Source of the DNA: Prochlorococcus marinus CUG1416
Lineage (GTDB): Bacteria; Cyanobacteriota; Cyanobacteriia; PCC-6307; Cyanobiaceae
Direction: 5' to 3'
Assembly (NCBI RefSeq): GCF_017695965.1
Contig: NZ_JAAORM010000005.1
Location: 248,001-312,000 of the forward strand
Length of the DNA: 64,000 bases
Shown here: positions 1-64,000 of the stretch, one piece after another
Layout: each line of letters begins with the position of its first letter
How positions within the stretch are numbered: position 1 is the first letter of the stretch
Notes under the pieces: model-generated
What the model saw: the letters and a program-made list of their open reading frames with translations, nothing else
The model's database searches: none
What the model was told of the DNA's origin: nothing
Made by a program: the position numbers and the translations under genes

Positions 1-133
1 ATAAAAAGCATTATCTAAAAACTCTTTTAAGATAAAACTATTGTTTTTCAATTTCTTACTTTAAATTTCCAATACAAAAATAATAGAATGGTTATAAATC
101 TTTCTCAAAGTATTCTTAATATTAAAATTAAAA

Positions 134-1057
134 ATGGAAACTAAAGATGGATTCTTAGTAATTAATAAAGATAAAGGCTGTACCTCACATGATTGCGTGA
201 AACAAATAAGGAAGTTACTAAAGATAAAAAAAGTTGGGCACACAGGAACTCTTGATCCAGAGGTTATAGGAACATTACCAATAGCAATAGGCAGTGCGAC
301 AAGATTTATTCAATATCTTCCTCAGGGTAAAACTTACATAGGACAAATTAAATTAGGGATAAGAACTAACACTGATGATATTCATGGAGAAATAATTAAT
401 CAAAAAAATTGGCCTAAAATCAGTGCTGAGAAATTAGATCAATATTTAAATAAATTCAGAGGAATAATTAAACAAATTCCTCCGAAAGTATCTAGTGTCC
501 ACGTCAATGGTGAGAGGGCTTATAAAAAATCTTTTAAGAATGAAAATTTCGAGTTAGCAGCAAGAGAAGTAAAAATAGAAGAACTTATTTTAATGAAATG
601 GGACCAAATAAATGGAATCATAGAGATAAATATCAAATGTTCAGCTGGCACATATATAAGATCAATTGCAAGAGATTTAGGAGAAATGCTTAATTCCGAG
701 GGTTGCCTTCTACAACTAAAAAGAACTTCAGCTTGTGGCTTTGATGAACAAAACTCTATAAAAATATCTGATATAGAAAAAGAAAAGGGGGGTGGCAAAG
801 CTTCACATTTTATTATTCCAACAATTTCTGCTCTTAATCACATTCCATCATTTGTCTTAACTAAAGAAGAACAAATCAATTTTTGGCAAACTGGAAGAGC
901 AATTGAAGTTCATATTAATTACTTTAAGGAAAGCAAAGCTTTTGATTATAAAAAACCCATCAAAGTAATAGATAAAAGAAAAATACTACTTGGGATAGGC
1001 TTCTTAAATAAAGAGCAAACTAATATAAATCCAAAATTAGTCCTTAATGCAAAATGA
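134..1057 (+). CDS. truB: tRNA pseudouridine(55) synthase TruB
   Basis: Isomerises U55 to pseudouridine in the T-loop of tRNAs. The 307-aa length is normal for the family. The catalytic block [12 protein letters not shown] lies at residues 35-46, with the nucleophilic Asp at 41; the usual PLATG tail of this motif reads PEVIG here. Further TruB blocks are [14 protein letters not shown] near 120 and [14 protein letters not shown] near 173. The ATG at 134 begins [15 protein letters not shown], the canonical start of the family. It converges on the SpoIID-like gene, which ends 3 bp downstream. Soluble, housekeeping. Confidence 0.95.
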
Positions 1058-1060
1058 TTT

Positions 1061-2233
1061 TTATAGATAATCTTTTTTAAAAGGTTTAATCTGCACACCC
1101 CTATAGAAATGCTTTAATATTTTTTCCGCTTTTTGACCTTTAGAAGCCATATATTTTGCACCCCATTGACTCATTCCAACGCCATGACCAGATCCCTGTC
1201 CAAAAACCACTAAACCTTTTTCTATGGGAAATTGTTTACTTTGTTCTTCAATTAATTTAAATCTAACGAAAGTACTATGAAGTCCTAATTTTTTTCTTAA
1301 ATCTACCCCGGAAATTTGATCAGAACCATATGCACCATAAAGCTTTACATTTTTTACTCTCCCAGTATCAGTAATATTTAAAATTTCTATATTTTTTAAT
1401 CCTCCAATTTTGGGGAATAAATTTAATAATTCCTTATTAGAAAAATTTTTCTGCCATCTAAATTTTGGATTTTTCTTATCAAAATCTTTAACACTAGATA
1501 AATATGGATATTTATTTTTCCAAACATCCTGACTATTTTCTGTCATCCCTCCTGAACTACTATGAAATAAAGCATTAATTAATTTTTTTTTATACGTCAA
1601 AACTAAAGATCTTGTACTTTTAACGGCTCGGATAGTTTTATAAGTTCTTGACTCTAAGCCATTATAGACTTGATTTCTCTGGGTAGAATCGATATCAAAT
1701 AGACTATTTCCCTTTTGCTTTAAAGCATAAGTTCTTGAGGCAATTGCTTGTGCTTTTAATGCTTCCATTGGCCATTTTGTTGGCATCTCTGAACCAACCA
1801 CACTACTTAGGTATTTTTCAATTCCTAAAACATTCACTACTAATATTTCAGAATCAAGTACAAAGAGATTAATTTTACCTGAGAATCTTTTCTGACCTAC
1901 CCAAATACCTCTGCCATCAGGAGATCTAACTTGAAATTTTTGATTACCTTTTAACTCATATTTTTTTTGTTTATTCTTATCAAAATATAAAATTTTTCTA
2001 TTTTCCTCATTTTTCAAAGTTAAACCTTTTATTTTCTTATTTGAGAGAAACTTTCCTTCTATGATTAAAGGAATTGATTTATCTGATCTAATCCTTATAT
2101 TGTTATTTTTTGATATCAAAACTCTAATTATTGGTTCTCTAAATGCAAAAACAGTTTCACTCTGAAAAACACAACAAAATAAAATACTAATCAGACAAAA
2201 TTTACTATATTTTTCTTTTAATTTAAGTATCAC
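1061..2233 (-). CDS. SpoIID/LytB-domain secreted protein
   Basis: 390 aa with an N-terminal signal peptide (hydrophobic core around residues 12-30). The C-terminal two thirds match the SpoIID domain: VLGIEKYLSSVVGSEMP near 137, ALKAQAIASRTYALK near 160, and the terminal GSGHGVGMSQWGA motif near 350. SpoIID is a lytic transglycosylase acting on denuded glycan strands; cyanobacterial homologues are probably periplasmic cell-wall remodelling proteins. Starts 87 bp from the divergently transcribed rnz. The cell-wall role here is inferred from the family only. Confidence 0.88.
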   Translation of the reverse strand: MILKLKEKYSKFCLISILFCCVFQSETVFAFREPIIRVLISKNNNIRIRSDKSIPLIIEGKFLSNKKIKGLTLKNEENRKILYFDKNKQKKYELKGNQKFQVRSPDGRGIWVGQKRFSGKINLFVLDSEILVVNVLGIEKYLSSVVGSEMPTKWPMEALKAQAIASRTYALKQKGNSLFDIDSTQRNQVYNGLESRTYKTIRAVKSTRSLVLTYKKKLINALFHSSSGGMTENSQDVWKNKYPYLSSVKDFDKKNPKFRWQKNFSNKELLNLFPKIGGLKNIEILNITDTGRVKNVKLYGAYGSDQISGVDLRKKLGLHSTFVRFKLIEEQSKQFPIEKGLVVFGQGSGHGVGMSQWGAKYMASKGQKAEKILKHFYRGVQIKPFKKDYL

Positions 2234-2320
2234 TTTGTTTAAAAAACAAATTCTTAATTTGCCTAAGTCTGACTATAAGTCTAGATTTAATCCAGATATC
2301 AAATAAAAATATCATATTAA

Positions 2321-3259
2321 GTGAATATAACCTTCTTAGGAACGAGTTCAGGTGTCCCTTCCTTAACAAGAAATGTTTCTTCATTAGCTCTTAAATTATC
2401 ACAATCTTCAGAAGTTTGGCTTTTTGACTGTGGAGAGGGAACACAGCATCAAATAATGAAAAGCAATATTAAATCATCGCAAATAAAAAAAATATTTGTT
2501 ACTCATATGCATGGAGACCATATTTATGGTTTACCTGGCCTTTTGGCTACCTTAGGTTTATCAGGCAATAGTAATGGTATCGAAATTTATGGTCCTTCAG
2601 AATTACGAAGTTTTATAAATTCTGCGCTAAGTAGTAGTTTTTGTAAATTGTCGTTTCCATTGCATTTTGTGGAAGTTGAAAATTTTGCATCAGAAAATAA
2701 AATTTTATTTGAAAACAACAAAATAAAAGTAAATTGCGCCTGCCTTAAACATAAAATACCTGCATATGGTTATCGAGTGAATGAAAAAGACAAGCCAGGT
2801 ATATTTGATATCGAAAAGGCAAAGTCTATGAAAATAGCTCCTGGGCCAATTTATTCAAAACTACAACAAGGTAAAAAAGTCGTATTAGCAGATGGAAGAA
2901 CTTTTGATGGGAAAGAGTTCTGCGGGCCTCCTAGAAAGGGTGAAAGTTTTGTTTATTGCACAGATACTGTCTTTAGCGAATCAGCAGTATCATTATCAAA
3001 AAATGTCGATTTACTTGTACATGAATCGACATTTTCTCAGGAGGATGAGAGCATGGCCTATGAAAAATTACATTCCACAACAATTATGGCTGCGAAAACA
3101 GCATTATTATCTAATACAAAAAAATTAATTATTACTCATTTAAGTCCAAGATACACTAATAGAAATTCAATTACACCAAGCGATTTGCTTAAAGAGGCAC
3201 AAAAAGTTTTTCCAAATACTCACCTCGCCAAAGATTTTCTAACTGCAGAAATTAAATAA
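2321..3259 (+). CDS. rnz: Ribonuclease Z (tRNA 3' endonuclease)
   Basis: 312 aa, GTG start. Cleaves tRNA 3' trailers; important in cyanobacteria where tRNA genes often lack CCA (the tRNA-Val in this window lacks it). The metallo-beta-lactamase zinc motif THMHGDHIYG is at residues 61-70 (His62, His64, Asp66, His67), with FLGTSSGVPS at the N-terminus, YCTDT near 212, HESTF near 236 and the final metal ligand in IITHLSPRY near 272. Divergent from the SpoIID-like gene, so the short intervening AT-rich segment should hold both promoters. Confidence 0.95.
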   Translation: MNITFLGTSSGVPSLTRNVSSLALKLSQSSEVWLFDCGEGTQHQIMKSNIKSSQIKKIFVTHMHGDHIYGLPGLLATLGLSGNSNGIEIYGPSELRSFINSALSSSFCKLSFPLHFVEVENFASENKILFENNKIKVNCACLKHKIPAYGYRVNEKDKPGIFDIEKAKSMKIAPGPIYSKLQQGKKVVLADGRTFDGKEFCGPPRKGESFVYCTDTVFSESAVSLSKNVDLLVHESTFSQEDESMAYEKLHSTTIMAAKTALLSNTKKLIITHLSPRYTNRNSITPSDLLKEAQKVFPNTHLAKDFLTAEIK

Positions 3260-3333
3260 ACTGCAACAGTTCGTTAGCAGGAGCGTTGTAAATGACCAAC
3301 CCATGAAATAATAGTCATAGGTTTTTATATTTG

Positions 3334-3894
3334 ATGTTGATCGAAATGGTTACTTTTTTTTCGTTCCTAAATAAGTCTCTGAAAAGACTTTTAATTTTTC
3401 TTCCATTGATTATTGGTTTACTTCTTAATCCAATTTCAGCAAATGCACTCTATCCTAGTGATCCTTCATCAGTAGATGGATTGAAAGGAGATCTTCATGG
3501 TGCAGATCTTCAAAACAATGAATTTGTAAAATATGATTTATCTAATCAAGATTTAGGAGAGGCAAATCTACAAGGCGCCTATATGAGTGTAACAACTGCA
3601 GCAAATTCTAGTTTCAAAAGCGCCAACATGAAAGATCTTATTGCATATGCTGTACGTTTTGATAATGCTGATTTATCTGATGCAAATCTTACTAATGGTG
3701 AGCTGATGAAAAGTGTTTTTGATGGGGCAACTATAGATGGAGCAGACTTTACTGATGCAACTCTTGATCTTCCTCAAAGGAAATCATTATGTGAAAGAGC
3801 AACAGGTACTAACTCAAAAACTGGAGTGGATACAGTAGATAGTCTTGAATGTTCAGGCTTAAGAGGTTATATTCCGGCGACACCAGAAGCTTAA
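3334..3894 (+). CDS. Pentapeptide-repeat protein, probably exported
   Basis: About 186 aa. An N-terminal hydrophobic segment ending near ANA-LYP looks like a signal peptide (thylakoid lumen or periplasm). It is followed by a right-handed beta-helix of A(D/N)LXX pentapeptides between residues about 48 and 140 (for example GADLQNNEF, EANLQGAYM, NADLSDANL). Two cysteines lie near the C-terminus. TTG at 3331, ATG at 3334 and ATG at 3346 are all possible starts; ATG is preferred. A strong rho-independent terminator follows 32 bp after the stop. Biochemical function unknown. Confidence 0.85.
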   Translation: MLIEMVTFFSFLNKSLKRLLIFLPLIIGLLLNPISANALYPSDPSSVDGLKGDLHGADLQNNEFVKYDLSNQDLGEANLQGAYMSVTTAANSSFKSANMKDLIAYAVRFDNADLSDANLTNGELMKSVFDGATIDGADFTDATLDLPQRKSLCERATGTNSKTGVDTVDSLECSGLRGYIPATPEA

Positions 3895-3901
3895 TTATAA
3901 A

Positions 3902-4267
3902 CTAATTTAATTTGGGTAAACAATTACCAGGCTCTTTAGAGCCTGGTTTTTTGCTGTACCACCATTCTTGTATATCAGAAGAAAATCTCTTTGAGAAAAG
4001 AGTAATTACTGTTTCAACAGGTTTTGATCCAGGCTCCAGAATCTGAACAGAGTAAGAGGGACATTTTCTTGAAGCCATATCTGCTACGAACCTAGAACCA
4101 ATTCTCCTCCAGCTTGGTTCCTTGCTACGCCATGCCAACCTTGAACAGGGCCAAGGTAACTCTTCCCTATCATATAGTCTGCAACATGGTCCGATAACTT
4201 TATAACTGTACTGGCCTCCATAACTTGATTGAACACTTCCATTTTTAAAAAATTCAAATTTATTCAT
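3902..4267 (-). CDS. Conserved hypothetical protein, CpcD-like basic C/W-rich
   Basis: 121 aa from ATG 4267 (MNKFEFFKNG). A GTG 18 nt further upstream is unlikely because it lies inside the ferredoxin terminator. The protein has several Trp, Cys and Arg residues (GPCCRLYD, PWPCSRLAWRS) and no membrane segment. The SYGGQYSYKVIGPCC stretch is reminiscent of cyanobacterial phycobilisome-linker-related or hypothetical proteins, but I do not assign a family; the CpcD comparison is weak. It lies downstream of petF in the same direction, separated by a terminator, so it may have its own promoter or depend on readthrough. Confidence 0.6.
   Translation of the reverse strand: MNKFEFFKNGSVQSSYGGQYSYKVIGPCCRLYDREELPWPCSRLAWRSKEPSWRRIGSRFVADMASRKCPSYSVQILEPGSKPVETVITLFSKRFSSDIQEWWYSKKPGSKEPGNCLPKLN
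3927..3952 (+). terminator. Rho-independent terminator of the pentapeptide gene
   Basis: A 9-bp perfect stem CCAGGCTCT / AGAGCCTGG with a 2-nt loop, followed by TTTTTT. The hairpin lies inside the last codons of the convergent minus-strand gene, so one stretch serves as terminator on one strand and coding sequence (PGSKEPG) on the other. Confidence 0.9.
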
Positions 4268-4274
4268 TATGAAC

Positions 4275-4301
4275 AAAAAAGCCACCTTAATAGAGGGTGG
4301 C
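4275..4301 (-). terminator. Terminator of the ferredoxin gene
   Basis: On the minus strand GCCACC-(9 nt)-GGTGGC is followed by TTTTTT, 45 bp after the petF stop. The stem is short but perfect and the T-run is uninterrupted. Confidence 0.85.
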
Positions 4302-4345
4302 AGAGAAATAATAAAATATCAACTTTAATAAGTTAATTTTTATAA

Positions 4346-4645
4346 TTAGTACAATTCTTCCTCAGCATGAGTTGTAATTGTTACATCAGATGTTGGATAA
4401 GCTACACAAGTAAGTACAAAACCAGCTTCCAATTGATCATCATCCAAGAAACTCTGATCAGATTGATCAACACTTCCTGAAGTAACCTTGCCTGCGCATG
4501 TTGAACAAGCTCCAGCTCTACAAGAATATGGGAGATCAATTCCCTGCTCTTCAGCAGCATCTAGAATATATTGATCATCAGGTACTTCAATGGTTGAATT
4601 GAGTCCTTCACCTTCGCTGATGAGTGTAACTTTGTAAGAAGCCAT
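4346..4645 (-). CDS. petF: [2Fe-2S] ferredoxin, photosynthetic type
   Basis: 99 aa. Plant-type ferredoxin accepting electrons from photosystem I and feeding FNR, nitrite and thioredoxin reductases. The cluster ligands are visible in [12 protein letters not shown] (residues about 41-52: Cys41, Cys46, Cys49) plus the distal Cys in LTCVAYP near residue 79. [15 protein letters not shown] is the standard N-terminus. Acidic protein with the usual EEELY C-terminus. Monocistronic: promoter in the 4646-4789 gap, terminator at 4275-4301. Confidence 0.95.
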
Positions 4646-4789
4646 TTAAATAAATAATTGTTGGGTAATTAATACCTATCAAATACATTTTTAACATTGA
4701 TTGAGTCGATATGTGTGATTTTGAAGTAAAAAATGACACAATAAAATGTATTCAAGATTATCTATAAGAAAAACTTATATTTAGGTGAG

Positions 4790-5692
4790 TTAACTGCCTT
4801 TTTGAGCCGAAATACAAGTCCAATCTTTTTTAGAAGATATATCCAATAATTTCAAGTTATTTTGAATTAATATTTTGATAATTTCATCTTTTTGTGAATT
4901 AAGAATTCCACTAAAAACAACTTCCGCATCATTTCTCAAACAATGATAAATATTTGGGATCATTTCTTTTATTACTTCAGCAAGAATATTACACAAAACA
5001 AAATCAAATTTTTTGAATTGATATTTGAAAATTATCTCATTAAAAGATCCTAAATATGTCTTTAGGCTTTTTGAGTTACCGAAATTTAGTTGAAAATTAG
5101 AGTTAGTAGAATTTATAGCTAGATAATCATTATCAACTGCATAAACCTCTTTGGCTCCCAGTAATCTTGCAGCAATGCTCAAAATCCCGCTACCACTCCC
5201 AATATCTAATACTCTTTTTTTAGAGAATGAAATATTCTCCATTTTTTCTAAACATAAATAGGTGGAGGGGTGACTTCCAGTACCAAAGGCTGCCCCTGGA
5301 TCAATCTTTATGATTTTTTTATCTTTAAATTTATCATCCGAATTTATCCAACAAGGCAATATTAAAAAATGATTTCCTATTAATTCAGGGCCCCAATATT
5401 TCTTCCAGCTTGTTAACCAATCCTCCTCTTTAATAATACTCCAGTCAAAAAATTGATTCTTAGAGTCATTAATGTTTAGAAGTTTGCTAATTATTTGTTC
5501 AAAATCACTTATTGAACTCTCGTCCCATTCCTCAATTGGAAGCCATATATTTACTTCTTTTTTATTATCAGTTTTTATCAAATATTCAAATGAAAAACTA
5601 AAAATTCCTAGCTCATTTAATTTCCAAATAATAATTTCTTCCGAATCACTTTCTATTTGAAAGGTTAATTTATACCAATTTTTATTTGCCAT
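4790..5692 (-). CDS. prmA: Ribosomal protein L11 methyltransferase
   Basis: 300 aa from ATG 5692 ([12 protein letters not shown]); a TTG 12 nt upstream is possible but weaker. Trimethylates lysines of ribosomal protein L11 using S-adenosylmethionine. Family blocks present: the N-terminal recognition domain (about 1-100), [14 protein letters not shown] near 137, the SAM loop [15 protein letters not shown] near 166, and CNILAEV near 237 (the NPPF-type position). Follows serA by 18 bp in the same direction, so probably co-transcribed. Confidence 0.92.
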
Positions 5693-5710
5693 TATATAGA
5701 GCAAAAATAT

Positions 5711-7297
5711 TTATAAAGTAACTGGATTAGCACTAGTAATTCCCTCTACTTCAATAATAGTGTCAAGCAACTTATTAGGTATTGGATCATCAATACTTAG
5801 AACCATAACAGCTTCTCCTCTAACAATTTTTCGCCCAACTTGCATAGAGGCAATATTTACATTGTTGCTACCTAATAAAGACCCTAGCTTGCCAATAATA
5901 CCCGGCATATCTCTATGCCTAGTAACCAACATATATCTGCTTGGGGATACGTTAACTGGATATTGATCAATACTAATAATTCTTAATTCTCCATCAGCAA
6001 AAATGCTTCCTGCTACGCTATGGTCGCCGTTATCTCCATAGGTGGTTAACTGAAGCGATCCACTAGCAAATTCAGGTCTTGCCTCATCTTTACTCTCGAC
6101 CACTGAAATACCTCTTGAATTTGCTTCTAGAGAAGCATTCACATAATTGATCCTATCTCCCAAAGCTTTACTTAGAAGGCCTTTTAGACTGGCTATTATT
6201 AATGGTTGGGAAGGATGTTGAACAAATTCACCTTGAAGCTTTACCTCTAACTTTTGGATCTGTCCCCCCGAAAGCTGACTAATAAGAAGGCCCATTGTCT
6301 CTGCTAACTGTAAATGAGGCTTCAGACTATCCATAATGTCAGGACTTAAACCAGGAATATTAACGGCAGTTCTAGCAGACAACCCAAGCAAGACATCTCT
6401 TATTTGTTCAGCTACGTCAACAGCTACATTTACTTGCGCTTCTTTTGTAGAGGCTCCTAAGTGAGGAGTGAGAATAAGATTGTTTTCTACCTTCAAAAGG
6501 GGTGAATTAGATCCCAAGGGTTCTTCTGAGAAAACATCTATAGCTGCTCCACCAATTAATGATTTATTTAATGCTTCTGCTAAAGCTTCTTCATCAATTA
6601 TTCCTCCACGAGCACAATTTATTAGTTTTGCATTATTTTTCATACTTTTTAAAACCTTCATATCAACCAAATTTTCCGTCTCAGGTGTGCGAGGTAAATG
6701 CAAAGTTACATAATCAGATTGTTGAAACAAGACTTCTAATTCAGATAGTTTTACTTGTAATTGTTGCGCTCTTTCTGTTGAAACAAATGGGTCATATCCA
6801 TAAACATCCATTCCAAGCGCATTAGCCACTTTAGCTACATGAGTGCCAATTTTGCCTAAACCTACTACACCTAATTTTTTCCCGAAAAGCTCATTACCCA
6901 CAAATTTCTTTCGTTCCCATTTACCTAAGAAAGTACTACTACTAGCAATTGCGATATTTCTTGATAATGCCAACATCATCGCTATCGTATGTTCAGCAGC
7001 AGCTATGGTATTACCGCCAGGTGAATTAACAACAAGTACTCCTTTTTGAGTTGCAGCTTTAACATCTACATTATCTACTCCAACACCTGCCCTTCCTATT
7101 ATTCTGAGTTTATTGGAAGAATTAATAATCTCCTTTGTCACTTGAGTCCCAGAGCGTATCATTAAAGCATCATAATCTTTGATAATTGAAGCTAATTCAG
7201 AGTTTGAAATTCCTATTCGCTGATCTACTTGCGCTACTTGTGAAAGAATATCAATTCCTGTTTGATCAATTGGATCTGTAATGAGAACTTTTGTCAT
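5711..7297 (-). CDS. serA: D-3-phosphoglycerate dehydrogenase
   Basis: 528 aa, the long form with ASB and ACT domains. Oxidises 3-phosphoglycerate to phosphohydroxypyruvate, the first step of serine synthesis. The NAD-binding motif VVGLGKIG is near residue 145; catalytic Arg/Glu/His are in NCARGGIIDE (about 228), the EEP segment (about 257) and LTPHLGAST (about 276). The C-terminal ACT domain (about 455-528) includes RDMPGIIGKLGSLLG. Likely first gene of a serA-prmA unit; 99 bp separates it from the divergent gene at 7397. Confidence 0.96.
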   Translation of the reverse strand: MTKVLITDPIDQTGIDILSQVAQVDQRIGISNSELASIIKDYDALMIRSGTQVTKEIINSSNKLRIIGRAGVGVDNVDVKAATQKGVLVVNSPGGNTIAAAEHTIAMMLALSRNIAIASSSTFLGKWERKKFVGNELFGKKLGVVGLGKIGTHVAKVANALGMDVYGYDPFVSTERAQQLQVKLSELEVLFQQSDYVTLHLPRTPETENLVDMKVLKSMKNNAKLINCARGGIIDEEALAEALNKSLIGGAAIDVFSEEPLGSNSPLLKVENNLILTPHLGASTKEAQVNVAVDVAEQIRDVLLGLSARTAVNIPGLSPDIMDSLKPHLQLAETMGLLISQLSGGQIQKLEVKLQGEFVQHPSQPLIIASLKGLLSKALGDRINYVNASLEANSRGISVVESKDEARPEFASGSLQLTTYGDNGDHSVAGSIFADGELRIISIDQYPVNVSPSRYMLVTRHRDMPGIIGKLGSLLGSNNVNIASMQVGRKIVRGEAVMVLSIDDPIPNKLLDTIIEVEGITSANPVTL

Positions 7298-7396
7298 TTA
7301 TGAGTTGTTCTTTAATCTTTTACTTTAACTTAATCTATAGTAGTTGTATCTTATTTTATTAATTTGAATAAAACACAAACATTTGAGGAATGAAAT

Positions 7397-7963
7397 TTGA
7401 CTAAAAGTATAGTGATATTTGAAGACCTTGAAAAATGTATCCAACTATTTAATGTTTTCAAAGAAAAGTCAGTATTGCTCCAAGAAGCTATATTAATACC
7501 GCCATCAAATCCGAAAATCTCCCCTGATCAAACTAAATTGCTAAACGAATCAGGCAATAATTTAATTAAATCTCAATTAATTGAAGAGATAAGAATCCTC
7601 AATCCTAAGCTTGATCGGAAACTAAGGCAAAAAGATATGAGTAGATGGCTCATGCCATTTGGTTTTATCGCTGGTATAGCTTTTAATAATATGACTAACT
7701 TATCTACTTTCAGCTTTCTTGGATTAAATGACATAGGTGAAACGTTAATAGGAGGTCTCTTAGGAATGGGTTCAGGATATTTAGGAAGCGTTGTTTCTTC
7801 AGCAAGTATAAATCTAAATAGAAATAAAGAATTGAGATCAATTTTTAACTTAAATAAAGAGGGTAAATGGCTTGTAATGCTTGAAAATCAAATTGGCACT
7901 GAATTACCTTGGAATTTAATAAAACAATCAGACCCAAAGGACATAATTTTTATTGAAGGCTAA
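7397..7963 (+). CDS. Conserved cyanobacterial hypothetical with glycine-rich membrane segment
   Basis: 188 aa, TTG start after GAGGAATGAAAT. An N-terminal soluble part (1-85, IVIFEDLEKCIQLFNV) is followed by MSRWLMPFGFIAGIAF and a GGLLGMGSGYLGS glycine-zipper region (about 84-145), then a soluble C-terminus. It abuts the PSII S4 gene with no gap (TAA then ATG), implying an operon. Function not recognised; the coupling suggests a thylakoid- or ribosome-linked role, which is inference. Confidence 0.75.
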   Translation: MTKSIVIFEDLEKCIQLFNVFKEKSVLLQEAILIPPSNPKISPDQTKLLNESGNNLIKSQLIEEIRILNPKLDRKLRQKDMSRWLMPFGFIAGIAFNNMTNLSTFSFLGLNDIGETLIGGLLGMGSGYLGSVVSSASINLNRNKELRSIFNLNKEGKWLVMLENQIGTELPWNLIKQSDPKDIIFIEG

Positions 7964-8755
7964 ATGATTGACTTAAAAGAAATTTTAATAAATTCAAACT
8001 ATAAAAAAGAAACTGGGGAATTAATAAATATTGCAAACTTAGCTTTTAAACACTGGGAGACTTATTGGACTGGATTTAACTCCACTTATATTTGCGAAGA
8101 GATTTTAAAAGAATTTGAAAATTTAAATGATTTCAAATTTTTTGTTTATGGAGGATTTTCCTCTGCTCAAAGATCAAGAATTGCTTGCTTCAGAGAAGAT
8201 AATTTTGCTGATAAGAAATCTCTTATCAGCAATTTTCCAGCAAAAGGAATAAAAATTAATGGCAACTTTTTATTTGATAATGCTACACAAGATGACTTCA
8301 GATCACTCTTAATTGGGAATGGGGTATCTGAAACAAAAGTAGGAGATATATGGACTATTGGCGATAGGGGGGCACAAGGGATAATTGATGATTTAGATAT
8401 TGAGTACCTAAATGAAAAGTTTTTTTATTTGAGAGACGTAAAAGTAAAATTTAGTGTAGTTGGTTTAGATGAATTACAAATACCTACTGGAAGGTCAAAA
8501 AAACTTATTAACACAGTAGAAGCTTCAACAAGATTAGACTCTATAGCTTCAGCAGGGTTTAGGATATCACGAACTAAAATTATTGAAAGGATAGAAAATG
8601 GAATGCTTAGATTAAATGGGAACAAAGTTAATAAGCCAAATATTAATCTTAAAATTGGCGACAAACTGCAACTTGAAAACAAAGGATTTATCGAAATTCT
8701 AAATTTAGAAATCACCAAAAGAGAAAGATGGAAAGTTAAATTACTTAGAAAATGA
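7964..8755 (+). CDS. Photosystem II S4-domain protein
   Basis: 263 aa. Related to YlmH-type RNA-binding proteins; the cyanobacterial form is named for an association with photosystem II. The C-terminal S4 RNA-binding domain (about 180-245) includes TRLDSIASAGFRISRTKI and NGNKVNKPNINLKIGDKL. The N-terminal domain carries YGGFSSAQRSRIACF near residue 63 and IGDRGAQGIIDD near 130. ATG begins immediately after the previous stop. Followed after about 50 bp by tRNA-Val. Confidence 0.88.
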   Translation: MIDLKEILINSNYKKETGELINIANLAFKHWETYWTGFNSTYICEEILKEFENLNDFKFFVYGGFSSAQRSRIACFREDNFADKKSLISNFPAKGIKINGNFLFDNATQDDFRSLLIGNGVSETKVGDIWTIGDRGAQGIIDDLDIEYLNEKFFYLRDVKVKFSVVGLDELQIPTGRSKKLINTVEASTRLDSIASAGFRISRTKIIERIENGMLRLNGNKVNKPNINLKIGDKLQLENKGFIEILNLEITKRERWKVKLLRK

Positions 8756-8805
8756 AACTCAACCTGCTATTTTCTTATAAGGGGGATTAAAAAATTCTCG
8801 ATTAG

Positions 8806-8877
8806 GGGCGATTAGCTCAGTGGTAGAGCACTACCTCGACACGGTAGTGGCCACTGGTTCGAATCCAGTATCGCCCA
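8806..8877 (+). tRNA. trnV-GAC: tRNA-Val (GAC)
   Basis: A cloverleaf can be drawn: acceptor GGGCGAT/ATCGCCC (8806-8812 with 8870-8876), D-arm TAGCTCAGTGGTAGAGCA, anticodon stem CTACC/GGTAG with loop TCGACAC giving anticodon GAC at 8838-8840, and T-loop GGTTCGAATCC. Discriminator A at 8877; CCA is not encoded. 72 nt. Confidence 0.96.
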
Positions 8878-8943
8878 TCAAAATTTTTAAAACTTTGTTT
8901 ATAGCCACAGAAAATAATTTCATTTTTTAGATTATTAAAAAAG

Positions 8944-9561
8944 ATGAAACTTAATCAAATAATTAATCTTCATAAGGGGCTTACTGCCTTTGTAGTTGTA
9001 GGACTTATGATATTTTATAATAATTTTACAGTCGCTCCTTTTGTTTACTTAGCTCTGCATGGGACTTATGGACTACTTTGGCTACTAAAAGAAAAGATAT
9101 TTCCAGATCCTTATTTTAAAGAAAAAATAAGTTTTTTAAGTGCACTTACTGGTTTTATTTTCCTTGGAACTTACTGGGTAGCGCCATATATTCTTATTTC
9201 ATCTCAGAAGTCTGTTCCAAATATAGTAATAGCTGCATCTATATCCATAAATATAATTGGAGTATTTTTACACTTTGCTAGTGATGCTCAAAAATATTTT
9301 TCTCTGAAATTAAAAAAAGATTTAATTAAAGAAGGATTTTTCAAAAACATAAGGAATACAAATTATCTAGGAGAAATACTAATTTATCTATCATTCTCCA
9401 TCCTTTCAATGAGTTTTATTCCATTCGCAATTCTTGCAATATTTTTCTTTATAGTTTTTCTACCAAGAATGATAAAAAAAGATAAATCACTAACAAAATA
9501 CAAATCATTCGAAGAATACAAGAAAAAAACTGGTCTTTTTTTACCTAAATTAAATGCTTGA
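8944..9561 (+). CDS. Membrane protein of the DUF1295/ICMT-like methyltransferase fold
   Basis: 205 aa with about five membrane helices. The C-terminal half has the signature of steroid-reductase/isoprenylcysteine-methyltransferase-like proteins: KKDLIKEGFFKNIRNTNYLGEIL (122-145 approx., the R-N/H-P-x-Y-x-G-E equivalent) and the terminal YKSFEEYKKKTG. Substrate unknown. The last codons overlap the next gene (ATG at 9554), indicating translational coupling. Confidence 0.75.
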   Translation: MKLNQIINLHKGLTAFVVVGLMIFYNNFTVAPFVYLALHGTYGLLWLLKEKIFPDPYFKEKISFLSALTGFIFLGTYWVAPYILISSQKSVPNIVIAASISINIIGVFLHFASDAQKYFSLKLKKDLIKEGFFKNIRNTNYLGEILIYLSFSILSMSFIPFAILAIFFFIVFLPRMIKKDKSLTKYKSFEEYKKKTGLFLPKLNA

Positions 9562-10105
9562 AAGCAACTTACCAAGTTGGAGACAAGATTTAAAATCTTC
9601 TAGAAAAAAAGAGGGTAAATCACCTTCTAATAAATGGATTCAGCTTGCTACAGTTAGCAAAAAAAATCAGCCAAGGTTAAGAACAGTTGTTTTCAGAGGA
9701 TGGCATAAAGATAGTTCAATGATTATTTTTACAGATAGAAGAAGTGAAAAAATTGAGCATTTAAAATCTAATCCTTATGCAGAAATATTATGGTTTTTTT
9801 TGAAAACCAAATCACAATATAGATTCAAAGGAAAAATAAGTGAATTAAGTGATGACAAAAATTATTGGGATACATTATCTGAAAAATCAAAATCATCTTG
9901 GTTCTGGCGATCACCTGGAGAGAGAATAAATCCAAAATTGCAATCTGATTATGAAATATTATCTAATCTACCTAAATCAGAAAATTTTGTAGTTCTAAAT
10001 TTTGAAATCGATTCAGTAGATCTTCTTAAATTAGAACAGCCTATTCATAAAAGATATCTATGGGAAAAGATTAAGAAATGGGAAAAAACAGAAATCAATC
10101 CTTAA
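9554..10105 (+). CDS. Pyridoxamine 5'-phosphate oxidase-like FMN protein
   Basis: 183 aa, Alr4036-type FMN-binding split-barrel protein. Visible signatures are IQLATVSKKNQPRLRTVVFRG (27-47 approx.) and IFTDRRSEKIEHL (58-70), both typical of the PNPOx fold, plus SSWFWRSPGERI near 114. The role in B6 or flavin metabolism is not certain; the family is often annotated as PdxH-like without proof. Overlaps the preceding membrane protein by 8 bp. Confidence 0.8.
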   Translation: MLESNLPSWRQDLKSSRKKEGKSPSNKWIQLATVSKKNQPRLRTVVFRGWHKDSSMIIFTDRRSEKIEHLKSNPYAEILWFFLKTKSQYRFKGKISELSDDKNYWDTLSEKSKSSWFWRSPGERINPKLQSDYEILSNLPKSENFVVLNFEIDSVDLLKLEQPIHKRYLWEKIKKWEKTEINP

Positions 10106-10180
10106 ATATTTCTAAATTGTACAGTTAGGTTGAAAAAGATATATTGATCGGTCAATTTTAAAAAAGAAGTATTTTTTGAT

Positions 10181-10354
10181 ATGAATTTCTCAGAAATTCC
10201 AGAGAACCCTTTTATCTTTTTATCTTGGGTAACTGCTATGGGTCTTTTAATTAGTCTTTCTGAAGCAACGATTAAGATAAAACTCGAGAAGAGAAACAAT
10301 TATCGTAAAAGGATAAAACTGATTGAAAGTCTTTACCCTAAAAAATTAGCTTAA
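10181..10354 (+). CDS. Small membrane protein, 57 aa
   Basis: ATG 10181 to TAA 10354. One membrane helix (SWVTAMGLLISLSEA) followed by a basic tail ending LIESLYPKKLA. The tail resembles that of the 78-aa protein at 19904-20140 (RRKKLESLYPIRKK), so the two are probably related. Its stop shares the TTAA with the convergent DoxX gene. The opposite-strand reading frame here is a shadow. Confidence 0.7.
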   Translation: MNFSEIPENPFIFLSWVTAMGLLISLSEATIKIKLEKRNNYRKRIKLIESLYPKKLA

Positions 10355-10899
10355 ATATCTGAGAGGATATTTGCTTTGAGAAATTGAAAAAATCCACCTT
10401 TATTAGTTTCCTCTTTTATAGCAGACTCCTTAGAAGAAGGTTTTACTTTTGTTGAAGATATGCTTTCTTCTGGATCTTCTGATTTAAGGATTCTAATAAT
10501 AACTTCATCCAAAGAAAAATTACCAGGTCCAGTCAAGGCAATTGAAGTTGCTGAAGCAAAATACAGCAGTAAAAGCTCTAAAAGGTAAATATTAAATCCT
10601 GAAGTTACTAGTGCATGATATATAGCTACTGAAATTGTTCCAACAATAGCTAAGGCTCCAAATCTTGTAGCTAAACCGATAATTAATAACCAACTACCAC
10701 CTATCTCCGAAAATGCTGCTATATATGATAAAAATATTGGAAATGGAAGATGTAATGGTCTTACAAATGCATCAGCAAAATTTTCTATATTTGCTAATTT
10801 TTCATAACCGTGGTGAATAAGAACAGTACCAGTAATAACTCTAAGAATTAATAAAGCTGTATCTTTGCTAAACGACTTTGTGAGAATTGTTGAAATCAC
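10351..10899 (-). CDS. DoxX-family membrane protein
   Basis: 182 aa, four predicted membrane helices. N-terminal ALLILRVITGTVLIHHGYEK (15-34 approx.) is the typical DoxX/DoxD opening, then FPIFLSYIAAFSEIGG and FGALAIVGTISVAIYHA. A charged C-terminal tail (135-182) rich in Ser, Glu and Lys is added. A second, shorter DoxX protein lies at 39767. Redox or quinone-related function is guessed from distant relatives only. Confidence 0.82.
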   Translation of the reverse strand: MISTILTKSFSKDTALLILRVITGTVLIHHGYEKLANIENFADAFVRPLHLPFPIFLSYIAAFSEIGGSWLLIIGLATRFGALAIVGTISVAIYHALVTSGFNIYLLELLLLYFASATSIALTGPGNFSLDEVIIRILKSEDPEESISSTKVKPSSKESAIKEETNKGGFFQFLKANILSDI

Positions 10900-11033
10900 T
10901 ATAAAAATTTATCCTTAAGTAAAAATAACTAGTCACAGAATCCATCGTGGATTAAACAGCAAAAGTCATACCTAATTAAGTATTTATACTTAGGCCCCTA
11001 AGGAATTATTTTCTGGTTAAGAATTTACCGAAG

Positions 11034-12188
11034 TTAAAATTTATTTTTTGAATAATTTTCTAATATTCTTTGATTTATTTTGGGAATGTTTTCTTTAAAT
11101 TTAAAAAAGCCTTTTTTGGCAAACTGCCATGCGAATAAATCTACATCCCTAACTAGATTAAATATTTTCTTATTGTGTAAATTTTTGAACTTAATTATAA
11201 AGTCATAATTTTCTCCCACCCCAGGATAAATAATATCTATTTGATTAATATTTTTAAAAGTAAGTTCTAGTGAATTAGGATCAATCTGTTCAACATTATC
11301 AAATTGCTCTGCAAATTCAGAGACCAATTCTTGTTTAAATTTCAAAACAGATTCAGACAATTTAATTTGTCTTTGTTCATTATTTAGAAGAATAATGAAT
11401 ACCTTTTTATAGCTTGGAAGTAAATTCTTAAAAGTTGCAACGTTCAGATCATTTTCAAACAAAATCAAATTATCTGATTTAGGATCCATATTATTTTTAC
11501 AAATCTGATCTTCTATTGGAATTTGATTCGATTCCTCAATAGAAATTTGTTTGTTAATTATTTTTCCTACATTAAATCTATTATTTGAAAATTTTCTGAG
11601 GTTTGAAGATGAAAAAAGATATTGCTTCCCTTTAGTTTGTAATCCTGCAACCCATCTCCAACTAAGAAGATTAGATGCAGCATCACCATCAAAGAGATAT
11701 TTAAAGAAAAACTTTGCTCCTAACTGCCATGGAAGGCCCAAATTAAATATCCAAGTACTCGCAAACCACATTCTTGTATGATTATGCAAATAGTTATACT
11801 GCTTCAATTCAAGCACCCAAGAGTTAAAAAAATCTAATTCTGTATTACCTTTAATTGCACTTTCATAAAGCTCATAATCATAATTAAAATTTATATCTGA
11901 AATAAAATTTTGCCAAACTTTCGGCCTATTTTCCATCCAGCCTTTCCAGTAAACTCTCCAAAATATTTCTTCAATAAACTTATTTGAATTTTTGACTTTG
12001 TATTTACTTTTAATATCATTTATCAGGTCGTATTCCAATAATATTCTATGGGTAACAAATGGTGATAATTTCGAAACGGAACCTTGATTATTTGGCCCAA
12101 AATCGAAATTTCTTAACTTTGCATAATCATTAATTTTGTATTTTGCAAAATTGTCCCAAACTTTTTGTGCTTCTAATAAAAATGACAT
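11034..12188 (-). CDS. Photolyase/cryptochrome-like FAD-binding protein without the usual N-terminal domain
   Basis: 384 aa. Residues about 1-205 match the C-terminal FAD-binding helical domain of photolyases: IEEIFWRVYWKGWMENRP near 68, HNHTRMWFASTWIFNLGLPW near 137, and DGDAASNLLSWRWVAGLQTKGK near 168. The N-terminal alpha/beta antenna domain is absent. Residues about 230-384 instead form an alpha/beta-looking segment with NLILFENDL and KKVFIILLN, resembling the first strands of the missing domain, so the order may be permuted. Repair activity is uncertain. Confidence 0.75.
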   Translation of the reverse strand: MSFLLEAQKVWDNFAKYKINDYAKLRNFDFGPNNQGSVSKLSPFVTHRILLEYDLINDIKSKYKVKNSNKFIEEIFWRVYWKGWMENRPKVWQNFISDINFNYDYELYESAIKGNTELDFFNSWVLELKQYNYLHNHTRMWFASTWIFNLGLPWQLGAKFFFKYLFDGDAASNLLSWRWVAGLQTKGKQYLFSSSNLRKFSNNRFNVGKIINKQISIEESNQIPIEDQICKNNMDPKSDNLILFENDLNVATFKNLLPSYKKVFIILLNNEQRQIKLSESVLKFKQELVSEFAEQFDNVEQIDPNSLELTFKNINQIDIIYPGVGENYDFIIKFKNLHNKKIFNLVRDVDLFAWQFAKKGFFKFKENIPKINQRILENYSKNKF

Positions 12189-12341
12189 TTTTTTGATAAC
12201 TATAAAAATATTTTTTGTTGATTGAAAGAAATTTCAAAAATTAGAGGTTAAATTTCTCTCACGATACTGAATTCAATTATTTACAGTAATTAAATAAAAG
12301 AAGTTTTAATTAAATTTCAAAACAATATGCAGGATTACTAA

Positions 12342-13271
12342 ATGACTGCCACTATTTCTAGACCTACGTTGTCTAATTGGGAAACATCTGATATTCCTGA
12401 TCTTACTGGAAAAACTGCACTTATTACTGGCGCAAATAGTGGCCTTGGATATTCCACGGCAAAAGCCTTAGCCGAAAAAAATGCCCATGTAATCGTTGCA
12501 TGTAGATCGCTTGAAAAAGCTACTCAATCTATTAAAAGGCTTAGAGCTTCAAATTCTGAAGGAATATTTTCACCACTCGAATTAGATTTATCAGATTTAA
12601 ATAATGTTGTTGAAGTTCAACCCAAAATTTTTGATGATTTTGAAAATCTGGATTTACTAATCAATAATGCAGGCATAATGCACCCGCCTAAAACACTTAG
12701 TGCCCAGGGATATGAAATACAATTTGCAGTTAATCATTTAGCTCATATGCTTTTGACCCTAAAGCTTCTTCCAATTATTGAAAAAAAAGAGGAATCGAGA
12801 ATAGTAACGGTTACTTCTGGTGCACAATTTTTTGGTAAAGTTGGCTGGAAAAATCTGAGAGCAGAGAAATATTACAACAAATGGGAATCTTACTCCAATA
12901 GCAAATTGGCAAATGTAATGTTCGCTTTGGAACTAAATGAGAACTTAAAGCATAAAAATATACTTTCTTTAGCTGCTCACCCAGGAATCGCAAAAACAAA
13001 TCTTTTTACTGCACAAAAACCTAAACCTAGTCCAATAGAAACATTCTCCATGGAATTATTTAGCCCCATTTTTCAATCCGCTGAGATGGGTGCTTTACCT
13101 CAACTTTTTGCAGCTACTTCTCCAGAGGCAAGAGGCGGTGATCATTATGGTCCTAAATTTAATTTCAGAGGCTATCCAAAACTATCCCCTACTTCTCCTT
13201 TTGCCAACAATAAAAAAGAAAGAAAAAATTTATGGGAAAAAAGCCTTGAAATACTGAATAATTTCTTATAA
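12342..13271 (+). CDS. Short-chain dehydrogenase/reductase, protochlorophyllide-reductase-like
   Basis: 309 aa. Rossmann NADP motif TGANSGLG near residue 29, LLINNAGIM near 104, catalytic Ser in VTSGAQ near 158 and YSNSK (Tyr-x-x-x-Lys) near 184. The sequence is of the POR/retinol-dehydrogenase branch, but the Cys and insertion patterns needed to call true POR are not evident, so the substrate is unknown. ATG at 12342. It overlaps the convergent 88-aa gene by 6 bp. Confidence 0.85.
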   Translation: MTATISRPTLSNWETSDIPDLTGKTALITGANSGLGYSTAKALAEKNAHVIVACRSLEKATQSIKRLRASNSEGIFSPLELDLSDLNNVVEVQPKIFDDFENLDLLINNAGIMHPPKTLSAQGYEIQFAVNHLAHMLLTLKLLPIIEKKEESRIVTVTSGAQFFGKVGWKNLRAEKYYNKWESYSNSKLANVMFALELNENLKHKNILSLAAHPGIAKTNLFTAQKPKPSPIETFSMELFSPIFQSAEMGALPQLFAATSPEARGGDHYGPKFNFRGYPKLSPTSPFANNKKERKNLWEKSLEILNNFL

Positions 13272-13532
13272 GTTTTTCATTTTTACTAACTTCAGAAAAT
13301 ACTTCAAGATATGTAACTCACTCTCTGAGAGTTTCATAAATTCTATTAAGGCATCATAATTTTTTTCATCAATTTTTTTTGATAATTGAATAAAACTATC
13401 ATGGTTTTCATTAACAAAGCGTTCAGCAATCTGAGATGGGGTTAAACCCTTTTCTATTAGTTCACCTGGAGCATTTTTCTCCCACTTTTCATAAAACCAA
13501 GAGAACCAATATTTTGCAGTATTATCTTCCAT
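13266..13532 (-). CDS. Hypothetical protein, WFxW family, 88 aa
   Basis: Mostly helical and acidic; no membrane segment. YWFSWFYEKW near residue 8, then GLTPSQIAERFVNEN and LIEFMKLSESELHILKYFLK. It is a clear paralogue of the 105-aa protein at 23937-24254 (WFNWLTREL, NPEDVAEDFISNN, LDQFLKLTECEWHVFRILAK). Function unrecognised; both may be small regulators or adaptors. Confidence 0.7.
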   Translation of the reverse strand: MEDNTAKYWFSWFYEKWEKNAPGELIEKGLTPSQIAERFVNENHDSFIQLSKKIDEKNYDALIEFMKLSESELHILKYFLKLVKMKNL

Positions 13533-13632
13533 TAATTAACTTTTATTTGGCAAATATTATAAATACTAAAGATTGATCTCGTGATTGAATTAACCCTCAA
13601 ACACATTTAATATAAATGCAATTATAAATTTA

Positions 13633-15039
13633 ATGATAGAAAATAATCATTTAAGAAAAAGAAAAAATATTAATCTTGTAATTGGATTAGGTAAATCTGG
13701 ATTTTGGGCTGCCAAGTATTTGAGCAACATCGGTAAGAGAGTAATTATTTGGGAAAGTAAAGATGGTAAAGAATTCTTAGAAACAAAAAAAGAATTAGAG
13801 GAACTTAATATATTAGTTTCTCTGAATAAAAAATTTGTATTTAAAGAAATTAATCCCTTTGTAAAAGAGATTGAATCTGTTGTCGTAAGTCCATCAATAC
13901 CTTATGACCATGAAACTATTTTTAAATTAAAAAAAAAGGGAATAAAAGTAATTGGAGAAATTAATATTGCATGGGAAATTTTAAAAGACACAAATTGGAT
14001 AGGTATTACTGGCACTAATGGTAAGACTACTGTTACTCATTTATTAAGTCATATACTCTGCGAGAATGAATTATATGCTCCTTTTGCTGGAAATATTGGT
14101 ACACCTTTATGTAAATATGCTTGCTCCAAAAAACATGAAAAAATTGACTGGATTGTAGCTGAATTAAGTAGTTATCAAATAGAAATATCTCCAGAAGTAA
14201 AACCTAATATTGGAATCTGGACAACCTTCACAGAAGATCATCTTGAAAGACATAAAACACTTGAAAACTATTTCAACATAAAAAAAAGCTTACTAGAAAA
14301 ATCAGATTTTAGAATTTATAATTATGACGATGAAAATCTAAGAAATCACTATAGTTCACTATCAAAAGGGGTTTGGATAACCACTAGTTTAGATAAATCA
14401 AATTTCATTCAATGCGATTATTGGATAGATGATCAAGCATTCATTATTGAGAGAGGAAAGAGACTATTCAAACTTGAACATTTTTCTTTAAAAGGAATGC
14501 ATAATCTTCAAAATCTTCTATTAGTAATAGCAGCAGCAAGAAAAGTTGGATTATCTGGAGAGAAGATTAAAGATTCTTTATTTAATTACGAACAATTACC
14601 GCATAGGATGGAAACAATTTACAAAAATAATGATCTGGAAATAATTAATGATAGTAAAGCTACGAATTTTGATTCATCTATTGCAGGAATAAATTCAATT
14701 GAAGGTCAAATAATAATCATTTCTGGAGGCAGATTAAAAGGCAATGAATACAGTGATTGGGTACAAGTTTTAAAGCAAAAAGTTAAATGTGTTTTTCTTT
14801 TTGGAGAAAGCTCAAAAGTACTAAAGATGGCCCTTATTAATGAAGGATTTAAAAAAGATATTTTTGAATTTCCAGAACTCAAAGAGCTTTTAAATTTTGT
14901 TTTTCATTATTTACAAAATAACAAAGTTGACACATTATTATTCTCACCTTCATGCTCAAGTTTTGATCAATTTAAAAATTATGAAGAGCGAGGAGACCAT
15001 TTCAAGAAACTAATAATTGAAAAATTAAAGGTTAATTAA
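13633..15039 (+). CDS. murD: UDP-N-acetylmuramoyl-L-alanine--D-glutamate ligase
   Basis: 468 aa. Adds D-Glu to UDP-MurNAc-L-Ala in peptidoglycan synthesis, using ATP, in the cytoplasm. N-terminal [17 protein letters not shown] (residues 14-30), ATP loop [15 protein letters not shown] near 128, Mur-ligase block AELSSYQIE near 175, [12 protein letters not shown] near 195, and the C-terminal domain with [11 protein letters not shown] near 340 and [17 protein letters not shown] near 438. Length and order are normal. Monocistronic. Confidence 0.97.
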
Positions 15040-15155
15040 TTGAGTTTTTATTTAAAGATCATTAAGTAATTATCAGGTCGGTCATCACAACCGTCTCCCC
15101 CCTAGCAAATATTCACTTAATTAGTTAGATTTCAACTATAAATTTATTACTAACA

Positions 15156-15470
15156 ATGAGTGAATCTAACAATTTACCTCAAGCAATAAGTCATAAAAAA
15201 TTAAGTTACTTGATGCTGAAGGCACAAAAAGATTCTCATTTTTCTGATGAATTAGCAGAAATAGAAAGCCCCGAAAAAAGAAAATTTGACGAGTTAATAA
15301 ACAATTGGGAAGCCTCAACTAAGAAACTAATTAACGAGTTATCCAAAAGAAAAGAGAATTTACTAAAAGATAAATCACCAAATTCTTTAATTGCTCTTGG
15401 TGCTATGGAAGTTCACCTTAACATGGCTTTGCAAGCCTTAAATGCATTTAATAAAGAATTTGAGGAGTAA
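15156..15470 (+). CDS. Conserved cyanobacterial hypothetical, 104 aa
   Basis: Soluble, strongly helical, acidic at the C-terminus; possible coiled coil between residues about 35 and 70 (ESPEKRKFDELINNWEAS). No domain recognised. ATG start; an AT-rich 116-bp gap after murD suggests its own promoter. Converges on the pirin gene 8 bp downstream. Confidence 0.65.
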   Translation: MSESNNLPQAISHKKLSYLMLKAQKDSHFSDELAEIESPEKRKFDELINNWEASTKKLINELSKRKENLLKDKSPNSLIALGAMEVHLNMALQALNAFNKEFEE

Positions 15471-15478
15471 TAGATAAG

Positions 15479-16210
15479 CTATAAGGAAGGCATTGAAAAT
15501 AAAAGAAAATCTAGTTCTTTTTCAGTATCTATAGAAATATCATCATAATTAATAACTTCAAATCCCAAGCCATCTCCAGAAGAGAGACATATATTTGAAT
15601 GTGTGTCTTTACTTTTTAATAAAAGTTTCCCCTCTATTATTTGTATCCAATTATATTTATCGATTTTTAATGGTAATCTTTTTTCTTTAATAGGTTTATA
15701 TTTACAACGCCATAAAGAGATATCTTGATTTACAAAGAGTTTATTATTTTGACCGCTTTTGTAATTAAAAATAAGATTATCCCACAACTTTTCTTTTAAT
15801 GATATTTGGTCATAGTGAGGTTTGATATTTTCTTTTTGAGGGATTATCCAGATCTGAAACAACTTGCAGGTCTCATTTTCTTCGTTCTTCTCGCTATGGG
15901 AGATCCCAGTTCCTGCAGACATAACTTGCACTTCATCTTCATGAATCTTTCCAAAGTTGTTTAACGAGTCTCTATGCGTTATTGCTCCTTTTGTTACGAC
16001 AGTAATTATTTCCATATTAAAATGAGAATGTGTATTAAAGCCCGCATTAGGAGAAATAATATCTTCGTTTATAACTCTAATATTCCCAAAATTATCCCAT
16101 TTTGGATCTCTATGCTCTGCGAAAGAAAATGAATGTTTCGAACTTAGCCATTCTCTACTTGTGCTAAATCTATCTTGCGATCTCCTTATTTTAATAATTT
16201 TCAAAGACAC
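15479..16210 (-). CDS. Pirin-family protein (YhhW-like quercetinase type)
   Basis: 243 aa, two cupin barrels. Metal-site motifs of the N-terminal cupin are evident: GFNTHSHFNMEIITVV (His57, His59 region), ITHRDSLNNFG and the terminal EVQVMSAGTGISHSEKNEE with His and Glu ligands (about 92-110). Pirins bind Fe(II); some degrade quercetin, others modulate transcription or metabolism. Which applies here cannot be told from the sequence. Divergent from the small ORFs downstream of 16240. Confidence 0.88.
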   Translation of the reverse strand: MSLKIIKIRRSQDRFSTSREWLSSKHSFSFAEHRDPKWDNFGNIRVINEDIISPNAGFNTHSHFNMEIITVVTKGAITHRDSLNNFGKIHEDEVQVMSAGTGISHSEKNEENETCKLFQIWIIPQKENIKPHYDQISLKEKLWDNLIFNYKSGQNNKLFVNQDISLWRCKYKPIKEKRLPLKIDKYNWIQIIEGKLLLKSKDTHSNICLSSGDGLGFEVINYDDISIDTEKELDFLLFSMPSL

Positions 16211-16298
16211 ATATGCTTAGAAATAAATATTTAGATTATTAGTTAGATAAATATATTTGGAGGGATAATCAATTACAAATAAGTATAAGTAATTTTAT

Positions 16299-16427
16299 TT
16301 ATTGGTTAATTTTACTTTGTGCTTTATTTGCTTTATATATTATTTTTTTGGCTTCTTCTCTTGTAGAACATTTTTCTGCCTCAAGATTTAAGTTTTTCAG
16401 TTTATTTATTTGCTTTGAAACTTTCAT
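16299..16427 (-). CDS. Small basic protein, 42 aa
   Basis: ATG 16427, stop 16299. Helical, Lys-rich sequence (INKLKNLNLEAEKCSTREEA) with one Cys. No homologue recognised. It lies alone in the gap between the pirin and DUF1643 genes. Codon use fits the genome, but the ORF is short. Confidence 0.4.
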   Translation of the reverse strand: MKVSKQINKLKNLNLEAEKCSTREEAKKIIYKANKAQSKINQ

Positions 16428-16506
16428 ATAAAGTTTAAATTAACAATTAGAAGTTAACACATATTTGATGGAATAGCTAAAAATAATAGATTGCATTTCA
16501 GCCTTG

Positions 16507-17046
16507 TTACCAAACATAAGATTGAAGGATGGAATCATCGGAACAGTATAGAGGATGTATTGGATTATCTTTAATTGTTTTCTTAATAAGAAGCGGTCCA
16601 AGAGGTTTATCAAAATTATTTTTCCTAATTGAATTATATTGCATTATTTTTTTTGATATTTTTTTATTTCTATTTAGAAATTTCCCTTTGTTACCCCAAC
16701 CTAACCATAAATCACAATTTTTATTTTCAGACCAATGTTTTAAGTTTTTATAAATATAATTATTGTTTAGATAACCAACTGGGTTTTTGTGATTAAAAAG
16801 TTTTTCTGGATTACTTGAAATAAGAGCAAATAGATTGATTAACTTTACTTTGCCATAGTCATGTTTTTTCGAAATTTTGATTATCTTTTTTGTTGTATTA
16901 TCTAAGAAAGATGAATCTGATAATGAAGGGTTTAAGCCAATAAAAATTATTTCTTTTGTAGATTTAGAAATCTCACAAATTAAACTCCATCTATATAATT
17001 TGTTCGCGCTTATTAGACAATTTCTATCAAGCAAAAAAATTTTCAA
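16507..17046 (-). CDS. DUF1643 family protein
   Basis: 179 aa. The DUF1643 signature is present: FIGLNPSLSDSSFLDNTTKK near residues 36-55, then KLINLFALISSNPEKL and WGWGNKG-like LWLGWGNKGKF near 112. Family function unknown. Stop of the upstream DUF2214 gene and this start overlap by 4 bp (17043-17046), so they are co-transcribed and probably translationally coupled. Confidence 0.82.
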   Translation of the reverse strand: MKIFLLDRNCLISANKLYRWSLICEISKSTKEIIFIGLNPSLSDSSFLDNTTKKIIKISKKHDYGKVKLINLFALISSNPEKLFNHKNPVGYLNNNYIYKNLKHWSENKNCDLWLGWGNKGKFLNRNKKISKKIMQYNSIRKNNFDKPLGPLLIKKTIKDNPIHPLYCSDDSILQSYVW

Positions 17047-17528
17047 CCTAAACCTACACCTCTGGCCATAAGAGTTGCGAATAATGGTATAGCAGCAAAG
17101 CCCACTAATTCTGTAGTAATGATAAGTCTAAACCTCTTAACAAGGTTCTCTGAAATTTGAGGTAATTTATTCTTACTTAGTGGAATTGCCCATAAGATAT
17201 AGGTCGTTGTTGGGTACAGAGAAAGAAGTCCTACCAAAATATAAAGAGAGACCTTTATCCAAAACACAGGGTTGCCTGTATAAAAATCACCTCCTTGGCC
17301 AAAGTACTTAACACGCAATATACCAGTAACCAATATTGCAACTCCTGCCAAACCATAAACTACATCTGCAATAATCATTGAGATTGTATCATTTCTATTA
17401 AGATCAACTTTGAGAGTCAATCTTTCAAACAATAGAGATCCGAAACACAAAATAATTCCTAAATAATGAACATATGCTACCAATGCACTTTTAGCTATTT
17501 CGCCTGTTAATAAAGTTCCTAATAACAT
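17043..17528 (-). CDS. DUF2214 family membrane protein
   Basis: 161 aa, four membrane helices. Begins MLLGTLLTGEIAKSALVAYV; the HYLGIILCFGSLLFERLTL segment (22-40 approx.) and WIKVSLYILVGLLSLYPT are typical of the cyanobacterial DUF2214 family. Role unknown; inner or thylakoid membrane. First gene of a two-gene unit with the DUF1643 gene. Confidence 0.82.
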   Translation of the reverse strand: MLLGTLLTGEIAKSALVAYVHYLGIILCFGSLLFERLTLKVDLNRNDTISMIIADVVYGLAGVAILVTGILRVKYFGQGGDFYTGNPVFWIKVSLYILVGLLSLYPTTTYILWAIPLSKNKLPQISENLVKRFRLIITTELVGFAAIPLFATLMARGVGLG

Positions 17529-17615
17529 TTTCTAGTCAAAATTTATACAATACTAACCACCAAATAAAGAATTTGTTTAGAAATAGATTAATAACTTAAA
17601 AGCAAGGTATTGAAT

Positions 17616-18365
17616 CTAAGACTCTAAAAACCTTTTTTGACCATCTTCAAAAAAATCCTTTTTATTCCATACTTCTATTACATCTGGGAAATGTTTTTCC
17701 ATACAATTATCACACACCCCATGACTAAATCTAATATCACTAATTTTCGAAAGATATTTTTCCAAATGCATCCAATCTCCCTCCTTATTTTTTACTTCTC
17801 TGCAATATGAACATACAGATAAAATCCCTTCCTGTTTATGCAAATTAGACAATGCATCTAGCAAGTTTAATGACTTTTTTCTAAGCTCTAAGAATGAAAC
17901 TATTTGCTTGGATAATAATTCCATAATATTAAATTGTTGCGTAGTTAGATTTCCTGGCTTTCTGTCTATTACACAAAGAGTTCCAAGCTTATTACCATCA
18001 CTAGTTTTAAGGGGAAAACCTGCATAAAAACGAATCTTTGGGTCTCCTGTTACCAATGGATTATTTATAAATCTTTCATCTTGGAAAGCATCATGAATAA
18101 TTAGTGGACTATTTTCTTTTATTGCATGGGTACAAAAAGACCAATCTCTTCTAGTTTCTGATATTTGAAGTCCAACTTTGGACTTAAACCATTGTCTATC
18201 TTTGTCAACCAAAGTCATTAAAGAAATAGGCACATTACAAGTTGCAGCAGCAATTTTTGTAATATCGTCATAACATGATTCTGGCCTGGTTCCCAAAATT
18301 CTATATTCTGCTAGAGCTTTTAATCTTCTTTCCTCTTCTTCTTTTTTTGATACAAGATTCTGCAT
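17616..18365 (-). CDS. GAF-domain sensor with C-terminal Cys cluster
   Basis: 249 aa. GAF domain at about 25-165 (ITKIAAATCNVPISLMTLVD, RQWFKSKVGL, WSFCTHAI, FYAGFPLKTSDGNKLGTLCV). The C-terminal segment (about 178-235) has CSYCREVKNKEGDW...FSHGVCDNC, a CxxC/H/CxxC arrangement seen at the ends of many sensory proteins and probably metal-binding. No output domain, so it may signal through a partner. Monocistronic. Confidence 0.82.
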   Translation of the reverse strand: MQNLVSKKEEEERRLKALAEYRILGTRPESCYDDITKIAAATCNVPISLMTLVDKDRQWFKSKVGLQISETRRDWSFCTHAIKENSPLIIHDAFQDERFINNPLVTGDPKIRFYAGFPLKTSDGNKLGTLCVIDRKPGNLTTQQFNIMELLSKQIVSFLELRKKSLNLLDALSNLHKQEGILSVCSYCREVKNKEGDWMHLEKYLSKISDIRFSHGVCDNCMEKHFPDVIEVWNKKDFFEDGQKRFLES

Positions 18366-18483
18366 TAATCTTAACCAATTAATTAAAACTTTAAAATTAA
18401 AGTTTCTTCAAAAAATTTTTTCCATCTAATACTTAATAAAAAAAAGATAAACTTATTGATTTGTTACTTAATTAATTTGTTAC

Positions 18484-19716
18484 TTATTGATTTAACTTTG
18501 AGACTGCCATCCCAGCGATCCATCCACTTGTCCAACAATGTTGAAAATTAAATCCACCTGTAATCCCATCAACATCTAAAACTTCTCCAGAAAAATATAA
18601 TCCTGGGCAAATTAAGCTCTCCATAGTTTTAAAATTAACTTCATTAATTTTTACTCCTCCAGAAGTAACAAATTCCTCTCCAAATGGTCCTTTACCCGAA
18701 ATTATATATTTATCCCGCATGAGAGTATTTATCATTTTGTCTCTTTCATAAGCCATTAAATCAGCCCACTTTTTCTCTTTATCAATGCCTATTTTATTTA
18801 ATAAAAAAATCCATAATCTTTTTGTTAATAATGAAACCGGTCTACTATTTATTAAATTCACCTTACCTTTATTTAATCTTAAAAAATTAATTTTTTCTTT
18901 CAACTCCTCATAACTTAAAACTGACCATTTAATGATTAGGTTGAATTTATATTTTTGGCTAAAAAGTTCCCTTGCTGCAATTGATGAAAGTTTTAACACC
19001 GCTGGTCCACTAAAACCCCAATGAGTAATAAGTAAATCGCCTCTGTTTTGAAAGGTCTTGTTATTTAATTTAATTTCAATATCTATACCTTTTATCGATA
19101 CGCCACTACATTCATCTAAATTTGGTTCTTTTGTGGAAAAAGTAAAAAGTGATGGTACTGGTTTAACAATACTGTGGCCAAGATTTTGAGCCAATTTATA
19201 CCCGCAGGGGTTACCTCCAGTAGAAAGAATAATACTTTTTGTAATTACCGTTTCTTCTTTAAGACTAAAAATTTTAAATATATTATCTGGAGTTTTTAAA
19301 ATTTCCTTCACAAAACATTTTGTTAATATCTCTACATTTTTTGATAAAGCACTGTTTCTCAAGCACTCAATAACATCTGAAGAAGAATTTGACACTGGGA
19401 ATACTCTTAGATCTTCTTCAATTTTTAATTTCAAACCTTTTTTCTCAAACCAATCAAATACATCTCCTGAAGCAAAACGGTTAAATGATTCCAATAACTG
19501 AATACCACCTCTGGGATAATTCTCAACTAGTTCATTTGGTATCCATGTTGCATTAGTAACGTTACATCTTCCACCTCCACTAATCCTTATTTTCTCCATA
19601 AGTTTTGAAGTCCCTTCTAAAATTATTATTCTTTTGACTCCATTTTCAGCAGCTGTTATTGCCGTCATAAAACCAGCAGCACCACCTCCTATAACTGCTA
19701 AATCAAAAGGTTCCAA
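18484..19716 (-). CDS. HI0933-type NAD(P)/FAD-dependent oxidoreductase
   Basis: 410 aa, TTG start. N-terminal FAD motif DLAVIGGGAAGFMTAI (5-20), then KIRISGGGRCNVTN near 43, characteristic of the HI0933/YhiN/BaiN family, THWGFSGPAVLKLS near 232 and the C-terminal GEVLDVDGITGGFNFQHCW (about 376). The substrate in cyanobacteria is unknown. The length matches the family. Monocistronic. Confidence 0.9.
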   Translation of the reverse strand: MEPFDLAVIGGGAAGFMTAITAAENGVKRIIILEGTSKLMEKIRISGGGRCNVTNATWIPNELVENYPRGGIQLLESFNRFASGDVFDWFEKKGLKLKIEEDLRVFPVSNSSSDVIECLRNSALSKNVEILTKCFVKEILKTPDNIFKIFSLKEETVITKSIILSTGGNPCGYKLAQNLGHSIVKPVPSLFTFSTKEPNLDECSGVSIKGIDIEIKLNNKTFQNRGDLLITHWGFSGPAVLKLSSIAARELFSQKYKFNLIIKWSVLSYEELKEKINFLRLNKGKVNLINSRPVSLLTKRLWIFLLNKIGIDKEKKWADLMAYERDKMINTLMRDKYIISGKGPFGEEFVTSGGVKINEVNFKTMESLICPGLYFSGEVLDVDGITGGFNFQHCWTSGWIAGMAVSKLNQ

Positions 19717-19903
19717 AACTTATCCTGCAATATTTCCTAATCTAATAATAGCAAGGAGATCCCAAGAAAAATTATTCCAAAAAACTATAAAAAATATATA
19801 AAAAACATAATTAAATCCATAATAAATAGCTTCAATTAACTAATGTCTTGAATTTTTTTAAAAAATCAACGCAGTCGTTATTTTTATGCTCTATTTTAAT
19901 TAA

Positions 19904-20140
19904 ATGAGTCAAATATTTTCTTACGTTAAATATTCTGAGGCCAGCTTTCCTATGACTGGCCAATACACCGCTCTTCTTTTAATTACCTCTATTATTTGGG
20001 TTTTACTTTGGTTTGGATACAGGCAAAATAAGATAAATGATGAGATCAAGAAAAAAGAAAAAGATGAAAGAATTAATGCAAAAGTTCAAAGAAGAAAAAA
20101 ATTAGAAAGTCTATACCCTATTAGAAAAAAAACAGTTTAA
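19904..20140 (+). CDS. Small membrane protein with basic tail, 78 aa
   Basis: One membrane helix (ALLLITSIIWVLLWFGYRQ, about 24-42), followed by a long Lys/Glu-rich helix and the tail RRKKLESLYPIRKK. Similar tail to the 57-aa protein at 10181. Likely cytosol-facing, possibly RNA- or membrane-surface-binding; no family recognised. Confidence 0.65.
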   Translation: MSQIFSYVKYSEASFPMTGQYTALLLITSIIWVLLWFGYRQNKINDEIKKKEKDERINAKVQRRKKLESLYPIRKKTV

Positions 20141-20167
20141 AATAAATAGATTATTTTTATAGTAAAT

Positions 20168-20266
20168 ATGAAAACAAATAATTTAAAATCTTTAATTCAG
20201 TACTTGCCAGGGATCTTGATTCTTTTTTATGTATTTTTTTTAGCATTATCTCAATTTATAAAATAA
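20168..20266 (+). CDS. Very small membrane protein, 32 aa
   Basis: MKTNNLKSLIQYLPG then a single helix ILILFYVFFLALSQFIK. 27 bp after the 78-aa gene and same direction, so likely one transcript. Size and composition are like small photosynthetic-complex subunits, but nothing identifies it. Confidence 0.5.
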   Translation: MKTNNLKSLIQYLPGILILFYVFFLALSQFIK

Positions 20267-20288
20267 AATTTTCTAAAAATTATTCGTT

Positions 20289-21161
20289 TTGATTGGAATC
20301 CTTTCTGCTTTTGGAGCTGCTACATCTTGGACTTATGCATGCTTTATTTGGCGAGCGCAAGCTGAAAAATATAAATCAATAGATATCAACTTAATAAAAA
20401 ATATAATAGCTTTTATAGTTTTTATTCCTGCTTTCATCAATCTCAGTTCTGCAACTGAATTGAAATACATATTTATACTATTATTTAGCGGAATCATAGG
20501 TATTGGTTTAGGTGATACCTTCTACCTAAAGTCATTACAAACAATTGGCACAAGAAAAACTCTATCTGCAGAAACTCTTTCTCCTTTAATAGCTGCTTTG
20601 TCGGGAGAAATTTTTATTAATGAAAATTTAACACCAAAATCTTGGATTGGAATAATCATAGTATCAATTTCGCTTTTCATAATTCTCAAAAAAGGGAATA
20701 ATTTTAAAGAGGCAAACTCACCTTTCTCAGAAAAAAATAACTTTAAAATTTTTGCATTTCCTTTTTTATCAGTTTTATGTGCTGTTTTAGGAGGTCTTTT
20801 TTCAAGGATGGTTTTCCTTCAAAGTAATTTATCTCCTTTCCTTACAACTGAGATTAGATTATTAGGTGCAATAATTTTTTTGATTACTTTAAAAAGATTT
20901 AAGATTAATTTTTTCTTAAAAAATGTAGAGAAAAATCAACAGAAAAGATTTTTGCTTTCAATACTTCTTGGAACCAATGTAGGGATATTGCTCCAACAAA
21001 TTGTATTTAAAACTCTTCCCATAGGAATGGGATGGGCTTTATTAAGTACATCTCCAGTTATTTCTTTATTTTTTGCTAAGAATGAGGAAAGAGAAATTAC
21101 AAAAAATATAATTTTTTTTACTTGTTTTTTATTTTTTGGCTTGACATTAATTATTCTTTAA
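20289..21161 (+). CDS. EamA/DMT-superfamily transporter
   Basis: 290 aa, about ten membrane helices in two EamA repeats (1-135 and 150-290). GIIGIGLGDTFYLKSLQTIGT near 75 and the equivalent NVGILLQQIVFKTLPIGMGW near 236 mark the repeat. TTG start at 20289. Substrate cannot be inferred; DMT proteins export amino acids, metabolites or nucleotide sugars. Confidence 0.85.
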   Translation: MIGILSAFGAATSWTYACFIWRAQAEKYKSIDINLIKNIIAFIVFIPAFINLSSATELKYIFILLFSGIIGIGLGDTFYLKSLQTIGTRKTLSAETLSPLIAALSGEIFINENLTPKSWIGIIIVSISLFIILKKGNNFKEANSPFSEKNNFKIFAFPFLSVLCAVLGGLFSRMVFLQSNLSPFLTTEIRLLGAIIFLITLKRFKINFFLKNVEKNQQKRFLLSILLGTNVGILLQQIVFKTLPIGMGWALLSTSPVISLFFAKNEEREITKNIIFFTCFLFFGLTLIIL

Positions 21162-21238
21162 TTTCGGAGTTAATGTAATAAATACTCATGTTAATGGAAA
21201 TCACATTAAATAAAATTATCCTATAAATACTCAAAACA

Positions 21239-21355
21239 ATGAAAATTCTAAAGAAAAAAAACCTTGGTAGTCTTGAAGTTTATTTTGTTTTTCTAAGTTG
21301 CATATATGCAGGCTTTATAGGTTATAAATCTCTATTGAACGTTTTATTTACTTGA
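21239..21355 (+). CDS. Small membrane protein, 38 aa
   Basis: MKILKKKNLGSLEVYFVFLS, with one helix through GFIGYKSLL. Converges on the 44-aa Asp-rich gene 2 bp away. No recognised family. Confidence 0.45.
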   Translation: MKILKKKNLGSLEVYFVFLSCIYAGFIGYKSLLNVLFT

Positions 21356-21357
21356 TA

Positions 21358-21492
21358 TTAATTGATTCTTTGGACTGATTTAATCAACTTACCTCCATCT
21401 TGGTCATCATCATCATTTGAAGCAAAAAATAAAAAAAATATCCCAACAGAAGCTATAGATAAAGAGATTGATAAAACAGAAAGCTCATCCAT
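21358..21492 (-). CDS. TM-DDDD-GG small protein, 44 aa (family member 1)
   Basis: One membrane helix (ISLSIASVGIFFLFFAS), then NDDDDQDGGKLIKSVQ. The same layout, helix followed by an Asp-rich stretch and DGG/GSG-x-LI, recurs at 22633-22815 and 61970-62152. The acidic stretch could bind Ca2+ or another cation on one membrane face. ATG at 21492. Confidence 0.6.
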   Translation of the reverse strand: MDELSVLSISLSIASVGIFFLFFASNDDDDQDGGKLIKSVQRIN

Positions 21493-21614
21493 AAATTTAA
21501 AATTTTTTTAATAATAATCGAAAAGAATTAAAAGACAGTAAACAAATACACATTCTCGAAAATAAAAATTTCATTTATTTGTAAAATAAAAGGAAAATAT
21601 ATCAAAACTATTTC

Positions 21615-21890
21615 GTGAAAGTTCTAATTACTTCTCCTTGTAGTGCAAGCGTAATAATTCAGTATGGAATAAAAAGTTGGCCTATTTGGGAATGTGAACC
21701 AAGCAAATTTCAATGGAGTTACGATGATAAGGAAATTTGCTTAATAATTGAAGGCCAAGCGACTATAAGTACCCAAAAAGGGGAAATTTATGTAATTAAA
21801 GCTGGAGATTTAGTTGAGTTTCCTGCTGGGCTTTACTGCGAGTGGGAGGTAACCAAGAGTATTAAAAAACATTATCGGTTGGGCAGTTAA
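21615..21890 (+). CDS. Single-domain cupin (cupin_3 type)
   Basis: 91 aa, GTG start. Short cupin barrel: WPIWECEPSKFQW near 21, CLIIEGQATIST near 44 and AGDLVEFPAGLYCEWEV near 66, the EutQ/DUF861-like signature. Such proteins are common in cyanobacteria without a known substrate. No metal-binding His pair is evident, so catalysis is doubtful. Confidence 0.78.
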   Translation: MKVLITSPCSASVIIQYGIKSWPIWECEPSKFQWSYDDKEICLIIEGQATISTQKGEIYVIKAGDLVEFPAGLYCEWEVTKSIKKHYRLGS

Positions 21891-21981
21891 ATGTAAGAAA
21901 AAAAATTTTTCTTGTTTTATTATTAAGTCAATGTAGATAAAATATACTTAATACATCATTTTTAAAAGGGGGACCAATATT

Positions 21982-22152
21982 ATGCCTTTTACTGATCAAG
22001 AATATTTCGAAGTTATCGAGAAAAACGAAACAGTAAAAGAAGCTTATGAAAATATTAAGCAAATTTGCATTAATTTACAAAAACAAACAAATTGTCCTGA
22101 AGATGATCTAAAAAATTTTCTTGAATTTATTTCTCGACAATGGAATCAGTGA
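21982..22152 (+). CDS. Small soluble protein, 56 aa
   Basis: ATG 21982 after a good ribosome site (AAGGGGGACC). Sequence MPFTDQEYFEVIEKNETVKE, helical and acidic with Cys at 29 and 39. Unrecognised. It lies 91 bp after the cupin gene. Confidence 0.55.
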   Translation: MPFTDQEYFEVIEKNETVKEAYENIKQICINLQKQTNCPEDDLKNFLEFISRQWNQ

Positions 22153-22224
22153 TAATAAACACACCCTTTAAGAATAGTCTAATTAAACTCTCAATTTATT
22201 TTTCAGAATAAACTGGTTTTAATC

Positions 22225-22350
22225 TTATTCCTTTGTTGGATTATTATTAATACTTGAAGTTCCCCTGGCAGCAGAAAAGAAGAAATAGAAGCCTAAAATT
22301 CCTGATATACCAAATATCGCAGCCAAAGGATCAAAAGTGAAAGAAAACAT
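22225..22350 (-). CDS. Small membrane protein, 41 aa
   Basis: MFSFTFDPLAAIFGISGILG then FYFFFSAARG and a polar tail SSINNNPTKE. One helix with a glycine pattern. The D-P-L-A-A-I-F-G opening is typical of short cyanobacterial thylakoid proteins. Convergent with the 56-aa gene. Confidence 0.6.
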   Translation of the reverse strand: MFSFTFDPLAAIFGISGILGFYFFFSAARGTSSINNNPTKE

Positions 22351-22632
22351 AGAATTTATAAAATCAAGATAAATAATAGTTTTTGAATTAAAATTGTACA
22401 ATTATTCTTAAGTATAAAAAATAACAATTAGACGACTCATTATGTATTTATTACTGATTTAGTAGGTAGAAATAAATTCTTATACAACTTGATATTTAAG
22501 TATAAAAATAGCAATATATCCCTAAGATTAATTCGTATGAAAGAAAAAAGTTTTAAAGAATATTTATAAAAATCTAGAACACCGCTCTCCAAAGAATCCA
22601 CAATTCACTTTTCTTTTGATTATTATCTATTT

Positions 22633-22815
22633 ATGACAGACTTGTATTCAACTACTTCTTCAATAAGTCCTTTAACAGCAATACTCTGGTGTTTTTATCC
22701 AGTAGCTGTACTTGTAATCATAGATTTACTACTAGGAGGAGGGTTTGATGACGATAATAATGATGATCAAGATGGTGGAATGTTAATACCTGCTTACTCA
22801 AAATCTAACGCATAG
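22633..22815 (+). CDS. TM-DDDD-GG small protein, 60 aa (family member 2)
   Basis: Membrane helix at about 14-38 (AILWCFYPVAVLVIIDLL), then GGGFDDDNNDDQDGGMLIP and AYSKSNA. Paralogous to the 44-aa protein at 21358 and the 60-aa protein at 61970. It starts a run of four small same-strand genes (22633, 22864, 23022, 23200). Confidence 0.65.
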   Translation: MTDLYSTTSSISPLTAILWCFYPVAVLVIIDLLLGGGFDDDNNDDQDGGMLIPAYSKSNA

Positions 22816-22863
22816 ACCCTTTTCGGAAATTTAAATTTTTTAATCCCAAAAGTTTTTAATTTA

Positions 22864-23004
22864 ATGCAAAACTATATTGATACAACTTTTTTCTCCTTGA
22901 TTATACTCTCTGTTGTAATTATCTCATCTATCTCTTGGCTAGTCTTAAGAACCTTAAAAGAAGGTAGAAAAGCCTTAAAAGAAATAAATCAGGATTCAAA
23001 ATAA
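22864..23004 (+). CDS. Small membrane protein, 46 aa
   Basis: ATG 22864. One helix (FSLIILSVVIISSISWLVL) and a Lys-rich tail TLKEGRKALKEINQDSK. The layout resembles the N-terminal extension of the HLIP at 62152-62412. Confidence 0.5.
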   Translation: MQNYIDTTFFSLIILSVVIISSISWLVLRTLKEGRKALKEINQDSK

Positions 23005-23021
23005 ATATGTAATTAATAAAA

Positions 23022-23117
23022 ATGCATCTCAATTCTTTACTTTATATTTGTTTTATATTTTTATTCATTTATATAATGGCATTATTTTGGAGAGACTTAC
23101 CGAATCAAAAAAAGTAA
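23022..23117 (+). CDS. Very small membrane protein, 31 aa
   Basis: MHLNSLLYICFIFLFIYIM followed by ALFWRDLPNQKK. Single helix, 17 bp after the preceding gene; probably the same transcript. Confidence 0.4.
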   Translation: MHLNSLLYICFIFLFIYIMALFWRDLPNQKK

Positions 23118-23199
23118 ATAAATAATTAATATTAAATTTGTTGCCTATAAAAATAAATTAAGTTATTAATTTAATATTGGTTCTAATTTTTTTATATAA

Positions 23200-23364
23200 A
23201 TGATTAAAGAATCCTCAAATAACCACAATAAAAATTCATACTCAGAAACTACAAATATTGCGAACGAAAACATAATTTGCAAAGATGGATTCTGCTCATT
23301 ACCAAATCAAAAAGAGATCCCAAAACAAGCTGAAAATAATATGAATTTATTTGATCCTATTTAA
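23200..23364 (+). CDS. Small Cys-containing protein, 54 aa
   Basis: ATG 23200. Asn/Ser-rich N-terminus, then NIICKDGFCSLPNQKEIP. The C-x4-C in CKDGFC and the following SLPNQ are the only distinctive features. Possibly metal- or disulfide-bearing; no family recognised. Confidence 0.5.
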   Translation: MIKESSNNHNKNSYSETTNIANENIICKDGFCSLPNQKEIPKQAENNMNLFDPI

Positions 23365-23429
23365 TAGAAAAAACATTTTCATAAATTGAAGATTAAATTG
23401 ATATTGTTGAATTCTTTGAATTTAAATTT

Positions 23430-23768
23430 ATGCTTAAAGACTTTTTAAATGCATATCAAGAGTTTTGGGTTAAAGCTACAGACTTCAAAGGATGCACATC
23501 GAGATCGAACTGGTGGTTGGTTCAATTAGCTAATCTTATTATTTCTTTGTTAACAATCCCAATATTTTTAAAGATGTTTGGTTTCAATGCTTATGGAATT
23601 GTTTGCATTATTCCTCAAATAGCTATTGATATAAGAAGAATTAAAGATTTTGGAAAGGATTGGAAATGGATCTTTATTAATATAGTCCCAATACTCGGGT
23701 GGATATTATGGTTTATATGGTTAGGATTCGGAAAGACAGGTGATGGTAAAAATAAAATTTTTGTTTAG
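23430..23768 (+). CDS. DUF805 family membrane protein
   Basis: 112 aa. FWVKATDFKGCTSRSNWWLV (13-32) is the usual R-x-x-FW-type DUF805 opening; two or three helices follow, with IDIRRIKDFGKDWKW (63-78) and IWLGFGKTGDGKN at the C-terminus (gTpGeNk equivalent). Function of DUF805 unknown. Confidence 0.82.
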   Translation: MLKDFLNAYQEFWVKATDFKGCTSRSNWWLVQLANLIISLLTIPIFLKMFGFNAYGIVCIIPQIAIDIRRIKDFGKDWKWIFINIVPILGWILWFIWLGFGKTGDGKNKIFV

Positions 23769-23936
23769 AAATAAAAAACTCTAAAAAATAAACTAAATCC
23801 TTTCTTATTATGAAATAAATTGATCTTGTTAAAAAACAATATTTTTTTTAATTCACTAATAAAGAGAAATTAAATTAAGTTCATTAACCAGTAACTAAAA
23901 AATATTTATAGTTTAAGTTTATATAAAATTTACTCT

Positions 23937-24254
23937 TCATTTTTTTCTTTTTTTAAAATCTACAAATCTTATTTTGTTTCTTATTGCTATTTGCTTTGCA
24001 AGAATTCTAAAAACATGCCATTCGCATTCAGTTAATTTAAGAAACTGATCTAGTGTATATTTATCTTCTTCATCAAAATTATCGAAAACTTCTGAGATAG
24101 CAATGCTGTTATTAGAGATAAAATCCTCCGCAACATCTTCTGGATTTTTACCTGAGGCAAAATCCTGAAAAGCCTCATAAGAATTAAGTTCTCTAGTTAA
24201 CCAATTAAACCATGGTTCATTTTTATTATATTTTTTATTTATGATTTTCTTCAT
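23937..24254 (-). CDS. Hypothetical protein, WFxW family, 105 aa
   Basis: Paralogue of the 88-aa protein at 13266: WFNWLTREL, then GKNPEDVAEDFISNN and LDQFLKLTECEWHVFRILAK aligned in order. Adds a basic tail KIRFVDFKKRKK. Soluble and helical. A cognate pair in one window suggests a small lineage-specific family. Confidence 0.65.
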   Translation of the reverse strand: MKKIINKKYNKNEPWFNWLTRELNSYEAFQDFASGKNPEDVAEDFISNNSIAISEVFDNFDEEDKYTLDQFLKLTECEWHVFRILAKQIAIRNKIRFVDFKKRKK

Positions 24255-24467
24255 GAAATAATTTTTACTAATTTAATCATTATGAGTTATACATTCTTTG
24301 GCAGCTGTACAATTACTCATTTTTATATATTCAATTAAAGATAAACCTTAATTTCTTAGATGTGCATAATAGAAAAATAATGAACTATAAAATTTATTCG
24401 ATAATAAGTATTTATTACTCATTCTTTATTGTTTGAGATAGCTAAAGTAGAACTTTAATAAAGAACA

Positions 24468-24686
24468 GTGTCAATCCCATTTTACGACTTCCCTTCATCT
24501 CCAATTTTAATCATTGGTGCTCTCGGTATAACAGTAGCAATAGCAGTTTTTTTTGTCGCATATCAAAAATATTTCAATTCACCTTTGAACAAAGAGATTG
24601 CAAAAAAGAAAAAAGCCTTAAGTAAGGAAAAAAAAGAATTAAATGAAAGATTAGAAAAAATTGAAAAAGATTTAAAAAATTTATGA
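24468..24686 (+). CDS. Membrane-anchored coiled-coil protein, 72 aa
   Basis: GTG start. Helix ILIIGALGITVAIAVFFVAY (13-32), then a Lys/Glu heptad-like region KKKKALSKEKKELNERLEK to the C-terminus. Probably membrane-tethered coiled coil; no family recognised. Confidence 0.6.
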   Translation: MSIPFYDFPSSPILIIGALGITVAIAVFFVAYQKYFNSPLNKEIAKKKKALSKEKKELNERLEKIEKDLKNL

Positions 24687-24800
24687 GATTAACAATTTAA
24701 ATCATACAATTTCTTAAAAATAACTTTTTCAATAATGATTTAATGATCTCGAATTCAAGACCTTAATTTTTTAAACAGGAATTATGGACTATAAGAAGTT

Positions 24801-24956
24801 ATGGATAAAGATCATCTTGTTGAATTAATTTCTAATAGTCTTCTTTGCAAGAGTAATGATTCTGAATCAACTAAAACTCTTAGTGATTTTAAGAATTACT
24901 TAAAGAGATTAAATCTAGATCAATTGAGAACTATGTCTAAAGAATTTATTCTTTAG
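24801..24956 (+). CDS. Small soluble protein, 51 aa
   Basis: MDKDHLVELISNSLLCKSND then helical TKTLSDFKNYLKRLNLDQLR. An overlapping ATG at 24784 in another frame is not used because it closes at once. Unrecognised. Confidence 0.45.
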   Translation: MDKDHLVELISNSLLCKSNDSESTKTLSDFKNYLKRLNLDQLRTMSKEFIL

Positions 24957-25040
24957 GAATTTTAAAATAAAATAGATTTTTTATAGTTAATAATCAAAAC
25001 TTTTTAAAATTTGTTATGTTCATTAAAAAGGTTAGGGAAT

Positions 25041-26147
25041 ATGCTCGCGGTAAAAAGAAGTGATTTTTTAATCAGGCCATTTCTAAAAAGAAATAATTTT
25101 AGAGCTCTCTATCAAATTATTTCTACCATAATCCCAATAATTTCTATTTGGTTAATTGTTTACCAAATAGTAAATCATTCTTTTTCAATATTAATAAAAG
25201 GTTTCTTATTGATACCTATTATTTGTCTTCTAACTCTATTTTCTTCTAGAACATTCTCATTAATGCATGACTGTGGTCATAATTCTCTTTTTACAAAACG
25301 TAAATTAAACCGCTTTTTTGGATTTTTACTTGGTTTGGTAAATGGGATTCCTCAGAAATCATGGTCAATTGATCATGCATTTCATCATAGAAATAATGGG
25401 AATTGGGAAGTTTACAAAGGTCCGATAGATGTTTTAAGTCTTGAAGATTATAATTCCCTCTCCAAAAGAGAACAAATATTCTATAAAGTCACTCGAAATT
25501 GGATAATGCTTTTCCCCGGTGGCTTTTATTACTTAGTTTTAAAACCTAGATTAGGACTTATTATTATTATTTTTAATTTCACTAAAGATATATTTAAAGA
25601 GACTTTTATCAAAATAAAAAACAGAGAATTTTCTGGATTTTTAGCTATTAATTCAAGAGTCAAACCACCTTTTTCTGATTATGGAGATAATTTTAGTGAA
25701 CTATTTGAATTAATAATAAATAACTTAGTAGTAATAATTGGCTGGATTTTTATGTGCAAATGGTTTGGATTAGTTTTTTTCTTATCATTTTATTCCTTAG
25801 TATCAACCCTATCAGCCGCCATTCTAATATGTGTTTTTTTCGTCCAACATAACTATAAAAATGCATATGCTAAAGACACAAAAAATTGGAATATCGTCGA
25901 TGGAGCGATTTTAGGTAGTAGTAATTTAAATATACCTGATTGGCTTAATTGGTTTTTAGCAGACATATCATTCCATAGCATTCATCATCTTTGTGAGAGC
26001 ATCCCAAATTACAATTTAAAGGCTTGTCATAAAGCAAATATTCATTTACTTCACCAATCAAAGTTCTTAAAATTAAGCGATTTTCCAAACTGCTTCAAAT
26101 ATATTATTTGGGATAATAAAAATGAAGAACTAATCCGAATAAGTTAA
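25041..26147 (+). CDS. Membrane fatty-acid desaturase
   Basis: About 368 aa from ATG 25041, preceded by AAAAAGGTTAGGG; a TTG at 25011 is possible. Three His boxes of the integral-membrane di-iron desaturases: HDCGH (near 75), HAFHH (near 115) and HSIHH (near 310, HSIHHLCESIPNY). At least four helices. Introduces a double bond into an acyl chain or related lipid; position unknown. A second desaturase at 27721 has the longer HXXHH spacing of a different subfamily. Confidence 0.88.
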   Translation: MLAVKRSDFLIRPFLKRNNFRALYQIISTIIPIISIWLIVYQIVNHSFSILIKGFLLIPIICLLTLFSSRTFSLMHDCGHNSLFTKRKLNRFFGFLLGLVNGIPQKSWSIDHAFHHRNNGNWEVYKGPIDVLSLEDYNSLSKREQIFYKVTRNWIMLFPGGFYYLVLKPRLGLIIIIFNFTKDIFKETFIKIKNREFSGFLAINSRVKPPFSDYGDNFSELFELIINNLVVIIGWIFMCKWFGLVFFLSFYSLVSTLSAAILICVFFVQHNYKNAYAKDTKNWNIVDGAILGSSNLNIPDWLNWFLADISFHSIHHLCESIPNYNLKACHKANIHLLHQSKFLKLSDFPNCFKYIIWDNKNEELIRIS

Positions 26148-26150
26148 TGC

Positions 26151-26303
26151 CTAATTAAACCTTCTTCTCAATTTTCTTTTGACAGGAATTGTGCTATATG
26201 CATGAGTACCAATAGATGGGGGTAATTCATTCTTGAGAGGATGCATAAAAGCATTTGCCATACTCTCTAAAATTTTTGAAAGCCAACTAATTACTGATTT
26301 CAT
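26151..26303 (-). CDS. Small basic protein, 50 aa
   Basis: MKSVISWLSKILESMANAF at the N-terminus looks like an amphipathic helix; the C-terminus is IGTHAYSTIPVKRKLRRRF. Stop is 3 bp from the desaturase stop (convergent). Unrecognised. Confidence 0.5.
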   Translation of the reverse strand: MKSVISWLSKILESMANAFMHPLKNELPPSIGTHAYSTIPVKRKLRRRFN

Positions 26304-26356
26304 TTGAAAATCTAAAAGTGTACTTTTTTATCATCTAACTAAATTACTGCAAAGTA

Positions 26357-26384
26357 AATCAGTCTTTATGCTGATTTTTTTTGA
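26357..26384 (+). terminator. Hairpin with T-run
   Basis: AATCAG-TCTTTATG-CTGATT followed by eight T. Looks like a plus-strand rho-independent terminator, 210 bp after the desaturase stop and beyond a convergent small gene. Confidence 0.6.
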
Positions 26385-26593
26385 AAGCATCCTTTATAAA
26401 GAATTAAGATTAAATACTCAGAATTCTTGTTTTTTATTCTTTTAATAGAAAATTATTACTAACTTTCTTAAGTTAAATCACTTGAAATATTAATTTAGTA
26501 AATAATACTTATTTTTTCTAATTCACTTAATAAATTAAATTATGAGCCACAATTTCGTGCTATATCTCTATTCCAATTAAATCTAACAAATTC

Positions 26594-26752
26594 ATGAATG
26601 ATTCATTTGTTTCTAATAACCAAAATACAGAAATAGATTCTATTAATTCATATTTTGAATGTATTACTGAATGCAGTATTGTGGATGGTCATCAAGAATG
26701 TATTACTCGTTGTTTAGAAATTCATTTAAAGGGAGGGAATCAAAATGAATAA
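26594..26752 (+). CDS. Twin CX3C small protein, 52 aa
   Basis: ATG 26594. Contains FECITECSIVDGHQECITRC: two CX3C pairs 10 residues apart within a helical segment (residues 21-40). This spacing is reminiscent of disulfide-bonded helical hairpins. Last codons overlap the next gene (ATG 26745). Confidence 0.55.
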   Translation: MNDSFVSNNQNTEIDSINSYFECITECSIVDGHQECITRCLEIHLKGGNQNE

Positions 26753-26897
26753 AAAAATTTCCCCACAAAGGAAAACAACTTTAAAGTGGAACTCCAATGG
26801 AGAGCTTTCAGAAATTGATATGTTAAGAATTTTAGAGAAAATATCATCCAGTGATCTTAATCAATGTGAATTGACATGCGATTCAGATCAAATTTAA
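26745..26897 (+). CDS. Small protein with CX3C, 50 aa
   Basis: Overlaps the previous gene by 8 bp, so translation is probably coupled. Basic N-terminus MNKKISPQRKTTLKW, acidic C-terminus LNQCELTCDSDQI with one CX3C pair. Likely a partner of the twin-CX3C protein; inference from coupling and shared Cys spacing. Confidence 0.5.
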   Translation: MNKKISPQRKTTLKWNSNGELSEIDMLRILEKISSSDLNQCELTCDSDQI

Positions 26898-26990
26898 AAA
26901 TTATTAATACTAGAACTTTATTAAATTAATAAATTATTAATTAAGCAAATAAATTAAAAACGAATATCTAAATAAAATTATTTTGAATAA

Positions 26991-27131
26991 TTAATTTTTA
27001 GAAGTACTGCCTTTTTTTAAGAATGTTTTACTAATTTCTTTTTTTGTTATTTCAATCGGCTTGACTTTACCTAAATCGCCATGAGTTGGACAATAATAAG
27101 TCATTAGCATCCATTTTTTTTCTTCATCCAT
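26991..27131 (-). CDS. Small protein with CPTHG, 46 aa
   Basis: MDEEKKWMLMTYYCPTHGD, then a Lys-rich tail KKEISKTFLKKGSTSKN. The C-P-x-H could ligate a metal, but one pair alone is not convincing. Good ATG with codon use matching the genome. Confidence 0.55.
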   Translation of the reverse strand: MDEEKKWMLMTYYCPTHGDLGKVKPIEITKKEISKTFLKKGSTSKN

Positions 27132-27333
27132 TAGCAATAAACCCTCCAATTAAGAAAACTACATGGATAATTTATTAGGATGAATTATGAGGAAATTGAT
27201 CTTTTTTAATCTTTTTTTCTTTTTTGCTTAATAATTTGCATATATTTCGAAGCGATTCTCACTAAATAGATATAAATACGCATGACTTTAAAAAAAAATC
27301 CTGCTATGTATTAATAAATTCTAAAATTTTTTT

Positions 27334-27465
27334 ATGTCATTAGAATCTATATTAATGGTAGTAGCTCCGATCTGTCTTTTTACTGTAGGAGTAATTGTTT
27401 TACCTATTTTAGTAAAACCCCGTAAACAATCAGTTCTCCCAAAGAGGTATATACGCGGTCTTTAA
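27334..27465 (+). CDS. Small membrane protein, 43 aa
   Basis: MSLESILMVVAPICLFTVGV and a continued helix, then basic VKPRKQSVLPKRYIRGL. Single membrane segment with positive C-terminal side (cytosolic by the positive-inside rule). Confidence 0.55.
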   Translation: MSLESILMVVAPICLFTVGVIVLPILVKPRKQSVLPKRYIRGL

Positions 27466-27720
27466 ATTAAGCATGCTTTAAATAAGAACAAAGACAGGCT
27501 TTGTAAAAAACTAATTGAATAGATAAATCAAGAGATTCCACAAAAAAATAAAATCAAAAATTTTCTACTCAAATTGATTTATGTGAAGACAAAATTTTAG
27601 TTTTTATAAATTCTATTGAGAAATAAAAATGATACATTATTTTCATAATTAAGAGGCTGTGTTGGATAATAGAATATGTAAATTGATTTTTATTTAACTA
27701 AATTCTTACCTAACAAAAAT

Positions 27721-28890
27721 TTGAGTAATATAAAATTTTCAGGTCTTAAAGGCCAAGCGCTTGTAATAGATAATAAAGATATTCCAAGCATAAAAGAATT
27801 TAAGGATGTTATCCCAGATCACTATTTTAAGTGCAATACGAAAACTTCTTCGAGGTATCTTTTACAATCAGCTTTAATTCAATTACTAGTAGTAGGCATA
27901 GGGTTATCTATTCCATTTAGTCCCAATATGATCCCAATTTGGATCATTTACTCATTACTTTCAGGTACCACTGCGATGGGATTCTGGGTAATTGCCCATG
28001 AATGTGGACATGGAGCATTTTCTGAAAACAAAACTTTGGAAACTATAACTGGATATTTACTACATTCATTACTACTAGTTCCTTATTTCTCTTGGCAGCG
28101 TTCTCATGCAGTTCATCATCGATTCACAAATAATGTAACCAATGGAGAAACTCACGTTCCTTTAGTCATTGAGGGAAATGGAGTTACAGAAAAGGTTGGA
28201 GGAGAAAAAGAATTACATTTTTCAAATTCCATAGGTAAGAAAAATTACGGAATTCTTCAACTTGTTTTACATCTGATATTTGGCTGGCCTGCTTATTTAC
28301 TAACAGGTAGTACAGGAGGTATAAAATATGGGACTTCAAATCATTTTTGGCCAATCAAACCATTTTCCAAAGCATTATGGCCATCAATATGGACTAAGAA
28401 AGTTTGGATATCAGATATTGGTGTAGCTTTAACGTTATTGGGTATTTTTTTCTTTGTTTTTAAGTATGGATTATTTCCAGTAATTGCAATGTATATTGGT
28501 CCTTTATTAGTAGTTAATAGTTGGTTAGTAGTTTATACATGGCTTCATCATACAGATTCAGATGTACCGCATCTTTCAAATACAGAATTTTCATTTATGA
28601 GAGGAGCCTTTCTATCTATTGACAGGCCTTACGGTAAAATCCTTAATTTTCTGCATCATAATATAGGTTCGAGCCATGTAGTTCATCATGTATGTCCAAC
28701 CATTCCTCATTATCATGCTAAAAAGGCTACCGTCTTGATTAAAAAAGCCTTTAAAAAGGCATATCTTTTTAATCCTGATCCTATACCCAAAGCACTTTGG
28801 AATATCGCCTGCAATTGTGTTGCAGTTAAGTCAGACATTAAAGAAGGAAGATATATCTGGGAAACTTCATATAATAAAAAGAGTATTTAA
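27721..28890 (+). CDS. Membrane fatty-acid desaturase, omega/delta-12 type
   Basis: 389 aa, TTG start. His boxes HECGHGAF (near 96), HAVHHRF (near 132) and HVVHH (near 319), with the spacing of DesA-type delta-12/omega-3 acyl-lipid desaturases. SWLVVYTWLHHTD near 264 is also characteristic. Would modulate membrane fluidity in cold or light stress. Preceded by 255 bp without a gene. Confidence 0.88.
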   Translation: MSNIKFSGLKGQALVIDNKDIPSIKEFKDVIPDHYFKCNTKTSSRYLLQSALIQLLVVGIGLSIPFSPNMIPIWIIYSLLSGTTAMGFWVIAHECGHGAFSENKTLETITGYLLHSLLLVPYFSWQRSHAVHHRFTNNVTNGETHVPLVIEGNGVTEKVGGEKELHFSNSIGKKNYGILQLVLHLIFGWPAYLLTGSTGGIKYGTSNHFWPIKPFSKALWPSIWTKKVWISDIGVALTLLGIFFFVFKYGLFPVIAMYIGPLLVVNSWLVVYTWLHHTDSDVPHLSNTEFSFMRGAFLSIDRPYGKILNFLHHNIGSSHVVHHVCPTIPHYHAKKATVLIKKAFKKAYLFNPDPIPKALWNIACNCVAVKSDIKEGRYIWETSYNKKSI

Positions 28891-29009
28891 AAATAATAAA
28901 TATAAATTTTTTATCACATTAATTTACGCAAATCTGAAAAGAATATAAAAGAATTAGCGATATCGTAATTTTCATCTTAAAAAAGATAATTGAATTTTCT
29001 AGGATATTT

Positions 29010-29171
29010 ATGAGTGGTGACAACTTGCATGGCAAACAGCCTATTAAATTTTATTCAGAAAAAATAACACTTACAAAAGTGGAATTATTAGAAAGACAGT
29101 TGAGTTTAGGAGAGAAAGCTGCAGATTTAGATGAAAAGCATAAAGAGTGGAGCAGAAAGCTCTCAGGATGA
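29010..29171 (+). CDS. Small charged protein, 53 aa
   Basis: MSGDNLHGKQPIKFYSEKI then a helix VELLERQLSLGEKAADLDEK and KHKEWSRKLSG. Soluble; no family recognised. Last apparently intact gene before the decayed stretch to 30.3 kb. Confidence 0.5.
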   Translation: MSGDNLHGKQPIKFYSEKITLTKVELLERQLSLGEKAADLDEKHKEWSRKLSG

Positions 29172-29261
29172 TCATTTATTAAAATACTCTTTCATAATTT
29201 ATTGATATTTTAATTTCATTTAACACGAAAATTTTATATAAATTTTTGAAAAATTATTTTC

Positions 29262-29340
29262 TGGCATACTCACGATATCTTCTTGAAACAAACCATTTTT
29301 TAGCTTCCTCAGGAACTCCTAGATATTTCTAATACACCAA
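29262..29340 (-). pseudogene. Gene fragment
   Basis: A minus-strand frame reads KYLGVPEEAKKWFVSRRY to EYARK and a stop, with a stop codon just upstream and no start. Protein-like composition suggests the remnant of a small gene. Confidence 0.35.
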
Positions 29341-29474
29341 AGATCATTTTGCATTGTTAATGAAAAATCAACAAAATAATTACTTTGACTTTTATACTTC
29401 TTACCAATTTTAAATAGCCCATACAATATCACAAAATCCCTTCCTAATTAATTTTCCTGCCCCCTTACTATGGA

Positions 29475-29800
29475 ACATTTCCATTAAGCTACATTAATCT
29501 GATTTATGGGAATCATACCTTTCAAAGCATGAGTTAACTCCACTATAATTTTCCAACGAATATTGTCTAAATCAAGCTCAAGAGGTTGGGGCATTTTCTT
29601 ATTTAAGTCTTCAGACTCAATCAAAAAAATTATACTTTTTCTATGCTGCAAATCGGGATCACTTTTTTGCTAACTTATTTTAGGAAAGCGTTTTTGAAAA
29701 CCTACTCCATTCTCACCACTGCCACTTCCAATTTAAAATATTAAAACATCTTTTTTATGATTCTGGATAGTACATCTCCAATGAAGTCTATATTTCCTTT
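29475..29800 (-). pseudogene. Decayed hypothetical gene with in-frame stops
   Basis: One minus-strand frame stays protein-like over about 100 codons (IGSGSGENGVGFQKRFPK, then SDPDLQHRKSIIFLIESED and LELDLDNIRWKIIVELTHA) but is interrupted by TAA near 29730 and TAG near 29672. Upstream the frame degenerates. No start remains. The parent family is not recognised. The rest of 29172-30120 shows no other gene. Confidence 0.5.
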
Positions 29801-30121
29801 AGTAATCTAAAAAAGTCTATTTTCCAAAATTAAGAAAATTGGAAAATGCATTAAAAATAAGTATTCTGAGATCCTGGATTATTTAACTTTTCTCAATTTC
29901 GGTGTCTTAAAAAACATTATTTTAAAGCTGAAGAATAATATTGAAATTGTAAGAGCAGGCAAGAGATAGAGTATTAAATCAGAGCTTATTAGAGAAGGAA
30001 TTTTTGCAAAAATAAAATGCATGTAATAGGTTGTGAATGACATTAATTTATATATATCTAATTTATTAATAGCAATTATTTGAATTCTAAAAACTAATTT
30101 TTCTTAAAACTAAAAATTCTA

Positions 30122-30160
30122 ATTAAAAAGAGTCAGCCTGTATCCCTACTAGCTAACTCT
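30122..30160 (-). terminator. GGGATA-loop terminator (copy 1)
   Basis: Minus strand GAGTTAGC-(14 nt with GGGATA)-GCTGACTC followed by TTTTT. Same design as the hairpins at 31888 (plus) and 61260 (minus). It may end a short RNA transcribed leftwards from the palindromic promoter at 30278-30297. Confidence 0.6.
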
Positions 30161-30277
30161 TCAATATATATTAATTTAAATTACCTCTTTATAAGGATTT
30201 ACTCCTAAGAAGTAAAGGCTTCCAGCTTATATATACTCTTTCAAATTTATAAGTATCGGAGCGAAAAGCTAAATTAC

Positions 30278-30297
30278 TATCAGAGTATAATCTGATA
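30278..30297. promoter_or_regulatory. Palindrome enclosing a -10 box
   Basis: TATCAGA-GTATAA-TCTGATA, a perfect 7-bp inverted repeat. Its centre reads TATAAT on the plus strand and TATACT on the minus strand, so it could act as operator and -10 region for divergent transcripts (hli to the right, candidate RNA to the left). Confidence 0.45.
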
Positions 30298-30355
30298 CAG
30301 ATTTGTCGCATATATTGAATTCATGGAGCATAATAGACAAAATAACATTAGTTTC

Positions 30356-30394
30356 TTTACATAAATCAACAAATATGTTATATTTGTTTACAAA
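30356..30394 (+). promoter_or_regulatory. hli promoter with HLR1-like repeat
   Basis: -35 TTTACA (30356-30361), 17-bp spacer, -10 TATATT (30379-30384). GTTATATT-TG-TTTACAAA (30377-30394) overlaps the -10 and fits the HLR1 direct repeat bound by the response regulator RpaB in cyanobacterial high-light genes. The same arrangement precedes the hli genes at 31594 and 62728. Confidence 0.7.
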
Positions 30395-30407
30395 TATAAT
30401 TAAAAAA

Positions 30408-30515
30408 ATGACTCCAGAAGCAGAACGTTTTAATGGTTGGGCAGCAATGCTAGGATTTGTTGCGGCAGTTGGTGCATATGTAACAACTGGCCAGATTATT
30501 CCAGGGAGGTTCTAA
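30408..30515 (+). CDS. hli: High-light-inducible protein (HLIP), 35 aa
   Basis: MTPEAERFNGWAAMLGFVAA, one chlorophyll-a/b-binding-like helix with E-x-x-x-NGW-A-x-x-G, ending TTGQIIPGRF. HLIPs bind chlorophyll and carotenoid and protect photosystems in excess light. The shorter ATG start (30408) is chosen because the frame's upstream extension runs across the promoter. Nearly identical to the HLIP at 62621 (RF versus WF at the end). Its TAA overlaps the next ATG (TAATG). Confidence 0.93.
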   Translation: MTPEAERFNGWAAMLGFVAAVGAYVTTGQIIPGRF

Positions 30516-30655
30516 TGAAAAACACTGAACCCAAAATTATAGAAAAAGAAAAAATAGTAGCTGAGAAGCTTAATGGAAGGTTCGCAATGCTTGGTTTCAT
30601 CGCACTTGTTGGAGCGTACCTATCAACAGGCCAAATAATCCCAGGTTTTATCTAG
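30515..30655 (+). CDS. hli: High-light-inducible protein, 46 aa
   Basis: Starts in the TAATG overlap with the previous hli, so the two are translationally coupled. Charged N-terminus PKIIEKEKIVAEKLNGRFAM, then ALVGAYLSTGQIIPGF. Closely similar to the C-terminal half of the 86-aa HLIP at 62152. Confidence 0.93.
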   Translation: MKNTEPKIIEKEKIVAEKLNGRFAMLGFIALVGAYLSTGQIIPGFI

Positions 30656-30868
30656 AGAAACACTTAAAATTTATTAAACATCAAATTTAAATTTGGTTTT
30701 TTGGGTTTATGAAAGTTTTATTTTTATAATGGATATTAGATTTTTTGAATTTTTGTAGATTTGAATATTCTTATATAAAGAAAATATATAAAAGAGAATC
30801 AGTATAAAACTCTACCTTAATAATAAAAATAGAATTAGATTTGTTTTAGTAATTGAAGTTAAAATCAC

Positions 30869-30970
30869 ATTGTTAACATAACATTAGAATTACTATTTTG
30901 GCTAACTTTAATAGTTTACATTTGCGCAATACTAACACAACCTAAAAAAGGTTTTAAAAAACAATATTAA
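30869..30970 (+). CDS. 33-aa membrane protein with apparent ATT start
   Basis: From ATT 30869 the frame reads (M)VNITLELLFWLTLIVYI and ends GFKKQY. It aligns end to end without gaps with the 33-aa protein at 51224-51325 (MTNLSIEILFW, GFKKQY), whose start is ATG after AAAGGAGG. No ATG, GTG or TTG is available in frame after the upstream stop. Either ATT is used as a start or the gene has lost translation while keeping its sequence. Confidence 0.5.
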   Translation: MVNITLELLFWLTLIVYICAILTQPKKGFKKQY

Positions 30971-31131
30971 AAAAATCTCCCTGACGAAAAAGTTTAGGAA
31001 AGTACAGAATTATTAAATTAAAATAAAAAAAGACTAAAAACAAAAAACATTAAATTCATACTTTTTCTTCTGTAATACTTAAATTAATTTAAGAAATGAT
31101 GCTATTTTAATTATTATAAATCGAGATTTTT

Positions 31132-31260
31132 ATGAGAGTAAAGCTAGAACCTGAGACAGCATTTATTGGCAAAAAATTTGCATATATATTTCTTGGAATA
31201 ATATTTATTCTTAATGCAATAACGTTTATTTGGTTTTTTTTATTCTCAAAATTTAATTAA
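31132..31260 (+). CDS. Small membrane protein, 42 aa
   Basis: MRVKLEPETAFIGKKFAYIF then a hydrophobic helix to FFLFSKFN. ATG at 31132 with a clear frame. Located between two hli genes; unrecognised. Confidence 0.5.
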   Translation: MRVKLEPETAFIGKKFAYIFLGIIFILNAITFIWFFLFSKFN

Positions 31261-31387
31261 ATCGATTTTTTAATATATTAAGTAGGAAGTAAATCGATTT
31301 AAAATTTATTTTTTGAATTTATTAGTTATTAAATTATTTAGAATATTTCTTAAAAATCAAAAAGATATGAAGTTAATAAAAATATTT

Positions 31388-31594
31388 TTAAAAAATTCCT
31401 GGAATAATCTGTCCAGTTGTTATATAAGCACCTAGTAGTGCAATGAAACCAACCATAGCCCATCTACCATTAACTTTTTCAGCATTTTGAGGGTAATCGA
31501 CGTAAGATACAGATTCATCAATATAAGGTCTAGTTTCGGATGGAAACATATTTTGTCTTCCTCCTGATTCTGTTGTAACTCCTGAATTTGACAT
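31388..31594 (-). CDS. hli: High-light-inducible protein, 68 aa
   Basis: Start taken at MSNSGVTTES (31594), 14 nt downstream of the HLR1-like promoter; a longer frame from 31627 would overlap that promoter. Polar N-terminus (GGRQNMFPSETRPYID, SVSYVDYPQNAEKVNGRWAM) and HLIP helix ending TTGQIIPGIF. Almost the same as the 69-aa HLIP at 62412. Monocistronic. Confidence 0.93.
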   Translation of the reverse strand: MSNSGVTTESGGRQNMFPSETRPYIDESVSYVDYPQNAEKVNGRWAMVGFIALLGAYITTGQIIPGIF

Positions 31595-31607
31595 TAATAA
31601 GAATAAA

Positions 31608-31646
31608 ATTATTAACAAATGTAACATAAATATTAACTTATGTAAA
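31608..31646 (-). promoter_or_regulatory. hli promoter with HLR1-like repeat
   Basis: Minus strand: -35 TTTACA (31646-31641), 17-bp spacer, -10 TACATT (31623-31618); GTTACATTTGTTAATAAT (31625-31608) overlaps the -10, its first half a perfect HLR1 half-site. Confidence 0.65.
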
Positions 31647-31830
31647 CCAAAGGCGGCGAAGATTTGGCGTCAAGGAATTATGAGTAGATATCTGTATGTT
31701 GGTTAAAAAATTTTGTTGCTTGAGAACTTTTTAATTAAATTATTTTTTAATTTAATTTATAAATAAATTACTAAAAATAAGCATTTATACTCACGATAAG
31801 TAATTTTACTCAGTAAGATATTATTAGCAT

Positions 31831-31919
31831 TTAGGAAGTGCTTAGCTGGTTAACAACAGAAAATCTGAATTTAACTAGGTCGTCATGAGCTTGCCGGTGG
31901 GATACTTGCAAGCTTTTTT
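31831..31919 (+). ncRNA. Candidate small RNA with GGGATA-loop terminator (copy 2)
   Basis: TATTAT at 31819-31824 could be a -10 box. The following ~85 nt contain GGTTAA...TTAACT and CAGA-AAA-TCTG pairings and end in AGCTTGC-(13 nt with GGGATA)-GCAAGCT plus six T. No ORF. Nearby AT-rich 31650-31800 and 31920-32057 hold nothing else I can support. Confidence 0.5.
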
Positions 31920-32057
31920 AAATTTTAAAATCAAGCAAAAAATATAACTAATTATACGATCTTTTTCCTATTAAATAAAAAGCCTTAAAGGAAGAGTATT
32001 AACATACTGTCAAAATTTTATTTTATTGCTAAAAAAATAATAGGCTTAATAAAACTT

Positions 32058-32159
32058 ATGTCTTTAGATTTTATTCTCATTCCTTCTTGTATTTTAATTA
32101 TACTTTTTCTTTTAAATAGAGAAAATAGAATCTACAAAGGGAATCAAAAAGCTAAGTAA
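32058..32159 (+). CDS. Very small membrane protein, 33 aa
   Basis: MSLDFILIPSCILIILFLLN followed by a basic tail RENRIYKGNQKAK. Single helix. ATG with no strong Shine-Dalgarno sequence. Confidence 0.45.
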   Translation: MSLDFILIPSCILIILFLLNRENRIYKGNQKAK

Positions 32160-32370
32160 TTTAATAATCTCACAAGAGAATATAAAGACAAGCTATATCA
32201 ACTTAATTGTTTATCTATTCAGAATAAATCTTAAAAAAAATTGACTAGTTTAAAATTAGATATCTATTTAAGATAGTTTACAAGAGAAATTTATCTAAAG
32301 TTTTCTTAAAGTTAATTTGCTCCAATATGATCGTGAATTACTAATTTGCTCTAATTTCTTTTGGCAATGA

Positions 32371-32481
32371 ATGCACTTACAATCTATCAAAATTGTTTTA
32401 GTAGTCATTAACTTGCTGTTGTATTTTTCAAATAAACAAATATTTTTTAATTCTGCAAGTCTTTTAATAATTTTAGTATAA
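32371..32481 (+). CDS. Possible hydrophobic peptide, 36 aa
   Basis: MHLQSIKIVLVVINLLLYF, then SASLLIILV. Two short hydrophobic stretches in an otherwise gene-free 358-bp gap (32160-32517). AT-rich sequence easily yields such frames, so support is weak. Confidence 0.25.
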   Translation: MHLQSIKIVLVVINLLLYFSNKQIFFNSASLLIILV

Positions 32482-32517
32482 CTTTAAAAAGTACATTAAT
32501 TTAAAAGGAACTAATTT

Positions 32518-33699
32518 TCATACAGAAGCCTTTTTTAATAAATAAATTCCAATTGATAATGATATAAAAACTGGAAGCCAAGCTGATAAAAAAGGGGTAA
32601 AAGTCCCTTTTACTCCAAGTGAGCTAGAGACAAAAGATAAAATATAATAGAAAAGTATTAGTATAACGCTCAAACCAAACCCCTGACTCTTTGAGGATCT
32701 CAAATTAGGTTTAGAACCTAAACTACTACCTATCAAACCAAAGACTAAACAAGCACAAGGTAGAGTAAATTTTTCATGTATTCTGACTGACATTTTCCTA
32801 GCTTCTTTTACATCTCCAATTTCTTTATATATTTTTCTAGCTTCAAAAGCTTGACTCAAAGTCATCTCATTTGCATCATCTGGTATTTTTGAAACTTTTA
32901 AAGGACCATCTCCCAACGGGTAAAAATACTTCTCGAAACCTATGCTTGTTGTATTACCCCCTTTATCTAAGGTAATCATTCTTCCATTTCTAAATATCCA
33001 TTCTGATTTATTACTATCAAATATTCCCTCATCTGCAGAAATAATTTGCTTATAACCTATTTTTGAGAAATCTATTATAGTTACATTTTTCATTACATTA
33101 TTTTCAACCTCTCTTGCAAAAAATATTTTATTTCTAAAGGTTTTCCTCTTGGTCGATACATTTGTTTCTGGGTCGGTAAAAGACCCGTAACCTTTAAAAA
33201 ATATATCAGTACCTTTTTCTATAGACACTGATTTACTTAAACCTCCTCTAAGCAATACCTCAGAATATTTATTGGATAATGGAACTAAACTATTATTAAA
33301 ATAAAAGGTTAATCCTGTCATAAATATTGAAAGGACTAAAGCTGGAATAATAATTCTCGTATTTTTAATACCCAAACTTCTTAATGCCAATATTTCAGAA
33401 TTAGATGACAATTTACTATATGCTAATAAAGTTGACAAAAGAACTGACATTGGGAAAGAAAGTACCAAAAATGAAGGTAATTTCAAAAACATTATTTGCA
33501 AAGCAAGTTGGAATGGTAAACCATATTCCACAACCTTCCGTATTAAATCAATCATCACACCTACAGAAAGAGATACAACTGTAAAAGCTGAAATTGCAAA
33601 TATTAAAGGAGGCAGAATTTGTCCCAATAACCACCTATCAATTATTGGAATATTCCTAAAAATTGTTGGAAAGATTTTAAAAATATATTTAGAAATCAT
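32518..33699 (-). CDS. LptF/LptG-type permease (YjgP/YjgQ)
   Basis: 393 aa, six membrane helices around a periplasmic beta-jellyroll-like middle (about 150-280). N-terminal DRWLLGQILPPLIFAISAFT and the conserved LPSFLVLSFPMSVLLSTLLAY near 70, EILALRSLGI near 100. LptFG forms the membrane part of the lipopolysaccharide export ABC transporter. Cyanobacteria usually have one gene of this type. Divergent from the next gene by 82 bp, both toward envelope functions. Confidence 0.9.
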   Translation of the reverse strand: MISKYIFKIFPTIFRNIPIIDRWLLGQILPPLIFAISAFTVVSLSVGVMIDLIRKVVEYGLPFQLALQIMFLKLPSFLVLSFPMSVLLSTLLAYSKLSSNSEILALRSLGIKNTRIIIPALVLSIFMTGLTFYFNNSLVPLSNKYSEVLLRGGLSKSVSIEKGTDIFFKGYGSFTDPETNVSTKRKTFRNKIFFAREVENNVMKNVTIIDFSKIGYKQIISADEGIFDSNKSEWIFRNGRMITLDKGGNTTSIGFEKYFYPLGDGPLKVSKIPDDANEMTLSQAFEARKIYKEIGDVKEARKMSVRIHEKFTLPCACLVFGLIGSSLGSKPNLRSSKSQGFGLSVILILFYYILSFVSSSLGVKGTFTPFLSAWLPVFISLSIGIYLLKKASV

Positions 33700-33781
33700 C
33701 TTGATAAATGTAGTTTATAACGATATTCATAGAAAAGATAATTTTTTATTTAAATAAATTATTAATATCTATTAATTTAGT

Positions 33782-35062
33782 ATGAAAAGATTAACAACAC
33801 AATTTTTAATCCAAAAATTAACTAACTTAAAACCCTCTCTTGATAATTTTTTTATTATTTTAATATTATTGGGAATTCCTCTGAATTTATACAAAAATAG
33901 GTTTTACGATAGTTCTTGGACTGTTGGAGAATGGCTTATATCTTATGCTGGAGGATTTGTCAGGAGAGGTTTACCTGGACAAATTATTCATCATATTTCA
34001 AATGAATATCTTATTTCTCCAATATTACTAGTTTGGATATTTAGCGTTTTAGCTTTCATATCTTTGGCTATTCTTTTACTTCATTTCTGCAAGGATTTAT
34101 TCGATAAATCTTTTTTATTGTCTCAAGTAATACTTTTGGCTCCGATATCTGAAAACTATTTAATTAGAAAAGATACTCTTTTAGTTTTACTTTATGGACT
34201 ATCATTGCTAGTAATTAAAAAATTTAATCAAGAAAAAATAAGTAAATTTTCTTGCATTTTATTTGTAAATTTATTTTCAATTATTGGAATTTTATCCCAT
34301 GAGGCATATGGCATTTGGGGATTACCAAGTTTAATAGTTATTTTTTATTTACTAAATAGAGGTATTAAAAAAGGAATTTTTCGATCCATTTTATTTGCTC
34401 TATTTTACTTAATCCCTTCAATAATATCCTTTGCTTTTTGTTGGATTTTCAAAGGGGACGTCCAACAAGCTCTACTTATTCATGAAAGCTGGCAAAATCT
34501 AAAAGATATTCTTCCTTCAATATGGACTTTAAATGAAAGCAAGCCTTATGGAGCTATAGCAGCAATAGGATGGGGAACATCTCAAATTTATACAAGCAGT
34601 TTATTTTCACAATTTAATTTATTTATTTTTTGGCATCCAGGTATGTGGCTATTAACTATGTATATAGTTTTGCGACTTTTTATAGGCAAAAAACATGATC
34701 CTTTTAAATCAGCTAAGAGATCAATAGTTTGTCTACAACTTATTGCTTTTTTACCTTTATTTTTATTTGTAGATATAGGAAGATGGATTTACATGTGGCT
34801 ATCATCTTCTGCTTTATTATTTGCTTTTTTAATAAAAGTTTTTGGTATTAAAAAGATTCTATTTCATACGGATGGCTTTAAAGGAGCAAGATTTTTAAAA
34901 AAAATAATACCTACATTCGCCTCAAACAAAACTTACAACATATTTTTATTGTCAATTGGTTTACCACATTGTTGTTGGTCGATTGGGAGATATATCGTTT
35001 CAAATCCTATAGGCTTTGGAATAAAGAATATTATTTTCTATTTTAAATTTTTATTCGCTTAA
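33782..35062 (+). CDS. Polytopic membrane protein of surface-polysaccharide type
   Basis: 426 aa, about eight helices. The motif YAGGFVRRGLPGQI near residue 55 is characteristic of a family of membrane proteins found in polysaccharide and exopolymer loci; ENYLIRKDTLL near 120 and DIGRWIYMWLSSSAL near 335 are typical too. Catalytic activity unproven. Converges on the GT2 gene with a 4-bp overlap. Confidence 0.7.
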   Translation: MKRLTTQFLIQKLTNLKPSLDNFFIILILLGIPLNLYKNRFYDSSWTVGEWLISYAGGFVRRGLPGQIIHHISNEYLISPILLVWIFSVLAFISLAILLLHFCKDLFDKSFLLSQVILLAPISENYLIRKDTLLVLLYGLSLLVIKKFNQEKISKFSCILFVNLFSIIGILSHEAYGIWGLPSLIVIFYLLNRGIKKGIFRSILFALFYLIPSIISFAFCWIFKGDVQQALLIHESWQNLKDILPSIWTLNESKPYGAIAAIGWGTSQIYTSSLFSQFNLFIFWHPGMWLLTMYIVLRLFIGKKHDPFKSAKRSIVCLQLIAFLPLFLFVDIGRWIYMWLSSSALLFAFLIKVFGIKKILFHTDGFKGARFLKKIIPTFASNKTYNIFLLSIGLPHCCWSIGRYIVSNPIGFGIKNIIFYFKFLFA

Positions 35063-36168
35063 TTGTTCCAAACTACTTTTGAAGAAGCAGCATAATTCCA
35101 TATAAAGACAACAAAAATTCCTACAAACTGGGAAAGAAGTGTATTAGTTGAAAATTGAGTATAAAAAAGATTAGTAACTCCAACATTTGCAATTATGGGT
35201 AGTGAAGAAACCAAAAGGAACTTAACCAAACCAACATAGAATTTCTTTCCTAACAATTTATTAGATCTAAAAGTAAGAATATTATTTATTATGAAATTTG
35301 AACTAGCCGCAATAATAACTCCTACTGGTAAAACTGTTTCAAAATTAAATTTTGTTATTGCTAGTAAAAAATAAATAGTCAAAAGTTGAATAAAAACTCC
35401 TGTTGAACCCACTAAGGCAAAACTTACGGCTTTTCTAGGAATTATTCTTCCACTAAAAGAATGGATAAGTGAAATTAAAAAATCCCAAACTACGGGTAAG
35501 TCAAGCTTTGAATTACCATGCATTCTCTCTTTAAAAATAAAAGGTATTTCAAAAACTTTAAATTTACCTCTACTTATAGAGAGTAACTCATAGAAAAACT
35601 TAAAACCTTGAACATCTATTTTCTCTATGATTTCAATACAAACATTTCTTTTAAATACAAAAAATCCACTCATATAGTCTGTTAAATAATTATAGGATCC
35701 ATATAAACTCATACGAGCCAAACTATTAGCTATCGAAGAACTACTTTTCCTTTTATGAGTCAAACCTTTAATTATCGCCCCCTCAGCAAATCTACTAACT
35801 AAAACAATATCAACTTTTTTAAGTTCTATTTTTTCCAAAGCCAATTCTATATACGAAGGATCATGCTGTCCATCAGCATCCATAACAGCAATAATGTCAC
35901 CAGTTGCGCATAGACAACCTTCTTTAATAGCACTAGATAAACCAGATCTTCCTAATCTGCTAATTAAACGGACACGTCTATCTGCTTTAGCGTATTCTCT
36001 AACAAGTTTTGCTGTCCCATCACATGAATTATCGTCAACAACAATTATTTCTACTTCATAAACAACATCCAACTTTAATAATTGGTTTATTATCTTATAA
36101 ATATTACTTTTTTCATTAAAAGTTGGAATAACTATAGAAATTATTCTTTTATTTTCCTTTTTTTTCAA
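35059..36168 (-). CDS. GT2 glycosyltransferase with GtrA-like C-terminal domain
   Basis: 369 aa. N-terminal family-2 glycosyltransferase (dolichol-phosphate-mannose-synthase type, 1-235): ISIVIPTFNEKSNIYK, VDDNSCDGTAKL, the DxD-type DADGQHDPSY near 95. C-terminal four helices (245-369, RIIPRKAVSFALVGSTGVF) match the GtrA domain. Likely makes or flips an undecaprenyl- or polyprenyl-linked sugar for surface glycans. Confidence 0.9.
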   Translation of the reverse strand: MKKKENKRIISIVIPTFNEKSNIYKIINQLLKLDVVYEVEIIVVDDNSCDGTAKLVREYAKADRRVRLISRLGRSGLSSAIKEGCLCATGDIIAVMDADGQHDPSYIELALEKIELKKVDIVLVSRFAEGAIIKGLTHKRKSSSSIANSLARMSLYGSYNYLTDYMSGFFVFKRNVCIEIIEKIDVQGFKFFYELLSISRGKFKVFEIPFIFKERMHGNSKLDLPVVWDFLISLIHSFSGRIIPRKAVSFALVGSTGVFIQLLTIYFLLAITKFNFETVLPVGVIIAASSNFIINNILTFRSNKLLGKKFYVGLVKFLLVSSLPIIANVGVTNLFYTQFSTNTLLSQFVGIFVVFIWNYAASSKVVWNN

Positions 36169-36301
36169 AAGATATAATTTTTTTTTTATGCTACATTACT
36201 TTATTTAAATAACATTTAAATATAAACAAAAATAAACTTCACTAAATAGACAATTAAATTTTTATTTATGTAAAAACAAAAAAATTACTAGTTATATAAA
36301 T

Positions 36302-36973
36302 TCACTGAATTTTGGATAAATTTATATTATCCCAAAAATGTAAAAATATTCCGGTAGATAATAAAAACTCAAAAATTTCTGTATCATCTCTAATATGTTC
36401 AATAGTAGATGCCCAAGAGAGATCATAATATGCAAAAAATAAAGATACTAATAAAAAAAATAAGCTTAGTTTTTTGCTAGGTAAAGATGATAAAAAGGGA
36501 TATTTTCTCCAGCCGATCCAGCCAAAAAAAATACAAATTGCTTGTAATGCAGGATCAAGAAAATAGTTATGAAAAAAGGGTAGATTATGTAAGTTAGTTT
36601 CACCTTGAATACTTAAATCTACGATTGAATTCACGCTAAAGCCTGTTAATCTTTCCCCCCAACTTATTTCTTCTCCAGCTATGAGAAAACATAAAAAACT
36701 TAAAATCAACCAAATAAAAGAATTTAAAGATTTCTTTTTTTTAATTCTAAAATAAATGAATACTCCAATTACTGAAGAAACTAAGTATTGAATACATTGT
36801 AAAGACTCTAATATCCCATCTTCTTTCTTTAAATAATAAAACCAAGGTAATCCGACTATCTTTTCTCCAAAAGGCAGGATGTAAACAAAGCCATATATGA
36901 AAATCAAATAATATATTGGGAATAAGCTTACATTTGAGGATATAGAACCCCAAGGTGTCTTTATTAAATTCAT
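36302..36973 (-). CDS. Polytopic membrane protein with EEISWGER motif
   Basis: 223 aa, about six helices. Contains FLIAGEEISWGERLTGF near residue 98 and GETNLHNLP near 125, a motif pair recurring in a broad but uncharacterised bacterial membrane family. It lies downstream of the GT2 gene in the same direction, pointing to surface-glycan or lipid metabolism by context only. Confidence 0.65.
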   Translation of the reverse strand: MNLIKTPWGSISSNVSLFPIYYLIFIYGFVYILPFGEKIVGLPWFYYLKKEDGILESLQCIQYLVSSVIGVFIYFRIKKKKSLNSFIWLILSFLCFLIAGEEISWGERLTGFSVNSIVDLSIQGETNLHNLPFFHNYFLDPALQAICIFFGWIGWRKYPFLSSLPSKKLSLFFLLVSLFFAYYDLSWASTIEHIRDDTEIFEFLLSTGIFLHFWDNINLSKIQ

Positions 36974-37270
36974 ATTTAGTATTAATAATAGACTTTATTC
37001 TAAAAATTAATAAATTCAAAGTAAATGCCTTAAACAATTATCAATAATCAATAATCAAAGAAGTTAAAAATCCCGCCTATAAACAAACATAAAATTATGA
37101 ATTCTAATGTATGTGTATTTTATGGTTTACTATGATTAGATAAAGAATAAAAACATCCTTACATAGGGTGGCTATTAAGCAATTAGTTTAGATTATTTTC
37201 CTTGCCAGGGCTGTATTTAATTATGCAGATAATACTTCTTATCCAATATTAAATAAAAATAAATAACATA

Positions 37271-37849
37271 CTATTTATTATCTATTCTTAAATATCCAAA
37301 CCAATCTGGATAATTGGTTTCTACAACTTTTACATCTTTAGGCATTAGTTCTATTTCCCAATTATTTATATTTTTTATTAACTTACAATCATCAACATCA
37401 GAAAATCTTTGCAAACAATCTATATCATCATTATGTTTTTTTTTAAAGCCATTAAGCCATTTTGATTTAGCCAATTTTTTTGCATCTGATGCATTTGAAG
37501 CTACCACAAGACCAAATTCATGTTTTTCTTGCATAGATTTTGGATCATATCCACCTAGATTAATGAACCATAATTTTTTAGAATCCTTAGTTTTTTTAAT
37601 AAGATTAATTTTTGATTTCTTATTTTGCGATTTTTTGAGTTTTATCTTATAACCGTCCACTGAATATATTTTCTTATAACTATCAATATGTAAACCATCA
37701 ATAGATCCAAACCAACCTTTTCTTAAATCACCAAATGTGTCTTCAATTTTTGAACCAAGAACCCATCTGACGTCATGTAATTCAATATTCGCCTTTGGTA
37801 GTCTTCCACCAATTACAACTAGGTAAAGATAGACCTCATTTTTAAACAT
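37271..37849 (-). CDS. DUF1543 family protein
   Basis: 192 aa, two DUF1543 repeats. First: VVIGGRLPKANIELHDVRWV (11-30); second begins LWFINLGGYDPKSMQEKHEF (93-112) and has VASNASDAKKLAKSKW. Soluble. Function unknown, widespread in proteobacteria and marine cyanobacteria. Confidence 0.85.
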   Translation of the reverse strand: MFKNEVYLYLVVIGGRLPKANIELHDVRWVLGSKIEDTFGDLRKGWFGSIDGLHIDSYKKIYSVDGYKIKLKKSQNKKSKINLIKKTKDSKKLWFINLGGYDPKSMQEKHEFGLVVASNASDAKKLAKSKWLNGFKKKHNDDIDCLQRFSDVDDCKLIKNINNWEIELMPKDVKVVETNYPDWFGYLRIDNK

Positions 37850-37984
37850 TAAATAAAAAGATAATTAAAAAGGATTTTTAACATGGATTTATTTAATCTT
37901 TAAAATTACTTATTGAAAAGATAATAACTAAATAATAAATTTATTAAAGACTTGCAATGATTTTATAAACTAATTATTAAAAAA

Positions 37985-38128
37985 TTAATTAAACCAACCT
38001 TTCTTTTTTGTTTTTATATCTGAAGCTGTTTTCAATTTTGTAGAATCATCTGGCTTACCTTTAATAATCATTAGTGGGACTATTCCACATAAAGCTAAAA
38101 ATAATATCCAAAATAAGTAAATGTTCAT
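37985..38128 (-). CDS. Small membrane protein, 47 aa
   Basis: MNIYLFWILFLALCGIVPLM then a Lys-rich tail ending KKKGWFN. Single helix. ATG 38128. Unrecognised. Confidence 0.5.
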   Translation of the reverse strand: MNIYLFWILFLALCGIVPLMIIKGKPDDSTKLKTASDIKTKKKGWFN

Positions 38129-38323
38129 AGTATTAATCTAATCGTTTTAATGATAAGAACGTTTTCTATTAATCTGTGGGTTTCTTTTTAGATTTCTTCT
38201 TTGGATGTATAGTAGAGTACATTTTATTTATTTACAAAATTGAATCTATAAGAAATTAATTAAAAAAATAAATTTATAAAATTTTAAAAGTCTCATCAAG
38301 AAATTATTTAGTAACATAAAATC

Positions 38324-38375
38324 TGCACTCGCCAATGCCACTGCTTTGCTTCAGGAGATGAAGAGTGCATTTTTT
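38324..38375 (+). ncRNA. Hairpin with T-run; terminator or small RNA
   Basis: TGCACTC / GAGTGCA stem enclosing about 32 nt (with inner CTTC/GAAG), followed by six T. No plus-strand gene precedes it within 1 kb, so it may be the 3' end of a small RNA rather than of an mRNA. Otherwise 38129-38641 shows nothing. Confidence 0.45.
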
Positions 38376-38641
38376 ATTAAAATTAATCTAGGCATATTAT
38401 TTCAAAAGAGAGTAAATATTCTTATTCAGGAAAAAGAAAGTAAAAATTATAAAATAATCCATCCAACTAACCTTCAAAAGTAATGAAATAATTAAAAATT
38501 GAAAAGTGATAAAGTTGAATTAAATAAGGACTTAACAATTAATGAGGATTTAGAAATATAGTTTATAAAATTTACCAACAAAAATAACTTTCTTTTTTTA
38601 TTTAACTTATCTTTTGAATGTACTTTTTTGTATAAAGAATT

Positions 38642-39091
38642 TTGTCTTATTTTGCTAAACCCAACTTTATAATCTATGACGAATGGTTTGATGATGATTT
38701 TGAAAAAACCAAATTTGAGGTTCAAAATAAAAAAATAAAAAACATTTCTAATATACATGAATTTTTTTATAAGCAATCCAATTACAAAGTTGGGGCATCT
38801 GAAAATAATATGAAATTAGATAAAAAATCAAATAAAAAAGAACTAATTATTAAAAATTATCTTGATAATATTTCAGAAAGTTATTCTCCCTCATCTAATA
38901 AAACATTTAATCTCTTTAAAAAATTTACCAAAAGCAAACTTAAATTTAATATCACAAAACAACTAATTTATTCTTTATCAATCTTTGGCTTTGTATTAAT
39001 TTTTGGATTTCTAATGTTTTTTGTATCACAATCTAGAAAAAGTGAACCAAATATAACTAATAAATCATTTAGTCTAGAAAAAGAATTTTAG
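38642..39091 (+). CDS. Hypothetical single-pass protein, 149 aa
   Basis: TTG start. Acidic N-terminus (FIIYDEWFDDDFEKTKF), a long Lys/Asn-rich linker, a C-terminal helix IYSLSIFGFVLIFGFLMFFV (about 110-129) and a short tail. No domain recognised. The overlapping minus-strand frame is a shadow. Confidence 0.6.
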   Translation: MSYFAKPNFIIYDEWFDDDFEKTKFEVQNKKIKNISNIHEFFYKQSNYKVGASENNMKLDKKSNKKELIIKNYLDNISESYSPSSNKTFNLFKKFTKSKLKFNITKQLIYSLSIFGFVLIFGFLMFFVSQSRKSEPNITNKSFSLEKEF

Positions 39092-39095
39092 TTTT

Positions 39096-39572
39096 CTAAA
39101 AGAGATCGTTAACTTCAATTTTTAGATTTTTATATTCTGAATTAATGTCATTTATAAATTCATCGACCTCCTTTTTAATATCTCTATATTCTTTTATTTT
39201 TTGTTTACTTTTCTCAAGGAAAATTGATCTAAACGTTCCTGGATTTACCTTCTCAATCCAATATCCTCCCAAACAATAAATTTGATTAGGCACAAAATTT
39301 ATAATAAATAATTTTTTAGAAGTTTTATATTGATCAATCATCTTGTTAGCTAAAGCTCCTTTAGTTTTTTTCGTACCAAATAAAGTAATATCTTTTGCAA
39401 AAGGCTTAAACTTCTTTGATATATTTTTACTTTTTTCTAACGAATTTCTAGAAAGTATTTTTTCAAGAGAATAACAATAATTGAACAAATTAGTATTTTC
39501 TTTTTTTGAAGGATAAATAGTTATCAAGGTACTAAAAAGTAAAAAAAAAGTTAAAAGTAATTTATTAAACAT
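39096..39572 (-). CDS. Secreted hypothetical protein, 158 aa
   Basis: N-terminal signal-like segment FNKLLLTFFLLFSTLITIYP, then a Lys-rich, helical mature part with two Cys (FNYCYSLEK, QIYCLGGYW). Periplasmic or lipidated; no lipobox is evident. Convergent with the 149-aa gene (4-bp gap). Confidence 0.6.
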   Translation of the reverse strand: MFNKLLLTFFLLFSTLITIYPSKKENTNLFNYCYSLEKILSRNSLEKSKNISKKFKPFAKDITLFGTKKTKGALANKMIDQYKTSKKLFIINFVPNQIYCLGGYWIEKVNPGTFRSIFLEKSKQKIKEYRDIKKEVDEFINDINSEYKNLKIEVNDLF

Positions 39573-39766
39573 TTTTAATTTAAGTTAAATTCATTATTAC
39601 ATAAAAATAAAAATACACTTCAAAAAGTAATCTTAATTCCCTTTAAAAGCTTCACATTCATATAAAAAACTTTCTCAAGGCTAACCTATTTAGAAAAACA
39701 GTTTAAAATTTTAATTCCTAATTAATTATTTATAAAACAAATAATATTTTTTCTTATAATAAGATT

Positions 39767-40147
39767 ATGAAAAATATTTTTTTTAGAAATAAAGGTATCA
39801 AATCTGTTTTAGACTTTTTGTCTAGATTAGCAATCTCCGCAATATTTATCTCAGCCATACCAGGAAAAATAAATGGTTTTAATAAAACAGTTGAATATAT
39901 TTCTTCCAAAGGTATTCCTGATCCAATTTCATCTATTCTTCTAGTGGGGGCGATTATATGTCTTATCTTGGGTTCGGGATTTTTTATATTTGGAGAAAAT
40001 CAAAAAATTGGGTCAGTTTTTTTATTACTTTTTATTATTCCAACAACAATAATTTTTCATGTATTCCCTTTCCATCAAAGAGCAGTGTTTATTAATCTCG
40101 GATTGATCGGTGGATTAGTTATTACTGCCTTAAGGGAACCAAAATAA
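39767..40147 (+). CDS. DoxX-like membrane protein
   Basis: 126 aa, four helices. FLSRLAISAIFISAIPGKIN (18-37) is the DoxX opening; ISSILLVGAIICLILGSGFF and IIFHVFPFHQRAVFINLG follow. Paralogous to, but shorter than, the protein at 10351. Confidence 0.82.
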   Translation: MKNIFFRNKGIKSVLDFLSRLAISAIFISAIPGKINGFNKTVEYISSKGIPDPISSILLVGAIICLILGSGFFIFGENQKIGSVFLLLFIIPTTIIFHVFPFHQRAVFINLGLIGGLVITALREPK

Positions 40148-40178
40148 ATAGCTTAAATAAATAAACCTAAATATTTTT

Positions 40179-40372
40179 TTATTTTTTATCTATTAAATTC
40201 TGGAAACAATTTGCAATATGAATTAATTCATAAAACTCTTTAATATCATATTTTTTATTAATAATTCCGCTTCGTTCTTCTATTCCTTTAGCTTCATCTT
40301 CTTTAAGATCAATTCTTGTCTTTCACTAAGAGAAATACACTTGAATCGTTTTATTAGTTCTTTATTATTCAC
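40179..40372 (-). pseudogene. Frameshifted copy of the 65-aa gene at 59299
   Basis: From GTG 40372 the frame reads FKCISLSERQELILKKMK and soon hits a stop; shifting one base restores AKGIEERSGIINKKYD and FYELIHIANCF to a stop at 40179. Aligns over its length with the intact minus-strand gene at 59299-59496. Confidence 0.75.
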
Positions 40373-40413
40373 CAGATCTTTCTTTAATTACGTTTTATGT
40401 GAAGATAATATCA

Positions 40414-40510
40414 TTACCGATTCAGACTATAGGTAAGAAATCCAGTAAATGTAAGTAATTTAAATCCAATAAAAAAGACAGATATTTTTTGAGTTTTTTC
40501 AACTGTGTAA
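40414..40510 (-). pseudogene. Remnant of the 43-aa gene at 59636
   Basis: Minus strand, C-terminal part: FFIGFKLLTFTGFLTYSLNR then stop, matching FFIGFKLLTLTGFLTFIMNR of the gene at 59627-59755. The N-terminal half is out of frame. Confidence 0.65.
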
Positions 40511-40620
40511 TAATTGGTTTAATAGCTTAAATATTGCTTGCGTTACTAATCTAGTAACTTTGAATATTTTAACGAAATATTTTTAAATTATCTCAGTTAA
40601 AATTTGTACAGTTGAAATTG

Positions 40621-40632
40621 TCGATCTAAACT
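40621..40632 (+). promoter_or_regulatory. TCGATMTAAA promoter box
   Basis: TCGATCTAAACT, ending 23 nt before ATG 40656. One of seven such boxes in 40-60 kb with near-constant distance to the start codon. Confidence 0.6.
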
Positions 40633-40655
40633 AAAGACAATAAACCGTTATTCTT

Positions 40656-41045
40656 ATGACTGATAAAGAAAAAATAATTTCATTATTAAATGAGCTTGCC
40701 ACTCCAGAAGAAATGGGTTCTTTTTTTGTTAAAAATGCGACTTCAGATTTTTTGTTAATCAGACCTAGTGGTAATCCTATAGATGCAGCAGGATTTGAAA
40801 AAATGATGACTTCTGGTGATGTCATTCAAGACAAGACAGAAATAACTAAAATACACCGATTCGAATTTTTAAGTGCAAATATAGTAATGTGCATTTTTAC
40901 TCTTGGTTCAAAATTTAGCTACAAAGGTAAACCTAATGATGATTTACCAACAGTTACTTCTATTTTCAAAAAAGTAGACAACATTTGGAAAATACATTGG
41001 ATGCAACGATCGACAGGAGATTCAGATTTATCTTTATGGGATTAG
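40656..41045 (+). CDS. NTF2/SnoaL-like small protein
   Basis: 129 aa. Cone-shaped NTF2-type fold suggested by alternating pattern and TKIHRFEFLSANIVMCIFT, FKKVDNIWKIHWMQRST near the C-terminus (DUF4440-like). Role unknown, possibly ligand binding. Preceded by the TCGATMTAAA promoter box and overlapping the next small gene. Confidence 0.7.
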   Translation: MTDKEKIISLLNELATPEEMGSFFVKNATSDFLLIRPSGNPIDAAGFEKMMTSGDVIQDKTEITKIHRFEFLSANIVMCIFTLGSKFSYKGKPNDDLPTVTSIFKKVDNIWKIHWMQRSTGDSDLSLWD

Positions 41046-41125
41046 CAAAGTTAATAGCCCTATTAATGGTATTACTAATTGTTAGTAGCTCCTTTATTGG
41101 TTTAATTATTTATTTTATAAAATGA
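41036..41125 (+). CDS. 29-aa hydrophobic peptide
   Basis: ATG lies within the last codons of the NTF2-like gene (10-bp overlap). MGLAKLIALLMVLLIVSSSF and a short tail: a single membrane helix. Coupled translation is likely. Confidence 0.45.
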   Translation: MGLAKLIALLMVLLIVSSSFIGLIIYFIK

Positions 41126-41211
41126 AACTCTAAAAAAACAATGGAACCCTAATACTTATAGACTATCTTCAAAAACTTTAATTAGTTCTTGTTTTCTAGT
41201 GTTATTTATTG

Positions 41212-41339
41212 TCAGGTAAAAATATAAACTTTAGAAAGATTAACGCCTATATCTAAAGCTAATAAAGCAATTAGTAACTTACTCATTTTTTTGAACTCTC
41301 AACTATTTTTCTGTAAAGTTCTTCAGAAATAGGTTGCAT
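41212..41339 (-). other. Pair of tiny overlapping frames
   Basis: Minus strand: 18 aa (MQPISEELYRKIVESSKK, 41339-41283) and 24 aa (MSKLLIALLALDIGVNLSKV, 41286-41212), overlapping as ATGA. The arrangement mimics genuine coupled genes, but both are very short. Confidence 0.25.
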
Positions 41340-41683
41340 AAAGCTGGTAAAATCTGATTACAAATTAATAATATCTAGATAAATTTCTCGTTACAAGATA
41401 TACGAATAAATAACTTTAAAAATAGGAAAAAACTATTTTAACCATAAGTTTTTCTTATAAAGTATAAATAAATACTGGTTTATAAATAACTTAAATACAT
41501 GCCAAAACTTTTTAAAAGTTAATTTAATTAGTAGTACCTCTTAAATAAATTTTTTATTAGATATTTAAAATAAATTAGAACTCTTATCTTAAGTAACTAG
41601 ATCCTCTATAAGTAAGTTTTATTATCTTCTCTTCCTGCTTCTTACAATATACGAATGACTTTCCATTGAAATACATGTTTACC

Positions 41684-41794
41684 ATGATGCAGCTCCTGAG
41701 CTTGCTCAAGTCCCCGTCCTATGGCTTGAGTCGTACTGCGGTCTATCTTAAAGGCAGATCGGACGATTTTGTAACATTTGCTACACTCTATTAA
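41684..41794 (+). other. G+C-rich island: small ORF or structured RNA
   Basis: About 45% G+C in a 30% background. It can be read as a 36-aa frame (ATG 41684: SPSYGLSRTAVYLKGRSDD) or as structured RNA with CTCAAG/CTTGAG and GTC-ATCT/AGAT-GAC pairings. The 41126-42366 stretch has no other gene. Confidence 0.35.
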
Positions 41795-41866
41795 TAAAGT
41801 ATTTATACTCAATTGTCAACCCTTAAGTGAAACTAAACTTCAATTCAAACTTGGATTCTTTATTTA

Positions 41867-41962
41867 TCAACACCCTTAAAGTACCATTTTTCGTTTACTT
41901 CAAAGAGAGCGCGGGCTAAAGTCCAATACTCAAAGAGGGTTAAGTCCGCTGCCAAAGGTGTT
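41867..41962. ncRNA. Candidate structured RNA
   Basis: Ends pair as AACACC (about 41868) with GGTGTT (about 41957), and the interior contains GCGCGGGCTAAAG partially pairing with TTAAGTCCGCTGC. G+C-rich relative to surroundings. Strand undecided. Confidence 0.4.
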
Positions 41963-42366
41963 AATCTTTCTTGATGAATATAAATCTATACTGTTTTTCA
42001 TATAAATATCTTGATTGCTTAATAAATTTGTTTTGTATATCGCTATTACAAAATTTATTAGGTTATTTAGATTAGTTTATAAATTCTCGTGGATAAAGCT
42101 TTAGTTAAATTTTTTTAATGGTTACTAATAAAATCAGCCAAATCACATTACGGCGAATCAATGGTATCAGTAGAAGTTCAATCTAATTCGCTCAAAAGTT
42201 TTTCTTGATTTTAAAAAATATTTATTTGAAGGTTTTAATATTTAAATTTATTGCCCACTAAAAATCAATCACCTTATTGAAATCAAATTAGTCAATTATA
42301 TCTATTGCAAATAACTACAAGATTGTTAATCTGGCACATAAAGAAGATAATTAATTTCTTAAACTG

Positions 42367-42576
42367 ATGCAATTTGATCATTTTAAATCCAACCAAGATG
42401 ATAGCCTCATGTCAATAGAAGATTTAAGGTCTTTACGTCTTCGAAAACAGAAAATTGAAAGTGACAAAAAAGCTAGAAAATATATCCTGGGAATAAATCA
42501 AAGATATAGACAAATGAGTGACAACAAAAGTAATAACTTTTTAAAGAATATGAACCCTTTTAAAAAGGCAGCTTAA
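42367..42576 (+). CDS. Small basic protein, 69 aa
   Basis: LMSIEDLRSLRLRKQKIESD then KKARKYILGINQRYRQM and NFLKNMNPFKKAA. Highly basic and helical, probably nucleic-acid or membrane-surface binding. Unrecognised. Confidence 0.55.
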   Translation: MQFDHFKSNQDDSLMSIEDLRSLRLRKQKIESDKKARKYILGINQRYRQMSDNKSNNFLKNMNPFKKAA

Positions 42577-42833
42577 TTTTTAAAAGCAAGTTGGAGATCT
42601 TTCATAAATTATAAACAATATAATTTTCCGCATATTTTCGCCAAGATAAATTGTCCTCCATAGAAAAATTTCTTTCGCTAATGTAAATTAAACTGCTTAA
42701 ATCTATAAATTATCTCTCATGGATTCAGAATTCTTTATTAACTCCTAATTATCACTTTTTATTGATTAAAATTCTATCTAAATCAATGCTTTTAAAAATG
42801 TTGCTCTTAATGGAGCAGCTTACGATTTTGTTT

Positions 42834-43061
42834 AAAGGTTTTTGATGATGGAACTTTAAATGATGAGTTTGATGGATTTAAAGTTTAGAGGAGATATCAT
42901 GATGCATCTTACTCAAATAATTTTTATATTATTTTACAGGCTTCAGCAGCTATAAAAATGACATAACACTTTGCTTCTTGGAAAGTTAAAGTTGATATAG
43001 ATTTTGATATCAAGCCAGTAATGACTTATGAAGAAAAAATTGTTCAGCAAAAAATTAGTTA
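42834..43061 (+). pseudogene. Decayed gene with two in-frame stops
   Basis: One frame reads FDDGTLNDEFDGF, stop, RRYHDASYSNNFYIILQAS, stop, then SWKVKVDIDFDIKPVMTYE to a final stop at 43061. Protein-like throughout, so a former gene. Parent not recognised. 42577-42833 and 43062-43367 contain no other gene except a GGGGTCA/TGACCCC hairpin at 43195-43213. Confidence 0.6.
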
Positions 43062-43330
43062 GCTCATTAATAGCATATGAGCAGAAAATGGGATTAGCAG
43101 GTTAAATTTTTAATCTCCATTTTGTTAATTTAATTAACTTTGCATCTTTCAAGGTAAAATTTCTATGGTGTTTCTTTGGAAGAGTTTCACCAAGAGGGGT
43201 CAATTTCTGACCCCTTCTTCACTAAGATATTTTTAAAAATATTCTTGTAAGTGCCTTCTCTTGTTCTAGCTAAATAAAATAATTGTTTAGTAAGAGAAGC
43301 TGAAAATCTAAAATAGACAGTGATTAATTG

Positions 43331-43342
43331 TCGATATAAACT
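43331..43342 (+). promoter_or_regulatory. TCGATMTAAA promoter box
   Basis: TCGATATAAACT ending 25 nt before ATG 43368; followed by AGAGGGATAAACCC, nearly the same leader as at 57657. Confidence 0.6.
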
Positions 43343-43367
43343 TAGAGGGATAAACCCATATTTTTTA

Positions 43368-43427
43368 ATGGATAAAAGATTTATTGTTGAAAAGATAATA
43401 ACTCTTCTTATTTCTCTTATCATCTGA
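43368..43427 (+). CDS. 19-aa hydrophobic peptide
   Basis: MDKRFIVEKIITLLISLII; stop overlaps the next start (TGATG). Too short to stand alone, but the promoter box, leader and overlap support expression. Confidence 0.4.
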   Translation: MDKRFIVEKIITLLISLII

Positions 43428-43543
43428 TGAATATCTCCCCACACCTATTAATTGATGCTGTGATACTAAGCGCTGCCCTTACAATAACTTTGCTATTAAG
43501 AGCTAAAGGTAATGATGCTAGAAAAGAAGAAGAAAGTAAATGA
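43427..43543 (+). CDS. 38-aa membrane protein (module gene 1, intact copy)
   Basis: MNISPHLLIDAVILSAALTI then TLLLRAKGNDARKEEESK. Single helix with charged tail. Frameshifted paralogue at 54789-54904. Its TGA overlaps the ATG of module gene 2 (ATGA). Confidence 0.6.
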   Translation: MNISPHLLIDAVILSAALTITLLLRAKGNDARKEEESK

Positions 43544-43680
43544 TTACTAAAATAAGACGAACAAGAATTTTATAAAACTAAATTATTTAAATTTTGGAAC
43601 TTTATTATTAATTTAAGTTCTGTTGCTAAAGGAATTTAATTAGATTATTTATATTGCAATTATATCTTTATAAATAAATG
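43540..43680 (+). pseudogene. Module gene 2, degenerate copy
   Basis: Aligns with the intact 46-aa gene at 54901: a shifted frame reads KTKLFKFWNFIIN, ends in YIFINK, but has a frameshift near the start and an internal TAA near 43640. Confidence 0.65.
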
Positions 43681-43773
43681 ACGCACATTTATGGTATAGC
43701 AATTACTTATGGAATGCTCAGTGTTTTATTGTTTGGTTGGTTTGCTTACATTACTTTTAGAATGAAACGCTAA
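43678..43773 (+). CDS. 31-aa membrane peptide
   Basis: MTHIYGIAITYGMLSVLLFG, then WFAYITFRMKR. One helix with a positively charged end. Confidence 0.5.
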   Translation: MTHIYGIAITYGMLSVLLFGWFAYITFRMKR

Positions 43774-43782
43774 TTTAATTTT

Positions 43783-43908
43783 ATGTCCTCTTCAATGAAA
43801 GATTTCTTGAATAAATTTTTTGATTTATGTAGAGAATATCAAAAAGAAATTCCACCTCAAAAGATGGCTGAAGTTTTAAGAGAATACGCAGATAGATTAG
43901 ATGGATGA
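43783..43908 (+). CDS. 41-aa soluble protein
   Basis: MSSSMKDFLNKFFDLCREYQ, then KEIPPQKMAEVLREYADRLD. Helical. A near full-length paralogue at 56541-56666 has ATT in place of this ATG. Confidence 0.6.
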   Translation: MSSSMKDFLNKFFDLCREYQKEIPPQKMAEVLREYADRLDG

Positions 43909-43954
43909 AGAATACTGACTGATCTTAGAAAGAATATAAAGGAAGATAATTTCT

Positions 43955-43970
43955 ATCCAAACTTTATCCT
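43955..43970 (+). repeat. 11-bp phased repeat, short copy
   Basis: ATCCAAACTTT followed 11 bp later by ATCC. Same unit as the array at 45599. 43909-44455 otherwise holds only a 25-codon frame at 44145-44222 (MALNDTMTLQEMNL), followed after its stop by more protein-like sequence; possibly a decayed gene. Confidence 0.4.
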
Positions 43971-44455
43971 TATTTTTTAACTTAAAATTAACGTTTTGAA
44001 TATATTGTCCTGGTAATTATTTTTAATTTGAGATTTATCTTGATCCCTAATCCGTACAATTTTGCACATATAAACGCAAATATAAAAATTGAGATTAACT
44101 ATTCAAATGAATTAGAACATGAGTAAAGTCAAGAGTTAAGTCTTATGGCACTAAACGACACAATGACTTTACAAGAGATGAATTTGGATACAAAAAACCT
44201 TTCATACGCTATTAAGGCATAAGAAATTGAAGCTTACCTAAAGAATTTATTTTGTAGTTCATGATATAATTGGTAAATCTCAGGCAGAGATAAGGGGAAG
44301 CAATATTGCCCAGCTAAAGAATTCCTGAAAAAGGTTGCGAACTGCAAGAATCAAATACTTTCTGATAATCAAGTTTTTTGATCTATCTACTATGGAAAGG
44401 ATAAGATTAAACTTACTTATTAAGCCTGTTTATATCACATTTAAAAATTAAACCT

Positions 44456-44590
44456 ATGAAAAAAATAAACAAAAAGTATGCTGAATTATTACATCAGGCA
44501 TCTATTGCAACGGGGAGAAAAGAATTTGTAGGTTTATTGCATAAGGCAGCTAAGCTTCAGAATAAACTAGGTTGCGATTATGAGAACTAA
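44456..44590 (+). CDS. Small basic protein, 44 aa
   Basis: MKKINKKYAELLHQASIATG, then RKEFVGLLHKAAKLQNKL. Two related helical halves (LLHQAS / LLHKAA). Unrecognised. Confidence 0.5.
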   Translation: MKKINKKYAELLHQASIATGRKEFVGLLHKAAKLQNKLGCDYEN

Positions 44591-44644
44591 ATTCCATTAG
44601 ATCAACAGTTAATCTAAATTTAATATTAGAAACATAAATGCATC

Positions 44645-44986
44645 ATGGATAAAAGAGGAGCTAAAGGTTACTGGATATCAACGGCAAGAATAATTAATCA
44701 GGATTTATTTGATGAATATGTAAATAAAGTTGGTCCATGGCTAAAAGAGGTTGGCGGACAAGTTTTTGCAAAAGATACAGATCCTCAAGGAAAGGAGAGG
44801 ACCGAGGATGCCAATTTAGCCGTTATTTGTGAATTTCCTACCATGAGAGCAGCGGTTGAAGCTTATGAATCTGAAGAATATAGAGAACTTTCAAAACTAA
44901 GACAAGAAGCTACTGAAAATTCTACATTCACAATTATGGAAGGTTTAGATGAAGCTGCAAAGCTAAGAAGAGCAATGGGTATGTAA
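44645..44986 (+). CDS. DUF1330 family protein
   Basis: 113 aa. Dimeric alpha/beta (ferredoxin-like) fold. GYWISTARIINQDLFDEYV (8-26), GQVFAKDTD and VICEFPTMRAAVEAYESEEY (about 60-79), then LRQEATENSTFTIMEG. Paralogues at 55997 (intact) and 48200 (decayed). Likely small-molecule or stress related; no proven activity. Confidence 0.85.
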   Translation: MDKRGAKGYWISTARIINQDLFDEYVNKVGPWLKEVGGQVFAKDTDPQGKERTEDANLAVICEFPTMRAAVEAYESEEYRELSKLRQEATENSTFTIMEGLDEAAKLRRAMGM

Positions 44987-45119
44987 GATATATCTAAATT
45001 TTTCTACTCGATATGTAGCGAATAAAGAGTTAGAGTAAGAACAATGGAAGCATTTGATTGGAGATAACTTCACTAGTCCAAAGCAACTATTCTTACATTC
45101 ACTAAAAGACTTTACAGAA

Positions 45120-45401
45120 ATGACTATTTTTATTGGAAATTTATCTTGGGAAACTGAAGTTCAAGATCTTGAACAACTTTTTAGTAATTATGGAGTAGTA
45201 AAGAAATGTTATTTACCTCTTGATAGAGAAACAGGCAGAAAAAGAGGTTTTGCATTTGTAGATTTAAATGATCAAAATTCTGAGAAAAAAGCTATTGACG
45301 ATCTTCAAGATGTTGAATGGATGGGAAGAGAGATAAGGGTCAATGAGGCTGAACAAAGAAAAGGACCCATTAATAAAAAACGCAATAAGTTTGATAAATA
45401 A
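45120..45401 (+). CDS. RRM-type RNA-binding protein
   Basis: 93 aa from ATG 45120; the frame's upstream extension to 45054 is not needed. RNP2 TIFIGNLSWE at the start and RNP1 RKRGFAFVDL near 42, with a short basic tail KKRNKFDK. Cyanobacterial Rbp proteins of this kind are often cold- or stress-induced and bind mRNA near membranes. Monocistronic, DUF1330 gene 130 bp upstream. Confidence 0.93.
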   Translation: MTIFIGNLSWETEVQDLEQLFSNYGVVKKCYLPLDRETGRKRGFAFVDLNDQNSEKKAIDDLQDVEWMGREIRVNEAEQRKGPINKKRNKFDK

Positions 45402-45530
45402 AATTTAAACTCATCGCAGCAGATTGTTTTTAACTAGGAGAGGTGAGCAGCTAGTTAAGAAATTAAAATTCTCTATTAATGAACTTTTACCAGAAGCATG
45501 ATAGGAATAAAATTAATAAGTCATAAATAA

Positions 45531-45585
45531 ACCCATACCACCTCACACTTTCCGTAATAGAAAATTTGATGGATAATGAATTTAT
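45531..45585 (+). repeat. CCCATACC box, copy a
   Basis: CCCATACCACCTCACACTTT, then TCCGTAATAGAAAATTTGAT and GGATAATGAATTTATA. Diverged copy of the element better preserved at 63205 (TTTCCTAAATAGGAAC). Confidence 0.5.
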
Positions 45586-45598
45586 ATTTTAGAAAGTT

Positions 45599-45642
45599 AT
45601 CCAAACTTTATCCAAACTTTATTCAAACTTTATTCAAACTTT
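45599..45642 (+). repeat. Four 11-bp phased direct repeats
   Basis: ATYCAAAC begins at 45599, 45610, 45621 and 45632, exactly 11 bp apart, each followed by TTT. Tandem, in-phase arrangement typical of a protein-binding array. Confidence 0.7.
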
Positions 45643-45659
45643 AAAAAAAGAATAAAAAA

Positions 45660-45689
45660 AGCAGCCCTAAGTGTGAGGAGTGGGCTGCT
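45660..45689 (-). terminator. Porin 3' hairpin with Yfr1-like loop
   Basis: Minus strand AGCAGCCC-(14 nt loop)-GGGCTGCT followed by TTTTTTT. The loop contains ACTCCTCACAC, the invariant motif of the cyanobacterial sRNA Yfr1. It also complements the porin's own 5' UTR (AGTGTGAGG at 47049-47041). Confidence 0.75.
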
Positions 45690-45691
45690 TT

Positions 45692-45724
45692 AGAAGCCCA
45701 AACCTATTAGAGGATTGGGCTTCT
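45692..45724 (-). terminator. Porin first 3' hairpin
   Basis: AGAAGCCCAA / TTGGGCTTCT, 10 bp, with inner CCT/AGG pairing. It directly follows the porin stop and precedes the T-tailed second hairpin. Confidence 0.7.
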
Positions 45725-45742
45725 AATTATTTTAAATTGGTT

Positions 45743-47032
45743 TTAGAACTTGAAAGTAGCATCTACACCAATAACGGTACGATCATATAGATAGAAAGCT
45801 AAATCATTATTTTCAGCGACAAGATCAGCAGAATCCTGATTTCTCATAGTAAACGCAAAGCCTGGTGTAATCGTCAAGGAATCATTAACATCATAAGTGT
45901 AATAAACCTCGATAAAACTTCCCAAATCATCATTCTCAATCTCAGTACCATTTAAGTCAGGAATTTTGAAGAAAGGAAAAGTTTTATAAGAAGCAGATAA
46001 AGTTCCAGCTCCTAATTCTCTATCAACTGATAACTGAAAATCATTAAATGTATCAATATTTGCTCCACTGATATCTGCATCAACAAAACTTGAAGTAGCG
46101 CTTAAAGTTGTTTTTTCGTTTGGGCTGTAATATGCTCCAAAGGTAGTAGCACTATAGCCTTCATCCAATATTGCAGATATTCCGTAATCATCACAAACGG
46201 AAATAGCATATTTATCAGCAAGAGAACAAAGTGAATCAGAACTTTGATAAACAATTCCTCCACCATAATTATCAGCGTCATAGCCTAATGAAAGAGTAGT
46301 AATATCAATACCTTCTTCAGTAAGAATTCCACTTGTAGTAGATGCATCAGTACCAATAATACTTGCAGAAGCATTTAATCCACTATCAAAAGTTCTTCCC
46401 ACTGCCACACCAGCTCCTGTACCTTGACTCGTAAAATAATTAGAATCTAAACTATATTGGCTTGCAAAGAAAAATGAATCAGAATATTTTGATGTCGTTG
46501 TAGGCATTAAGTCATCACTATCTAATTTTGGACCTACAGCTATGTAATAATCTCCAATAGGAAATTCATAATACATTGAAGTCACACTTAAAGTATCTGC
46601 TCCATCACCAGAACTATCTAAAGTAAAATCTACAGACGTTGAAGAGTTTCCAGTTTCAATTCCGACATAAAGATTATCGTCTCCTGTAAAAGAAGTATTC
46701 AAGTCAATATCGTAAGAGTAAGTAGCTGTCAATGCTTCGGTTATTCCAGACCCATCAACACCACCAACTTGGAAAGAAGCAGATCCGCTCATTGTAGTTG
46801 TTTCTGAGAAAGAACCAGCTTCAAAATTATTTAATTTAGCTTCTAAGCCATCTACGCGACTATTAGTTTTTGCAATTTCTTTAGCAGGATTAAATTCAGT
46901 AATGCTTTCGACTTTGTCTTTAGAAGAATAACCAGACATCTCATCCAAGCTAAGCTCATTAGCTGAAGCTGAAATAGGAGCAAAAAGTCCTAATACTGCA
47001 GGAGCAATTAATAGTTTTTGAAATAGTTTCAT
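45743..47032 (-). CDS. Outer-membrane porin (cyanobacterial som type)
   Basis: 429 aa. Signal peptide MKLFQKLLIAPAVLGLFAP ending near ASA-NEL, short linker (VDGLEAKLNNFEAG) and a beta-barrel with alternating aromatic/polar strands and terminal ...GVDATFKF (C-terminal Phe, typical of outer-membrane proteins). Passive uptake of nutrients. In MED4, two such porins are published Yfr1 targets; the 5' UTR here has the matching GTGTGAGG 9 nt upstream of the ATG. Confidence 0.88.
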   Translation of the reverse strand: MKLFQKLLIAPAVLGLFAPISASANELSLDEMSGYSSKDKVESITEFNPAKEIAKTNSRVDGLEAKLNNFEAGSFSETTTMSGSASFQVGGVDGSGITEALTATYSYDIDLNTSFTGDDNLYVGIETGNSSTSVDFTLDSSGDGADTLSVTSMYYEFPIGDYYIAVGPKLDSDDLMPTTTSKYSDSFFFASQYSLDSNYFTSQGTGAGVAVGRTFDSGLNASASIIGTDASTTSGILTEEGIDITTLSLGYDADNYGGGIVYQSSDSLCSLADKYAISVCDDYGISAILDEGYSATTFGAYYSPNEKTTLSATSSFVDADISGANIDTFNDFQLSVDRELGAGTLSASYKTFPFFKIPDLNGTEIENDDLGSFIEVYYTYDVNDSLTITPGFAFTMRNQDSADLVAENNDLAFYLYDRTVIGVDATFKF

Positions 47033-47040
47033 AAAAATAG

Positions 47041-47049
47041 CCTCACACT
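47041..47049 (-). promoter_or_regulatory. Yfr1-type pairing site at the porin ribosome-binding site
   Basis: Minus strand AGTGTGAGG (47049-47041), 8 nt from the ATG. Complementary to CCUCACAC of Yfr1. Pairing would block ribosome entry, as shown for related porins in Prochlorococcus. Confidence 0.7.
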
Positions 47050-47182
47050 ATTGATTTCATAGAATAAAACCATGTTACTAGTAATTCACTAGAGTTCAAG
47101 CTTTAGTGTGCAATTCCCTTTCTGTCATGAATGTTTAGTAATAAAAATTTATTAGAAATGTATTTATTAAGTAAATTTATAA

Positions 47183-47704
47183 TTAAATTTGATTTTCTAT
47201 AAGCGGCACCAGGGAACCTCCTAAGTTACAAATCAAATCTTGAGTTGGATACTCGATACAACCAGTCCATTCTTTTAATCCTAAATATATTGGGCATTCA
47301 CATTTTCTTTGCCTAGAAATCTCATTTAATTCTTCTGCTTTAAAAGGTGTTGCAAATTCATCAAGCAAAACTTCTTTCAAGCGCTTTGTATAAACATCAT
47401 TCCATTGCTTAGAACTTTCTATATGTTTTAAAAGATCACTAAATTCGTCTAAATCATTTTTAAATGTTTTTTTAAGACGCATCTTTTCAAATATTGCCCT
47501 CATAAAACTTGTACAGTTATATGCCTGCTTATCTGTAAAAGGGCTTTTTAAAGATATAGTTTCTTCTGTATTCCCAGAAACAATATCCCTCAAAGAATTT
47601 CTTATAAAAACGCTCAAAGGTAAATTTTGACTTAGAGCAAGTTTCTTTAATTCTTTTAGCAAGGGTTCATCAATATTTATATTTAGCTGAGTTCGCTTAG
47701 TCAA
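47183..47704 (-). CDS. Ribbon-helix-helix protein with Cys-bearing C-terminal domain
   Basis: 173 aa, TTG start. Residues 1-45 look like a CopG/Arc-type ribbon-helix-helix: RTQLNINIDEPLLKELKKLA and LSVFIRNSLRDIV. The C-terminal domain (55-173) has FTDKQAYNCTSFMRAIFEK and CECPIYLGLKEW and is shared with the protein at 63525. Four 10-11-bp repeats lie 36-72 bp upstream, a natural operator site. Confidence 0.7.
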   Translation of the reverse strand: MTKRTQLNINIDEPLLKELKKLALSQNLPLSVFIRNSLRDIVSGNTEETISLKSPFTDKQAYNCTSFMRAIFEKMRLKKTFKNDLDEFSDLLKHIESSKQWNDVYTKRLKEVLLDEFATPFKAEELNEISRQRKCECPIYLGLKEWTGCIEYPTQDLICNLGGSLVPLIENQI

Positions 47705-47739
47705 AAGTAATATCTTAGTACTTCAATACTAAAGAGTTA

Positions 47740-47777
47740 TTCAAATAAATTCAAAGTTTTTTCAAATATTTTCAAAT
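47740..47777 (-). repeat. Four TTCAAA repeats, 10-11 bp apart
   Basis: TTCAAA begins at 47740, 47750, 47761 and 47771 (spacing 10, 11, 10). Located just upstream of the ribbon-helix-helix gene, consistent with autoregulation. Confidence 0.65.
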
Positions 47778-47864
47778 ATATTATGAAATTGGATTAAAAC
47801 CTAGCAAATAAGAAAATTACTAGTAATATTCTTCAAAAGGTTCACTTAGACATAATCTTTAATT

Positions 47865-48140
47865 ATGCCAATTAATATAACCACAGTTTTCACATTCGAA
47901 CTTGAAATTAATTTTGATGAATGGCTATCATTTTTTGATAGCAAGGATTCGAATAAAAGACTTTCTGAATTCGATATTAAGCCTCTATTTAGAGGTCAAT
48001 GCAAAAAAGATCCTAAAAGAGTTATTGTCATACATCAAAGTCCTGAAGGGAATATGCAAAAGTTTTTTGAAAAATATGGCTCTTGGATAGCTAATCATGG
48101 GGTTAAGATTTCAACAATAGAAGTTTCAGATTGGCTCTAA
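47865..48140 (+). CDS. Hypothetical protein, 91 aa (DUF3764-like)
   Basis: VFTFELEINFDEWLSFFDSK at the N-terminus, LFRGQCKKDPKRVIVIHQ in the middle. Paralogous to the 94-aa protein at 55345 (VFTFKLSNTFEEWVKMFDS, VIVIHQAEEG). Small ferredoxin-like fold is plausible; function unknown. Followed by a decayed DUF1330 gene. Confidence 0.65.
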   Translation: MPINITTVFTFELEINFDEWLSFFDSKDSNKRLSEFDIKPLFRGQCKKDPKRVIVIHQSPEGNMQKFFEKYGSWIANHGVKISTIEVSDWL

Positions 48141-48199
48141 AAAGCTTACTACTTACACCACTAATTTATGTTAAAGTCCTAAAAATTTATTTCTATAAC

Positions 48200-48416
48200 A
48201 TGTCAAGGATTTTGGCTCTTTACTACCATAGTTCCAAATCCAGCGTTTGCTGAATATTTTGAAGCATTTCAAGCTTGTATCGAATCAGTAGTTTGTTATG
48301 TATTTGCAAAAGATATAGATTGTCAAAATTAGGAACGTAAAGGTTGTAAATTTGCAGTAATTTTTAGGTTCCCATCCAATTAAGCTGCAATTGATTTTAA
48401 AAAAATTAGTTTATAA
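48200..48416 (+). pseudogene. Decayed DUF1330 gene
   Basis: After a frameshift at the start (ATGTCAAGG versus ATGTCTAAAGG) it reads FWLFTTIVPNPAFAEYFEAF and VFAKDIDCQN, then TAG, and a second in-frame TAA later. Clear relative of the intact gene at 55997. Upstream sequence is also shared. Confidence 0.85.
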
Positions 48417-49029
48417 GAATTGTTTGAGATCCATCTTTGTTATCTGTTACGATTATTTTTTTATCTGGAAATGAGTGAGATAATAATCTTTTCAAATTTT
48501 TGTTTTTGTTTGAGATTATATATTCATTTTCTTTAGCATTAGTTTTCTCTATCTTGATCAGTTGCAACTTCTTCAAAAAAGCAATCCTCTCTTCTTCTTT
48601 AGCTTTCTCTATAGCTAGCCTATCTTCTTCTTTAGCTTTCTCTATAGCTAGCCTATCTTCTTCTTTAGCTTTCTCTATAGCTAGCCTATCTTCTTCTTTA
48701 GCTTTCTCTATAGCTAGCCTATCTTCTTCTTTAGCTTTCTCTATAGCTAGCCTATCTTCTTCTTTAGCTTTCTCTATAGCTAGCCTATCTTCTTCTTTAG
48801 CTTTCTCTATAGCTAGCCTATCTTCTTCTGCAACGACATCATCATTAGATTTGTTTTCAATCAACAATTTCTTTTGGTCTTTCAAAAGTAATTCGACCAA
48901 TTCTTTTTTAGTTTTACGACTATATAAGTGAAGTGATAATTTTTTTGCTTCTAGACGTATTTCTCTGAAGCTTAATTTAAGTAACTTATCTTTTTTGTTT
49001 TCATCATTATCAAGGAGATTTTTAATCAT
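48406..49029 (-). CDS. Rho-N/SAP-like protein with seven 11-aa repeats
   Basis: 207 aa. N-terminal LSFREIRLEAKKLSLHLYSR, KTKKELVELLL resembles the Rho-N/SAP nucleic-acid-binding helices. Residues about 70-146 are seven identical copies of EEDRLAIEKAK, a strongly charged single alpha helix or coiled coil; then a Lys-rich region and an exposed beta-like C-terminus (KIIVTDNKDGSQTILIN). Overlaps the end of the DUF1330 pseudogene. Confidence 0.7.
   Translation of the reverse strand: MIKNLLDNDENKKDKLLKLSFREIRLEAKKLSLHLYSRKTKKELVELLLKDQKKLLIENKSNDDVVAEEDRLAIEKAKEEDRLAIEKAKEEDRLAIEKAKEEDRLAIEKAKEEDRLAIEKAKEEDRLAIEKAKEEDRLAIEKAKEEERIAFLKKLQLIKIEKTNAKENEYIISNKNKNLKRLLSHSFPDKKIIVTDNKDGSQTILIN
48600..48830 (-). 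repeat. Seven tandem 33-bp repeats
   Basis: Exactly 7 x 33 bp, nearly identical at nucleotide level, encoding EEDRLAIEKAK. High identity implies recent expansion by slippage; copy number probably varies between strains. Confidence 0.9.
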
Positions 49030-49144
49030 TGTATTAAAAACTAATAAAAAAATAGTATGAAAGGTATGGATAATGCAATGTATTAATTACTTATTAATAA
49101 TTAAAAGTCGATATATTCTGACTAAACCAAACTAATATATTTTT

Positions 49145-49279
49145 CTATTTTAAAGCTATAAAAAGTACACCAAATATAAGTGTTGATGCTAAAAAGCCAA
49201 CTCCTAATAAAATAGCAATAATGCTGGTGTTTAAATAAACCTTTACCGTCGCAAGTTCATTTCCTTCTTTTTTAGCCAT
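49145..49279 (-). CDS. Small membrane protein, 44 aa
   Basis: MAKKEGNELATVKVYLNTSI, then IAILLGVGFLASTLIFGVLF. One helix. ATG 49279. Unrecognised. Confidence 0.55.
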   Translation of the reverse strand: MAKKEGNELATVKVYLNTSIIAILLGVGFLASTLIFGVLFIALK

Positions 49280-49355
49280 AATAAATTTTAATTTAAATAA
49301 TGATCTTTTAAAATATCAATTCTTACAAATAAGTTTAAGTGTCTGATACAAATAT

Positions 49356-49865
49356 TTATTTAGAATAAAGATTCTTTAAATAGTTAAATAAAAAACCCGT
49401 TTTCTCATAAATATGAATTTTTTTTCTTCTTAATTGAATACCATAAGGATTTGTAAATATAGCCAATAAGATTCTTATAAATCTAAGCAAATTACTTTTT
49501 GTTTGTGATTTCATATCAATTGGCTTTTTAAGTTCGGCAAAACAATCCTTATTAATAATTTCATGTACTAGTAAGTCCTTTAAAACTTTTTTTCTTACTT
49601 CAAGAGAGAGACTACTTAAAAGCACTTGCAAGCCTCTTAATGAAGATAAATCTCCATTTATTATTTCTCTTATAATGCTTTGAAATAATATCTCCCACTT
49701 GTAGGGTTCTTTCTCAAACAGATATAAAGCTGGACTATCTTTATTAGCAATTAACAACCTATTCCTTTCATCCAAATCATTTTGGTCTGAATGCCAATAA
49801 GAATATAACGGTGAAAGATTTTTAAGCTTAGATAAATCTACCAAAAAATTGAATAGTAATTTCAT
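49356..49865 (-). CDS. Hypothetical soluble protein, 169 aa
   Basis: Mainly helical: KLKNLSPLYSYWHSDQNDLD, ALYLFEKEPYKWEILFQSII, LRGLQVLLSSLSLEVRKKVL. No domain or membrane segment recognised. Monocistronic. Confidence 0.6.
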   Translation of the reverse strand: MKLLFNFLVDLSKLKNLSPLYSYWHSDQNDLDERNRLLIANKDSPALYLFEKEPYKWEILFQSIIREIINGDLSSLRGLQVLLSSLSLEVRKKVLKDLLVHEIINKDCFAELKKPIDMKSQTKSNLLRFIRILLAIFTNPYGIQLRRKKIHIYEKTGFLFNYLKNLYSK

Positions 49866-50017
49866 TCATATTATCAGTTAACAAATAAACATAATCATTA
49901 ATCTTAAATGAAAGATTCAGATTTTAAGTTCTTAAAAATTGGGTATTTATTTCAGGTAGTAAAAATTGTTTTACTTAGTGAAAATAGTTATATAAAAATC
50001 TAATCTTTCTAAACATT

Positions 50018-50236
50018 ATGTCTTTTGTAATTATTTTTGGAATTAGTAATTGGGTGCCTTCAGATTACCTTATATATTTTGTTTTAATTATTGGGGGACT
50101 ACTAACAGCTGGCGTAGCTATGTCTGTTTTTTCATTTTACGAAGATCACTATTGGGGAGATGAGAATTATAGAAATAAACTTAGATTTCATCCTTCTCAT
50201 AGGAATTTATCTAATCAAAATCCTCGGAAAATCTGA
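50018..50236 (+). CDS. Membrane protein, 72 aa
   Basis: Two helices (FVIIFGISNWV and LIYFVLIIGGLLTAGVAMSV), then an acidic/basic tail (EDHYWGDENYRNKLRFHPSH). Ends before a bidirectional hairpin at 50251-50285. Confidence 0.6.
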   Translation: MSFVIIFGISNWVPSDYLIYFVLIIGGLLTAGVAMSVFSFYEDHYWGDENYRNKLRFHPSHRNLSNQNPRKI

Positions 50237-50250
50237 ACACAATAATTAAA

Positions 50251-50285
50251 AGAAGAGGTTACTTAACTATAAAACAACCTCTTCT
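50251..50285. terminator. Bidirectional hairpin terminator
   Basis: AGAAGAGGTT / AACCTCTTCT, 10-bp perfect stem, 15-nt loop, between convergent genes at 50018 (+) and 50316 (-). Confidence 0.7.
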
Positions 50286-50315
50286 GCCAATCTAATAATA
50301 AATTTGGTACTTTAA

Positions 50316-50486
50316 TTAGTAATGAAAAAAGGGAACTTCTTCTACTTGTTCTGGTCTATAGTCGCATATACCAAATTGCATACACTCCAATTTTTCATAA
50401 CTTAAATTCTTTTCTGACGACATCGCATCAATAAAAGGTGTATAAGTATTCTGCATCATATGCTTATAAGGATTTCCGCAAGACAT
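50316..50486 (-). CDS. Small Cys-containing protein, 56 aa
   Basis: ATG 50486 with strong AAAGGAGG site. MSCGNPYKHMMQNTYTPFID, then KLECMQFGICDYRPEQ. Three Cys (3, 35, 41). Member of a cluster of small Cys-bearing genes at 50316-51485. Confidence 0.6.
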   Translation of the reverse strand: MSCGNPYKHMMQNTYTPFIDAMSSEKNLSYEKLECMQFGICDYRPEQVEEVPFFHY

Positions 50487-50521
50487 AATTAGCCTCCTTT
50501 TTTGAAATTATTAATCCACCA

Positions 50522-50683
50522 CTACTCAGTTATGCAATAGGGATTACTTTGTGATTTAACGCAAAAAATGTTTTTGCGTAGATGAGCTCTAATACCTTGC
50601 TGATAAAAATTTTGTGTCATAAAAACACCAAAATAAATTAATAAAACAGTCAATATAAGAAGCTCTAATCCTAAGTTGGTCAT
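50522..50683 (-). CDS. Membrane-anchored small Cys protein, 53 aa
   Basis: Strong AAAGGAGG before ATG 50683. Helix LELLILTVLLIYFGVFMTQ, then NIFCVKSQSNPYCITE (two Cys). In tandem with the 56-aa gene, 35 bp apart. Confidence 0.6.
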   Translation of the reverse strand: MTNLGLELLILTVLLIYFGVFMTQNFYQQGIRAHLRKNIFCVKSQSNPYCITE

Positions 50684-50760
50684 TTAAAGAACCTCCTTTG
50701 GGCTAGTAATTATTTAGTATCTCTTACATAGAAAAATCAAGAGTGGTAATACCTAAAAAT

Positions 50761-50915
50761 AAGAGGGCATTTATTTGCCCTCTTCGAGTCGTATGCACCT
50801 CGCTGTCAATAAAGTCGATGAAGTGCTTGTGAATCCTGAATTATTTCTAATCCAACTAAATCAGTAAAGATATTCGTGACTACCACAAAGCACTTCTACT
50901 CGGGTAGAAATACCC
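50761..50915. ncRNA. Structured intergenic element
   Basis: Perfect AAGAGGGCA/TGCCCTCTT hairpin (50761-50784), then GAAGTGCTTGTG (50820) pairing with CACAAAGCACTTC (50884) across about 50 nt, then GGGTA...TACCC. Probably a structured RNA or a paired promoter/terminator region; strand undecided. Confidence 0.45.
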
Positions 50916-50970
50916 TATTAATTTCAGGTCAAAAGGATGATAATAAAGGAGTATAGAGAAAGGAGGTCTT

Positions 50971-51135
50971 ATGAAACTCAAGACTATGTTTAATCCTATC
51001 AGAAATGCAACTTCAGAAAAGTTGAGAATGCATGATTTAAATTATCAATTACCAAAAAAAGAAGAGAAAGAATATTGGTATAAAGAATGCATAGCGCATC
51101 CTACCAATAGTCATTGCAAAATTTATTGTGATTAA
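50971..51135 (+). CDS. Small Cys protein, 54 aa
   Basis: AAAGGAGG before ATG 50971. MKLKTMFNPIRNATSEKLRM, then ECIAHPTNSHCKIYCD. The C-x-x-x-P-(T/S)-x3-C-x3-C ending recurs at 51339. Confidence 0.6.
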   Translation: MKLKTMFNPIRNATSEKLRMHDLNYQLPKKEEKEYWYKECIAHPTNSHCKIYCD

Positions 51136-51223
51136 TATTGGATCTTTTTTAGGTATTGTTACGCTTGATTTTTATATATCAACCGTACTAAAGCTCAGTT
51201 AGTAATAAAGGAGGAAAAAGTAA

Positions 51224-51325
51224 ATGACTAATTTAAGTATAGAGATTCTATTTTGGGCGATTTTGATTGCTTATATAGCATTAAGATTTTCTCAAACCTG
51301 GGATGGCTTTAAAAAGCAGTATTAA
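51224..51325 (+). CDS. 33-aa membrane protein
   Basis: ATG after GGAGGAAAAAG. MTNLSIEILFWAILIAYIAL, then FSQTWDGFKKQY. Intact homologue of the ATT-start gene at 30869. Confidence 0.65.
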   Translation: MTNLSIEILFWAILIAYIALRFSQTWDGFKKQY

Positions 51326-51338
51326 TTAGGTGAAAAAA

Positions 51339-51485
51339 ATGAAATTACAAACGCAATTCACTGTTCCTAAAAAAGATTTGCGAGATCTTGATTACGTCAG
51401 GAAAATGCAAACTTTAGAAAAAACTCTAAAACAAAGTTGTATGGATTATCCATCTGAGGAAGATTGTTTAGTTTGTTGCAACTAA
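51339..51485 (+). CDS. Small Cys protein, 48 aa
   Basis: MKLQTQFTVPKKDLRDLDYV, then SCMDYPSEEDCLVCCN. Shares MKL...start and C-x3-P-x4-C-x2-CC/C ending with the gene at 50971, so a paralogous pair. Four Cys in the last 15 residues. Confidence 0.6.
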   Translation: MKLQTQFTVPKKDLRDLDYVRKMQTLEKTLKQSCMDYPSEEDCLVCCN

Positions 51486-51559
51486 GTATCAAAAAATAAT
51501 TATTTTTTGCAAATAAATTCTACTCGTATTTGTTAATTCACTAGCAGAGAGGTTGAATT

Positions 51560-52078
51560 ATGAAGTTAAAATTCTGCCCTACAACTATTTTTAGAGAAAC
51601 TCCCAAAGTAACTTTTTTTGATGCAGGCATAGAGTCAACTAATGGTTGTGATGTAGTTATGCATTCAGGAGAGGCTATATCGCCTCCAGATGAATTTGAG
51701 TATGAACAGTACTACTTACACAATCATCAAATTGATCACAATTTAGTTATTAGTGGTGAGCGGAAATTTATTTTGATAAATCCAACTTGGGACGAGCCAC
51801 ATCATGTGATTTATCTAAAAAGATCTATGGGAGCACTTGAAATTCCTATTGGAACTTATCACAGGTCAATCTCTGGAAAAGAAGGGAGCATTGTTTTAAA
51901 TCAACCTATCAGAGATGAATTTTTTGACCCAAAAAAAGAATTTGTTCCGCAAAAACTAAACAAATTAAGCCTTATTAAGGCCAGAAAAAGTCCACCCGTT
52001 TATTGGATTTGGGAAAATAATCAAATCAAAAGATTAATGTTTAATCCTTTAGTTAAAAAAACTGCAAATTCAAATTGA
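51560..52078 (+). CDS. Cupin-like hypothetical protein, 172 aa
   Basis: HNHQIDHNLVISGERKFILI near residue 54 and EPHHVIYLKR, GALEIPIGTYHRSISGKEG around 85-110 look like a double-strand beta-helix; His54/His56 and His86/His87 could ligate a metal. Ends basic. Preceded by the small-Cys cluster. Confidence 0.65.
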   Translation: MKLKFCPTTIFRETPKVTFFDAGIESTNGCDVVMHSGEAISPPDEFEYEQYYLHNHQIDHNLVISGERKFILINPTWDEPHHVIYLKRSMGALEIPIGTYHRSISGKEGSIVLNQPIRDEFFDPKKEFVPQKLNKLSLIKARKSPPVYWIWENNQIKRLMFNPLVKKTANSN

Positions 52079-52127
52079 TATTAAAACTCAAACTCACTTC
52101 ACACTTAATTTAAAGAGGACCTTAATC

Positions 52128-53519
52128 ATGAAAAAAAGAGTTATTGTTCTTGATACGAATGTTTTATTACATGATCCCGATTCACCTCTTCATTTTGCTA
52201 ATGAAAATGTTGTAATTCCAATTCAAGTAGTTGAAGAGGTTGATAGATTCAAACGGGATCCTGGCGAGAAGGGACGTAATGCCAGAAGAGTTTCAAGATT
52301 ACTAGATAGTCTCCGAGAAAAAGGTAATCTATCATCGGGCGTAAAAATTAATAATAAATCTGAAGGGACCATAAAAGTTGCATTTTGCAGAAAAGAGACT
52401 ACTGATAGATTACCCTCAGAGCTTAGTGACAGTAGTGGAGATAATAAGATTTTAGCTGTCGCTCTTGAAGAAAAAAATACCAAAATCTTATCAGACTTTC
52501 CTGAAGTTGTACTTATTTCAAAAGATACAAATTTAAGAATCAAAGCGGATGCTGTTGGTCTTAAAGCTGAAGATTTTACTAAAGATAAGGTTTCTTTAGA
52601 TAATTTAGATAAGGGTTTTAGGGAAATAAGTTCAAATTCAGATGAGATGAATAAGGTTCAAAAAGATGGGTTTATTTATTTAAGAGATATTAAATCAAAA
52701 TTTGAACCCCCTTTAGTGAGTAATGAGGGTGTAATCTTGCGAGATAATTTAAAAGATAATCATACTTATTTAACAAGATATGATCCATCTGAGAAAAAGT
52801 TAGTAGGTCTAAATTTTTTAAGAAGATCAAATTTAGGCAAAGTAAGACCTAAGAATCTAGAACAAAGTTTTGCTTTAGATTTACTCCTAGATCCCAAAGT
52901 TCAATTAGTAAGTCTTATAGGAAAGGCTGGAACAGGTAAAACTTTACTTGCTTTGGCAGTAGGATTGCATCAAGTTGCAGACGAAAATTTATACGAAAGA
53001 TTATTAGTATCCAGGCCACCAATCCCTTTGGGCAAAGAATTAGGCTATCTCCCAGGTAGTCTTGATGAAAAATTAGCTCCTTGGATGAAGCCAATAATTG
53101 ATAATTTAGATTATTTAACAAGTCCAAATTCCAATAAAAATGGAGCAAGAGTTAATCAAAAAGAAAGAGATATTAACTCTAAAAATTCATGGGAAGACTT
53201 AAGAGGCATGGGTCTCTTGGAAGTAGAGGCAATAAACTACATTAGAGGAAGATCAATACCTCATCAATTTATTCTTATTGATGAAGCCCAAAATTTAACA
53301 CCTTTAGAAGTAAAAACTATCGTTACGAGAGCTGGAGAAGGAACAAAAATTGTTTTTACAGGAGATCCAAATCAAATAGATCATCCATATCTTGATTCTG
53401 ATAGTAATGGATTGACTTGGTTAGCTAAAAAATTGCATGGTCAGAAAATAATTGGACACATAACTTTATCTCAAGGAGAAAGAAGTGATTTAGCAGAATT
53501 AGCGGCTGATCTTTTATAG
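52128..53519 (+). CDS. PhoH-like ATPase with N-terminal PIN domain
   Basis: 463 aa. PIN nuclease domain at 1-140 (VIVLDTNVLLHDP with the first acidic residue; DSSGDNKILAVAL). PhoH2 ATPase from about 235: Walker A GKAGTGKTLLAL (265), RSIPHQFILIDEAQN (Walker B, about 385), TGDPNQID (about 427). PIN-PhoH proteins act as RNA helicase/RNases in some bacteria. Strong AGAGG ribosome site at 52112. Probably co-transcribed with the LOG gene. Confidence 0.92.
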   Translation: MKKRVIVLDTNVLLHDPDSPLHFANENVVIPIQVVEEVDRFKRDPGEKGRNARRVSRLLDSLREKGNLSSGVKINNKSEGTIKVAFCRKETTDRLPSELSDSSGDNKILAVALEEKNTKILSDFPEVVLISKDTNLRIKADAVGLKAEDFTKDKVSLDNLDKGFREISSNSDEMNKVQKDGFIYLRDIKSKFEPPLVSNEGVILRDNLKDNHTYLTRYDPSEKKLVGLNFLRRSNLGKVRPKNLEQSFALDLLLDPKVQLVSLIGKAGTGKTLLALAVGLHQVADENLYERLLVSRPPIPLGKELGYLPGSLDEKLAPWMKPIIDNLDYLTSPNSNKNGARVNQKERDINSKNSWEDLRGMGLLEVEAINYIRGRSIPHQFILIDEAQNLTPLEVKTIVTRAGEGTKIVFTGDPNQIDHPYLDSDSNGLTWLAKKLHGQKIIGHITLSQGERSDLAELAADLL

Positions 53520-53555
53520 AAAAAGGCTTAAAATATTCATACAGAAAATAACAAA

Positions 53556-54467
53556 ATGGAGAACAATATGAATGACAAATTTAAATGTGATTTTGAACAA
53601 GAAAGAAGTAACGAGGTTGAATTAGTGGCTAGTAATTTAGAAGCAATTTTAAAATCTAGTACTTATAAACTTGCTCACGAAGATATTGACTTATTGAATA
53701 CTGATGAAATGAGAGGGGTTAGGATGCTCCTTGAAATTACAAAGCCTGAGCAGGTTATTGAAAAAGAAAATATAATTTCAACTGTCATCGTCTTTGGAGG
53801 AGTCCACATATCAGAGGAAATTACATCCAAAAGAAGGCTAGATGATGCAGAAAAACTTCTTGCAAGTAATCCTAAATCTAAATCTTCAAAGATAAATATC
53901 GAGAGATTAAAAAATTTGCACTCTCTCTCACATTATTACTCTGAAGCAAGAGAATTATCTAAATTAATCTCGCTGGATAGCAAAACAAAAAATCCTCATT
54001 CTCATGTAATAGTTACTGGCGGTGGACCCGGGATTATGGAGGCAGCTAATAGAGGAGCTTTTGATGCTGGATGTAAATCGATTGGATTGAATATAAGCCT
54101 GCCCAATGAGCAACACCCTAATTCTTTTATTACGCCAGGATTATGTTTTAAATTTAATTATTTTGCAATGAGGAAATTTCATTTTGTTATGAGATCTGCT
54201 GCTGCTGTTTTTTTTCCTGGAGGATTTGGAACGTTAGATGAATTATTTGAATTATTAACATTAAGGCAGACCGGGATGAAGAAGAATATTCCAATAATTT
54301 TATTTGGCAGAAGCTACTGGGAAAAGGTAATTAATTTTCAATTCCTATCTGATATGGGTTTAATTGGAGAAAATGATTTATCGATTTTTCAATACGCTAA
54401 TACAGCAAATGAGGCTTGGAACTTAATAAAAAATTTTTCAGCAGTTCAAAATATTAATTTCAAATAA
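53556..54467 (+). CDS. LOG-family protein (lysine-decarboxylase-like)
   Basis: 303 aa. VTGGGPGIMEAANRGAFDAG near 150 and the hallmark PGGFGTLDELFELLT near 226 place it in the LOG/YvdD family (cytokinin-riboside 5'-monophosphate phosphoribohydrolase or related nucleotide N-glycosidases). A longer N-terminal part (1-110) is typical of the long bacterial form. ATG 53556; M at 53568 is an alternative. Confidence 0.9.
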   Translation: MENNMNDKFKCDFEQERSNEVELVASNLEAILKSSTYKLAHEDIDLLNTDEMRGVRMLLEITKPEQVIEKENIISTVIVFGGVHISEEITSKRRLDDAEKLLASNPKSKSSKINIERLKNLHSLSHYYSEARELSKLISLDSKTKNPHSHVIVTGGGPGIMEAANRGAFDAGCKSIGLNISLPNEQHPNSFITPGLCFKFNYFAMRKFHFVMRSAAAVFFPGGFGTLDELFELLTLRQTGMKKNIPIILFGRSYWEKVINFQFLSDMGLIGENDLSIFQYANTANEAWNLIKNFSAVQNINFK

Positions 54468-54560
54468 CCCATACACCGTTTACCTTCCTAAAAAGGAACT
54501 TTGATGGATAATAAATTTATAAAATCAAATCAAATCAAATCAAATCAAATAAATATAAGT
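54468..54560 (+). repeat. CCCATACC box (copy b) and AATCA microsatellite
   Basis: CCCATACACC...TTCCTAAAAAGGAAC, then TTTGATGGATAATAAATTTAT, followed by about six AAATC units (54525-54553). Same order as copies a and e: box, GATAAT, short tandem repeats. Confidence 0.65.
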
Positions 54561-54672
54561 TAACGATTAATTCGCAATTCATGATTTACTCCCAATCGAT
54601 TCATATGAATTAAATGAATTGTTTGATAATAAGAAAGTACACCCGTCTAGCTATTTCTTTAATCTCTAGGAA

Positions 54673-54789
54673 ATGAACTTTACTGATTTAGAAAATTCAG
54701 GAGAAGCCATGGAAGATCCATTTGCTAAAGAATTAGATAAAAAATATAATTGTAAGGAAACCGTCTATTCGCTTGATCTTATTGGCTAA
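54673..54789 (+). CDS. Small acidic protein, 38 aa
   Basis: MNFTDLENSGEAMEDPFAKE, then LDKKYNCKETVYSLDLIG. TAATG overlap with module gene 1 indicates an operon. Confidence 0.5.
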   Translation: MNFTDLENSGEAMEDPFAKELDKKYNCKETVYSLDLIG

Positions 54790-54904
54790 TGAATATTTCT
54801 CCTAACTTATTAATAGATACTGGAATACTAAGTTCTGCCTGACTATAACACTGGTACCAAGAGCTAGAGGTAACGCAGCCAGAAAAAAGCAAGAAATTAA
54901 ATGA
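54789..54904 (+). pseudogene. Module gene 1, frameshifted copy
   Basis: MNISPNLLIDTGILSSA, then a one-base deletion; the shifted frame gives LTITLVPRARGNAARKKQEI and stop. Intact paralogue at 43427. Confidence 0.85.
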
Positions 54905-55041
54905 TTACTAAAAAAGAAGAAACAGAATACGAAAAGCCTAAATTATTTAGGATTTGGAATTTTCTTATCTATGGGAGTGTTTTTGCTATTGGTGCTTTCT
55001 TAGTTTATTTATATTCCGCTTATATATTTATAAATAAATAA
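54901..55041 (+). CDS. 46-aa membrane protein (module gene 2, intact copy)
   Basis: MITKKEETEYEKPKLFRIWN, then FLIYGSVFAIGAFLVYLYSA, YIFINK. ATGA overlap with gene 1 and TAATG overlap with the next gene. Degenerate paralogue at 43540. Confidence 0.7.
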   Translation: MITKKEETEYEKPKLFRIWNFLIYGSVFAIGAFLVYLYSAYIFINK

Positions 55042-55277
55042 TGGAATACTGGCTAATAAATTCCAATAGATCAGAAGTTAAAAGATTTATAAAGAACGAT
55101 AAGAGTATTGAAGGAGTCTTCGAGTATATGTTTATTGACTCTGGGAAAATAGTTGGAGTATTAGGGAAAGAACCTCCAATCATAACAACAACAGTCTCTG
55201 TAGAAATAGATTTAGCTAGAGAAATTTATGAAAGATTACTTTCTCAAGGTTGGAGAAAAACCAAATTCGATAACTAA
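55041..55277 (+). CDS. DUF1651-like protein, 78 aa
   Basis: WLINSNRSEVKRFIKND, then a C-terminal AREIYERLLSQGWRKT, the A-x-x-x(Y/W)-x-x-L-x-x-x-GW pattern of cyanobacterial DUF1651. Related to the 82-aa protein at 59051 (ARKEYKQLLEEGWKKT). Confidence 0.65.
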   Translation: MEYWLINSNRSEVKRFIKNDKSIEGVFEYMFIDSGKIVGVLGKEPPIITTTVSVEIDLAREIYERLLSQGWRKTKFDN

Positions 55278-55308
55278 TAGATGATTTAGTCTGATATTGA
55301 TTGACATT

Positions 55309-55320
55309 TCGATCTAAAAT
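55309..55320 (+). promoter_or_regulatory. TCGATMTAAA promoter box
   Basis: TCGATCTAAAAT preceded by ATTGACATT; ends 24 nt before ATG 55345. Confidence 0.65.
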
Positions 55321-55344
55321 GAGTAGCAATTAGCTTCTTTCTTT

Positions 55345-55629
55345 ATGACTATTGAAACTACTGTCTTCACTTTTAAACTTTCAAATACATTTGAAGAGTG
55401 GGTAAAAATGTTTGATAGTCCTGAGATAGATGCATTTCATAAAACAGTAGGACTAACTCCTCTCTATCGAGGCAAAAGTTTAATTGATCCTAAAGAAGTT
55501 ATTGTTATTCATCAAGCTGAAGAAGGCGTAGCTAAGCATGTATTTTCAGATCCAGAAACAATAAAGAATATAGAGGCTTTAGGTCATATATATAGCACAA
55601 CAAAAATCACAAGTTGGGTCTCAAATTAG
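55345..55629 (+). CDS. Hypothetical protein, 94 aa (DUF3764-like)
   Basis: VFTFKLSNTFEEWVKMFDS at the N-terminus, LYRGKSLIDPKEVIVIHQ near 48 and ISTT-like IYSTTKITSWV at the end. Intact member of the pair with 47865. Followed without gap by the secreted gene. Confidence 0.7.
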   Translation: MTIETTVFTFKLSNTFEEWVKMFDSPEIDAFHKTVGLTPLYRGKSLIDPKEVIVIHQAEEGVAKHVFSDPETIKNIEALGHIYSTTKITSWVSN

Positions 55630-55926
55630 ATGAAAATCTTAGCATTCTCATCACTCTTTTTTTTTTTACCTTTCGGATCTTTTGCCAATGATAGACATAG
55701 AGAAATTGAGTATAAAGCTGTAAATCTTGTTATCCAAAAATATGGGAAGGGTTTAGAAAATCGATTAAAAGGAACTGGAGTAAATCCCAGTTATAGAAGT
55801 TGGTATGAAAATGATTGTTTTGTAAGTATTGCTGCTGGTACTTACCAAGAAAGTACTTGGTCGGCAATGGAGTGGTTTAGCGTTAATATCTGTTCTGATT
55901 CTGCTGAAATAATTGAAAGTGAATGA
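55630..55926 (+). CDS. Secreted hypothetical protein, 98 aa
   Basis: Signal peptide MKILAFSSLFFFLPFGSFAN. Mature part with two Cys (NDCFVSIAAG, VNICSDSAEI), probably disulfide-linked. ATG follows the previous TAG directly. Confidence 0.65.
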   Translation: MKILAFSSLFFFLPFGSFANDRHREIEYKAVNLVIQKYGKGLENRLKGTGVNPSYRSWYENDCFVSIAAGTYQESTWSAMEWFSVNICSDSAEIIESE

Positions 55927-55960
55927 AAGAAATGAAACGCTTACTACTTGTACTGCTATT

Positions 55961-55972
55961 TGATATTAAAGT
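55961..55972 (+). promoter_or_regulatory. Divergent TCGATMTAAA-type box
   Basis: TGATATTAAAGT ending 24 nt before ATG 55997. Similar to the other boxes but not identical; spacing is the main argument. Confidence 0.45.
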
Positions 55973-55996
55973 TTTAAGAATTTTTTTTTTAATTTA

Positions 55997-56293
55997 ATGT
56001 CTAAAGGATTTTGGCTCGTCACTACTACAGTTACAAATCAAGCTTTTGCTGAATATGTTGAAGCATTTCAACCCTGGATAGATTCAGTAGGAGGTTCTGT
56101 TTTTGCAAAGGATCTAGATAGTAAAACTGTAGAAGGAAAGGGTGGTAAATTATCAGTAATTTTTGAGTTCCAATCAAAGCAAGCTGCTATTGATGCTTAC
56201 AATAGTGCTGAATATAAGGAACTAAGCAATTTACGATGGGCGAACTCAATCGATACAAATATCACAATCATGGATGCTGGTGTGACTCATTAA
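55997..56293 (+). CDS. DUF1330 family protein
   Basis: 98 aa. GFWLVTTTVTNQAFAEYVEA, GSVFAKDLDSKTVEGKGG and VIFEFQSKQAAIDAYNSAEY match the DUF1330 fold. Paralogues at 44645 and 48200 (decayed). Confidence 0.85.
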   Translation: MSKGFWLVTTTVTNQAFAEYVEAFQPWIDSVGGSVFAKDLDSKTVEGKGGKLSVIFEFQSKQAAIDAYNSAEYKELSNLRWANSIDTNITIMDAGVTH

Positions 56294-56294
56294 T

Positions 56295-56444
56295 TCAATA
56301 ACAAAAATGATGAAATCTTTGATCGTCAACGTCCGCCATTAAATCATATTCCTTTAATTTTTTTGTAATCCTTTTATATTCAATATCATTTACTAAATTA
56401 GCTAAATATTTTTCTAAAAAATTTATATTGATTTTTAGGTTCAT
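56295..56444 (-). CDS. Small basic protein, 49 aa
   Basis: MNLKINI, NFLEKYLANLVNDIEYKR, then ADVDDQRFHHFCY. Stop overlaps the DUF1330 stop region (convergent). Unrecognised. Confidence 0.45.
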   Translation of the reverse strand: MNLKININFLEKYLANLVNDIEYKRITKKLKEYDLMADVDDQRFHHFCY

Positions 56445-56504
56445 TAATATCCTTTATTTATTAATAGCTATTAATTCTCTTTTTAACTTTTTGTTGATTA
56501 ACAA

Positions 56505-56516
56505 TAGATCTAACAT
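56505..56516 (+). promoter_or_regulatory. TCGATMTAAA-type box
   Basis: TAGATCTAACAT ending 24 nt before the ATT at 56541, followed by GATATAAAACC as at 57662. The fixed spacing supports ATT as the start. Confidence 0.5.
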
Positions 56517-56540
56517 AGAGATATAAAACCATTTTTTTTT

Positions 56541-56666
56541 ATTTCCTCTTCAATAAAAGATTGCCTGGATAAATGTTTTGATTTATTAAGAGAATATCAA
56601 GAAGAAATCCCACCTCATAAAATGTCAAAAATTTTAAGAGATTATGTTGATAGATTAGATGGTTGA
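56541..56666 (+). CDS. 41-aa protein with apparent ATT start
   Basis: (M)ISSSIKDCLDKCFDLLRE and KMSKILRDYVDRLDG align codon for codon with the ATG gene at 43783 (SSSMKDFLNKFFDLCRE, KMAEVLREYADRLDG). No other start codon is available after the upstream stop. Confidence 0.5.
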   Translation: MSSSIKDCLDKCFDLLREYQEEIPPHKMSKILRDYVDRLDG

Positions 56667-56718
56667 AAAAGTTAAAAGAAAAACCTAGATTACAAAAGTA
56701 AATTTTAAGCAGAATTAA

Positions 56719-57096
56719 ATGTCAATCATTGCCGACAATAAAGTATTAGTTAATATTTACAGCGGTTTAAAATCCAAAAACAAAGTAACTTTAGGTTTAA
56801 TGGCTGCCCTTACGGCTGAAAACGAAGGGCATCAAGTAACTCTTTTTCTGGAGGGAAATGGAGTAAACATACTAAATTGCAAAACAGCTGGTGAAATAGT
56901 TGGTAAGGGTACTGGAGATTTACACGATCATCTTGAAAATTTAAAAAATTCAAAGGTTACCATATATGTCTCAGAAATGTCTGCTAAATCTAGGGGTTAC
57001 GATAAGACGCTTCTTAATGGATATAAGGCAGAATTTGTAATGCCCAATGTACTAATTGAAGAGTCGATTAAAGCGGATAGCGTTCTTTGCTATTAG
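56719..57096 (+). CDS. DsrE/DsrH-like protein
   Basis: 125 aa. KVLVNIYSGLKSKNKVTLGL, then ALTAENEGHQVTLFLEGNGV (28-50), the DsrE opening, and CKTAGEIV and YVSEMSAKSRGY. DsrE-fold proteins are sulfur-relay or ligand-binding; the equivalent Cys is at about 55. Function uncertain. Confidence 0.75.
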   Translation: MSIIADNKVLVNIYSGLKSKNKVTLGLMAALTAENEGHQVTLFLEGNGVNILNCKTAGEIVGKGTGDLHDHLENLKNSKVTIYVSEMSAKSRGYDKTLLNGYKAEFVMPNVLIEESIKADSVLCY

Positions 57097-57201
57097 TCTT
57101 GAAAGTCGACTGATAAAAACTTAAAAAGTTAAATCAAGTAATGACAAATATTTTTAAAATTTATACCATGAGTTTAGATAATTTTCTAGAAATTCAAATT
57201 C

Positions 57202-57627
57202 ATGATTAAGAATTTTTTAATAGCATTAGCTTTTTCATTAATGCTTATAAACCCAAGCATTTCTATAGCTGCAGAATCACCTGTTGATGTACAAGAAATC
57301 TTCACCTCTTCAGAAAACATTGATGGGGATAATTTTAAGTATCCAAAAGGAAAAGCTGAAATGCGTTTGATTAGAGTAGAAGTTCAAAATGGAGCAACTA
57401 TACCAATGCATTCTCATCCTGTACCTTTACTAGGTCATATTGAAAGTGGTGAATTAACTCTTGATGAAAAGACAGGTATTAGTAAAACCTTTAAGGAAGG
57501 AGATTCATTTGTTCTCTCAGCAAATACTCCTGCTCATACAATGGCTAATAGTGGTAATTCTTCAGCAGTTATGTGGGTTGCTGTGGCTTCAGCAGAAGGT
57601 GTCCCTACTTTGAATCCTGAAGAATAA
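57202..57627 (+). CDS. Secreted cupin-domain protein
   Basis: 141 aa. Signal peptide ending near SIAAESP. Cupin core: TIPMHSHPVPLLGHIESGEL (about 72-91, H-x-H-x5-x-H) and AHTMANSGN near 120. Metal site likely. Periplasmic. Confidence 0.78.
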   Translation: MIKNFLIALAFSLMLINPSISIAAESPVDVQEIFTSSENIDGDNFKYPKGKAEMRLIRVEVQNGATIPMHSHPVPLLGHIESGELTLDEKTGISKTFKEGDSFVLSANTPAHTMANSGNSSAVMWVAVASAEGVPTLNPEE

Positions 57628-57644
57628 ATCAACCTAATTGACAT

Positions 57645-57656
57645 TCGATCTAAAAT
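57645..57656 (+). promoter_or_regulatory. TCGATMTAAA promoter box
   Basis: TCGATCTAAAAT ending 24 nt before ATG 57681; leader AGAGGGATAAAACC. Confidence 0.65.
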
Positions 57657-57680
57657 TAGAGGGATAAAACCATCTTTTTT

Positions 57681-58313
57681 ATGGAACTAATTGGGAAATA
57701 TAAGAATTCAGGATTCGAGGCTGTAGCTGATGGTGTTATTTCTTTCTTTGATCGCCGTAAAGACTTACATACTAATGGTATCGCTTTTGGTCAAAACATC
57801 TCTTTGAATTCTGATCCATACAAAGTTTCAACTGATATTAGTCTTGTTTCTATTGATCGTTCAGATCCAGAAGCCTTTGCAATCTCTGAAGTTATAATTA
57901 GAGGAGTTAATGCTGCACTAAAAAAATATCTAGAAGATCGGCCACTAGTGAAGGAATGTTGCCCAGAACAATCTTTATTTGTTAACCCGATATTTAATTT
58001 ACAACGTTATGCTCCGGGAGAAGGATTTAAGAAATGGCATTGCGATTGGACTATTAGTAATGAATCTACAGAACCTGCTCACAGAGTATTAGCTTGGATT
58101 CTTTATTGTAATGATGTTACTTCTGGCGGAACAGAATTTCATTGGCAGAATCATCATGAGAAAGCTGAAAGAGGAAAACTTATTATCTTTCCCGCAGGGA
58201 TTTCTCATATTCATCGCGGTAAAGTCAATCATAAGGCTTTTAAAACTATCGCAACCGGTTGGATCAATGCAGGTAATCTTGAAACCTATATTTCGCGATT
58301 AGCGAACTCCTAA
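57681..58313 (+). CDS. 2-Oxoglutarate/Fe(II) oxygenase, prolyl-hydroxylase type
   Basis: 210 aa. Fe ligands are visible in KKWHCDWTIS (H-x-D near 120) and in the distal ISHIHRGKVNHKAFKTIATG (about 173-192), with the Arg/Lys for 2-oxoglutarate. LQRYAPGEGFKKW is the usual double-stranded beta-helix entry. Possible hydroxylation of a protein or small molecule. Follows the secreted cupin by 53 bp but has its own promoter box. Confidence 0.85.
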   Translation: MELIGKYKNSGFEAVADGVISFFDRRKDLHTNGIAFGQNISLNSDPYKVSTDISLVSIDRSDPEAFAISEVIIRGVNAALKKYLEDRPLVKECCPEQSLFVNPIFNLQRYAPGEGFKKWHCDWTISNESTEPAHRVLAWILYCNDVTSGGTEFHWQNHHEKAERGKLIIFPAGISHIHRGKVNHKAFKTIATGWINAGNLETYISRLANS

Positions 58314-58406
58314 ACTTTAAAGATGGATTTATCAAATTAAAAAATTCCAAAAAATATTATAAATTTCTCTTGGCTTTAATATTAGTTACACAGTCACTCA
58401 GCTGAA

Positions 58407-58460
58407 CCCATAACACCCATCCCTTTCCTAAATAGAGAGTTTTATGAGTAATGAATTTAT
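58407..58460 (+). repeat. CCCATACC box, copy c
   Basis: CCCATAACACC...TTTCCTAAATAGAGAG, then GTTTTATGAGTAATGAATTTAT. Lies in 58314-58570, which shows no other feature. Confidence 0.5.
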
Positions 58461-58570
58461 ACAAGTATTTTTGACTTGAAATAAAAATCTACTTCTTGTT
58501 TAGAAACGATTTTTACCCTATTTAGCCTTTTTTGTTTTTAAGATATATTTAATTCAAATTTCTAATAATA

Positions 58571-58825
58571 ATGATTAAAAAAGAAGAGAATGTTCGAAGC
58601 GAAAGCTATTACCCAGATAGTAAATATTATCTTGATCAGGACAATACTCCTAAAAAGACTCCACTATCAGAAGATCAAATATCCAATATGGGGGAATTTT
58701 TTGAATGGCCAAATAGCTATTGGTTTATAGCGGAAAGAACAAATGGCAGGTTGGCAATGATAGGCTTCATGGCTGTTATTATTAACTACACTTTATTTGG
58801 TTGGATAGCATATCCAATCCTTTAA
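58571..58825 (+). CDS. hli: High-light-inducible protein, 84 aa
   Basis: Long polar N-terminus, then EWPNSYWFIAERTNGRLAMI, helix to FGWIAYPIL. The E-R-T-N-G-R-x-A-M core is the chlorophyll-binding motif. Same subtype as the 42-aa HLIP at 61594. ATG of the next gene follows the TAA directly. Confidence 0.9.
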   Translation: MIKKEENVRSESYYPDSKYYLDQDNTPKKTPLSEDQISNMGEFFEWPNSYWFIAERTNGRLAMIGFMAVIINYTLFGWIAYPIL

Positions 58826-58981
58826 ATGAGTAATTCAAATTTTGATCAAAATGGTGTTGATAAGTCTGGAGCGCATTGGCTTCAATATGCTGCGTTTGTT
58901 GAAACTGCATTTAATATCTATTTTGGTTGGGTATTTTTCAATGATGCTGGTTTTCACCATTTCGCTATAAAAAATATTTAA
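58826..58981 (+). CDS. Small membrane protein downstream of hli, 51 aa
   Basis: MSNSNFDQNGVDKSGAHWLQ, then AFVETAFNIYFGWVFF. One helix. Contiguous with the HLIP gene, so probably co-transcribed and HLIP-associated. Confidence 0.6.
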   Translation: MSNSNFDQNGVDKSGAHWLQYAAFVETAFNIYFGWVFFNDAGFHHFAIKNI

Positions 58982-59050
58982 GTTTTTGAATTACAATAGA
59001 TATATAGCCCTAATTTATTGCGTAATGCGTTGAAAAGTAGACTTTTATCC

Positions 59051-59299
59051 TTAAAAATAACTTCTATAAATACTGGTCTTCTTCCAACCCTCTTCCAATA
59101 ACTGCTTATATTCCTTTCTTGCATCTTCTATAGATTCAACCCTTGAACCTTTAATAATTGGTTTACTCGATCTTTTATAAACACATGCATATAGAATTGA
59201 CATTGCATCAATAGTTGGAGATGGATTACTAATATCCTTAAATGGCTTAAATATTTTTATTCGATTTCTTTGCTTATTTATCAAAGTAAATTCTTCCAT
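59051..59299 (-). CDS. DUF1651-like protein, 82 aa
   Basis: FTLINKQRNRIKIFKPFKD, then EDARKEYKQLLEEGWKKT. Related to the 78-aa gene at 55041. Start overlaps the stop of the upstream 65-aa gene. Confidence 0.65.
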   Translation of the reverse strand: MEEFTLINKQRNRIKIFKPFKDISNPSPTIDAMSILYACVYKRSSKPIIKGSRVESIEDARKEYKQLLEEGWKKTSIYRSYF

Positions 59300-59496
59300 T
59301 AATTATCTTTTTCTCTTAATTCGGGAAAGCAATTAGCAATATGGATTAACTCATAAACCTCTTTACTATCATATTTTTTATCTTGAACTCCACTTCCTAC
59401 TTCAATACCTTTAGCTTTCATTTTCTTTAAAATTAATTCTTGCCTTTCAACACTTGACATTAACTTGAATTTTTTTGTTCTCTCCTCTTTATTCAC
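59299..59496 (-). CDS. Hypothetical protein, 65 aa
   Basis: KFKLMSSVERQELILKKMKA, then KKYDSKEVYELIHIANCFPE. Intact counterpart of the frameshifted copy at 40179. Function unknown. Confidence 0.65.
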   Translation of the reverse strand: MNKEERTKKFKLMSSVERQELILKKMKAKGIEVGSGVQDKKYDSKEVYELIHIANCFPELREKDN

Positions 59497-59517
59497 TAGT
59501 TCTAATATAAATTAATT

Positions 59518-59622
59518 TTATTTTTTATCTTTTAATCGATCAAATCTTATATCAAAAGTAACTACCAATCCAATACTAATGAGTAGTAAAGCAATTGCAA
59601 TTTGTGGTGAAGGTAACAACAT
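59518..59622 (-). CDS. Small membrane protein, 34 aa
   Basis: MLLPSPQIAIALLLISIGLV, then TFDIRFDRLKDKK. Single helix; same direction as the neighbours. Confidence 0.45.
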   Translation of the reverse strand: MLLPSPQIAIALLLISIGLVVTFDIRFDRLKDKK

Positions 59623-59626
59623 CTAA

Positions 59627-59755
59627 CGATTCATTATAAAAGTAAGAAACCCAGTCAAGGTTAATAATTTAAATCCAATAAAAAAAGGTAAATACTTTTT
59701 TGCTTTTTTACCAACGGGTAATAATTTATTTACTGACTTTACTATTGCTTTCATT
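59627..59755 (-). CDS. Small membrane protein, 43 aa
   Basis: MKAIVKSVNKLLPVGKKAKK, then FFIGFKLLTLTGFLTFIMNR. Decayed copy at 40414. Stop coordinate read from the frame; end is at the TAG after MNR. Confidence 0.55.
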
Positions 59756-59840
59756 AGTTAATTACTATTATCGAATATACTAACAAATTATTTTTATAAT
59801 AAATATGCATACTGCTATGGCAATTGTTCGAAAAGATATA

Positions 59841-59946
59841 TATCAACTCTTACTTTCCTAAATAGATACTTGGAAGGATAATTAATCAAAATAACAAAGT
59901 TGTTCAAACTTTTTTTCACACTTTATTCACACTTTATTCACACTTT
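59841..59946 (+). repeat. CCCATACC-type box (copy d) and 11-bp repeats
   Basis: Box ...TTTCCTAAATAGAT, GGATAAT, then TTCAAAC/TTCACAC units starting at 59902, 59914, 59925 and 59936 (spacing 12, 11, 11). Directly upstream of the promoter box at 59959. Confidence 0.65.
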
Positions 59947-59958
59947 TTTGATTTACAG

Positions 59959-59970
59959 TCGATATAGGAT
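59959..59970 (+). promoter_or_regulatory. TCGATMTAAA-type box
   Basis: TCGATATAGGAT ending 23 nt before ATG 59994, which opens only a five-codon frame. Could promote the NmrA-like gene at 60111. Confidence 0.5.
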
Positions 59971-60110
59971 GAGGAGCAATTAGCTATTTTTTTATGATTG
60001 ATAAGGGGTGAAAAGATTCCAAACTCAGACCTAGTGCTCCCAAAACATACTCACGATTAAGAAGAAAATGCTTTACATTTCGTAACAGTAAATGTAATTT
60101 TTCTTAGCAA

Positions 60111-61202
60111 TTGGACTTATCTCCTCAGGTTGATCTTTCTCACGGCGATTTATCTAGTTATGAGGAACTTAATCAAAAAAACTCTAGGCCTGTTATTGCA
60201 GTGACAATGGCCTCTAGTCGACAGGGGTCTTCAGTAGTAAGACATTTGTCCCAAAGTGGTATTTTTCAGATTCGAGCTATTACTCGTTCTCCCTATAGTA
60301 AGCGGGCCAAGGTTTTGGCCAACTTACCAAATGTCGAAATTGTTCAAGGAGATCTCCTTGAACCAGAAAGCTTAAAAAGAGTTTTTTCAGGGGTTTACGG
60401 AATATTTGGCAATACGACGCCCACAAAAGGGTGGCTATTGGGCCGTGGAAGCATGGTTCGTGAATATGAAATAGAGCAAGGGAGAAACCTAGTTGACGTT
60501 GTAAAGCAACTTGCTGACTTAGGTACATTAAAGCACTTTGTTTTTAGTTCGATTTGCAAGCCCAAGGACCCTCTAAAGAATGAGCCCGCACCAGGACATT
60601 TTACAAGCAAGTGGAATATTGAGGAATACATCCTGATTAATGGGTTGAAAAAACTGTCGACAATTCTTCGACCTGTTAGCTACTTCGAGAATTTCGATAG
60701 TGATCTTCCTGGTGTGAAGATTTCCGAATCAATTTTCCCCGGGATTGTCCACAAAAACAAAGTTTGGCAAACCATCGCAGTTGATGATGTTGGACTATGG
60801 ACAAGGGCAGTTTTTGAACATCCCAAAAGGTTTTGGGGAGAATCAATGAATATTGCTGGAGAAGAGATGACAGGGCAGGAAATGGCAGCTCTATGGCAAA
60901 AAATAAATCCTAAGGAATTTTCTTCAGTCCGCTATTCAATGGTCCCACGCAAACTTATGAATTTCATTGAGCACGATATTGCGCTAATGGCTAGTTGGAT
61001 AGAAAGAGCAGGTTATGGAGCAGACTTGAAAGCACTAAAAGTCCTAGCAAATGAGCTAGACATAACTATGACTTCTCTATCTTGCTGGCTTAAGGGAAAG
61101 GCATCAATCAATACAAAAAAAAGATTGCCTAACATTGATTTACAAAGAAGCTTTACACCTATAACTTTAGCTCCCAAAAAAGAGGGGCCGATCAACATAT
61201 AA
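60111..61202 (+). CDS. NmrA-like NAD(P)-binding protein, G+C-rich
   Basis: 363 aa, TTG start. Rossmann start PVIAVTMASSRQGSSVVRHL: the usual GxxGxxG is degenerate. VYGIFGNTTP, LKHFVFSSI and ILRPVSYFENF are NmrA/HSCARG features. About 43% G+C by eye, well above its neighbours. Probably acquired horizontally; a redox-sensor or reductase role is possible. Confidence 0.78.
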   Translation: MDLSPQVDLSHGDLSSYEELNQKNSRPVIAVTMASSRQGSSVVRHLSQSGIFQIRAITRSPYSKRAKVLANLPNVEIVQGDLLEPESLKRVFSGVYGIFGNTTPTKGWLLGRGSMVREYEIEQGRNLVDVVKQLADLGTLKHFVFSSICKPKDPLKNEPAPGHFTSKWNIEEYILINGLKKLSTILRPVSYFENFDSDLPGVKISESIFPGIVHKNKVWQTIAVDDVGLWTRAVFEHPKRFWGESMNIAGEEMTGQEMAALWQKINPKEFSSVRYSMVPRKLMNFIEHDIALMASWIERAGYGADLKALKVLANELDITMTSLSCWLKGKASINTKKRLPNIDLQRSFTPITLAPKKEGPINI

Positions 61203-61259
61203 CTAGCTTTTCAGCACTCTAGAGACCTCGTACCAGTGCCATAACAATGATTAGAAAAC

Positions 61260-61293
61260 AAAAAAAGCTTGCCTATATCCCTAAAAGCAAGCT
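61260..61293 (-). terminator. GGGATA-loop terminator of the hli operon (copy 3)
   Basis: Minus strand AGCTTGC-(14 nt with GGGATA)-GCAAGCT followed by TTTTTT, 26 bp after the last gene of the hli operon. Confidence 0.8.
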
Positions 61294-61319
61294 CTCATGA
61301 CTATTTAATTTTTAAATAT

Positions 61320-61499
61320 TTATACCGGCAATCTACAATCTACTTCTATTATTCCTTCATCCATTAAGCGACCAATTTTTAAAACTATTGCCATATCTAA
61401 CCTTGAAAATTGTGATTGATGATTTGTAATCCAATCCAATTCAGATAAAGTTATTACTCCAGTTGTATTAACTTTGAGAAAGAGAATTCCTAAATTCAT
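61320..61499 (-). CDS. Small soluble protein, 59 aa
   Basis: MNLGILFLKVNTTGVITLSE, then LDWITNHQSQFSRLDMAIVL and IIEVDCRLPV. Last gene of the hli-type operon. ATG is 1 bp from the stop of the next upstream gene. Confidence 0.6.
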   Translation of the reverse strand: MNLGILFLKVNTTGVITLSELDWITNHQSQFSRLDMAIVLKIGRLMDEGIIEVDCRLPV

Positions 61500-61592
61500 T
61501 TATTTAATTAGTTGCTTTTTTCCTTTAGCTATCATTACCACTGGTACTAATAGATATGTAAAGAAAGAGATTAAGAAAATGTCTAAATTCAT
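61500..61592 (-). CDS. Small membrane peptide, 30 aa
   Basis: MNLDIFLISFFTYLLVPVVM, then AKGKKQLIK. Single helix. 1-bp gap to the neighbours. Confidence 0.5.
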   Translation of the reverse strand: MNLDIFLISFFTYLLVPVVMIAKGKKQLIK

Positions 61593-61593
61593 T

Positions 61594-61722
61594 TTAAAAA
61601 ATACCTGGAATGATCCAGCCAAAAAGACCGTAGTTTACTACCAATGCGAATAAACCCATCATTGCCATTCTTCCATTGGTTCTCTCGGCATTTTGCCAAT
61701 AAGTTGGTTTTGAGTTTTCCAT
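61594..61722 (-). CDS. hli: High-light-inducible protein, 42 aa
   Basis: MENSKPTYWQNAERTNGRMA, MMGLFALVVNYGLFGWIIPG, IF. Same subtype as 58571. Complete chlorophyll-binding motif. Confidence 0.92.
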   Translation of the reverse strand: MENSKPTYWQNAERTNGRMAMMGLFALVVNYGLFGWIIPGIF

Positions 61723-61757
61723 TTTTTAAATGTTCATTAATAAGAATGATTAAATTT

Positions 61758-61843
61758 TTATAGTGCGTAAGCAATACTTAGTGCTATCGCAGTAGTTATT
61801 ATTGCAATGCCAAATAGTGATATGGCATTTAGATATGTTTTTA
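61758..61843 (-). pseudogene. Small TM frame lacking a start (ATA)
   Basis: TYLNAISLFGIAIITTAIAL, then SIAYAL. The only candidate start is ATA at 61843, in TTATAA where TTATGA would give a coupled ATG. Start may have been lost or be non-canonical. Confidence 0.4.
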
Positions 61844-61954
61844 TAAGAGTCCTACTTTTCCTACTGTAAAACCCACAGTAAGAAAGAAACCAAACTCTAA
61901 AAGGTCTTTAGCACTTGAAGGGACTGAGTTAAATAAAGATGAGATGAAAATCAT
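61841..61954 (-). CDS. Small membrane protein, 37 aa
   Basis: MIFISSLFNSVPSSAKDLLE, FGFFLTVGFTVGKVGLL. One helix in the C-terminal half. ATG 61954, between the Asp-rich gene and the ATA frame. Confidence 0.5.
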   Translation of the reverse strand: MIFISSLFNSVPSSAKDLLEFGFFLTVGFTVGKVGLL

Positions 61955-61969
61955 TTTGATGTATATCCT

Positions 61970-62152
61970 CTAAGCCCCTTGAGGAACGTAGTTATACACC
62001 GGGGAGATTAATCCGCTGCCATCATCATCGTCATCATCATCATTCCATGGCAAATCACTCAACATTAATGCACTAACAATAAATACTGTTATGACTGGCA
62101 TAAAAGGAAAAAGTATAGTGTTAATCCAAGTGTTAATTCCTGCCTCAAGCAT
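61970..62152 (-). CDS. TM-DDDD-GG small protein, 60 aa (family member 3)
   Basis: Two hydrophobic stretches (about 8-35), then WNDDDDDDDGSGLISPVY. Paralogue of the genes at 21358 and 22633. TAATG overlap with the upstream HLIP gene. Confidence 0.7.
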   Translation of the reverse strand: MLEAGINTWINTILFPFMPVITVFIVSALMLSDLPWNDDDDDDDGSGLISPVYNYVPQGA

Positions 62153-62412
62153 TACACAAAGCCAGGAATAATTTGACCTGTTGTTAGATAAGCGCCAATA
62201 GCAGCCATAAGACCAAGCATTGCGAATCTACCATTGATAGTTTCTGCAACTACTTTTTCTTTTTCAATTGTTTTTGAGTTTGTTTTTGAATTTTTCATTT
62301 GATTTTGGTTTAAATAAATTAAATTTTCTTTTTGAAATTGTTTAGTTAAATAAGCGACGACTAAAGCAGTTAATGAGACTATTAAAATCAAAAAACTTGC
62401 TAATGTGCTCAT
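62152..62412 (-). CDS. hli: Two-helix HLIP fusion, 86 aa
   Basis: ATG in a TAATG overlap with the upstream hli supports the long form. Extra N-terminal helix (STLASFLILIVSLTALVVAY), linker, then KVVAETINGRFAMLGLMAAI, HLIP helix ending TTGQIIPGF. The HLIP half equals the separate 46-aa gene at 30515; internal ATG at 62298 (MKNSKTNSK) could also start a short form. Confidence 0.8.
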   Translation of the reverse strand: MSTLASFLILIVSLTALVVAYLTKQFQKENLIYLNQNQMKNSKTNSKTIEKEKVVAETINGRFAMLGLMAAIGAYLTTGQIIPGFV

Positions 62413-62621
62413 TAAAAAATACCTGGAATAATTTGACCAGTTGTTACGTATGCACCTAGCAGTGAAACGAAACCAACCATTGCCCAACGACCATTAACTT
62501 TTTCAGCATTTTGAGGGTAACCCTCATATGAAACAGACTCATCTATGTATGGACGAGTTTCTGAAGGAAACATATTTTGTCTTCCATCAGATTCAGTTGT
62601 TATGTATGAAGAATTTGCCAT
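62412..62621 (-). CDS. hli: High-light-inducible protein, 69 aa
   Basis: MANSSYITTESDGRQNMFPS, TRPYIDESVSYEGYPQNAEK, VNGRWAMVGFVSLLGAYVTT. Nearly the same as 31388. Overlaps its neighbours at both ends (TAATG). Confidence 0.93.
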   Translation of the reverse strand: MANSSYITTESDGRQNMFPSETRPYIDESVSYEGYPQNAEKVNGRWAMVGFVSLLGAYVTTGQIIPGIF

Positions 62622-62728
62622 TAGAACCAACCTGGGATGATTTGACCAGTTGTTACGTAAGCACCAACAGCTGCTACGAAGCCAAGCATTGCCGCCCAAC
62701 CATTAAATCTTTCTGCTTCTGGAGTCAT
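62621..62728 (-). CDS. hli: High-light-inducible protein, 35 aa
   Basis: MTPEAERFNGWAAMLGFVAA, VGAYVTTGQIIPGWF. First gene of the operon; TAATG overlap with the next. Nearly identical to 30408. Confidence 0.93.
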   Translation of the reverse strand: MTPEAERFNGWAAMLGFVAAVGAYVTTGQIIPGWF

Positions 62729-62743
62729 GATTAAAAAAATTAT

Positions 62744-62782
62744 TATGTAAAGAAATATAACATAAGTATTAACCAATGTAAA
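62744..62782 (-). promoter_or_regulatory. hli-operon promoter with HLR1-like repeat
   Basis: Minus strand -35 TTTACA (62782-62777), 17-bp spacer, -10 TATATT (62759-62754); GTTATATTTCTTTACATA (62761-62744) is an HLR1-type direct repeat over the -10. A further AGCCT/AGGCT inverted repeat sits at 62790-62808. Confidence 0.7.
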
Positions 62783-62972
62783 GAAATTAGCCTATATTTC
62801 AGGCTATAGGAGTATTCTTAAACATTTATGTTACATATATGTATAGATATAAGTTAAATACTTTAGGAATTATGCACAAACTGCTTTGGATTTAAAAATT
62901 AGTAATATCTATTTGAGAAGACAATATGATCAAATACCTTTTCTAAATCTTATTTAACAAAACATTGGAGAT

Positions 62973-63080
62973 TTAAAAATAAGGAGTGTATGGTACTTCT
63001 GTTTTAGTTGCATCGCCATAGTAACTTTCAGCTGACTTTACTAAGATCCAATAAATGAAATTTACAAATGATTTTTCCAT
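62973..63080 (-). CDS. Small protein, 35 aa
   Basis: MEKSFVNFIYWILVKSAESY, then DATKTEVPYTPYF. Amphipathic or membrane helix followed by a Tyr/Pro-rich tail. In the 62729-63524 gap, which otherwise has only repeat elements and an AAGAGA/TCTCTT hairpin near 63150-63170. Confidence 0.5.
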   Translation of the reverse strand: MEKSFVNFIYWILVKSAESYYGDATKTEVPYTPYF

Positions 63081-63204
63081 AGGAATATCTATAGCTTTTC
63101 TAATTCAAATCAGAATCTCAAATAAAAACAACGTAGAAAATACTTAAAAGAAGAGATTTAGATTCTCTTAGTTAGTTTATATAGATCGACAGCAACGGAG
63201 ATGA

Positions 63205-63262
63205 CCCCATACCACAAATCACTTTCCTAAATAGGAACTTTAATAGATAATAAACATATAAA
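63205..63262 (+). repeat. CCCATACC box, copy e (best preserved)
   Basis: CCCCATACCACAAATCAC, TTTCCTAAATAGGAAC, TTTAATAGATAATAAACATA. The central TTCCT-AAAT-AGGAA is a perfect hairpin. Confidence 0.65.
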
Positions 63263-63272
63263 TGAAATTCTG

Positions 63273-63425
63273 ATTCTAGCAAAATTCTAGCAGATTAATT
63301 CCTCTAAATCACTTGATATGACTGAAGAAAAGTTTTGGCTAATGAAAAAGGAGCTGGATGCATTTTGCTTGTCATAGCAAGAGTTTTATTTTTTACAAAA
63401 AATTCTATTCGAACCTCATTCGAAC
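63273..63425 (+). repeat. Two pairs of 11-bp repeats
   Basis: ATTCTAGC at 63273 and 63284; ATTCGAAC at 63407 and 63418, each pair 11 bp apart. A 19-aa frame (MTEEKFWLMKKELDAFCLS, 63318) lies between but is weak. Confidence 0.5.
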
Positions 63426-63524
63426 TTTCTAGTGATTGAAAGTCAACCTAATATGGCTATTAGTCATTACTAGATAAATATCTAACTTCAAAGTCAATAA
63501 AGTATGGATTTAAAGAGAACTGTC

Positions 63525-64000
63525 CTAAATATCTAGATCACTAATCAACTCAGCTCCTTTTGCGCGGATAATTTGCTCTGAAGGAAAATTACTATTCGAA
63601 CAAGAACATTTTCCTTTTTCTGAATTGTTAATCCAATTAATTATTCCAGTTCTTAGAGGAGAAGGACACATTTGACTATCCTTAAGAGAATTCATTTCAT
63701 CACAATCAAGTGAATCTCCATGATCGATAAACAGAATCTCTTTTAATCTAAGTGAACATTTTTCATTCCATTTATCAAAGCAATTCAAATGACTAATTAG
63801 GTCATTACATGCATCTTTAGTTGAATTATATTTTTTTCTCTTAACTTCTTTTTGGAAAATAGCTTTAACAAAATCATTAAAGTTAGCTGCTTCTTGAGGC
63901 GTAAAATCAGGAAACTTTTTCTTTTGTTTTATAGCTAAACCAATATTTTCTTCAATCAACTTCAATCTATTTTCATGATTACTTAATCTTATTTCTACAT
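63525..64000 (-). CDS. Paralogue of the ribbon-helix-helix protein's C-terminal domain; runs off the window
   Basis: Reads FPDFTPQEAANFNDFVKAIF, DKWNEKCSLRLKEIL, SQMCPSPLRTGIINW and a C-terminus GAELISDLDI, matching the C-terminal domain of the 173-aa protein at 47183. A TTG at 63965 is an internal option, but the frame stays open to the right edge, so the true start may lie outside. The Cys-x-Cys (KCSCSN) near the end could bind metal. Confidence 0.65.
   Translation of the reverse strand, partial: VEIRLSNHENRLKLIEENIGLAIKQKKKFPDFTPQEAANFNDFVKAIFQKEVKRKKYNSTKDACNDLISHLNCFDKWNEKCSLRLKEILFIDHGDSLDCDEMNSLKDSQMCPSPLRTGIINWINNSEKGKCSCSNSNFPSEQIIRAKGAELISDLDI

Follow-up and report, generated by a model that had tools for sequence, protein, structure and literature searches.

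The porin gene and its terminator

The window, by which we mean the whole stretch of 64,000 nucleotides that was analysed, belongs to a 1.67 Mb Prochlorococcus genome with about 6 porin genes (7 tblastn matches in 6 places). One of these porins lies within the window, and the following features are associated with it:

45743-47032 (-): porin open reading frame of 429 aa with an OprB-like C-terminal barrel (from the list of open reading frames; Pfam OprB, 4e-6)
47041-47049 (-): AGTGTGAGG, predicted Yfr1-type target that overlaps the ribosome-binding site of the porin and ends 8 nt before the ATG at 47032
45691-45725 (-): second hairpin, after the stop codon and just upstream of the terminator (from the fold)
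45654-45692 (-): Rho-independent terminator of the porin mRNA, a hairpin with arms at 45682-45691 and 45658-45667, then a T-tract
45671-45681 (-): ACTCCTCACAC, the Yfr1/Yfr10 undecanucleotide in the terminator loop (exact 11-mer match)

The terminator is made up of the arm AAAGCAGCCC, the 14-nt loop ACTCCTCACACTTA, the arm GGGCTGCTTT and the T-tract; it folds with -16.1 kcal/mol (z -4.8) and all 11 bases of ACTCCTCACAC in its loop are predicted to be unpaired (P 0.99-1.0). The initial annotation had pointed out that the loop is identical to the core of Yfr1, and the match is indeed exact over the complete 11-mer. A promoter for a separate sRNA upstream of the hairpin was not found above the shuffled background, and a hairpin with its own promoter was rejected on that ground.

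Various other elements were recorded in the surroundings: a tandem repeat of TTATCCAAACT (4.3 copies, 45597-45643) directly past the porin terminator; a convergent gene for an RRM-type RNA-binding protein (45120-45401, (+)), which was given no role because the neighbourhood comparison showed that it is not retained next to the porin in other genomes; an open reading frame (48406-49029, (-)) encoding (AKEEDRLAIEK)n from a 33-bp coding repeat (48586-48829, 7.4 copies, 99% identity); and Rfam matches to Yfr20 (31825-31914, (+)) and to the glutamine-II riboswitch (41705-41768, (-)).

The 11-mer occurs once in the window and was not obtained in any of 100 dinucleotide shuffles. Genome-wide there are 3 copies: one in an Rfam Yfr10 match beside Yfr2 (L001, 56 bits), one in an Rfam Yfr1 match beside trxA (L002), and the one in the porin terminator loop, which gives no Rfam Yfr1 match and no Yfr10 match at E up to 0.1. 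Most Prochlorococcus genomes contain 2-3 copies, and most of the extra copies inspected elsewhere either belonged to Yfr10/Yfr18-like hairpins, whose stem is TCAGAAA, or lay within genes. One genome (G024, loci L126-L129) has 5 copies, of which that at L126 is Yfr1-like and 4 are TCAGAAA-stem hairpins, an expanded set of the Yfr10/Yfr18 type. The third copy in strain MED4 is Yfr18 by Yfr5 (PMC2518516, PMC2190773), and the published target work, done on that strain, could therefore not meet a porin-terminator element.

The likeness to Yfr1 that had been proposed for the 3' end holds for the sequence; the structure is nearer to that of Yfr10, with the motif inside a hairpin loop. Like Yfr1 (RF01116), the porin element combines the 11-mer ACUCCUCACAC with (here predicted) porin mRNA targets, but the motif of Yfr1, whose gene lies by guaB/trxA (here L002), is located in an unpaired linker between two stem-loops. 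A search based on the Yfr1 fold (PMC2190773) would miss the porin element since its motif is inside the loop. In Yfr10 (RF02362; MED4 relative Yfr18) the 11-mer is likewise unpaired in a large hairpin loop, on a stem of 8 bp (PMC6778093). Yfr10, however, has a gene of its own, adjacent to Yfr2, and ends in a second hairpin that serves as terminator, whereas here the motif hairpin is itself the terminator of the porin mRNA; nor does the porin element share the position of the Yfr10 gene, which in high-light strains has a Yfr2 homologue as its neighbour.

Conservation and loss of the motif hairpin

The initial annotation had suggested that conservation of the loop in porin terminators be checked. 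A covariance-model search of 266 Prochlorococcus genomes recovered the hairpin in 6, each time right after this porin subfamily; 4 of the hairpins are motif-perfect, with ACTCCTCACAC as in the window (L005, L006 and L008 being the others), one matches at 10/11 positions (ACTCCCCACAC, L007) and one has decayed (L004). Of two more matches near E 0.01, one was a copy already counted, read on its reverse strand, and the other a motif-less porin terminator. The loop is thus conserved in one subfamily and lost in several relatives, and a wide distribution of the hairpin among porin terminators was rejected (6/266 genomes). The exact hairpin pattern was found in 4 genomes of the genus, and a generic motif-plus-terminator pattern in the same 4 with one additional match, which looks like an in-gene site known from other genomes; apart from this lone match the generic pattern revealed no other terminator with the motif in the genus. 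With a looser pattern applied to 400 genomes of the family only scattered matches appeared outside the genus, similar in number to those of the reversed control, and the hairpin was not found in viral contigs. Every orthologue that retains the motif hairpin has it as a Rho-independent terminator, with hairpin and T-tract 3' of the stop codon. The second hairpin (45691-45725) is absent from the aligned orthologues and therefore falls outside the conserved element.

The porins of L005, L006 and L008 have an amino-acid identity of 57-61% with the window porin, and their four-fold sites are near saturation (identity 0.46-0.55; random 0.41). The upstream untranslated sequence has also diverged among the orthologues, L005 and L006 having 19 nt in common there. 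Since the last 15 codons match those of the window porin at only 56-69%, a recent gene conversion at the 3' end was rejected as the cause of the conservation. The L005 and L006 porins are mosaic (first 50 codons 90% DNA identity, remainder 53-69%), which points to recombination at the 5' end. The upstream neighbours of the window porin are shared by L006 and L007 only, L005 and L008 being found in other surroundings; as the neighbour genes vary among the loci and the pair of porin and hairpin stays, the two move as a pair.

The loops of the hairpin carriers (14-16 nt) stand out from those of other porins at comparable protein distance, which measure 4-5 nt (mean 4.5) and have at most 6 loop bases in common in 1975 pairs, against 11 in the carriers. 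More distant porins of the group have the same AAGCAGC/GCTGCTT arms with a loop of 4 nt. A long loop is hence unnecessary for termination, and something else must maintain the 11-mer. A chance occurrence of the motif was rejected on the basis of the shuffles, the silent-site divergence, the loop control and the genus-wide scan. At the level of sequence comparison, the presence of the motif seed and selection on it can be considered shown.

Several relatives have nevertheless lost the motif. The porins most closely related to that of the window (G105, G019, G020) have it in decayed form or lack it; remnants of the hairpin persist in G003 and G017; and among further members of the porin group, found by protein search, it is absent from G019, G020, G060, G181, G021 and G119. 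In the porin tree the motif occurs in two subclades, with low support for the deep nodes, and porins that lose the motif tend towards longer branches (small sample). The distribution suggests that the motif is probably ancestral and was lost several times; a single origin is likely, at the weak support of the deep nodes. These losses, together with the relatives that have the same arms and a 4-nt loop, fit an ordinary terminator whose loop motif has no present function, being either left over from an old Yfr10-like hairpin or acquired by chance and kept by descent. We regard this as quite improbable: the 11-mer is exact in 4 lineages although silent sites are near saturation and the 3' coding ends have diverged, the loop is unusually long, and no other terminator of the genus was found to contain the motif.

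The conserved hairpin could also act from the opposite strand, where a convergent transcript with GUGUGAGGAGU in the loop would be a decoy for Yfr1/Yfr10. The reverse-complemented loop is a perfect predicted Yfr1 site and the hairpin of G142 is T-tailed on both sides, but such a T-tract is confined to G142, and the convergent neighbours vary among the genomes, whereas the side on which the porin lies does not change. This arrangement seems to us extremely unlikely.

Predicted pairing partners of the two ends

At the 5' end, the presence of AGTGTGAGG over the ribosome site was borne out (47041-47049, (-)), and comparison supports the proposal that this leader is of the Yfr1 target type: GTGTGAGG adjoins the start of 80/81 porin ORFs and of 0/473 neighbouring non-porin ORFs. 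The count covers 80 porin loci retrieved through protein similarity, and the sole porin ORF without GTGTGAGG is a fragment. In its own genome GTGTGAGG-N(2-9)-ATG occurs 9 times (4 porin starts, 2 Yfr1/Yfr10 complements and 3 others), and the reversed control of this pattern gave 0 occurrences. The complement of CCUCACAC lies over the porin ribosome site, as expected of a Yfr1 mRNA target; in the window porin the site is partly folded, with an opening cost of 6.1 kcal/mol. In MED4, the porins PMM1119 and PMM1121 have been proven to be targets of Yfr1, repression being established for those two only, and Yfr1 repressed a reporter carrying the PMM1121 leader 4.7-fold, an effect that was cancelled by Yfr2 (PMC6778093). 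Most porins that have lost the 3' motif still keep the 5' target, which fits the use of this target by Yfr1 itself. The Yfr1-type site at the ribosome-binding region is a near-universal mark of Prochlorococcus porins, beyond the two MED4 genes.

A second AGTGTGAGG is found at 45534-45549 (-), some 105 nt past the terminator and with a weak promoter match (45614-45586) upstream. An ATG follows 4 nt on and opens a frame of 7 codons (MGLFMTY). The arrangement resembles the leader of a porin gene with the porin itself missing, and is possibly a decoy or a remnant.

The complementarity between the terminator loop and the porin's own 5' UTR, to which the initial annotation had drawn attention, is exact over 9 nt (CCUCACACU/AGUGUGAGG); a seed complementary to the own mRNA is a mark of 3'-UTR-derived autoregulatory sRNAs. 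The predicted pairing energy, calculated as the loop hybrid energy plus the opening cost, is -8.4 kcal/mol for the own leader and -7.6 to -13.2 kcal/mol for three other porin leaders, about equal to the values for Yfr1 and Yfr10. RNAcofold predicted hardly any gain, or none, from pairing the hairpin with its targets; since this program has no means of joining a closed loop to a second strand, loop energies and opening costs were used in its place.

With an exact 9-nt match within one mRNA, the loop might pair in cis only, circularising the molecule and masking the start site. The 5' partner sequence is, however, common to nearly all porins, the match drops to 8 nt in orthologues, and the loop flanks showed no covariation with each strain's own 5' UTR among the orthologues. 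Furthermore, the initial ACU of the conserved 11-mer would be unused, and a pure cis function is in our opinion very improbable. A general mimic of the Yfr1 type, acting on other porin mRNAs and on Yfr2, is favoured because the 11-mer is longer than the 8-9 nt that pairing with the porin's own 5' end would require.

The length of the motif also bears on the possibility that the loop is a sponge, with a Yfr2-family sRNA as its main partner. In that case the porin mRNA would titrate Yfr2, more Yfr1/Yfr10 would be free and porins would be repressed only indirectly. The conserved 11-mer exceeds the CCUCACAC that is needed for porin 5' ends; its CU/CUCCU part is predicted to pair with Yfr2, for which there are two Yfr2/Cyano-1 genes in the genome, both outside the window (an Rfam search detected none within it); and Yfr1/Yfr10 are bound more tightly by Yfr2 than by mRNA (PMC6778093). 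The 11-mer of Yfr1 serves mRNA targets as well, however, so that its length does not discriminate, and titration of Yfr2 requires an abundant mRNA. The predicted pairing of the loop with Yfr2, at -15.8 kcal/mol and over 10 bp interrupted by one bulge, is slightly weaker than that of Yfr1 and Yfr10 (-16.9 kcal/mol). We consider the sponge unlikely.

A putative 3'-UTR riboregulator

The reading that we prefer, with a probability of roughly 0.5, is that the porin 3' end is a mimic of Yfr1/Yfr10 that exerts a negative feedback on porin translation, be it that of its own mRNA, of other porins, or via Yfr2. That the 3' end could mimic Yfr1 had been raised in the initial annotation, and the genome comparison supports it. 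The terminator loop would offer the Yfr1/Yfr10 pairing motif in single-stranded form, in the manner of Yfr10. RNase E would probably free the 3' end within the AU-rich sequence that separates the stop codon from the hairpin, and the stem and the U-tail would protect it. Its CCUCACAC could then pair with GUGUGAGG on its own and other porin mRNAs and block the start of translation, and it might also bind Yfr2-family RNAs, by which Yfr1/Yfr10 would be freed. By either route, production of the porin mRNA would result in a negative feedback on porin synthesis.

The release of an RNA by this 3' end, and regulation by it, we infer, release by RNase E from the known cases of OppZ and CarZ (PMC7398697) and ApcZ (PMC8136909). 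The proposed logic is like that of OppZ and CarZ of Vibrio cholerae, mRNA 3' ends that repress the translation of their parent transcripts (PMC7398697), and the porin element shares the Rho-independent terminator of its parent mRNA, as 3'-UTR-derived autoregulatory sRNAs do. OppZ and CarZ are experimentally shown and act with Hfq, whereas the porin element has the seed of a conserved separate sRNA family. ApcZ of the Synechocystis apc operon is, like the porin element, a cyanobacterial 3'-end RNA that uses the terminator of the mRNA, but its target is another gene, ocp, and not its own mRNA family (PMC8136909).

To our knowledge ApcZ has no Yfr1 motif. A porin 3' end of the present type was not found in the relevant passages of searched papers that contain the 11-mer or mention Yfr10. 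By the Rfam models the porin element falls outside the families Yfr1 and Yfr10, and we regard it as a candidate 3'-UTR riboregulator that carries the Yfr1 motif.

Somewhat more tentatively, and with a little less than an even chance, we propose that a target gene of a conserved sRNA has captured the active site of that sRNA in its own terminator, so that a single mRNA would be target at the 5' end and regulator at the 3' end. The existing Yfr1-porin GFP reporter provides a ready test bed. If the proposal is true, expression of an accessory porin would silence that porin and other porins and would feed into the Yfr1/Yfr2/Yfr10 network. An organism that has very few protein regulators would thereby possess a compact feedback loop. 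It would also represent a way for an sRNA network to spread, in which a target mRNA acquires the seed of its regulator in its own 3' end.
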